Of a DNA stretch of 28,294 nucleotides, positions 1 through 28,294 are shown in pieces. Source of the DNA: a virus; IMG/VR virus record IMGVR_UViG_3300025379_000056, positions 1-28,294 of that record; one strand, 5' to 3'. Under the pieces are notes generated by a model. It made no database searches, was not told the DNA's origin, and saw nothing but the letters and a program-made list of their open reading frames with translations. Numbering within the stretch: position 1 is the first letter of the stretch; the number at the start of each line of letters is the position of its first letter. The position numbers were made by a program, and so were the translations under genes.

Positions 1-196
1 GGGGTGGGGGACTTATTTGAAATACCCATTCACGACTATCAATCCAATTTTTCCAGGCGGTTGCTTTGGGAATCTCATACGGAAATCTTAAGGATACTTC
101 AAAAAATAGTCGTTATAGTCGGAGCAATATACGCAAGTCACTGATGGAATCCTGATTGAATAGGACGACGATGGTGCGGAAGCACAATCGGTCAAC

Positions 197-211
197 CGAC
201 TATCATAGTCG
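197..211. repeat. Perfect palindrome CGACTAT-C-ATAGTCG
   Basis: Seven-base arms flank a single central C. It is built from two inverted copies of the box repeated across positions 33-285, which fits binding of a dimeric protein. Confidence 0.7.
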
Positions 212-271
212 CAAAAACCTTCCCATAGCGTTAATCCACACCCTTTCGGGCAAACTTTTTGGTTTTCTCCT

Positions 272-285
272 ACTATCGATAGTCG
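272..285. repeat. Palindrome ACTATCGATAGT, second inverted box pair
   Basis: A perfect 12-bp palindrome (272-283) extended by CG on the right. It contains two overlapping inverted copies of the same ATAGTCG core as the other boxes in this region. Confidence 0.65.
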
Positions 286-330
286 ACCATTCGTGCCCTT
301 AAAAGGGCGCGGGAACCCATAACAAAAAGC

Positions 331-374
331 AAAAAAAAATCCCCCTGCGATTGGATAATTCCGCACGCAGAGGG
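331..374 (-). terminator. Rho-independent terminator of the leftward early operon
   Basis: On the minus strand, just after the helicase stop codon, CCCTCTGCG pairs with CGCAGGGGG (one T-G pair, 16-nt loop). A run of nine T residues follows (the A run at plus 331-339). This is a classical intrinsic terminator and marks the end of the early transcription unit. Confidence 0.85.
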
Positions 375-396
375 AAAAAATCAACTTTCAATAATT

Positions 397-1500
397 TTAA
401 CTAACTCTCCACTTACGGTTATCTTTCCCACCTACTCGCTCAAATTTGATCGTCCCAAGATCATCGCCGAACCGGAAAATCCTCCCTGCATACCGAGCAA
501 AGAGCTTTGCCATCTTTGTCCTGGAGTTGGCATAGATTTCAAATTCCCTCGTCTCTCGATCCACCTTCCCCTTAATCAGTTCCTCAAACAATCCCTTGTC
601 ACGGCAAATCCAGATCACTTCATCAAAGGAAATCCCCTCGCGACAGCGGAATTCAATGCCATCGCGGAAAAGCCCATTGGCCATCACCTTGACCAGCTCC
701 GTCATGTCCACGGCATCCGGATCTCCGAATTCCTCACTCGTCGGCCTCCGCAGCGGATCTCCAAATCCTGAGAACTCCACGATCCCGCCGATCACATCGG
801 CCCAGTCCTCAAATCCCGCAAGCCTCGAGGAACACTTCGGACGACCGGCCTGATCCCAGGCCACGACCAAAGACCAGAGCGAGGAAAGAATCCGAAACCG
901 AACTTCCGGCCGAGCCAGGTACTCGGCGCCCATCGGCCGTTCAATCTTGCGCGCCTGGGGATCCGCCTCCTTGTTGAAAAGATCGATGAAGATCGACCGA
1001 CGCGCCAAATCGGCCGAACACTCCGCCTGATTCGCCGTCAAAAGCACCATCGTTTGCTTCGCGATCTCATGTTTCGTTGACGACCCGAGACGACGCACCG
1101 AGACCACGGACGACGTCAGGAACTGCTCCAGATAGCTTGAGTCGACGCGATCCTTCACATTGTCGAAAATGATCGAGTCCGATCCCGCAAGAACCTCGGA
1201 ATCCAGCACCTTCTGAAGTTCCTCCTTTTCTTCCGGGAACGACCGCATCGAGGCATAACCTCGAACCGGCACCTCCACCACCATCGCCAGAAGAGACTTT
1301 CCCGCAGCAGGTCCATTGGCATTCCAGACACACATCGGCATCTGGGCTTGCTCAGGAAGAAGGGACGAGGCAAAGCGACTCATCATCGCCGCGACCTGAC
1401 AGGAAAGCGACCTTCCCCCATCCTCGGCAAAAGGGAACTCCCGAAGGAAATCCTTCAGGAAATCCACGGCCGCCTCCTTAGGCATCAAATCGTAAGTCAC
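397..1500 (-). CDS. Phage helicase/ATPase, C-terminal half of a primase-helicase
   Basis: A 367-residue P-loop ATPase, probably the replicative helicase. Visible motifs are a Walker A-like NGPAAGKS near residues 62-69 (the first Gly of the consensus is Asn), a Walker B SIIFDN at about 109-114, a sensor-1-like VLLTANQ at 152-158 and an Arg-rich DLARRSIF at 164-171. These suit an SF3/AAA-like helicase. The start is GTG at 1500, overlapping the TGA of the preceding gene (GTGA), with GGAGG just upstream. The N-terminus (TYDLMPKEA then EFPFAEDGGRSL) looks like the middle of a larger primase-helicase. The missing N-terminal part seems to be encoded at 2460-2993, with two genes between. The gene ends 23 bp before a terminator. 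Helicase identity is by motif and context. Confidence 0.8.
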   Translation of the reverse strand: MTYDLMPKEAAVDFLKDFLREFPFAEDGGRSLSCQVAAMMSRFASSLLPEQAQMPMCVWNANGPAAGKSLLAMVVEVPVRGYASMRSFPEEKEELQKVLDSEVLAGSDSIIFDNVKDRVDSSYLEQFLTSSVVSVRRLGSSTKHEIAKQTMVLLTANQAECSADLARRSIFIDLFNKEADPQARKIERPMGAEYLARPEVRFRILSSLWSLVVAWDQAGRPKCSSRLAGFEDWADVIGGIVEFSGFGDPLRRPTSEEFGDPDAVDMTELVKVMANGLFRDGIEFRCREGISFDEVIWICRDKGLFEELIKGKVDRETREFEIYANSRTKMAKLFARYAGRIFRFGDDLGTIKFERVGGKDNRKWRVS

Positions 1501-2336
1501 TTGGCCTCCTTAATCTTCTGGATCTCGTCGCGGAGGAAGCGGATGGCATCTGCGGTGGCGTATCTTGCTTCTGTAGCAGAGTAAGTTGAAGGTGTGCCGA
1601 TGACTTCGATTTCAGCGTCTAACCTTGGTAAAGTCCTTTCCTGCTTTGGCAACGGGCGGCGGGTGCGGAAGCGCATGGCTTTGAAGTGTCCAGCTTTTAC
1701 GCCTAGTTCAAACGACCATGCCTTCTTCCATTCGCCTTTGGTCTTGTTCGGTTGAACCTCATCCCCATCGCAGATCACCTCGTCAGGGCCAAGCTCTCGC
1801 CATTCGGGTTGTTTGACTTTTACATCCGTATTCCCCTCATGGGTGAATTTCGGTGCAGGATCTAAACTGACGGGTTCTTCCGTCAGGGGGTCATTTTGCG
1901 CGGTGATGAGCGCAACTTCACTTAATGCAGTTTGAGCAATATCTTGGTAATATCTTGCATCATCTCCACCAGTAGCGTTGGCTATTAATTCAAGAGCATC
2001 ACGGAACCGTGTGACCTCATCTTGTTGCTTGAATCCCCATTCCTTCCAGCTTTTGGCTTTCCTTCGCTCGTCGCGGTAATGCTGATGCCAGTTATTAGCT
2101 TCCTCACGGAGCCTTTCGATCTCAGCTTTTAGGAACTTCACTTCCTGCCTCAGAAAGCCAGCCTCTGGGTTGCATCGATGTTTGTCCATTTCATCACGGG
2201 TATTCCAGGCCACATCCCAGCCATTTTCCCATCCTCTTACATATCCCTCTTTCACCCGATCTTCGACCGTCGGAAGGGTTCCGTCCTCATTCAGGAAACG
2301 GATCCCCTCACTGTTCCAGTATTCCTCCGCAGTCAT
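1497..2336 (-). CDS. Hypothetical phage protein with coiled coil, inserted between primase-helicase halves
   Basis: A 279-residue acidic and charged protein. Residues about 62-105 are a heptad-rich coiled coil (FLRQEVKFLKAEIERLREE). A C-terminal part contains WRELGPDEVICDGDE, a W-x-x-L-G-x-x-E-V-I-x-x-G-D-E type motif I associate with hypothetical phage proteins of unknown role. The start ATG at 2336 has an excellent Shine-Dalgarno (GGAGGAAAG, 4 nt spacing). Its stop overlaps the GTG of the helicase gene. Base composition is more AT-rich than the flanking primase and helicase genes. Together with its position between two parts of what looks like one protein, this suggests an insertion. No function can be assigned. 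Confidence 0.75.
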   Translation of the reverse strand: MTAEEYWNSEGIRFLNEDGTLPTVEDRVKEGYVRGWENGWDVAWNTRDEMDKHRCNPEAGFLRQEVKFLKAEIERLREEANNWHQHYRDERRKAKSWKEWGFKQQDEVTRFRDALELIANATGGDDARYYQDIAQTALSEVALITAQNDPLTEEPVSLDPAPKFTHEGNTDVKVKQPEWRELGPDEVICDGDEVQPNKTKGEWKKAWSFELGVKAGHFKAMRFRTRRPLPKQERTLPRLDAEIEVIGTPSTYSATEARYATADAIRFLRDEIQKIKEAK

Positions 2337-2337
2337 A

Positions 2338-2463
2338 TCACTTTCCTCCTTTGGTTGTTGTTGTTGTTGTTGTCTTCGGCCATTTGATGGCCGAGTAATT
2401 TTTCCGAAACTTCTCCGAGAGATTCCTGGGCGCGGAGCCCTTCCCGTTCTGGGCCGTCTTCAT
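2338..2463 (-). CDS. Small basic protein with a seven-threonine tract
   Basis: A 41-residue gene in what would otherwise be an intergenic gap. Its ATG overlaps the TGA of the preceding gene as ATGA, the coupling used throughout this genome. The sequence begins MKTAQNGKGSAP, continues SEKFRKNYSAIKW, and then has seven consecutive Thr encoded by six ACA codons and one ACC (2353-2373), ending KGGK. The GGAGGA encoding its last glycines is also the ribosome binding site of the next gene, whose ATG follows its stop by one base. The SEKFRKNY core resembles small phage proteins of unknown role. Coding status rests on exact coupling at both ends and an open frame. Confidence 0.65.
   Translation of the reverse strand: MKTAQNGKGSAPRNLSEKFRKNYSAIKWPKTTTTTTTKGGK
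2353..2373 (-). repeat. ACA trinucleotide microsatellite
   Basis: Six ACA units followed by ACC on the minus strand, encoding the Thr tract of the 41-residue protein. Unit-number changes would lengthen or shorten the tract without shifting the frame. Confidence 0.85.
2376..2394. other. Perfect hairpin inside the small Thr-tract gene
   Basis: TCGGCCAT and ATGGCCGA form an 8-bp stem with a TTG loop. It lies upstream of the (ACA)n tract on the minus-strand RNA. There is no U-tract on the minus side, so it is not an obvious terminator for the leftward genes; it could affect translation of the next gene. Confidence 0.5.
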
Positions 2464-2993
2464 TCCTTCACGAGGATCTTTGTCTCCGGATCGTAGCCGG
2501 GCCCCTGGAGCGTCAGTTTCCCGGCGCGGAAGATCGGCACAGGGATCCGCGAGATCCGGCGCAGCTGCCGCAGCAGTTCGCGGAACTGATGCGACGTCAG
2601 CACAGCCTCCGCCTGCATCTTGTTCATCGAATCGGGGCGATACTCATAGGCCACCGCACTCGTCCCGTCGGGATTGGAGCGCGAGACCTTCACCATCTTC
2701 ACCGTCCGGAGAGACTTCTCGGCATAAGTGCGAAAGCACGCCGGGGTGAGGGGAGACATCCGGTCCGTCTTCGGCTCCAGGACGACCGGCTCCCCGTCCT
2801 GCAGGAAAACCCCGTTCGTGCACAGGATCGCCCCCATGTCGCGGGCAAAATCGGCCAGCACGCGCCCCACACGCGGCAGCTCCACCTGCGGATAGATTGG
2901 CTCCTCGGGCCGCTTCGCCGGATCCGAGGACTTCTCGGGTGCGGGCGGCAGGGGCGCGTCCTCGGACGAGCCCAGCATTGGTTCATCATTCAT
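2460..2993 (-). CDS. Probable N-terminal half of the split primase-helicase
   Basis: A 177-residue protein lying between the primase and the helicase. The first 35 residues are Pro/Glu rich. From ELPRVGRVLADFARDMGAIL onwards it resembles the region that precedes the ATPase in plasmid/phage primase-helicases, with a QAEAVLTSHQFRELLRQLRRI stretch (broken here as QAEAVLTSHQ and FRELLRQLRR) and an ending PGYDPETKILVKE. In proteins of this type the PGYD segment normally runs straight into the EFPF segment that starts the ATPase at 1500, so this looks like one half of a divided gene. I chose ATG 2993 rather than TTG 3017; TTG 3017 sits inside the recurrent TTGACA element. Family placement is from memory. 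Confidence 0.6.
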   Translation of the reverse strand: MNDEPMLGSSEDAPLPPAPEKSSDPAKRPEEPIYPQVELPRVGRVLADFARDMGAILCTNGVFLQDGEPVVLEPKTDRMSPLTPACFRTYAEKSLRTVKMVKVSRSNPDGTSAVAYEYRPDSMNKMQAEAVLTSHQFRELLRQLRRISRIPVPIFRAGKLTLQGPGYDPETKILVKE

Positions 2994-3011
2994 TGGGTGA
3001 GAGAAAAAAGG

Positions 3012-3017
3012 TGTCAA
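3012..3017 (-). promoter_or_regulatory. TTGACA element before 2460-2993
   Basis: TTGACA on the minus strand, 18 nt before ATG 2993, directly after the stop of the primase gene. This start has no Shine-Dalgarno (pyrimidine-rich leader). One of eight such sites. Confidence 0.6.
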
Positions 3018-3019
3018 GT

Positions 3020-4210
3020 TCAGCGCGCCAGATCGGCCAGCGCCGTCAGATCGCTCTCGAGTTCCGCGATCATCCTGGGGAATTTTGCATTGCAGACCGC
3101 GTAGTAGCGCAGACGCTCCGCAGCCTCAGCCATCGCCGCCAGATCCTCCGATCGGATCGCCACCTCGGCCGCCTTCACCGCATCGGCCAGGGCATCGCGC
3201 CGCGGAGGCAGATCGATCAGACGATCCCCGAAAGGAGGGATCGGATTCACATACAGCAGCTTCTGGAGCTTCCTCGGATCCGATCCGCGCCACTGCTGCG
3301 GCAGCCGCGTCAGACGCACTGCCGTCAGAGCCTTCGGATCGGCGCCGAGACGGGCGAGGGGAGCCTTCATCGAGCGCGCCCAGGCATCCCACTCCTCCTT
3401 CGAGGCAGGCCCCGAGAGACGCGACATCCCCGATCCGGCCCCTGGCACCCGGATCAGAGCATGAACGGACCGACCCCCGGAGGAGTAGATCGCCGAAATC
3501 GGGAGGGACGACTTCGCCAGGGCCGCCAGCCAGAGCGACGGATCCGCCTCATCCGACTCAAGCAGGGCATACTTCCAGCGCGTCACCGACTCCTCCGATC
3601 GGCGCGACATCTTGCCCGTCCGAGGATTGGGATACGCACGGCCATCGACCGGATTGGCCAGATACCACATCCCGTCCGGCCCGCAGGAGGGGATTGGCTC
3701 ATCCGGCCAGACCGCCTGCCCTTGGGAGCGACTATCGTTGAAGATCAGCACCTTCTCCCCGACATAGAGGAGCGCGAGGAATTCCTCCGACGACGTCAGG
3801 GACGGATCGACATACGACCGAGCGGCAAACCAGTCCAACCGCGGCCGAAAATCCCCCGCCGCACGGGCCAGCGCCGCCGGATCGAACTCCACCTTCTCCA
3901 CCGAGGGAAGGGGCTTCCACTCCTGGACAGGAAGCGGACCCTTTGAGTCCAGCAGATAACCGTGCCCGCGGGGCGAGGGGGAGTTCGCCGCGCTCCGCAG
4001 CTTGTAGGCCAGCTCCCGCTCCGACCAGGGCGGGGAACACCGCTGATTGTATTCGTGCATCAGGGACATCGCATCCGATTCCCCGAGACCGAAGCCATGG
4101 ATCAAGGCGCAGGCCACCGCAAAGGTCGCATCATGCCCCCCGGAGCCGGAGACAGCGGCATCCATCCGGGCGACGTAACGGGACGCCCGTTCTGTGATCG
4201 GAATGGCCAT
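3020..4210 (-). CDS. AEP-type DNA primase
   Basis: A 396-residue protein that probably makes primers for phage DNA replication. Residues about 8-75 (RYVARMDAAVSG, GGHDATFAVA, CSPPWSERELAYKL) form a module common in primase-helicases of phages and plasmids. Residues about 212-322 look like an archaeo-eukaryotic primase palm: an acidic LLESDEAD near 216-223, the s-x-H type SGGRSVH at 244-250, and LGADPKALTAVRLTRLP around 288-304. The start overlaps the TAA of the preceding gene (TAATG). The next genes downstream carry the rest of the primase-helicase. Motif assignments are by eye. Confidence 0.75.
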   Translation of the reverse strand: MAIPITERASRYVARMDAAVSGSGGHDATFAVACALIHGFGLGESDAMSLMHEYNQRCSPPWSERELAYKLRSAANSPSPRGHGYLLDSKGPLPVQEWKPLPSVEKVEFDPAALARAAGDFRPRLDWFAARSYVDPSLTSSEEFLALLYVGEKVLIFNDSRSQGQAVWPDEPIPSCGPDGMWYLANPVDGRAYPNPRTGKMSRRSEESVTRWKYALLESDEADPSLWLAALAKSSLPISAIYSSGGRSVHALIRVPGAGSGMSRLSGPASKEEWDAWARSMKAPLARLGADPKALTAVRLTRLPQQWRGSDPRKLQKLLYVNPIPPFGDRLIDLPPRRDALADAVKAAEVAIRSEDLAAMAEAAERLRYYAVCNAKFPRMIAELESDLTALADLAR

Positions 4211-4470
4211 TAATTACGAAAGATGACCTTCCACCGATGCTGCGTTGGATAATGATCGCCCGGATTCAGGCAAACCAACTCGTGACGAAGATGCCTTTTC
4301 ATCACATTCAGGATTTTTACGATCAACGACTTCGCTGCATATTCCTCCCCGGCCGTGCAGGTGGCGCGGAGAGGCTTAGGGAATAGATCCTTCAGTTCCT
4401 CCGGAACCACACTGATTTTGGCCGTGGCAAAGTTTCCCGGCTTATCGGTTGTGGTGATCTCAAAGGTCAT
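4210..4470 (-). CDS. Hypothetical protein
   Basis: An 86-residue protein of unknown function. The ATG at 4470 overlaps the stop of the preceding gene (ATGA), which favours it over a longer start at 4497. It starts MTFEITTTDKPGNFATAKIS and ends HYPTQHRWKVIFRN. No motif is recognised. It precedes the primase and overlaps its start, so it belongs to the replication operon. Confidence 0.65.
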   Translation of the reverse strand: MTFEITTTDKPGNFATAKISVVPEELKDLFPKPLRATCTAGEEYAAKSLIVKILNVMKRHLRHELVCLNPGDHYPTQHRWKVIFRN

Positions 4471-4673
4471 TTTGCAATCCCCCAGCGAGTTCCGCATTTA
4501 TTGCAAAAATAATAATTATTATTTACGCATTCCTTATTCGGAGGAAATCTCCTCCAAGAAAATACGAATTGATACTGGTGACGACACCAACGGGGATTAC
4601 CCCAGGGGATTGATACTTCCCTCACTTCAACCCTATTCGGCTCGAGCCCATCTAATTTTTTGCCTCGTTTCAT
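4467..4673 (-). CDS. Small putative zinc-binding protein
   Basis: A 68-residue AT-rich gene. ATG 4673 overlaps the previous stop (ATGA). The C-terminal half has Cys/His spacing suggestive of a zinc ribbon: WCRHQYQF, then CVNNNYYFCNKCGTRWG. The function is unknown; small zinc-finger proteins are common in phage early regions. Confidence 0.6.
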   Translation of the reverse strand: MKRGKKLDGLEPNRVEVREVSIPWGNPRWCRHQYQFVFSWRRFPPNKECVNNNYYFCNKCGTRWGIAK

Positions 4674-4942
4674 TTTGTAGCCTCCATCTGACAAATAATG
4701 GCAACTTTCGTAATAATCCCGTCGATGTATTCATTTGAATAATCGCCAAACTTTTTGCACTCTTTTCGGAACTCCTTCCGATAAAGATTTAGAAAAAAAG
4801 CGAGCATATCTGCCTCGTAAAAATCAAGTCGTGGAGATGTCTTTTCGTTCCGTACTGGAGCTGAGAAATCCAATGGGATCGTGGATTTGTCTGTCTTAAT
4901 GGCCTTCTCCCGGCGGATGGCCTCAAAGTCTTTTTCGCTCAT
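4670..4942 (-). CDS. Hypothetical protein, early AT-rich block
   Basis: A 90-residue protein, lysine- and glutamate-rich, of unknown function. ATG 4942 overlaps the upstream stop and is preceded by a strong GAGGAGG site 5-6 nt away. It contains FYEADMLAFFLNLYRKEFRKE, an amphipathic helix-like stretch (FYEADMLAFFLNL then YRKEFRKE). It is part of a run of AT-rich small genes between 4467 and 5298. Confidence 0.65.
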   Translation of the reverse strand: MSEKDFEAIRREKAIKTDKSTIPLDFSAPVRNEKTSPRLDFYEADMLAFFLNLYRKEFRKECKKFGDYSNEYIDGIITKVAIICQMEATK

Positions 4943-5298
4943 TCCGCCTCCTCCTCATCATTGACCAAATATTCAGAACCCCTTTCAAAAACGGTTTCTG
5001 GAAATAGTAGGGATAGGAAAATCTGGAGAAATTCACTGTGCCCCAATTTAAAAAGCAGAGAGTCAGGAAAAGTTAAATATGTTTTTCCTGAAATTCTAAT
5101 TGCTCGCGCAGTAACTTCTTCTACTGAAACTACAACCCCCAATCTCTCATCGACAATTTGCTGGTTAGACGCAATTAACCATGGGATAAAATCAGAACAA
5201 CTGGTTGTCTCGTTATTAGGGAAGAAAACATTAAATGAGTGAATCAGATCTGGTGTAGAGCATAAGCTCTTTAATTGTTTAAGAAATAAAGGACTCAT
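4939..5298 (-). CDS. Hypothetical protein, early AT-rich block
   Basis: A 119-residue protein, function unknown. ATG 5298 overlaps the previous TGA (ATGA) and has GGGGAGGAGG just upstream, so it is preferred to the longer frame. The sequence is hydrophobic in places (FLQIFLSLLFPETVF) and ends with an acidic NDEEEAE tail. Base composition is clearly more AT-rich than the genes on either side. Confidence 0.65.
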   Translation of the reverse strand: MSPLFLKQLKSLCSTPDLIHSFNVFFPNNETTSCSDFIPWLIASNQQIVDERLGVVVSVEEVTARAIRISGKTYLTFPDSLLFKLGHSEFLQIFLSLLFPETVFERGSEYLVNDEEEAE

Positions 5299-5771
5299 TT
5301 CGCCTCCTCCCCTAGCAGGTGATCGTAAAACTCGACCATCGGTCGCAGCAGTTCGCAGGCCTTCTTGCGGTCCGCGCTCGTCCATTTATCGACCGCGACC
5401 TTGCGACGCCAGAGATCAAAGGACTGCCTTATCCCCTCGATGGTCACGATGGCCGTTCCCTTGCCGAGGCCCTCATTCAGCTTCGGCTTATCCTCCTCCG
5501 GAGGGAGGCCCAGCGCCAGCACCAGCTGATCGTCGATCTGCTTCTCCGTGTCTTCGACGAATTCCTCGCCATATTCCTTTTCACCGTACTCGCGCCAGTG
5601 CCGCATCCAAATGGACGAACACTTCTTGGCCATCTTGATCCGGTAGCCGACCTCGAAGTATTCCTGACCCGACATGACCTCCGGAAGCACCAGCCCATCG
5701 GGCCGGAAATAGCCCGCAGGCGTCAGATCGGTGGGGGACACTTCTCCCTCCTGTTGAATTTCCAATGTCAT
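5295..5771 (-). CDS. Hypothetical phage protein
   Basis: A 158-residue acidic protein. The start at 5771 has the best ribosome binding site of the window (TAGGAGGAG, about 5 nt before ATG). The middle has a Trp/Tyr-rich segment, SIWMRHWREYGEKEYGEEF, a W-x-x-YGE-x-xYGE pattern that I associate with phage early proteins of unknown role. The ending is helical and charged (DHLLGEEAK). A longer frame upstream overlaps the HTH gene and is rejected. Confidence 0.7.
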   Translation of the reverse strand: MTLEIQQEGEVSPTDLTPAGYFRPDGLVLPEVMSGQEYFEVGYRIKMAKKCSSIWMRHWREYGEKEYGEEFVEDTEKQIDDQLVLALGLPPEEDKPKLNEGLGKGTAIVTIEGIRQSFDLWRRKVAVDKWTSADRKKACELLRPMVEFYDHLLGEEAK

Positions 5772-5800
5772 CGTTTCTCCTCCTATGCGTGTTTGTGCCG

Positions 5801-6292
5801 TCAGGCCCGAGAACGGCGGTTGAGTTGGGCCTCGCGGAATGTCTCCCGGCTCTTCTCCGACTTTCGAAACTTCGTGACCGTCACCCCGAGAATGTCGGCG
5901 AATCCCACGACGTAGTGACTCACCAGGGCGCGGGTACAGTTCAGTTCCCGGGCGATCTCCGCCTGGGACTTCTTCCCGTTGAGTTGATCGAGGCCCGCGG
6001 CAAAAGCCAGCGCGTGGACCATCACCGGCAGATTCTTCCCCTGAAGGAGGAACCCGATCACACGGCCGAACGCCTCCCGATGCTCCCCGGCGACCTTCTT
6101 GCACTCCTCCTGGTGCCATGCCAGCACCCGAAGCGCCTGCTGGGGCGTGATCCCGAGAAGATCGGCGAGGATCTCCTCCTCCCGATCGATCTCCGCGGCC
6201 AAATCGGGCTCATAAGCCCCCTCGAGGGAATCGCCGACCCACGCACGGAAAGCGCCGTCAGGTGAAGCCGAGAGACCGTGATTCGGGAACAT
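5801..6292 (-). CDS. Helix-turn-helix DNA-binding protein
   Basis: A 163-residue protein with a clear HTH of the form KKSQAEIARELNCTRALVSHY at about residues 110-130 (broken here as KKSQAEIARE and LNCTRALVSHY), followed by a Lys/Arg-rich C-terminus (TKFRKSEKSR). The N-terminal half (DREEEILADLLGITPQQ, then HREAFGRVIGFLL) is helical. It could be a transcription regulator of the early region or a replication/packaging DNA-binding factor. The ATG at 6292 overlaps the preceding stop as TGATG. Confidence 0.7.
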   Translation of the reverse strand: MFPNHGLSASPDGAFRAWVGDSLEGAYEPDLAAEIDREEEILADLLGITPQQALRVLAWHQEECKKVAGEHREAFGRVIGFLLQGKNLPVMVHALAFAAGLDQLNGKKSQAEIARELNCTRALVSHYVVGFADILGVTVTKFRKSEKSRETFREAQLNRRSRA

Positions 6293-6609
6293 CAGAGCAC
6301 CTCCAGTTTCTTGATGTCCAGCTTCCGCCGGATCCGGCAAGCGGGGATGCCCGTAAAGTCACAGAGAAGATCCAGCCCCCATCCCTTCAGAAAGGAGACC
6401 AGATCCATCACCTCGCGCATATCGCCCATCCCATCGAGGACGCGGTACATTCGGACCTTCTTCGTCTTGATCCGGCCAAGGATGCCCACCACCTCGCCAT
6501 CGGCATCGAGGACCCCGTTTTTCTGGAGAAGCTGAAAATCCAGCATCGCCTGATGGATGATCGAGGAGACCAGCCCCACCAGCGCATCGTCAGGACGCGT
6601 CTGCCTCAT
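6292..6609 (-). CDS. Hypothetical protein
   Basis: A 105-residue protein of unknown function. ATG 6609 overlaps the stop of the upstream 59-residue gene (ATGA), so the much longer open frame reaching 6945 is not the real gene. It contains VVGILGRIKTKKVRMYRVLDGMGD and ends RRKLDIKKLEVL (first segment: VVGILGRIKTKK, VRMYRVLDGMGD). No domain is recognised. Confidence 0.65.
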   Translation of the reverse strand: MRQTRPDDALVGLVSSIIHQAMLDFQLLQKNGVLDADGEVVGILGRIKTKKVRMYRVLDGMGDMREVMDLVSFLKGWGLDLLCDFTGIPACRIRRKLDIKKLEVL

Positions 6610-6785
6610 CGGAGTCCCTGCGCCTCCTGTTTGCGGTGCTCTTGGGACAGCGCGCGGACCTTTGAGGAACGACGGGATCCGGAAACGGCCCCGCCACGCC
6701 GACCGAAAAAGCCACAGACAGTCCACCAGTCCTGACCGGTCTCCCGCATCCGCTCCTCGATCTTTCGGCGAACGTCCGGACTCAT
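6606..6785 (-). CDS. Small basic hypothetical protein
   Basis: A 59-residue gene short enough to be missed by routine calling. It starts MSPDVRRKIEERMRETGQ, has DWWTVCGFFGRRGG, and a basic C-terminus. Its ATG overlaps the preceding stop and its TGA overlaps the next ATG, so it fills the gap exactly. Function unknown; the basic character would suit nucleic-acid binding. Confidence 0.6.
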   Translation of the reverse strand: MSPDVRRKIEERMRETGQDWWTVCGFFGRRGGAVSGSRRSSKVRALSQEHRKQEAQGLR

Positions 6786-6988
6786 CGGTCCTCCTTACGC
6801 GCCGCATCCTCGGCAGGGGACATCGGACGCAGCCCCAGATGGGCCACCGAGTTCCAGAACTGCTCCTCCTCCCAGGCATGGGCAGGGCAAAGATGCCGCG
6901 GACCCACCACCACGCAGGCCGTCTCCTTACAGGAGGATTCATCACACGAGGCGAACAGCCCCGTCGCCAGCTTCAGCGTCCCGTTCAT
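6782..6988 (-). CDS. Cysteine-rich small protein, putative zinc-binding
   Basis: A 68-residue protein with Cys15, Cys20, Cys25 and Cys34 plus His32 and His37 (CDESSCKETAC, then RHLCPAHAW), a possible metal site. ATG 6988 overlaps the stop of the 38-residue gene upstream. Unknown function. Confidence 0.6.
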   Translation of the reverse strand: MNGTLKLATGLFASCDESSCKETACVVVGPRHLCPAHAWEEEQFWNSVAHLGLRPMSPAEDAARKEDR

Positions 6989-7101
6989 CGGTGAGGGACG
7001 GGGATGTAGCTCGACTGAATCCTAAGCCCCGTGCGGGACTGCAGGACGTGCCGGTCATAGCCCGTGGCCCGGCGATACCACGACCACAAACGGCGGATCA
7101 T
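6985..7101 (-). CDS. Very small basic protein
   Basis: A 38-residue gene, beginning MIRRLWSWYRRATGYDRHV and ending SYIPVPHR. The ATG overlaps the TGA of the 35-residue membrane gene and its own TGA overlaps the next ATG. Precise coupling at both ends is the evidence that it is translated. The N-terminus is Arg/Trp-rich. Confidence 0.55.
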   Translation of the reverse strand: MIRRLWSWYRRATGYDRHVLQSRTGLRIQSSYIPVPHR

Positions 7102-7205
7102 TTGCGGAACCGCTCCAGGGCGGTGGCGATGATCTCAACCCATTCTTCGAAACCCACCAGCAACACCGCCAGCAGGATCAAGCACCAGAACGCCCAGAAA
7201 ATCAT
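7098..7205 (-). CDS. Very small single-span membrane protein
   Basis: A 35-residue gene. Residues 2-18 (IFWAFWCLILLAVLLVG) are a transmembrane helix, followed by a short charged tail ending ERFRK. ATG 7205 overlaps the stop of the preceding membrane gene (ATGA). It could pair with that neighbour. Function unknown. Confidence 0.6.
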   Translation of the reverse strand: MIFWAFWCLILLAVLLVGFEEWVEIIATALERFRK

Positions 7206-7363
7206 AGAGCATCCTCCGCGTGAATGTTCAGAAGCGCCTCGAGTTCCTTCTCCTCCTGCAGACGGTCAAAACGAAGGGAAGCCAACCAGGCCACGCAAAG
7301 GCCCAGGGCAAAACTTACAATGCAGCAGACCAAGGCTAGACCTAAGATCAGAATATGACTCAT
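7202..7363 (-). CDS. Small single-span membrane protein
   Basis: A 53-residue protein starting MSHILILGLALVCCIVSF, with one N-terminal transmembrane helix (about residues 3-24), then a charged helical tail (RFDRLQEEKELEALLNIH). ATG 7363 is chosen because the longer frame starts at TTG inside a large dyad. The arrangement (membrane anchor plus cytoplasmic coiled tail) is seen in many small phage inner-membrane proteins; no function can be named. Confidence 0.6.
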   Translation of the reverse strand: MSHILILGLALVCCIVSFALGLCVAWLASLRFDRLQEEKELEALLNIHAEDAL

Positions 7364-7528
7364 TATTGATGACGGGTAATGGGGTTGGGATGAATCCCCT
7401 CTGAAAACCCCCGTCAACTATTCATGACATATATGCTACGGCATATATTCATGAGGCGTTGACGAGGCCTCCTCAGCGGGAACGCCGAGAGACTCGTGCA
7501 TATCCCTCTTTGAAATCAAGAGATTTTT
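7364..7528. other. 165-bp non-coding gap with a large dyad
   Basis: One of the few real gaps in the early block. It holds the inverted repeat at 7413-7463. Apart from that I see only a possible 20-codon frame from ATG 7502 with no support. Confidence 0.5.
7413..7463. promoter_or_regulatory. 51-bp imperfect dyad, candidate operator or recombination site
   Basis: Three nested pairs of arms share one centre: GTCAAC (7413-7418) with GTTGAC (7458-7463), TCATGA (7422-7427) with TCATGA (7449-7454), and ATATATGC (7429-7436) with GCATATAT (7441-7448), around a TACG loop. Only one extra base (C 7428) breaks the symmetry. It lies 50-100 nt upstream of a small membrane-protein operon. There is no U-tract, so it is not a typical terminator. 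Confidence 0.6.
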
Positions 7529-7538
7529 TCAAAAATCT
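7521..7538. repeat. AT-rich palindrome over the stop of 7529-8002
   Basis: AGATTTTT and AAAAATCT form an 8-bp stem with a TC loop, overlapping the TGA of the upstream gene. A weak terminator is possible. Confidence 0.4.
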
Positions 7539-8002
7539 TTTTTCGGCCCGAAAATCTTGGCCCGGAAAAATTCCGAAAGACCCGCGCACCCTTTTATTTT
7601 CTCGATCTGCAGCCATTCCTCGTGCGTCAGCGTGACCGATTTGGATTCCACGTTTCGACCCTTGCCGCTGCCTTTTTTGCGACCGGCCCCGACACGTTTT
7701 CCGCCCCTGGGCATCAACGGACGGGGATATCCCCACGGCTTGATGCCCGCCACAAAGTGACCGACCACGACCGGGGCCAAAAGCTCCCCGCCATAGAGGC
7801 GCGTGATTGTTCTGCGAAGCGGTTTTGCATGGGGGTCGATCTCGCCCGGAACGAGATTCCCTTTCAGCGTAAAGCTAGGTTTTAACGGGGACAAAACGAT
7901 TTTGTCGCCTTTTCGTTCCGTGATCCGGTAAAAAATCCGATCCGAACTTTTTTGACCGACGCAGGAGCACGCGATGGCTCCGAGGGGATATTTCGTATCC
8001 AT
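7529..8002 (-). CDS. Two-part protein with C-terminal DNA-binding-like tail
   Basis: A 157-residue protein, first gene of the early leftward block. Residues 1-95 are of unknown type (YRITERKGDKIVLSPLKP). From about residue 98 it begins MPRGGKRVGAGRKKGSGKG, the common start of small DNA-binding phage and plasmid proteins, then SVTLTHEEWLQIEKIKG, resembling a ribbon-helix-helix or HTH segment. The internal Met at that point could start a separate 60-residue product. A regulatory role for the early operon is plausible but unproven. It starts opposite a rightward gene across a 102-bp divergent gap. Confidence 0.6.
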   Translation of the reverse strand: MDTKYPLGAIACSCVGQKSSDRIFYRITERKGDKIVLSPLKPSFTLKGNLVPGEIDPHAKPLRRTITRLYGGELLAPVVVGHFVAGIKPWGYPRPLMPRGGKRVGAGRKKGSGKGRNVESKSVTLTHEEWLQIEKIKGCAGLSEFFRAKIFGPKKDF

Positions 8003-8104
8003 GCGTCAACGGTCGGACGACATTTGATTTCCGTCAATGAATCATTTCATACACGGATTGATTTTCCGCTTTTCATAATTTCAAAAAAGGTATTCAACCA
8101 AGGC
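8003..8104. promoter_or_regulatory. Divergent intergenic region
   Basis: It separates the leftward early block from a rightward single gene, so promoters in both directions are expected. The region is AT-rich and contains TTGACG twice on the minus strand (8004-8009 and 8032-8037). I cannot point to a convincing -35/-10 pair in either direction. Confidence 0.4.
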
Positions 8105-8575
8105 ATGACACATCGCATCCTGACGGTTGTTCTGGCGTTGACGATGGTGGCCAGTTCCCAGGCAAGAATTGGCGAAAGCACGGTGAAATGCGCCGAACGC
8201 TACGGATCACCCCTTTCCACCCAGGTCGTCCCCGGAGGATATCTCTGCGTCCACAGGAAAGGGGATTTTCAAGTCACGATCCTGTTCCAGGACGGCATCG
8301 CCACCGTTCTCACGATCCGGAAATGGAATGGCCGATTCATGCCTGAAGAAATCGAGGAAATCATCAGGGCCAACGACGGCGAACGCGCCACGGATTTCCC
8401 CAGCAAGGACCCCCATTTGCAGATGAGAAAATCCCCCGACGGGTCGATCCTTTATTCGTGGAATGCTTCCCAGGGAGACCTCGTGATCGGATTCACGTCG
8501 TTTTTGGAAAAGCTCACCGCCGCACAGAACGAGCAAGCGACCGCGGCGGCGAAAGCCAGCACGAGCGGATTTTAG
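8105..8575 (+). CDS. Secreted small protein, likely moron
   Basis: A 156-residue protein on the strand opposite to the phage operons. The N-terminus MTHRILTVVLALTMVASSQA is a Sec signal peptide with an A-x-A-like cleavage site. The mature part contains two Cys (KCAERYG and YLCVH), alternating beta-like segments (FQVTILFQDGIATVLTIRK) and an Ala-rich end. ATG 8105 is chosen over an upstream start because it begins the signal peptide. The RIGES...CAERYG opening resembles small secreted proteins I associate with Verrucomicrobiota. It overlaps tail-to-tail with the HExxH gene by 4 bp. Probably expressed in a lysogen or host-derived; function unknown. Confidence 0.65.
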   Translation: MTHRILTVVLALTMVASSQARIGESTVKCAERYGSPLSTQVVPGGYLCVHRKGDFQVTILFQDGIATVLTIRKWNGRFMPEEIEEIIRANDGERATDFPSKDPHLQMRKSPDGSILYSWNASQGDLVIGFTSFLEKLTAAQNEQATAAAKASTSGF

Positions 8576-8838
8576 AGTTTCTCCAGGCAGCCCATCGCAA
8601 AAAGGCTGTTGATGATGGCAAGTTCGATGTATTCGACCGCCGTTTCGTCCAGATCGGGGCAGGCCGCGTGCGTGGCTTCGTGCACGAGGGTTTCGACGAG
8701 ATCGGCCCCGGGGCGGACATAGATCGTTTTGGATTCGTAGTCGCACAGTCCTAGGGCTTCCGGAGCATTCGGGGGAGCGGCGATCAGGATCCGCCACCAG
8801 GCGCCACGGATGCGTACACGGGCTTTTTTCTTGTTCAT
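8572..8838 (-). CDS. Small HExxH putative zinc metallopeptidase
   Basis: An 88-residue protein with HEATH at residues 53-57 inside ETLVHEATHAACPDLDE, with Glu65 eight residues on. Phages often encode such short SprT-like or minimal zincin proteins of unknown substrate. The preceding DYESKTIYVRPG matches the usual strand before the helix. ATG 8838 overlaps the stop of the winged-helix gene (ATGA). It is the last gene of the late leftward unit. Confidence 0.65.
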   Translation of the reverse strand: MNKKKARVRIRGAWWRILIAAPPNAPEALGLCDYESKTIYVRPGADLVETLVHEATHAACPDLDETAVEYIELAIINSLFAMGCLEKL

Positions 8839-9092
8839 GGCCGGATCTGCCGGAAATGACGCACCGGATAGAGACGTTCGCCCGCGCGAATGACGAACTT
8901 TCGATCCTCGACAAGGCCGGAAGCCACGGCTTTCCGGAGGAAAACGCGCGTCATCGTCTCCGAGCGCCCCGTCAGCTGCGCAATGGTTTCAACGGTTTGG
9001 AATCCCTCGGGGACCTCATCGGTTTCCTTGCTCATCGTCTTGGCGATGATCGAGGCCCAATCATTTGCCGTGCTGGCGGGTTTCTTGGCCAT
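8835..9092 (-). CDS. Winged-helix DNA-binding-like protein
   Basis: An 85-residue protein. EGFQTVETIAQLTGRSETMTRVFLRKAVASGLVE (broken: EGFQTVETIAQLTGRS, ETMTRVFLRKAVASGLVE) is a typical winged HTH, followed by a wing-like FVIRAGERLYPV. ATG 9092, two bases after the upstream stop, is preferred; ATG 9113 would overlap the phosphoesterase gene by 19 bp and cannot be excluded. It may regulate late genes or bind DNA in another role. Confidence 0.6.
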   Translation of the reverse strand: MAKKPASTANDWASIIAKTMSKETDEVPEGFQTVETIAQLTGRSETMTRVFLRKAVASGLVEDRKFVIRAGERLYPVRHFRQIRP

Positions 9093-9094
9093 GA

Positions 9095-9856
9095 TCAAAA
9101 GGGAAGTCGCCATCCGTGGTCCTGTTGCGAGTTCGGACCCGTGAAAAGCCAGGTCACCGAGGAAGGATTCTTCCCTTCGCGGAATTCCCCACAGACGATG
9201 GCTTGACCCCATGCCATCGTGGCACGTCGGTTCAGCGAATAGCCCATCGACCGCATCCTGGTCAGAGTGCCGACGCAGAATCCCTGCGACCGGGAAAACG
9301 TCCTCCCGGGAGCATAAAACGGGCGGTGCGTGTGCGCATGGATGACCGTTCCTCCGTAGGCTTCGGCATAGTCCCGCGTGGCCGCTTCGGCATACCAGGT
9401 GCCGTGCAAGAATGTGATGTCCGCGCGCTGATACACCTGATTGATGCCATCATACGGAATCAATCGGCACCCGATCTTGCGGCAGCCCTCTTCGATGTGC
9501 TCGACCGCGCGGTGAGAGGCATACGCTATCACGGCATTCGGAGATTCGCGCAGGTGCCAGAGCCGCGCCTCGTGGTTCCCGGCAAGGAACACATCGGGCC
9601 GCAATTCTCTGAGAAATTGCAATCCCCCATCGATATCCGGGGCGACCGGCTCCGCGCTGTCGGCATCGATCCCGCGGGCTCCGCTACGGAAGGCCGCCGT
9701 ATCGACCGCATCCCCGAGATGCAGCGTCAGATCGCCGGAACGGATCCATTGCTTTTTCACTTCCAGGACGATCTTTTTTGCTTCCGCATCGATGTGCTTT
9801 CCATGGGAACACCCGACCGCCAGAAAGCGCGTCCACCTGGAGGTCACCGAAGCCAT
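9095..9856 (-). CDS. Calcineurin-like metallophosphoesterase
   Basis: A 253-residue protein with the metal-binding motifs of the family in order: GCSHG (about residues 15-19), HLGDAVD, GNHEAR, FLHGT and HAHTHRP. The substrate could be a nucleotide or a nucleic-acid phosphate; the sequence does not say. The ATG at 9856 overlaps the kinase stop (TGATG) and is preferred to a start five codons upstream. Coupling to the dNMP kinase suggests nucleotide metabolism. Confidence 0.85.
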   Translation of the reverse strand: MASVTSRWTRFLAVGCSHGKHIDAEAKKIVLEVKKQWIRSGDLTLHLGDAVDTAAFRSGARGIDADSAEPVAPDIDGGLQFLRELRPDVFLAGNHEARLWHLRESPNAVIAYASHRAVEHIEEGCRKIGCRLIPYDGINQVYQRADITFLHGTWYAEAATRDYAEAYGGTVIHAHTHRPFYAPGRTFSRSQGFCVGTLTRMRSMGYSLNRRATMAWGQAIVCGEFREGKNPSSVTWLFTGPNSQQDHGWRLPF

Positions 9857-10395
9857 CACGCGATTCCCCAAACGTTCTTTTCCAGTTCGCCGATTGACCC
9901 CGTGTTGTCGATCACGACATCCACAGGGAAATCCTGCTGTTCCGAAGCATGGGACTCGACGGCCTCGACGGGGCGTTCGATGCGGACAATCAGCGCGCCC
10001 AGGGCTTTGAGGGCTTCGGCTTCGTCGGGGAAGCGGAGGTCATCGACCACGACGTCGATGCCGGAATCCAGCAGTTGCTTGGCTTTGCGGAGGAGAATCC
10101 TGCGCCAAAAATCCTGCGCCATCCGTTCACGCCCCCATTCCGTTCCGAGGGTCTGCATGGCATAGCGAGGGGAATGCCCGGCAAGAGCGTCGTGCGGATC
10201 TTCCTTGAATTTCCCAACGATCATCTCTTTGGCCGTGAGCGGCCCGACGCCCGCCTCGGTCAGCAGGCAGAGGATCATCTTCTTGATCGGGGCCGCGTAG
10301 CTCAGCCGCGCATAGTGGTGCTTTCGGACAAGGAATTCGGCAGCGGTCGACTTGCCGCTGCCAGCAGATCCGCAGAGGGCGACGATCCGGGGCAT
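9856..10395 (-). CDS. Deoxynucleoside monophosphate kinase-like P-loop kinase
   Basis: A 179-residue kinase with Walker A GSAGSGKST at residues 9-17, an internal VVVDDLRFPDEAEAL typical of phage dNMP kinases (the LRF/DE motif after the Walker B-like strand), and HYARLSYAAPIK after the P-loop helix. It would phosphorylate dNMPs to supply phage DNA synthesis. It lies between endolysin and phosphoesterase genes. A TTGACA element sits 13 nt before its ATG. Confidence 0.85.
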   Translation of the reverse strand: MPRIVALCGSAGSGKSTAAEFLVRKHHYARLSYAAPIKKMILCLLTEAGVGPLTAKEMIVGKFKEDPHDALAGHSPRYAMQTLGTEWGRERMAQDFWRRILLRKAKQLLDSGIDVVVDDLRFPDEAEALKALGALIVRIERPVEAVESHASEQQDFPVDVVIDNTGSIGELEKNVWGIA

Positions 10396-10408
10396 GACAG
10401 GGATCGCC

Positions 10409-10414
10409 TGTCAA
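10409..10414 (-). promoter_or_regulatory. TTGACA element before the kinase gene
   Basis: TTGACA on the minus strand within TTTTTGACAGG, 13 nt before ATG 10395. Too close to the start for a -35 box. Confidence 0.6.
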
Positions 10415-10432
10415 AAATCGTTTGTGACCCCG

Positions 10433-10996
10433 TTACGCCAAAAGGCTTTTGGCGACCGTGAGGCGGTTTTCCCATCCGGCCAAGAATTTAGCTTGGGAAG
10501 GGTGTTCCGCCACGAGGTCTTCGTAATGACGCCGGATCTTGGCAAGGAACGCCATGCAGAGCCCTGTCGTGTCATGGACGGCAAAGGCGGCTGACCGTGT
10601 CTGGTCCCCGAGCGCGCCATCGACCGCGATCCGCGCTCCGTAGTCGTTGCAGGCCAGTTGGAGGTATCGGATCGCGGTGGCAATGCCGACATTGACCCCC
10701 TCAAAAAACACGATTTCTTGCACGAGGACCGGAAGCCCGGTCAGTTTTTCCCAATAGTTGGAAAAATAAACCCGTGCAACGGCATGCGGATCGGGCGATT
10801 CGGTCACTTCGCCATCTTTGAGCAAGAGTCCGGCAAACGTCGGGCCCCCCGAGTCTCCGGCGACATTTTCCCATTCGATCTGCCCCGTGACATGATTCAG
10901 TTCGCATTCCCAATCGAGCACCAGCTTTAGGGCGATCCGAAATCCGGCCGGGTAACCGTTGGCTAGGGCCGCCATGAGGATTTCGCTTTTCGTCAT
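10433..10996 (-). CDS. GH108-type endolysin (N-acetylmuramidase)
   Basis: A 187-residue lysozyme that cleaves the glycan of peptidoglycan at the end of infection. Residues about 17-60 carry the family's start: LVLDWECELN with the putative catalytic Glu30, then AGDSGGPTFAG, matching the DPGG-T-G block. The C-terminal FFEGVNVGIATAIRYLQ and VDGALGDQTRSA match the predicted peptidoglycan-binding domain that follows the GH108 catalytic domain. There is no signal peptide, so it would need a holin. The family usually has EGG where this protein has ECE. Confidence 0.85.
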   Translation of the reverse strand: MTKSEILMAALANGYPAGFRIALKLVLDWECELNHVTGQIEWENVAGDSGGPTFAGLLLKDGEVTESPDPHAVARVYFSNYWEKLTGLPVLVQEIVFFEGVNVGIATAIRYLQLACNDYGARIAVDGALGDQTRSAAFAVHDTTGLCMAFLAKIRRHYEDLVAEHPSQAKFLAGWENRLTVAKSLLA

Positions 10997-11015
10997 GGTT
11001 TTTTAAAAAAGCGAT

Positions 11016-11021
11016 TGTCAA
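11016..11021 (-). promoter_or_regulatory. TTGACA element before the endolysin gene
   Basis: TTGACA on the minus strand within TTTTTGACAATCG, 19 nt before ATG 10996. The leader between them is A/T-rich and has no Shine-Dalgarno. Confidence 0.6.
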
Positions 11022-11053
11022 AAATCTTTTTTTAAAATTTAAAAGGTTTTGTG

Positions 11054-11082
11054 TTGACAATATACGCAGGCCGCGCAATGAT
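11054..11082 (+). promoter_or_regulatory. Sigma-70-type promoter of the rightward cassette
   Basis: A perfect TTGACA -35 (11054-11059), a 17-bp spacer and AATGAT as -10 (11077-11082, 4 of 6 matches). It lies in the divergent gap and would start RNA around 11089. Confidence 0.65.
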
Positions 11083-11096
11083 TCACGCAGATCGGA

Positions 11097-11153
11097 ATGA
11101 ATTCTGAACTCCCGCCGGAGGGAATCCGGAACAACGAAAAAACGACAAAATGA
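11097..11153 (+). CDS. 18-codon upstream ORF (leader peptide)
   Basis: A short ORF (MNSELPPEGIRNNEKTTK) starting a few bases after the predicted transcription start. Its TGA overlaps the ATG of the next gene as ATGA. The main gene has no Shine-Dalgarno, so its translation may depend on this ORF. It contains a small hairpin, CCGGA-GGGAA-TCCGG. Confidence 0.45.
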   Translation: MNSELPPEGIRNNEKTTK

Positions 11154-11668
11154 AAATTGGAAACAGAGTAAAAATGACCTCCGAAAACTCAAATTGGGTT
11201 GTTGGAGAAAACGGAACTATTACTGAAATTCTTGAAAAAGAAGGAAAAGTTGTAATTGCGTTTGACGGACGCGAAGACGATTACACCGTTTTTGTAAGTG
11301 ATTTTAAAATTGAAATTCCACTTCCTATTGGAAAGCTCGTGTTCGTCCCAGAAGAAAAAACCACTGCAACCATATTAAATCATTTTACAAGTTCAAATGG
11401 AGGATACGGTTATGAGTTAAAGTTTTCCGACGGAGAAGAAGGAAATTATTTAGCCAACGAAATTTCAGAAATTCCTCAACTTTTAAAAAGATTTCGTTTG
11501 TATTTGAATGGAAAATATTTTCATGGAGGATACGACTCTTTGGAAGAAGCAAAAACAGAGATTCCATTTATTGTTAAAGGATTTTCAAAAGAAGATATTT
11601 TGAAAATAAGTCCTTTAAAATGGAGTATTCAAGATATTGAAGAAAACGAAACAATCATAATTTCATGA
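11150..11668 (+). CDS. AT-rich hypothetical protein, moron
   Basis: A 172-residue protein on the minority strand. Codon use is strikingly A/T-rich compared with the neighbours, indicating recent acquisition. It begins MKIGNRVKMTSENSNWVVGE followed by GTITEILEKEGKVVIAFDG: a KOW/SH3-like small barrel pattern, repeated more weakly at GKLVFVPEEKTTATILNHF. The C-terminal part has FRLYLNGKYFHGGYDSLEEA. Function unknown. It is coupled to the RHH gene that follows. Confidence 0.65.
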   Translation: MKIGNRVKMTSENSNWVVGENGTITEILEKEGKVVIAFDGREDDYTVFVSDFKIEIPLPIGKLVFVPEEKTTATILNHFTSSNGGYGYELKFSDGEEGNYLANEISEIPQLLKRFRLYLNGKYFHGGYDSLEEAKTEIPFIVKGFSKEDILKISPLKWSIQDIEENETIIIS

Positions 11669-11850
11669 CAGTTTTTTCTTCAAAAGGCGGACGGCCGCCA
11701 AAATCAGGCGCAGAAATTGCAGGAAGTCACCTTCACATGAGGGTGACTCGAGATCAAAAAGCTGCTTATGTTCGCGCGGCCGTGGCAGAGAAAAAAAAAC
11801 TCTCAGAATGGGTCTGCACGCACCTGGATGCTGCCGTAAATAAAAAATAA
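11665..11850 (+). CDS. Small ribbon-helix-helix-like DNA-binding protein
   Basis: A 61-residue protein: SKGGRPPKSGAE, then a strand LHMRVTRDQ and two helices (KAAYVRAAVAEKKKLSEWV), the pattern of CopG/Arc-like proteins (LHMRVTRDQ for DNA contact). The ATG overlaps the TGA of the AT-rich gene. It may repress its own promoter in the divergent gap or a phage promoter. Confidence 0.65.
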   Translation: MTVFSSKGGRPPKSGAEIAGSHLHMRVTRDQKAAYVRAAVAEKKKLSEWVCTHLDAAVNKK

Positions 11851-11859
11851 ATTTTTTAT
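11840..11859. terminator. AT palindrome between converging genes
   Basis: ATAAAAAAT and ATTTTTTAT form a perfect 9-bp stem with an AA loop, overlapping the stop of the RHH gene and next to the stop of 11856-12125. It may be a weak bidirectional terminator. Confidence 0.4.
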
Positions 11860-12125
11860 GCCGTGGGCGAAGAGGGCGGGGGAGGCAGATCTTTCGATTC
11901 GATCAGTTTCTGCCCGACCTTCCCGAGGCCGAGGGCCGTCACCAGCCAGACCAAAAATTCTTTCACGTTGCCAGGGATATCGTGGGTGGTGTCCCACGCT
12001 TTGATCACGACGGCGATGCAGATGCCGAGCGACACGAGGATCGAGAGGACGAAACAGAACCGCATGGCCGAGGCCAGCCCGTTGTCTTCCGCCAACAGTT
12101 CCTTGACCCAAGCGAGGAAGTTCAC
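11856..12125 (-). CDS. Holin-like membrane protein
   Basis: An 89-residue protein with a helical N-terminus (NFLAWVKELLAEDNG), a transmembrane helix (FCFVLSILVSLGICIAVVI), a second hydrophobic stretch (FLVWLVTALGLGKVGQKLIE) and a Pro-rich tail. The LG-K-x-x-QK-x-x-E ending resembles phage holins of the multi-span type. The GTG start at 12125 overlaps the previous TGA as GTGA; an ATG ten codons upstream is less likely. It is the last gene before the rightward cassette and the closest holin candidate to the endolysin. Confidence 0.6.
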   Translation of the reverse strand: MNFLAWVKELLAEDNGLASAMRFCFVLSILVSLGICIAVVIKAWDTTHDIPGNVKEFLVWLVTALGLGKVGQKLIESKDLPPPPSSPTA

Positions 12126-12577
12126 GGGATCAGGTGGGCAAGCGAGGCCACGCAAGTGCGGCCCAGGGCATAGATCCCGGAAAACGTTCCCGCATAGACC
12201 AGCACCACGCAGATCACCGACCAGGGCATCGGAAATTCCCGCAAGATCATCCCGCTGATGAGCGTACCGAGATACAAAGCTCCGAGAATGGCGATCCCGA
12301 TCAGGAAAACATCCCGCTGGGCCGCATTGTCATGGGCCTGCTTGCGGAATTGTTCGGTCAGGATGGTCTGTTCCTTGAGCGCGGTGATCGCGCCGTTGTA
12401 GTCGCTTTGTGCCTTGACCAGATCCAGCTTTTGCTGACGGCTCAGGGCCTCAATGTGTTCGACGGTGGCGAGGATGTCGGCCTTGGTGACCTTGGACAGA
12501 TCGGCCCCCATCATGTTCACAAAACCGCAAATCATGACCATGACCGGCAGAACGTGTTTAAGAAATCGACAGATCAT
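12122..12577 (-). CDS. Membrane protein with coiled coil, possible inner spanin or holin partner
   Basis: A 151-residue protein with a hydrophobic N-terminus (FLKHVLPVMVMICGFVNMM), a central coiled coil (about residues 40-90, SRQQKLDLVKAQSDYNGAIT) and two C-terminal transmembrane helices (VFLIGIAILGALYLGTLISG and WSVICVVLVYAGTFSGIY). ATG 12577 overlaps the lipoprotein stop. The coiled coil facing the periplasm is spanin-like, but the extra C-terminal spans are not typical. Lysis role is inferred from position. Confidence 0.5.
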   Translation of the reverse strand: MICRFLKHVLPVMVMICGFVNMMGADLSKVTKADILATVEHIEALSRQQKLDLVKAQSDYNGAITALKEQTILTEQFRKQAHDNAAQRDVFLIGIAILGALYLGTLISGMILREFPMPWSVICVVLVYAGTFSGIYALGRTCVASLAHLIP

Positions 12578-12738
12578 TTTCTTGAACGCAGCCACTGTTC
12601 AACCACGACGGCCTTCGCATCGATCCGGTCGGAAATCGCGGCGGCTTGGGTCAGGGATGCGTCTTTCTGCACGATTACCGGACGGGTGGCGCAGCCGGTG
12701 ACCGCCACGAGCAAAAACAAGGAAATCAGCGTTTTCAT
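12574..12738 (-). CDS. Small lipoprotein, candidate outer-membrane spanin
   Basis: A 54-residue protein: MKTLISLFLLVAVTGCATRP with a lipobox VTGC, leaving a mature lipoprotein of about 39 residues with a helical segment (LTQAAAISDRIDAKAVVVEQ). Lipoproteins of this size next to holin and endolysin genes are Rz1-type o-spanins in Gram-negative phages. ATG 12738 overlaps the stop of the upstream membrane gene. It lacks the Pro-rich stretch of lambda Rz1. Confidence 0.6.
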   Translation of the reverse strand: MKTLISLFLLVAVTGCATRPVIVQKDASLTQAAAISDRIDAKAVVVEQWLRSRK

Positions 12739-12917
12739 AGCCACTTGCGAATTCCGGCGAAAATCGCCAAGGCCCCGGCGCAAAGGGACACAAGAAGTGT
12801 CAGATTTTGCAACCAGATGTGCGGATGATCGAAGAAGGACAAAACCAGCGCCACGAGGGAGACCAGTGCCGAGACGGCCGAGGCTTGCATATCAGTCGTC
12901 GGTGCGTGGTTGGACAT
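12735..12917 (-). CDS. Two-span membrane protein, holin candidate
   Basis: A 60-residue protein with two transmembrane helices (AVSALVSLVALVLSFF and LTLLVSLCAGALAIFAGI) joined by DHPHIWLQN, and a basic end (RKWL). Size and topology suit a class II holin or antiholin. It is the first gene of the lysis group, preceded by a TTGACA element. Confidence 0.6.
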   Translation of the reverse strand: MSNHAPTTDMQASAVSALVSLVALVLSFFDHPHIWLQNLTLLVSLCAGALAIFAGIRKWL

Positions 12918-12933
12918 TTTGCAAAGGGTTCAA

Positions 12934-12939
12934 TGTCAA
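12934..12939 (-). promoter_or_regulatory. TTGACA element before the lysis genes
   Basis: TTGACA on the minus strand 16 nt before ATG 12917; its TGA is the stop codon of the upstream gene. No Shine-Dalgarno follows. Confidence 0.6.
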
Positions 12940-13466
12940 GTATGCGGGATCTCCGACATCAGTTCTGAAAACGAATACCCCGGAAAAGCGGGCGCATCGC
13001 TTCCGCTAGCCACGGCAACCTGAACCGCTTGGACCCATTGTTCAGTTTCCACGAGCTTTGGGTAGTTCGACTGTTGCCCTGCCGCAGTGGCGGCAGACAG
13101 CTTTAGATAAAGGGCGAAAAGTTGGTTCGCGTCGTATGCGAAGGAGAGGGCGATTTGAACTTTATCGGCTAGAAATTGCGCGGCGTCCGAGTCGAGTGAA
13201 GGCGACCAATCTTGCGACTGGTTGCGGTTGGGACCGACATCGACGATTTTCATGGCCGAAAACCCAAACGGCCACCGGATAATCCCGGTCACGCGAAATC
13301 CCGTGACTGTTTGATCCCCTTCTAGCGTACTGTAGGTATCTGTCATCACGGTTGCGATCGTGCCGTCAGGCCACCCCGGTATCGCAGACACAGCAACAAA
13401 TTGGGGGTCTTCCGTAGCTGTTGAAACTGCGGTTGAGATTGCCGTATCGAGGAGTGACGTATCCAT
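12936..13466 (-). CDS. Hypothetical protein at the end of the tail-fibre block
   Basis: A 176-residue protein, no recognised domain. The N-terminus is Ser/Thr/Ala-rich (TAISTAVSTATEDPQFVAVS); the middle has IIRWPFGFSAMKIVDVGPNR. It starts five bases after the stop of the LamG gene. Position suggests a virion-associated or fibre-associated protein. Confidence 0.6.
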   Translation of the reverse strand: MDTSLLDTAISTAVSTATEDPQFVAVSAIPGWPDGTIATVMTDTYSTLEGDQTVTGFRVTGIIRWPFGFSAMKIVDVGPNRNQSQDWSPSLDSDAAQFLADKVQIALSFAYDANQLFALYLKLSAATAAGQQSNYPKLVETEQWVQAVQVAVASGSDAPAFPGYSFSELMSEIPHT

Positions 13467-13471
13467 GTTCT

Positions 13472-14215
13472 TTACGGGGTTGAAGCGAACGAGGAGAACG
13501 GAAGTCCCGCGCCAGCATTGTAGAGGGAAGTCACTTCGCTGGCCGTCAAAGCGCGGCTCCAGTACCCGACTTCATCGAGAAGCCCCACATACTGAAGGGC
13601 CGTGTTGCTATCGGTTGAGTCGCCTAGCGATATTCCATTAAAGTTTTGCGCGGCAGACGTGACAGCCGCAGTAACCGGGGTTCCCGCATCAGTATAGAGC
13701 TTCAAGGTAGCCCCATCCCACGTCATAACTCCGTGGTGCCAGTTGTTGTCTGTTACCGTTGTCGTGCTTGCCACGGCCACGTTGTTTACAACTGCTCTAA
13801 ATTTAGTAGTTGCAGAACTATGGGAGAAATTAAACTCAATACCGTTTGTGGCATTATTCGTCGTCAATTCTGGATAGGAAGCCGTCTGGGTACTTCCTTT
13901 TGCCCACAACGAAATTGAAAAAGCAGTCAATGAAGCCGGGAGTGTCGCTACAAGTCGTTTAGGACCAGACGCAAAGTTCGCGCATCCCGTCCCGAGTTTC
14001 ACAGTTGCGGTGCTAACCGCCACAGAATTGACGTTGGTGAGCGTGTAACCATTACCCGTCGCATCGACTAGCGACAACGCGCCTGCATTATTGTCTAACT
14101 GGTAATATGCGATGATATTCGTGAGTAGCGTGGTCGGGTTGGCGGCGATACCAAGGTTTTGTTTTTGCATTCCGACGGAGTTGCCGGGTCGGATCGGCGC
14201 GCTCAGGTTGATCAT
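13472..14215 (-). CDS. LamG/concanavalin-like tail protein, likely receptor binding
   Basis: A 247-residue protein with a laminin-G-like jelly-roll: YYQLDNNAGALSLVDATGNG at about 38-57, FSISLWAKGS at about 98-107, WHHGVMTWDGATLKLYTDAG, and the signature ending LLDEVGYWSRALTASEV then LYNAGAGLPF. Such domains bind carbohydrate, so host-surface attachment is the likely job. ATG 14215 overlaps the stop of the repeat-containing fibre gene. Confidence 0.75.
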   Translation of the reverse strand: MINLSAPIRPGNSVGMQKQNLGIAANPTTLLTNIIAYYQLDNNAGALSLVDATGNGYTLTNVNSVAVSTATVKLGTGCANFASGPKRLVATLPASLTAFSISLWAKGSTQTASYPELTTNNATNGIEFNFSHSSATTKFRAVVNNVAVASTTTVTDNNWHHGVMTWDGATLKLYTDAGTPVTAAVTSAAQNFNGISLGDSTDSNTALQYVGLLDEVGYWSRALTASEVTSLYNAGAGLPFSSFASTP

Positions 14216-15114
14216 GTCAGGGCGGTGACCAGGATGGACTGCGACCCTGTTGAGGTGACCGCGGAAAGCGCGCTCGTTACGTTGGAAAGCGACACCAAAT
14301 CGCCCTGGACGAGATAAAATGAATAAGTCGAGGTCGTGGCCGTGGCCCCGATGGCGACATACACCGTGGTCGATCCGGGGTTAAAGAGGGTAACCGCCTT
14401 GGTCGATCCCGAAGCCGCCAGCAAAGTCGTGTTGGAAGTCGTCACGGAAACCGAAGTGATCGCAGGGGATGAGGAGGTCGGCAGGGCAACCGTTCCACTG
14501 ACGGGCTGCGTGACCGCGGAGCCATCGACTTTCACGGCCGTGGCATTCCCCCCCACAAGACTGACCGATCCAATGGTATTGGCACCGGAAGGCAATGCCG
14601 GAAGCGAGGAAACCCCCACGTTCCCGCTGACGGGCTGCGTGACGGCGGACCCATCGACTTTCACGGCCGTGGCATTCCCTCCCACAAGACTGACCGATCC
14701 AATGGTGTTGGCCCCGGAAGGCAATGCCGGAAGCGAGGAAACCCCTAGGTTGCCACTGACGGGCTGCGTGACCGCTGAGCCATCGACTTTTACGGCTGTG
14801 GCATTCCCTCCCACAAGACTGACCGATCCAATGGTCGCTGATCCTCCGCCCAAAGTGACCGTCGACGGAGCATTGGCCGGAGCCACTCCGTCATCGATGT
14901 AAATGGTCAAGGGATCATAACCGGCATAACCCGCCAAAGTGATGACGGAATTGGCTCCTTGCGTATAAGAAGAGGGAGCTGGTCCTCCCACGGAATACAA
15001 AACTTTCCCAGTAACGGGATCCGCGATCAAAAGAACTTGCGAAAGCGGGATGTTCAACCCCGTGAGGGTGACGCTGGACCCGTTGGTCGTGTAGTTGGTG
15101 ACAAGTTTTTTCAT
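14212..15114 (-). CDS. Tail-fibre protein with 43-residue repeats
   Basis: A 300-residue Ser/Thr/Val/Gly-rich protein of fibrous type. Residues 94-207 are two and two-thirds copies of a 43-residue unit containing TIGSVSLVGGNATAVKVDGS, AVTQPVSG and SLPALPSGAN. The N-terminal MKKLVTNYTTNGSSVTLTGL and TGKVLYSV resemble fibre attachment segments; the C-terminal TLFNPGSTTVYVAIG looks like a beta-sandwich. The ATG overlaps the preceding stop. Repeats of this type usually build a beta-helical or trimeric shaft. Confidence 0.7.
   Translation of the reverse strand: MKKLVTNYTTNGSSVTLTGLNIPLSQVLLIADPVTGKVLYSVGGPAPSSYTQGANSVITLAGYAGYDPLTIYIDDGVAPANAPSTVTLGGGSATIGSVSLVGGNATAVKVDGSAVTQPVSGNLGVSSLPALPSGANTIGSVSLVGGNATAVKVDGSAVTQPVSGNVGVSSLPALPSGANTIGSVSLVGGNATAVKVDGSAVTQPVSGTVALPTSSSPAITSVSVTTSNTTLLAASGSTKAVTLFNPGSTTVYVAIGATATTSTYSFYLVQGDLVSLSNVTSALSAVTSTGSQSILVTALT
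14494..14835 (-). repeat. Tandem 129-bp repeat, 2.65 copies
   Basis: Units at 14707-14835 and 14578-14706 plus a partial 84-bp unit at 14494-14577. They are nearly identical at DNA level (the block reading gtcagtgggaac... differs at only a few positions between copies), so expansion by slippage or recombination was recent. Confidence 0.85.
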
Positions 15115-16001
15115 GACAAAGCGAGGGCAAAAGCAATGGATTGAGCGATCGACGCCGCACCAATATCAGACGGAGATAAAGAATCCGAACCACCTGTCGC
15201 GTGGGTCGCTTTGTGCGCCGAAGGCGTGAATGTCGTCGGCTTGTTGGCGATCGATGATATTCCTGACGAAGCATTCCAATCCGCATTGACTTGCGCGGAC
15301 GGGATCGTCGGTTTGTTGATCAGGTCGGCGTAAGATCCCGAGGTCGCCACCGTAGCAAGGCCAGAAATCAACGAAACCGGCGCTGAAGAAAGCGTGGCGA
15401 ACGCCCCCAGACCTGAAATATCGGAATTCGAAAGCGACACGGAACCCGTTTTCCCGGCCACCGAAAGCACAGGGAAAGCCGGAGGGTAATTTACTGCAAA
15501 CAGATTTCCCGAAGCATCAATCCCAGCGGTTCCGCCCGCAATGGATAGAGAATTGAAAACCGCATCCGATCCCGGAGTCAGAAACCCGACGTCGTTGGAA
15601 AACGCCCCCAGGTTACTAGGCCAGCCGCCTCCAGAGCTTTGAGCGTAATCGGCGCCGGTAACTAGGGCAGGATTGCCATGGGCATCTTGAACATAGCCGT
15701 TGTTCAAAACGCAAACGGGATGCCCACCCACATTGGCATCCGAAAAATTCCCAGAGCCAAGGGAATCAATTACAGCAACGTCATTTCCTATCGACAACGA
15801 ACCAAAACGAACGTTGCTGTCGTGATTGAGACTCTGATCGGCAGAAACCCCAGGATCGCCTTGCGGCCCCTGGTTTCCTTGTTCGCCCTGCGCGCCGGGT
15901 TGGCCCGGGAGACCCACGTTCAGGGTTTCCAAGACGGACGCCACGCCGGAGACCGAGACCTCGATCACCGAGGGGATGACCGTGACATTGAGGTCAGGCA
16001 T
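15111..16001 (-). CDS. Collagen-like tail fibre protein
   Basis: A 296-residue fibre. After a short beta N-terminus (PDLNVTVIPSVIEVSVSG), residues 30-51 hold seven G-x-y collagen triplets (GLPGQPGAQGEQGNQGPQGD), which trimerise. Later parts contain LSNSDISGLGAFATLSSAPV and SYADLINKPTIPS, the motif family common in phage fibre shafts (SDITGLG, DLxNKPTIPS), then KATHATGGSDSLSPSDIGAA. ATG 16001 overlaps the adaptor gene by 8 bp. Confidence 0.8.
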   Translation of the reverse strand: MPDLNVTVIPSVIEVSVSGVASVLETLNVGLPGQPGAQGEQGNQGPQGDPGVSADQSLNHDSNVRFGSLSIGNDVAVIDSLGSGNFSDANVGGHPVCVLNNGYVQDAHGNPALVTGADYAQSSGGGWPSNLGAFSNDVGFLTPGSDAVFNSLSIAGGTAGIDASGNLFAVNYPPAFPVLSVAGKTGSVSLSNSDISGLGAFATLSSAPVSLISGLATVATSGSYADLINKPTIPSAQVNADWNASSGISSIANKPTTFTPSAHKATHATGGSDSLSPSDIGAASIAQSIAFALALS

Positions 16002-16335
16002 GGGTCGCGGCGGGATGGACGACGACCGTTCCCTCGAGCAACTCCAGCACCTGGCCGCCGGTCAAGGTCGCCAGGGCATCATGCACCCAGGGATTGTCGG
16101 CAGGAGTTCCGGGAAGGGCGGAAGTGAGAGAAGCAGGCAGGAAAAAGGTGACCTGGTTCACATTGCTTACCGTGCACTGAAACGCCCCGAGCAATGTGTC
16201 GGCAGGTACCTTGCGGATCTGGGAGGCGACCGTGGCGCCCGTCAGCGTCACCGGATTGCCAGCGCCATCGGTCACGGTAAGGGTCGTCGTGTAATCCGCC
16301 CCGCCCTTGATGGTGTGCTCGTAGGTCATCGCCAT
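15994..16335 (-). CDS. Small fibre adaptor, BppU-N-like
   Basis: A 113-residue beta protein. TIKGGADYTTTLTVTDGAGN, PVTLTGATVASQIRK, FQCTVSNVNQVTFFLPASLT and LELLEGTVVVHPAATHA match the pattern of N-terminal domains of baseplate upper/fibre proteins, which hold receptor-binding fibres on the tail. It lies just before the collagen-like fibre gene. A TTGACA element is 13 nt before its ATG. Confidence 0.6.
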   Translation of the reverse strand: MAMTYEHTIKGGADYTTTLTVTDGAGNPVTLTGATVASQIRKVPADTLLGAFQCTVSNVNQVTFFLPASLTSALPGTPADNPWVHDALATLTGGQVLELLEGTVVVHPAATHA

Positions 16336-16348
16336 GAATTCCGGCGAC

Positions 16349-16354
16349 TGTCAA
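16349..16354 (-). promoter_or_regulatory. TTGACA element before the fibre adaptor gene
   Basis: TTGACA on the minus strand within TTTTGACAGTC, 13 nt before ATG 16335, between the glycosyltransferase stop and the adaptor start. Confidence 0.6.
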
Positions 16355-16363
16355 AAGGCAACC

Positions 16364-17392
16364 CTAGACCGGCACAAAAGGTCTGGCCGTTTGACGCAGA
16401 TGCCCGCGGAATTCGCCTTCCGTCTCATGCCAGGCATGGTGATGGACGATCTCCACGGTTCCCGGATCGGACGAAGCTTTCGGCTTGATGTGATCGCACG
16501 CCACATGAGGCACGCAGGCGATCCGGATCCCCGCCGGATACCAGCGCCGCCAGCAGAGATAAAGATCCTGCGTCCCGCGGCCGTCGTACCCGGTGAAGTC
16601 GGCATGGGCCAGCGCTTCCTTGGACAGGAGCGTCGCCCCGAGACCACACCAGTCACTTGGAACCACCGCCCCCTCACCGACGCCGGGATAGGCAAAATCG
16701 AGCCACCCGCGCCGCCGCCACCCATGCTCGGCGATGACCTCCCAGATCGAGCCGGTCGGAGATTTGCTCCGGATCCGATCCCGCAGCCTTCCCAGGCGCC
16801 GGAATTCCTTTTCCCCGGTCTGCCTGGTGGCCGGAGCTTTGAGCCGCGCCTCGCACGTTTCCAGGCAGAGTCGCAGCCGTGCGGAAAGGTTGCGCTCCTT
16901 GGGAAGGAAATCCTCGGCGATCGGATGCGAGGGTGTTCCGAATCCGCCGAGGAAAAGCCCGTTCGGATAGGTCGCGGCCGCCACCCCGTAGAGCGGCCGA
17001 CCGTCGGCCCGGGGCATCTGGAGCGTCCATTCGAGCACCCGGAGCGCATGAGCCGGGAGAATCGTGTCGCTTTCCACGGACAAGCAAACCGAAGCCCGGA
17101 TCTTGCGCGCAAAGGCAAAGCCGCTTCCCTGCAGGCGAGCGATGCGACACTGCGCCGCGGCCTTGTAGTCTTTTCCATCCGAGGCGATCGGATGCTTCAG
17201 CACCGTGACTTTCCACCCCTCCGGGAGTTCCCGTTTGGCCAGCTCCGCCGCGGCGGATCCCGCCTCACTCTCATCGGTCACAAAAATGAAATGCGCCTCC
17301 TCATGATGCGCGGCCGTGGCCGTGATGGCCCGCAGGCATTGGGGCCAGGCGTGCAGATACCCTTTGGTCGCGGCAGTGACGATCGCCAGCAT
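16364..17392 (-). CDS. GT-A-fold glycosyltransferase
   Basis: A 342-residue enzyme that probably transfers a sugar from a nucleotide-sugar donor. Visible elements are an N-terminal strand MLAIVTAATKGYL, a metal-binding acidic motif VESDT at about residues 106-110 (D-x-D-like), DWCGLGATLLSKEAL near 247-261, and GTQDLYLCWRRW at about 273-284, where the acidic residue would be the catalytic base, followed by PHVACDHIKP. ATG 17392 overlaps the stop of the tail gene upstream (TGATG), so the longer start is rejected. It sits inside the tail operon, between tail-tip and fibre genes, suggesting that virion proteins are glycosylated or host surface glycans altered. Confidence 0.7.
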   Translation of the reverse strand: MLAIVTAATKGYLHAWPQCLRAITATAAHHEEAHFIFVTDESEAGSAAAELAKRELPEGWKVTVLKHPIASDGKDYKAAAQCRIARLQGSGFAFARKIRASVCLSVESDTILPAHALRVLEWTLQMPRADGRPLYGVAAATYPNGLFLGGFGTPSHPIAEDFLPKERNLSARLRLCLETCEARLKAPATRQTGEKEFRRLGRLRDRIRSKSPTGSIWEVIAEHGWRRRGWLDFAYPGVGEGAVVPSDWCGLGATLLSKEALAHADFTGYDGRGTQDLYLCWRRWYPAGIRIACVPHVACDHIKPKASSDPGTVEIVHHHAWHETEGEFRGHLRQTARPFVPV

Positions 17393-18405
17393 CAGTAGAA
17401 ATAGCTTCCCGTGTAATTCTCGAACCCCCCGTATCCGCCTGTAAAAATCACAGGCGGCTTGAGCCACGCCACCGGCGACACCGCCAGAACGTTCCCTGAA
17501 TCGATGCTGAAAGAGTAGGAGGTGCCGGTCGAGGCGGTCAAAAGCGTAAACGACGAGAGGATGGTCCCCTCGGAATCGGTGAAATTGCTCGTGACGCCGA
17601 GACCCGCCGGGACCGATCCGGTATAATCGACCGAAACGGTCCAGACCTGTCCGCCCGCCAGATCGATCGTGTCGGCGTAAGAGCCCACATATTGCGATTC
17701 CGCGTTCACGCCGTTCCCGGAAATGGCCAACGCCACCGCCGTGCTATACGTCGTGCTCGAGGAGGATTCGGGAAAAACCGTCGAGAGGGAAAGGTGCAGC
17801 GTCTCCGTCAACGAAGCGACCGAGGACTCCGTGATGCTGTTGGGATAACTGACAATTCCGGCTTGGTCGGGATGGAGGGACGCCGTGACCACGGACGGGA
17901 AAATCAGATTTCCCACCTGAGAGCCAAGATAGGTCACGCCCGACTGATAGGTCGTGCCGGAAAAGGTCCACTCGGCCTGATTGTCTGCAAAATTCCCTTG
18001 CGGAATGTTTCCAAATTGCGGCCGGGAAGAACTCGTGAGATGCCCCGAGAGATCGTACCCGACATCCCAGACCGCCGTGCTGTAGGTCGCATAGGAAAAG
18101 GTCGACACGGTGGCGGCCGACAGGACAAACCCCTCGAATCCGGCCGTGGTCGTCCGGAAAGCTCCCGTATACAGATCCCCTCCTTGTGTCGTGCCCGTTT
18201 CAACCGTCGCCGTGATGAAATCCGATTCCGAGGAAAAGAGGGTCGAATAGGAAGCGGTCGTTTCCATCAACTGCGACTCGGTGCCCGAAAAAGAAATCAC
18301 CTGCGAAGTCGTGCTCAGGGTTTCCAGCGTCCAGCTGGTCGCCCCATGCCACGATCCGACGGCTGTCGTCGTGGTTTCCGGAAAATCAGGCAACGCAAAC
18401 GCCAT
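17392..18405 (-). CDS. Beta-rich tail structural protein
   Basis: A 337-residue protein very rich in Ser, Thr, Tyr and Gly with almost no Lys, typical of a virion beta-structure protein. Segments include QVWTVSVDYTGSVPAGLG and a Gly/Tyr-rich end (GGYGGFENYTGSYFY). No family is recognised. It starts one base after the preceding stop and its own stop overlaps the glycosyltransferase start. A tail-tip or fibre component is likely. Confidence 0.6.
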   Translation of the reverse strand: MAFALPDFPETTTTAVGSWHGATSWTLETLSTTSQVISFSGTESQLMETTASYSTLFSSESDFITATVETGTTQGGDLYTGAFRTTTAGFEGFVLSAATVSTFSYATYSTAVWDVGYDLSGHLTSSSRPQFGNIPQGNFADNQAEWTFSGTTYQSGVTYLGSQVGNLIFPSVVTASLHPDQAGIVSYPNSITESSVASLTETLHLSLSTVFPESSSSTTYSTAVALAISGNGVNAESQYVGSYADTIDLAGGQVWTVSVDYTGSVPAGLGVTSNFTDSEGTILSSFTLLTASTGTSYSFSIDSGNVLAVSPVAWLKPPVIFTGGYGGFENYTGSYFY

Positions 18406-18406
18406 T

Positions 18407-18973
18407 TCAGTAGGAGATCTGCCAGACGCCCGTGAAGCCTCCTGCCGCGGAATTCAAAATCTGAGGCGTCAGGACGGGATTCCGTCCGCCGGTCATGTTG
18501 TAGGTCAGGCTCGCATTGACGATGCCGACCAGGACGTCGACCGATCCCGGAAGCGCATTGACCCCCGGTGTCTGCGGATTGGGAACATCCGTGGTCACCT
18601 TGATCTCCACCGAGGTCACGCGGACGCCGTCCGTCGTGGCCGTGGCCACCACATACCACTGCTGCGTGGCATCGAGGGAAAAGGGGGAAAACATATTTGT
18701 CGGCATGATCCCGCTGACGACCCCCGGCCAGATTGAGACGGCGATGCCGTCCGAATTGGTCACAAGCGACAGATCCCAAGGGCGCGGCGAGGCCGTCGGG
18801 GTAATCTGGCGGTTGACGAGGATACTCTGACCGCCCGGCGAGGAACTGACCTGACAGCCGATGCCCGGCTGGACGCGCGCCTCGCGGAAATTCTCATCGA
18901 GCAACGGGGCGATCATGCCGTTCCAGACGGCCGAAAAATCGCCCGAGCGCGTGATGCGGGGAATGCGCTTCAT
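18407..18973 (-). CDS. Tail-tip region structural protein
   Basis: A 188-residue protein, starting MKRIPRITRSGDFSAVWNGM. It contains WYVVATATTDGVRVTSVEIK and ILNSAAGGFTGVWQISY at the end, beta-rich and virion-like. ATG 18973 overlaps the stop of the upstream paralogue gene. Unknown family; baseplate or tail-tip assignment is by position. Confidence 0.6.
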   Translation of the reverse strand: MKRIPRITRSGDFSAVWNGMIAPLLDENFREARVQPGIGCQVSSSPGGQSILVNRQITPTASPRPWDLSLVTNSDGIAVSIWPGVVSGIMPTNMFSPFSLDATQQWYVVATATTDGVRVTSVEIKVTTDVPNPQTPGVNALPGSVDVLVGIVNASLTYNMTGGRNPVLTPQILNSAAGGFTGVWQISY

Positions 18974-19602
18974 GACGAGGTCGGGTAGATATCCGGGTCC
19001 CAAGGCCCGTTCACGCTGCCGCGGTAATCGGTCGTCACCATCCAGGTGGACGTGCCGATCTGCTCGCTTTCCATGCCGGTCACGAGCCAATTCCCTGCCT
19101 GCGGGAGCGTCGAACCGCCGCTCTCAGGCGATTTGACCGTTCCCAGGACGGAAAAATCGGGGGTCGACGTGACGATCTTGGTTTCTTTAATCGTCGGCAC
19201 CGGTGCCAGCCAACTTTCCACTCCCCAGAGCTGAAACTGGGAAAACCAGCCCAACGGCGAACTTGGGTTTTGCGCGACATAGGTGGCCCAGAGCGCGGGA
19301 TCGGAAAAGGCCAGGGCGATCGCCTGACGGTCGGCATCCGACAAACCGTGTGTGCCTCCGGGTCGGAAAATGGGATGCGTCAGAAGCGGCTGCGTCTCCA
19401 CCTGCGTCACCATGCGTGGGTGACCCGACGCCGAATCGGCCACCTTGTAGCTGGCCGAAACGATCCCTTCGGAAATGCTCTGCGTGTGATCGTAGCTTCC
19501 CGTCGGCCAGGCCGACAGGGAAAGCGTGTCCTCGAACCGGTAGGTCGTGACCTGCTGACCCAGGCGCGGGTCAAAGGACTGGGTGCGGCCGGATTGATTC
19601 AT
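18970..19602 (-). CDS. Tail-tip protein, paralogue B
   Basis: A 210-residue protein related throughout to the gene before it: DPRLGQQVTTY against DPRLNAFVEQITY, PLLTHPIF against PLITHPLF, LSDADRQAIALAFSDP against LTDKDKTAISQAEADP, and WMVTTDYRGSVNGPWDPDIY against WRVTREWRGSGPQGWSQDLY. ATG 19602 overlaps the upstream stop (ATGA). Function is unknown; position after the tape measure suggests a tail-tip or baseplate subunit. Confidence 0.65.
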   Translation of the reverse strand: MNQSGRTQSFDPRLGQQVTTYRFEDTLSLSAWPTGSYDHTQSISEGIVSASYKVADSASGHPRMVTQVETQPLLTHPIFRPGGTHGLSDADRQAIALAFSDPALWATYVAQNPSSPLGWFSQFQLWGVESWLAPVPTIKETKIVTSTPDFSVLGTVKSPESGGSTLPQAGNWLVTGMESEQIGTSTWMVTTDYRGSVNGPWDPDIYPTSS

Positions 19603-20303
19603 GAGAGTTCCCCGGTTCCGGAACCGGTCCCGGTCGTGCCATAGAGATCCTGACTCCAGCCCTGCGGGCCCGATCCGCGCCATTCCCGGGTGACGCGCCA
19701 CATATTCGGAGCCACCGGATCGGCCTGCGCCCCCACCAGCAGGAACGTCCGCCCCCCCAGCGCCGGAATGTTCCCTTGGGGCGATCCGATTTTTCCGACA
19801 TTCGAAAGATCGGGAAACGAGGTTTCATCGGCCACGGTCTGGATATTCACGCTCGGGATCAGGTAGGAGTCCTGTCCTTTCAGGCGCTTCTGCGCGTAGA
19901 GTGCCAGCCCGGCGCTCTCGGTCTGAGTGGCCAAGGCCACGAATTGTTTCGGATCGGCCTCCGCCTGCGAGATCGCGGTCTTGTCCTTGTCGGTCAGCGC
20001 ATACGTTCCGGTCTGGAAAAGGGGATGCGTGATCAAGGGCTCGGGGGTGACGATCCCCGTGCAGACGACGCCGGGCGATCCCGGAGGCGTGGCCGCGGTG
20101 CCATCGCCGCCGAGGCCCGAGGCATACTGTCTCCAGGTATGACGCGCTTCCCCTGGGGAATAGGTGACCGAATACTCCATGACGCCCGAAGAGGGAGGCG
20201 TGAACGATCCGGTGTAATCGACATAGGTGATCTGCTCCACGAAGGCGTTCAGCCTCGGGTCCCAGACCTGCTCGCTCGAAACGTAGGCGGGCGCGCTGCT
20301 CAT
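19599..20303 (-). CDS. Tail-tip protein, paralogue A
   Basis: A 234-residue protein, start MSSAPAYVSSEQVWDPRL. It shares colinear motifs with the following gene, including PLITHPLFQTG and WRVTREWRGSGPQGW near the C-terminus. ATG 20303 overlaps the tape-measure stop as TGATG. It occupies the place where distal tail or tail-lysin genes are usually found, but I see no similarity to those families. Confidence 0.65.
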   Translation of the reverse strand: MSSAPAYVSSEQVWDPRLNAFVEQITYVDYTGSFTPPSSGVMEYSVTYSPGEARHTWRQYASGLGGDGTAATPPGSPGVVCTGIVTPEPLITHPLFQTGTYALTDKDKTAISQAEADPKQFVALATQTESAGLALYAQKRLKGQDSYLIPSVNIQTVADETSFPDLSNVGKIGSPQGNIPALGGRTFLLVGAQADPVAPNMWRVTREWRGSGPQGWSQDLYGTTGTGSGTGELS

Positions 20304-21826
20304 CAGGGGGAGACGGCCGCGTGGTACATCCAACCGGCATCCCCGCGGTTCTTGGCAATGATGGCGAGGTACTGGTTGGCCTGTTGCTGCGCGGCCAGTT
20401 GCTGGCGCTGGATGTCACCCAGGCCGAGAAACGCCGAGAATCCTCCACCCCCCACCTTGGCAAAACTGTCGGCGATGATCTGGGACTGTCCCTTGCCGAT
20501 CTCGGAGGCATCGAAGGGTGCCTGGGATCCGGCGGCAGGGGCTTTCCGGTTGGCTTCCTCGCGGCCCTTGGCATTGGCCTCGATCGTGGCGGCCGTGGCC
20601 GTCACCACAGGCCTGAACGCCTGGACAAACTGATCGGAAAGCCCTTTCAGTCGGGAAGAAAGGTCCATGCTCTGAGCCAAATCCCGCCGGTTCTGCGCAT
20701 TGCTGGCGATCGTGTCGGACACGGCGCTGTTCCCCTGCTGCACTTCTTTGACTGTTTTTCCAAAGTCGCCGTTGCTGAATCCCGCGCCTTCATACAACGC
20801 GGCCAACGTCGGATTGCCCCCGGCCTGAAGCGTTTTTTCCGTCGTGAACTGAATTGCGGCTTGAATGTAATCCAACGGCGTTTTCAACGACCGTAAGATT
20901 GCATCCCCGAATTTACTGGCGATGATGAGCAGTTCCGCGCCGAACACTTTCAACCCCTCGGGACTGAAAATGATGTCGAAAGATTGGCCGATGTATTCGA
21001 CGATCTTGTTCCATTCATCGGGGAAATTCGTGAAAGCATTCCCGATGGCATTCCCGATTTCCTGACCCATGGCGGACAAATCGAGTTTTTCAAACTCTTC
21101 GATGGCCCCGTGCAACGCGGGAATGAACTCCGAACTGATCCCGACGAAAAATCCCTGAAGCTTCGACCCCACATGACTCAGGGCCTCATGCGCTTCCTTG
21201 AAGCTGGCGGCATTTTCGCCGAGCAACTTGGCCGTGGCGGAAATGTTCCCGGCATTCTGAAACGCCGGGCTCTGAAACACGGCCAGAAGCTCGCCGCCGC
21301 TTTTCCCGAAGATCTGCATCGCCGCCGCCGCGCGCTCGGTCGCATTCGGCAACTTGGCGATGGCCGCGCCGATCGCTTCAAACGCTTTTCCGGGATCCTG
21401 ACCGGCCAGCTTCTTGGCATCGAGGCCGAGACCTTGGAATAACGAAGCGTCCTTGCCCCCGGAAGCCGCTTCGGCCAGCGCTTTCTGCATCTTGTTGACC
21501 GCAGGCCCCAGTTTCTCGGCATCGACCCCGGCATCCCGGAACGATTTTCTCAGCATGACCAGATCCTGGACGGCCACGCCGGTCCGCGCGCTGAGATCCT
21601 GCATTTCGGCACCCAACTCGAGGGATCCCGAGATCCCCTTCATGACCGCCCCGACGCTGCCGATGGCCGCGGCGACCTTGGCAATCGGACCGATCAGGTC
21701 GCCGAAAGCACCCTTGGCCGTTTTCCCGGCAAAGTCCTTGATAACATTCCCGGCACGCGCGGCGGACTGGGTCAGCGGGGAGATGTCCCCGCCGAACACG
21801 GTCATGATGGATGCGTCGGCCGCCAT
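20303..21826 (-). CDS. Tail tape measure protein
   Basis: A 507-residue mostly helical, Ala-rich protein with several hydrophobic stretches (LIGPIAKVAAAIGSVGAV, FGAELLIIASKFGDAIL), as expected of the protein that sets tail length and helps DNA passage. The motif ARTGVAVQDLVMLRKSFRDAG is characteristic of these proteins. At about 1.5 angstrom per residue it implies a tail near 75 nm, short for a siphovirus. It follows the chaperone and a minor tail gene. A TTTGACT variant of the recurrent element lies 13 nt before ATG 21826. Confidence 0.85.
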   Translation of the reverse strand: MAADASIMTVFGGDISPLTQSAARAGNVIKDFAGKTAKGAFGDLIGPIAKVAAAIGSVGAVMKGISGSLELGAEMQDLSARTGVAVQDLVMLRKSFRDAGVDAEKLGPAVNKMQKALAEAASGGKDASLFQGLGLDAKKLAGQDPGKAFEAIGAAIAKLPNATERAAAAMQIFGKSGGELLAVFQSPAFQNAGNISATAKLLGENAASFKEAHEALSHVGSKLQGFFVGISSEFIPALHGAIEEFEKLDLSAMGQEIGNAIGNAFTNFPDEWNKIVEYIGQSFDIIFSPEGLKVFGAELLIIASKFGDAILRSLKTPLDYIQAAIQFTTEKTLQAGGNPTLAALYEGAGFSNGDFGKTVKEVQQGNSAVSDTIASNAQNRRDLAQSMDLSSRLKGLSDQFVQAFRPVVTATAATIEANAKGREEANRKAPAAGSQAPFDASEIGKGQSQIIADSFAKVGGGGFSAFLGLGDIQRQQLAAQQQANQYLAIIAKNRGDAGWMYHAAVSP

Positions 21827-21840
21827 GCTACCCCGTCAGA

Positions 21841-21846
21841 GTCAAA
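21841..21846 (-). promoter_or_regulatory. TTTGAC(T) variant element before the tape measure gene
   Basis: TTTGAC followed by T on the minus strand. Counting the sixth base of the element, 13 nt remain before ATG 21826, the same spacing as the exact TTGACA sites. Its TGA is the stop of the upstream gene. Confidence 0.4.
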
Positions 21847-22384
21847 TGCCGCGCACGCGGATTCCGGGATAGCGTTTGGCGATCGTCGAGACCTTTGAAA
21901 ACACCTCTTTTTTCACATTTGTGCGGAAGTATCCGACGCGGCCATTGATGGCGCGCAGAAGCGCCGTGCGCCCATTGGCATTGATGGCCGTGAGCATGGC
22001 ATTCGTGATCCGGATCTGGAAACTGCCCCGCGATCCCTTCGTGACCCCTTTCACCTTCTGCGGGTAGGCCTTGCCCTTCACCGTGGCGTTCCGGGCATAT
22101 CCCGGCAGATCGAGCTCGATGCCGACTTGCGCCGCCACGGCCGCCCAGGATTGCTTGGCAAGGCCCCTGCGGGCCTTGAGTTCGGCAAAATGCGCCTTGT
22201 GCAGCGTTCCCTTGGCCACGCGCGCGTTCAGCTTTGCCACGCTGGCGGCCACCGTGTTGCTGACGGTTTTTTGCAAGACCGACTTGGTCTCCGCCGTGAT
22301 GACTTGCGAAAGCGTGACTCCCGAAAGCCGCGAGAGGTCGCGCACCATGGCATTGAACTTCGAGGTGTCGACGCGGAAACTCAT
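21842..22384 (-). CDS. Minor tail protein
   Basis: A 180-residue basic protein: MSFRVDTSKFNAMVRDLSRL followed by a helical region and YPQKVKGVTKGSRGSFQIRI. The opening, a short beta strand then a helix on small-domain tail proteins, resembles gpZ/HK97-gp10-like tail-completion proteins, though in those phages the gene lies upstream of the chaperone. ATG 22384 overlaps the chaperone stop and has GGAGGAAG just before it. Confidence 0.55.
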   Translation of the reverse strand: MSFRVDTSKFNAMVRDLSRLSGVTLSQVITAETKSVLQKTVSNTVAASVAKLNARVAKGTLHKAHFAELKARRGLAKQSWAAVAAQVGIELDLPGYARNATVKGKAYPQKVKGVTKGSRGSFQIRITNAMLTAINANGRTALLRAINGRVGYFRTNVKKEVFSKVSTIAKRYPGIRVRGI

Positions 22385-23045
22385 TCTTCCTCCGTGAAGT
22401 CGAATTCCGAGAGATCAAAGGCCGCCACGGCCATCCGCAGGTCGACCGGATCGGCCAGGCGGGAATGCGCCGGAACGGTCCAGAGATCGTGACTCCGCAG
22501 CGCCGCATGGTAGTAATGCAGTAGGCGGGAAAAGGGGATTTCCCACAGTAAGGCCCGTTCCGGCCAGCCCGTCTCCTTCGCCAGCGTGAAGATCATGCTG
22601 GCGATCCAGACGGGCTCTAGGAGTTTGGGGGAGGGGTCTCCTTGCTGAGGCCCGCGGAGGGCTTGGCCTCCACGGTGACGCTGGCCGCCGCCACTTGCTC
22701 GCTGCGGCGGCGGATCTCATGGATCGCCTTTTCAAAGACCGAGAACGGAACCGAAAAGGAAAATGCGTCCACCGCCTGGCGAAAGGCTTCGTCATTTCCG
22801 CAGGCAATCAGCACTTCCGGCATCGGTGCGGCGTGGATGAAGAGGAACGCCATCATCTGCCAGGCCTGCTCGGCCTCCGTGGCGGCCGCTTTCCCGGTGA
22901 ACAGGGTCAGGCCCCGACGCTCGGCCATGAGATAGCTGCCGGTCGTGAAGGGGCGCAATTTCAACCCCTCGATCTCATGCGAGTCGGGTTCCAAGAAAGC
23001 CGAGAACTTTAGGTCCTCGGCGGCGGCGGGATCATGGTGGCTCAT
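22381..23045 (-). CDS. Tail assembly chaperone, frameshifted long form (gpGT-like)
   Basis: A predicted 221-residue product made when ribosomes slip back one base at CCCAAAC (22629 to 22623, read on the minus strand). It contains residues 1-141 of the short form followed by LLEPVWIASMIFTLAKETGW and the segment PERALLWEIPFSRLLHYYHA, which has the GWP...L..IP look of gpT domains. The -1 frame is open across the join and runs on to 22381. Chaperones of this kind coat the tape measure before the tail tube forms; the gene lies one gene upstream of the tape measure, as expected. Confidence 0.85.
22566..22629 (-). promoter_or_regulatory. Programmed -1 frameshift signal
   Basis: The slippery heptamer C CCA AAC lies in the reading phase needed for -1 slippage. 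A 6-nt spacer (TCCTAG, including the zero-frame stop) is followed by a stem-loop. Its outer stem is AGCCCGTCT with AGACGGGCT (9 bp, 22608-22616 with 22566-22574). A 3x3 internal loop (GGA/AGG) follows, then an inner stem TCGCCAGC with GCTGGCGA (8 bp) and an 11-nt loop. Heptamer, spacer and stem all fit the classical arrangement. Confidence 0.9.
22617..23045 (-). CDS. Tail assembly chaperone, short form (gpG-like)
   Basis: A 142-residue product terminating at the TAG just after the slippery site. It contains LKLRPFTTGSYLMAERRGLTLF and AWQMMAFLFIHAAPMPEVL, a helical protein with the 'score/threshold' type pattern of gpG-like chaperones (length of lambda gpG is 140). The C-terminus is Pro/Thr-rich (KPSAGLSKETPPPNS). 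It starts ten bases after the preceding gene. Confidence 0.8.
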   Translation of the reverse strand: MSHHDPAAAEDLKFSAFLEPDSHEIEGLKLRPFTTGSYLMAERRGLTLFTGKAAATEAEQAWQMMAFLFIHAAPMPEVLIACGNDEAFRQAVDAFSFSVPFSVFEKAIHEIRRRSEQVAAASVTVEAKPSAGLSKETPPPNS

Positions 23046-23054
23046 AAAACGGTC

Positions 23055-23522
23055 TTAGGAAAACTGACGCAGCAGTTTTTCGGCATTCTCATCGGGGACC
23101 AGAGTCCCGTCCTCGGCGCGGCGTGTCGTCAACGTGAAGATCCGGCCGCCGCGCGTGATGCGGACCTGCGGGCTCTGCGACGCAATCTGGTTCCGGAGTT
23201 CCCCGAGATTCTCCTGGTACGCCTTCATCCAGGAGATCGGGTGATCGGGATTGGCCAGGCACCAGGGCCGATCCCGCCAGCGGCGCAGGAATTCCTTGGT
23301 GGAAATCGTTTCGCCGCCAATGTCGATCGGTTTCTCTTTCAGCAGCCAGGTGACCGTGCGGCGCGATTTGCCCTGGTCATCCTTGGAAAGCGTGTGCTGA
23401 TATCCGCCCGGCTGGCAGAGCTCTCCTCCGGCCGTCAAAAGCGCCGCCACGACGTGCGTGTTGGGAGAAGCCAGTGGGTTCTCCTCGTCTTTCAGGAACT
23501 GGTAAGTTTCCCCGGGCTTCAT
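23055..23522 (-). CDS. Hypothetical tail-region protein
   Basis: A 155-residue protein, start MKPGETYQFLKDEENPL. It has RRTVTWLLKEKPIDIGGETI and a C-terminal VRITRGGRIFTLTTRR. No family is recognised. Position between tail-tube candidates and the chaperone suggests a virion or assembly role. A TTTGACC element precedes the start. Confidence 0.6.
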   Translation of the reverse strand: MKPGETYQFLKDEENPLASPNTHVVAALLTAGGELCQPGGYQHTLSKDDQGKSRRTVTWLLKEKPIDIGGETISTKEFLRRWRDRPWCLANPDHPISWMKAYQENLGELRNQIASQSPQVRITRGGRIFTLTTRRAEDGTLVPDENAEKLLRQFS

Positions 23523-23536
23523 GTCAGAATGGACGG

Positions 23537-23542
23537 GTCAAA
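23537..23542 (-). promoter_or_regulatory. TTTGAC(C) variant element before 23055-23522
   Basis: TTTGAC followed by C on the minus strand, leaving 13 nt to ATG 23522 after the sixth base. Lies in a true intergenic gap and no Shine-Dalgarno follows. Confidence 0.45.
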
Positions 23543-23553
23543 CGCTCCGGCGA

Positions 23554-23862
23554 TCAGGCGCCCGGGTAGACTTTCCCCGTGACTTTCCAGGTCTGGAAAT
23601 CGTCGTTTTTGGCCACGGTCGAGTAGCTCTCCACGAGCACGGTGCCCGACGTCGAGGCGATGGAAGGGGGCGAGGAGAAGGAATAGGGATTGGACCCCGT
23701 TCCCTCGAACGAGAACTCGTAAATCGGATCAAACGTCGCGCCTCCGCCAAAGCTGCCGTCGTGGGCCAGAAACGTCTTGGTCTCGATCTTGCAACTCACC
23801 GAGGCCTTGGTGGCCGAGGCGTCGGTGACGAGGGAAATTCCGAGGGAGTAGGCGGCGCTCAT
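23554..23862 (-). CDS. Tail tube-like protein, paralogue B
   Basis: A 102-residue beta-rich protein. Its C-terminal half, TSGTVLVESYSTVAKNDDF followed by QTWKVTGKVYP, lines up with the end of the preceding gene (TSGTLTLTSILRDETNDDF then PKFSADYMAW). Small beta-barrel proteins between terminator and chaperone genes are usually tail tube subunits; this is inferred from position. Confidence 0.55.
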   Translation of the reverse strand: MSAAYSLGISLVTDASATKASVSCKIETKTFLAHDGSFGGGATFDPIYEFSFEGTGSNPYSFSSPPSIASTSGTVLVESYSTVAKNDDFQTWKVTGKVYPGA

Positions 23863-23871
23863 AAATCAGAA

Positions 23872-24186
23872 TCAGCTCCAGGCCATGTAGTCGGCGGAGA
23901 ATTTCGGGAAATCGTCGTTGGTCTCATCCCGTAAAATCGAGGTGAGCGTCAGCGTGCCCGAGGTGATCGAATTCGAGGCGGTCAAGGCGATCGCCGGTTG
24001 GCCAAGGCCGCTGACCGAGACTTTGCGCTCCTTCATGGTGAGGGCGACCGCGCCGACGGTGACCCCGCTTTCGTTGCGATAGGTCTTGATCTGCTGGGTA
24101 TGCTCGTCGGTCCATTCGTTGACGACGGTGCTGGCAGGGGAAGAAGGGGCGGACGCCGCTCCGAATGTCGCTCCGATGGTGCTCAT
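23872..24186 (-). CDS. Tail tube-like protein, paralogue A
   Basis: A 104-residue protein with a disordered Ala/Ser-rich N-terminus (TFGAASAPSSPAS), then beta strands (GVTVGAVALTMKERKVSVSG) and the shared SGTLTLTSILRDETNDDF. Related to the next gene. A TTGACA element lies 15 nt before its ATG. One of the two may be the major tail protein; both are short compared with lambda gpV. Confidence 0.55.
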   Translation of the reverse strand: MSTIGATFGAASAPSSPASTVVNEWTDEHTQQIKTYRNESGVTVGAVALTMKERKVSVSGLGQPAIALTASNSITSGTLTLTSILRDETNDDFPKFSADYMAWS

Positions 24187-24201
24187 ACGTCAGTTTCCCC
24201 G

Positions 24202-24207
24202 TGTCAA
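24202..24207 (-). promoter_or_regulatory. TTGACA element before the tail tube-like genes
   Basis: TTGACA on the minus strand within ATTTGACACGGGG, 15 nt before ATG 24186 and just after the stop of the previous gene. Confidence 0.6.
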
Positions 24208-24208
24208 A

Positions 24209-24613
24209 TCACTCCGTCACACCCACCGAGGTCTCGATCTCGGCCACCCAGAGTTCCTTGCTCGTCGACATTTTCGTCCCCTTGATCCAGAGACCGGCAA
24301 ACGCCGGGACACCCGCATCGGTCGGCCACGCAGCCGAGAGCCCGTCCGGAGTGAGCGCCCCGTACACCGTGTCGAGCGTGTTTTGAAACCCGGTAAGCGA
24401 CGACGCCCCAAGCAACGCCGGGGCGGAGACTTTCACCAGGACATCGGCCAGAAAGATCCCGCCCACCTCGTGCGTGGTCTGGGTGCAGGCGACGATGAGG
24501 TTGAGGCTTTCCGGCGTCAGTTCCTCATAATCGGTGCCGAGGTAAATGGTCGTTCCGGAAAAGGAGGGAGCCAGCGCGGCCCGGAGGGCGGATTCAATGC
24601 GGAGCGGGTTCAT
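24209..24613 (-). CDS. Tail terminator-like (gpU-type) protein
   Basis: A 134-residue protein: MNPLRIESALRAALAPSF, then a strand LNLIVACTQTTHEVGG, FLADVLVKVSAP, and ELWVAEIETSVGVTE at the end. The alpha-beta layout and the final strand resemble tail terminator or completion proteins, which cap the tail tube. It starts one base after the stop of the connector gene, and both begin MNPLR. Family placement is tentative. Confidence 0.5.
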   Translation of the reverse strand: MNPLRIESALRAALAPSFSGTTIYLGTDYEELTPESLNLIVACTQTTHEVGGIFLADVLVKVSAPALLGASSLTGFQNTLDTVYGALTPDGLSAAWPTDAGVPAFAGLWIKGTKMSTSKELWVAEIETSVGVTE

Positions 24614-24614
24614 A

Positions 24615-24944
24615 TCATTCGCGCACGGCCGTCACGGTCACCTCATGGCCATGCACGGGAGAACCGGCCAACGTGACCGCCGTCTCGACCCGGTAGGTGA
24701 CATTTTCGGAAACCAGCAGGATCTGTGCCCCGACGGACGGACGCGGCGCGGCCGCCAGGGGCCAGCGCAGCCGGATCGACCGGCGCGTGGAAAATCCGCC
24801 CATCTCGAGGTCAAGCGAAGGCTGCGGCATCGAGACGGCCGCCAGAAACTGGGCGCCGCCATTAATCGAAATCATCGTGCCAAACACGGTCTGAAGGGCG
24901 GCGGCGGCCTTTTGCTGAAAGGCGGAGACTCGGAGCGGATTCAC
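24615..24944 (-). CDS. Head-tail joining protein, gpFII-like
   Basis: A 109-residue protein. After a helix (FQQKAAAALQTVFG) it has beta strands including SINGGAQFLAAV, PRPSVGAQILLVSENVTYRV and HGHEVTVTAVRE, the pattern of head-tail joining proteins like lambda gpFII. It starts with GTG at 24944, 13 nt after a TTGACA element and downstream of the terminator that follows the capsid gene. Confidence 0.55.
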   Translation of the reverse strand: MNPLRVSAFQQKAAAALQTVFGTMISINGGAQFLAAVSMPQPSLDLEMGGFSTRRSIRLRWPLAAAPRPSVGAQILLVSENVTYRVETAVTLAGSPVHGHEVTVTAVRE

Positions 24945-24957
24945 ACCAAGAGCTTCC

Positions 24958-24963
24958 TGTCAA
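24958..24963 (-). promoter_or_regulatory. TTGACA element before the head-tail joining gene
   Basis: TTGACA on the minus strand within CTTTGACAGGAAG, 13 nt before GTG 24944, about 24 nt after the capsid terminator stem. Confidence 0.6.
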
Positions 24964-24986
24964 AGTTCCTCCCCGCAAAAGCAGAA

Positions 24987-25016
24987 GGCCGGTCCCCCAG
25001 GAGAAGGGGACCGGCC
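24987..25016 (-). terminator. Strong hairpin after the major capsid gene
   Basis: GGCCGGTCCCC and GGGGACCGGCC form a perfect 11-bp GC-rich stem with an 8-nt loop, followed on the minus strand by TTCTGCTTTT. It lies 22 bp after the capsid stop. It would attenuate transcription into the tail genes or protect the capsid mRNA from 3' decay. Confidence 0.8.
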
Positions 25017-25038
25017 GGTTGCGGGACGCCCGGAGGAA

Positions 25039-25959
25039 TTAGGCGTTGATGATCTTGAGCGCGCTCGTGTCGGCGGCCGCGGCCCCGAAGAGGACGTCGA
25101 AGCTGGCCTGGAGGCTGCGGCTGGAGAGCGATCCCCAGACATTGAACTGGACCGAGAGACCCAGATCCGCGATGTCGATGGTCTCGCTCATCTGGAGCAG
25201 ACCGGCGATGGCGGGATCCACATAGGGAATCGCGGAAGCCACGGCCATGGCCTCGGGAGAGACCGCGAAGCCCTTGATGGTCTTCGTGGTGCCGTTCAAC
25301 TGTGCATCGCCGGCAATGCCGGTCTGCGCGGTTCCACCCCAGCGGTTGTTGTAGAAGATGCCGTCGAATCCGTAGGCCCCCTTGGTCTGGATGTCCAGGG
25401 AGTATCCGGTCGCGGGCAGGAGGTAGCTGTAGTAGCTGCCATCCAGCACGAGGTACCGCTCGGTACCGTCTTTCAGAGCGGACCAAAGGGTCGGGAGGGC
25501 GGCCGTGATGAGGCTGTTGCCGATGTTGCCACCGGTGGCCGTCGTGATCGCCGAGGAATAAGCGGAAGCACCAAAGGTCGAGGTGCTGATCGGCGCAAAC
25601 GAGGCGTCCAGAATGGCATTGGCCAGCGCTCGAAGGTTGGCTTTCATCAGCTTCTCGAGGCGGAACCCCTGGTTGAGCTGCTGCGAGGAAAGGCCGAACT
25701 GAGCCGAGTAATGCGTCATCGTGACGGCGGTCGAGTTGACCGTCTGACCCTGAGCTTCAAACGAGGTCGGGCTGGAGACGGCGGAGGCGGCGTTGGCCAC
25801 GACTCCGACCTGGAGTTTGCGAAGACCGGCACCGGAAACGACGTCCTTGCTGAAATCGGTGGTGAAGGTCTTGACGGGGGCGAGCCGGTTCTGGAGAACG
25901 GTGATCGCCGTGCTGGTCGCGGTATCCACGACCAAACTGGAACTGAACGTGTTGGACAT
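25039..25959 (-). CDS. Major capsid protein
   Basis: A 306-residue protein, beginning MSNTFSSSLVVDTATSTAIT. It contains the signature layout of a small HK97-fold capsid protein: an N-terminal extended region, a helix (LEKLMKANLRALANAIL), a central beta/alpha part (WSALKDGTERYLVLDGSYYS), and a C-terminal strand region ending ALKIINA. It directly follows the protease/scaffold gene and is followed by a strong terminator, as befits the most abundant virion protein. Fold assignment is by context. No Shine-Dalgarno is apparent. Confidence 0.8.
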   Translation of the reverse strand: MSNTFSSSLVVDTATSTAITVLQNRLAPVKTFTTDFSKDVVSGAGLRKLQVGVVANAASAVSSPTSFEAQGQTVNSTAVTMTHYSAQFGLSSQQLNQGFRLEKLMKANLRALANAILDASFAPISTSTFGASAYSSAITTATGGNIGNSLITAALPTLWSALKDGTERYLVLDGSYYSYLLPATGYSLDIQTKGAYGFDGIFYNNRWGGTAQTGIAGDAQLNGTTKTIKGFAVSPEAMAVASAIPYVDPAIAGLLQMSETIDIADLGLSVQFNVWGSLSSRSLQASFDVLFGAAAADTSALKIINA

Positions 25960-25983
25960 GACGGGTGTTGGGTTTGGTTGGTG

Positions 25984-27096
25984 TTACTTTCGCGACCGGC
26001 CGTTCGCGGCCTCGAAGAGGGCGGAGCGGTTGGCGTTGAAAAAGGCGAGGCGCTCGGGGCTGCCTTTCGGCAGGGCCTCGTACTGCTCGACGAGCGTCGA
26101 GGCAGGGGTGGAGTCCTCGATCTCGGCGAGGACCTCGGAAGGAGCCAGACCCAACGCGCGCTTGGCGGCCAGGTGCACTTTCTGAAGCTTGGAAAGCTCG
26201 GCATCCTTGGCGGCGAGTTCCGTGCGCAGCGCCGAAAGCTCGGTCCGGACGGCGGCAAGCTCGGTCTTGTTGGACGCAAATTCGCTATGGATGGCGGAAA
26301 GCTTGGTCTCGACCACTTCCGGAGTGGCTTCCTCGGCGACCTCGGCTTCAGCATTTTCTTCCACGGTTCCTTCGGCGGAAGCCGAACCGACCGGTTCGGA
26401 CACCTCGGTGACCACGGCCGCGGAAGGTTCCGGGGAAATGACGGTTTCGATCAAAGGAGGCGCGGCCTCCTCGACGGCTTCCGGAAGGATCTGTCCCTCC
26501 GGCAGGGATGTGGTGGGTTCGCTCATGGAAGCTTGGAAAAGCGCGGCATTCGTGGCGGGGGACTTGACCAGGTCGGCGCCGAAAAGTTGTCCCGGAACGA
26601 TGCGGGCGGCATAGGCCACGATGTCGTTCCCCACGACGGAGGAATCCGGAACGTCGTTTTCGCCGATCTCGGCATCCTCATCCCCCTGATCCTCGGCGTC
26701 GAAGACGGGATCGGGCTCGTTGGCAAAACTGATGGAGAGGCCGAAATTGCTCGGCATCGTCTCGGCCATCTCGCAGATCGTTCCGAAAGCCTCGTGGCTT
26801 TTGAGCAGATAGAGGTCGCCGCGGACCTGGTCGCCGTCGCGGCGGACGTCGCGAACCGATCCGACGAGATCGCTGATGCCGGTGCCGTGGTCGAAATTCA
26901 CCGGAATGCCGTCCTGAAACGAGGTTCCCTCGGTGACGACCTGGTCGAGCGTTTCGTCGTCGACGATGAGCGGCTGCCCCATGACGGTGTGCCCCTTGGC
27001 CGGTCCCTTCGAAATGATCGAGACATTCCGCAGGACGCCGTTGTCGCGGTCCACATTGGACCCGGAGGCGGCGGCAAAAAGGACAAGCTTGCTCAT
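25984..27096 (-). CDS. Prohead protease fused to scaffold
   Basis: A 370-residue protein. Residues 1-125 resemble a phage prohead protease: VNFDHGTGISDLVGSVRDV with His70, a second His101 (LKSHEAFG), and NFGLSISF with Ser121/Ser123 as nucleophile candidates. Residues 130-260 are acidic and Ala/Pro/Glu-rich; 262-312 are a heptad coiled coil (TELAAVRTELSALRTELAAK) typical of scaffolds. ATG 27096 is used; the longer frame to 27198 lies inside the portal gene. An in-frame Met191 (ATG 26526) could start a separate scaffold. Confidence 0.75.
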   Translation of the reverse strand: MSKLVLFAAASGSNVDRDNGVLRNVSIISKGPAKGHTVMGQPLIVDDETLDQVVTEGTSFQDGIPVNFDHGTGISDLVGSVRDVRRDGDQVRGDLYLLKSHEAFGTICEMAETMPSNFGLSISFANEPDPVFDAEDQGDEDAEIGENDVPDSSVVGNDIVAYAARIVPGQLFGADLVKSPATNAALFQASMSEPTTSLPEGQILPEAVEEAAPPLIETVISPEPSAAVVTEVSEPVGSASAEGTVEENAEAEVAEEATPEVVETKLSAIHSEFASNKTELAAVRTELSALRTELAAKDAELSKLQKVHLAAKRALGLAPSEVLAEIEDSTPASTLVEQYEALPKGSPERLAFFNANRSALFEAANGRSRK

Positions 27097-27113
27097 TTGA
27101 GAATTCCCCGGGG

Positions 27114-27119
27114 TGTCAA
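27114..27119 (-). promoter_or_regulatory. TTGACA element before the protease/scaffold gene
   Basis: TTGACA on the minus strand within ATTTGACACCCCGG, 17 nt before ATG 27096, in the 28-nt gap after the portal gene. Confidence 0.6.
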
Positions 27120-27124
27120 ATCCC

Positions 27125-28294
27125 TCACGCCGATTTCTTGCGCCCGGACGCCGCCGAAGGTTTTTCGTCCGCGTCCTCGGATTCCTCCGATTCCTCATCC
27201 TCTGGAGGCTCTCCCTCGTACATGGCGCCCGACGCGATCGGCGTGCCAGGCGCGGGCGGGAACACCTCGGAAACCGTCAGCGCGACGCCTTCTTCCTTAC
27301 CGATGCGTTCGACCAGTTTCTTACGACGGGCCGCGAAGCGGACGATATCCTCCTCCTGGCGGTCGGCATCGAGTCCCTGCAACGCGAAGTAGCGCTGCGG
27401 ACTGATCTGACCGCGCAGCATGAGGTCGCTCAGGAGGCGACCATCCCTCGAAAAATCGACCGAAAGGTCGGCCGGAGGGCAGAAATCGACACGGAACCAA
27501 TCTTCGCCGTTCCCCGGCATGGGCAGGCGGCCCGCCTCGATCTCGTTCCAGACCCAGAATTTCCAAAACGGTTCCGCAAAACTGTGACGGATGATATCCT
27601 GAATCTCACGGATGAAGGCCTGGGCCTCGACGAGGATCCAGCGCTGGTTCGCACCACCGGCGTCTGTGGAATCGAAGAGGAACTGCTTCGACGTTCCGAA
27701 ACCGACGGCGATGTCCTGCTGGAGGAACTCGATGAAACTTTTGAAGTTCGCCGAGGGGTGGAGGTTGTTGAAACTGGTCAGTTTTTCGCCTGGCTTCAGC
27801 TGCGGGATCACCGAGCCGTTCATCATGGCGTCCACCGTGATGTCGCTTGCGGAACTGGTGGACTGACCTCGGACCAGTTGCGATCCGAACCCAACCTGCC
27901 CGGCCTCGGGGCTCTCGATGACAAAAGCCATCGAGGCGCCGAGCTTGGCGCTCATTTTCTCATAGCCGACGATCTCGCTGATGTCCTGAAGGTGATTGGC
28001 CGCGCGGGCCAGCCATGACGGGGCGCGCGTGTGGCCGAGACGGTAGGCCTTGCGGACCTGCGTGAGGTCGTTGGCCGAGACATCAGTGTAGTCCAGCTGG
28101 GCGGCCGGAGACTTCAGGACGCGGTATTTCAGCGGGCGCCCGTATTTGTTCACCAGGACGCCGTCGCGGAACCCGTCCTTTTCATCCCCCAGGACGCTCC
28201 CAACATTTTCCCCGGGGATCAGGCGGAACATCCCGCGGCCGCTGTTGCTCGTGATCCGCTGCCAAAAGACATCGCCCGCGATGGCCATCTGCCG
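27125..28294 (-). CDS. Portal protein, lambda gpB type, N-terminus cut by the window
   Basis: The C-terminal 389 residues of a portal, the dodecameric ring through which DNA enters the head. Recognisable parts are GDVFWQRITS then LIPGENVGSVLGDE (lambda portals: ELFV... R...P..V), GRPLKYRVLKS, the APSWLARAANHLQDI helix, and LKPGEKLTSFNNLHPSANF followed by LQQDIAVGFGTSKQFL. The tail is acidic. ATG 28288 is probably internal: the frame is open to the edge and lambda gpB is 533 residues. The N-terminal region and terminase should lie to the right. Confidence 0.9.
   Translation of the reverse strand, partial: RQMAIAGDVFWQRITSNSGRGMFRLIPGENVGSVLGDEKDGFRDGVLVNKYGRPLKYRVLKSPAAQLDYTDVSANDLTQVRKAYRLGHTRAPSWLARAANHLQDISEIVGYEKMSAKLGASMAFVIESPEAGQVGFGSQLVRGQSTSSASDITVDAMMNGSVIPQLKPGEKLTSFNNLHPSANFKSFIEFLQQDIAVGFGTSKQFLFDSTDAGGANQRWILVEAQAFIREIQDIIRHSFAEPFWKFWVWNEIEAGRLPMPGNGEDWFRVDFCPPADLSVDFSRDGRLLSDLMLRGQISPQRYFALQGLDADRQEEDIVRFAARRKKLVERIGKEEGVALTVSEVFPPAPGTPIASGAMYEGEPPEDEESEESEDADEKPSAASGRKKSA

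Follow-up and report, generated by a model that had tools for sequence, protein, structure and literature searches.

Programmed −1 ribosomal frameshifting is a very widespread and well-known mechanism. In phage lambda, tape measure protein loading and tail tube protein recruitment are carried out by gpG and gpGT, which are needed at a ratio of about 30:1 (PMC5009743). Efficient slippery heptamers in Escherichia coli end in AAG, C_CCA_AAG being an optimal bacterial heptamer whereas CCCAAAC is not, and AAC in the A site slips less well than AAG (PMC4066793). Published mean distances from heptamer to zero-frame stop are 26 nt and 36 nt (PMC10885494). In a coronavirus, a zero-frame stop nearby raises frameshifting and moving it away lowers it, an effect attributed to RNA refolding and not to slippage at the stop (PMC8168617).

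Here, we examined a candidate frameshift site in the window, that is, the whole stretch of 28,294 nt of viral DNA analyzed (IMG/VR record IMGVR_UViG_3300025379_000056). We conclude with high confidence that a tailed phage here uses programmed −1 ribosomal frameshifting to express a tail assembly chaperone gene pair of the lambda type. The new part is the chaperone family, which is unmatched in Pfam and PHROGs; the family, its absent annotation, and its close stop are of some value.

Anatomy of the probable frameshift signal

The signal lies on the minus strand. The G-like ORF, a proposed tail assembly chaperone gene (23045 to 22617), runs from an ATG at 23045 to a TAG at 22619 to 22617 and encodes the zero-frame product of 142 amino acids. 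Its final codons are CCC CCA AAC TCC TAG, and the slippery heptamer CCCAAAC (22629 to 22623, read C_CCA_AAC), with its phase verified in the ORF, stands in the phase required for tandem −1 slippage. The zero-frame stop follows 3 nt past the heptamer, within a 6-nt spacer (TCCTAG, 22622 to 22617). Directly after the spacer begins a putative stimulatory hairpin of 51 nt (22616 to 22566), consisting of a 9-bp outer stem, an internal loop, an 8-bp inner stem, and a 3-bp tip. The −1 frame is free of stops from 22716 to 22381, and the slip product would be a fusion of 221 amino acids whose C-terminal part is the T-like region (22623 to 22381), predicted to be helical. These elements had been described in the original prediction (a correctly phased CCCAAAC, a TAG inside the spacer, a two-tier stem-loop of 9 and 8 bp, and a −1 frame open to 22381 giving a 221-residue form beside a 142-residue form), and every coordinate and length proved exact, the tip of the hairpin being an addition.

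In the mechanism that we propose, most ribosomes would terminate at the TAG and release the 142-residue G-like protein. A minority would be delayed when the hairpin reaches the mRNA entry channel, and the tRNAs paired with CCA and AAC would then re-pair with CCC and AAA; these ribosomes would read on in the −1 frame and produce the G-T fusion. If lambda is a guide, the G part may form a coat on the tape measure protein, and recruitment of tail tube subunits may fall to the T part. We infer both the frameshift efficiency and the chaperone function from position and analogy.

When in-phase X_XXY_YYZ heptamers were counted with Y restricted to A or T, 10 were found in 8,622 codon positions of 41 likely genes in the window, and CCCAAAC at 22629 to 22623 was the sole one lying less than 100 nt from the end of its gene. 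The chance of such a heptamer falling 0 or 3 nt ahead of a given stop is about 0.002. The hairpin has a minimum free energy of −36.0 kcal/mol (z = −5.3 against dinucleotide shuffles), and its energy was matched by none of 500 synonymous-codon redraws keeping the −1 peptide and by none of 500 permutations of synonymous codons.

A Shine-Dalgarno-like AAGGAG (22643 to 22638), 8 nt upstream of the heptamer, is a candidate stimulator. It is equally placed in two related records, L001 and L002 (L numbers denote related records throughout), and is not retained across all lineages; synonymous redraws did as well in 138 of 300 cases, and selection on the element was not demonstrable. Elsewhere in the window, a further in-phase heptamer of the efficient kind, CCCAAAG, lies in an ORF at 12936 to 13466 (minus strand), 117 nt ahead of the stop of that ORF.

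Conservation of the junction among relatives

Three queries were used to gather relatives: the T part, the gene that follows it, and an alignment of four fusions. The junction is spanned by 36 related records, comprising 35 viral contigs and Akkermansia phage Moulinsart (L040, ON453896); L039 stops short of the junction and is uninformative. Many contigs are near copies, and 15 representative junctions, the window's included, were compared. The G protein alone as query returned no relatives, nor did an alignment search of bacterial and archaeal genomes. Verrucomicrobia phage P8625 was considered as a relative and rejected, a homologous junction not being found in it by eye.

In all 36 junction-spanning records, the T-like part is in the −1 frame relative to the G-like part, and an in-phase heptamer is present, with the zero-frame stop 0 or 3 nt past its end. 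The heptamer itself differs: CCCAAAC occurs in the window, L001, L002, L007/L008, and L038, GGGAAAG in the L009-L026 group, GGGAAAC in L003 and the L027-L037 group, and AAAAAAC in Moulinsart, and the stop is TAG, TGA, or TAA depending on the lineage. That the heptamer varies while the architecture stays constant argues against an accidental string inherited by common descent. The original prediction had named relatives with a broken heptamer and a closed −1 frame as the evidence that would speak against it; what we found instead was phase, stop, and open −1 frame kept in 36 of 36. It had also proposed conservation of heptamer and stem in relatives as a check; conservation holds for the in-phase heptamer throughout and for the presence of a hairpin at the site in most lineages but not for the base pairs, which differ.

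The T region is under protein-level selection, as judged from substitutions in the 60 nt downstream of the slip site. In 7 of 10 related-lineage pairs, almost every codon difference is synonymous in the −1 frame, and synonymous differences are very rare in the other two. The ratio of synonymous to nonsynonymous differences in the −1 frame is 4:0 for the window with L001, 4:0 for the window with L002, 8:0 for L001 with L002, and 8:0 for L033 with L035; in such close pairs, the same differences are almost all nonsynonymous in the other two frames. The pattern is less clear in more distant pairs, e.g., L012 with L023. The fusion proteins align without a break across the junction, with an L-x-x-P-x-W motif directly after it. 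Sequence comparison argues very strongly that frameshifting takes place, and the signal is real, correctly described, and very probably functional.

Hairpins across lineages

With spacings of 4 to 10 nt tried, a stem opening 4 to 9 nt (mostly 6 nt) past the heptamer could be drawn in all 15 junctions, with pairs that differ among them. Support against synonymous redraws was strong (at most 12 of 500) in the window, L001, L002, L007, L038, and L040, middling in L003, L012, L023, L033, and L035, and weak or absent in L009, L026, L027, and L031, the hairpin of L026 being not beyond chance by this measure. RNAalifold found no consensus structure across the family, and covariation on the window's own structure was not above that in shuffles; a single conserved RNA structure family-wide is thus unsupported by either method. 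It is fair to say that a hairpin recurs at this place, without conserved base pairs, in most lineages.

Where the A site holds AAC, hairpins tend to be stronger than in the GGGAAAG lineages, whose slip codon is the better one in bacteria. We offer a trade-off between slip codon and hairpin as an idea drawn from one or two evolutionary events only.

Proximity of the zero-frame stop

The distance from heptamer to zero-frame stop is 0 or 3 nt in every lineage, far below the published means. Within the L027/L031/L033 group, the stop has been moved or retyped while the −1 peptide was kept or nearly so: CTA GTG (TAG at 0) and CTC GTA (TAG at 3) both encode Leu-Val, and CTG ATT (TGA at 0) encodes Leu-Ile. 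With each −1 peptide fixed and codon usage taken into account, a stop would fall at 0 or 3 nt by chance with a probability of 0.06 to 0.61, depending on the lineage. A selective role for the close stop is plausible from these comparisons, and it falls short of proof because the conserved Leu-x-x-Pro peptide favors such stops and the lineages are not fully independent. We put forward only tentatively, as a possibility somewhat against the balance, that selection acts on the stop as one element of the signal, keeping it no more than one codon away from the heptamer while heptamer, stop type, and hairpin pairs turn over. If so, it could clear zero-frame ribosomes at the foot of the hairpin and let the hairpin refold, as proposed for a coronavirus, or it could alternatively contribute a termination-linked slip.

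The natural swaps of heptamer (CCC, GGG, or AAA, with AAC or AAG), the relocated stops, and the replaced hairpins form a panel for measuring the efficiency contributed by each element in bacteria. Its special use would be to ask how near a stop may stand to a slip site.

Alternative explanations

A variant compatible with programmed frameshifting is that the slip is mainly termination linked, the ribosome waiting, and then slipping, with the stop in the A site or beside it, which would make the stop codon an active element of the signal. The constant distance of 0 or 3 nt, the near-silent substitutions that relocated or changed the stop in the L027/L031/L033 group, and the drop in frameshifting in a coronavirus when the stop is moved away (PMC8168617) all speak for it. 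However, one sense codon stands between heptamer and stop in the window, and the stop would thus be outside the A site when CCA and AAC can slip in tandem. The coronavirus effect is, moreover, explained by refolding, and codons for Leu, Val, and Ile, conserved in the −1 peptide, favor stops at these positions, at the per-lineage chances given above. We consider this variant unlikely, though deserving of more weight than the alternatives that follow, which would do away with a programmed ribosomal slip.

The T-like part could be a separate gene with its own ATG (22596 to 22594), with translation re-initiated or coupled downstream of the G stop and no frameshift involved. An in-frame ATG does lie near the G stop, 33 nt past the heptamer start, in the window, L001, and L002, and the annotation of Moulinsart has two separate coding sequences. 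The start codon is not conserved, however. The first in the T frame lies 9 to 198 nt past the heptamer start, depending on the lineage, and at 96 nt (L023 and L026) and 198 nt (L038) it is past both the conserved P-x-W and helix 1; this variable position, beyond the conserved motif in several lineages, speaks against separate initiation. The L-x-x-P-x-W motif is conserved ahead of any start codon, with changes there synonymous in the −1 frame, no Shine-Dalgarno sequence is evident by eye before the ATG of the window, which sits inside the hairpin, and separate initiation leaves the heptamer in every relative unexplained. We regard it as very improbable. A single ORF broken by faulty sequencing or assembly, or by a frame shift that inactivated it recently, would likewise show up as two ORFs in differing frames, but 36 related records, with differing heptamers and stops, share the −1 relation at this very place, and the T region is selected as protein; judged by these relatives, this explanation is already refuted, and we give it next to no credence. 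Hardly more credible is a change of frame by transcriptional instead of ribosomal slippage. The run of six A's in L040 and the CCCCC followed by AAA in the window would suit it, whereas relatives with GGGAAAG or GGGAAAC have no runs longer than three at the site, and a ribosomal signal would agree both with the conservation of triplet phase and with the hairpin about 6 nt further on. Programmed −1 ribosomal frameshifting is our preferred reading, and what weakens it is the AAC slip codon, the weak support for the hairpins of the GGGAAAG and some GGGAAAC lineages, the absent consensus pairing, the absent match in Pfam and PHROGs, and the low score of the predicted G fold against the HK97 chaperone 2OB9.

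Gene neighborhood and protein families

In the window, the chaperone pair lies upstream of the gene for a tail length tape measure protein (20303 to 21826, minus strand; phrog_8462, E = 5.5e-16), and a tape measure gene lies downstream of the pair in seven of the eight relatives checked. Between the T-like part and the tape measure gene is a gene for 180 amino acids (21842 to 22384, minus strand), whose ATG overlaps the −1 stop (ATGA); it has a homologue in L003, and relatives have a gene of similar size at the same place. Just upstream of the G-like ORF is a gene for 155 amino acids (23055 to 23522, minus strand), again with a gene of similar size there in relatives. The portal protein of the window belongs to the lambda family (PF05136).

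The G-like family comprises at least 15 lineages and has a G-x-K-x-R-P motif. Neither G nor T matched any family in Pfam or PHROG, and sequence profiles found no relative of solved structure. Foldseek gave no match to the fold of G below E = 0.001 in PDB or BFVD, N15 GT being among its weak viral fold matches (E = 1.4), and the fold search with T gave no useful match.

Several other features of the window were observed. An ORF at 14212 to 15114 (minus strand) has near-identical tandem repeats (GANTIGSVSLVGGNATAVKVDGSAVTQPVSG), and beside it is a collagen-like Gly-x-y stretch within 15111 to 16001; both are probably tail fiber genes. Also in the tail region, 16364 to 17467 (minus strand) has a weak glycosyltransferase-like match (PF13641, 7e-05), under the cutoff of that family. 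Overlapping, protein-like ORFs of 172 and 61 amino acids occupy 11150 to 11850 on the plus strand, in a stretch rich in A/T runs, unlike nearly all other likely genes of the window, which are on the minus strand; this stretch is possibly a recently gained insert.

Comparison with known systems

The locus resembles lambda G/GT (G_GGA_AAG) in having a short ORF and a −1 ORF ahead of the tape measure gene, a heptamer that stands in phase close to the 3′ end of G, and a G protein of similar length (140 amino acids in lambda and 142 in the window). It differs in the heptamer, in the stop, which stands 15 nt past the heptamer in lambda but 3 nt past it in the window, and in the extra 180-residue gene before the tape measure gene. 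Profile alignment by hhalign to lambda was not significant (E = 0.29 for G and 0.1 for T), and the register of the T helix with that of lambda T was reached by 175 of 5,000 shuffles. Since sequence homology to lambda gpG and gpT is not demonstrable, “gpG/gpGT-like” refers to gene order, ORF architecture, and the frameshift. The lambda-type arrangement claimed in the original prediction accordingly stands as a layout upstream of the tape measure gene, qualified by the extra gene and by the homology that we did not find. Its word “textbook” suits the phase, stop, hairpin, and −1 frame, but less so a heptamer that is not optimal and a stop that is unusually near.

The predicted model of G (pLDDT 71) reaches the HK97 tail assembly chaperone (2OB9) at just Z 2.7 over 91 residues, with an rmsd of 7.3 and 7% identity; 2OB9 was one of just three PDB chains to attain Z 2 in a structural second look, and homology is not evidenced by that match alone. 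The system in PMC5009743, from other hosts, is likened to ours by its heptamers: the three of them also occur among the window's relatives, and mixed use of AAC and AAG is therefore already documented.

Akkermansia phage Moulinsart (ON453896) has a homologous G (29.9% identity; E = 0.1 in the collection search and 2e-5 locally) and a T part in the −1 frame, though with three genes ahead of the tape measure gene and not one as in the window. Its 10632 to 11090 and 11120 to 11332 are annotated as two separate hypothetical proteins. The AAAAAAC, the immediate TAG, and a 51-nt hairpin 6 nt downstream suggest that they are one frameshifted gene, and in the window phage, its relatives, and Moulinsart alike, the two adjoining ORFs can be annotated as such.
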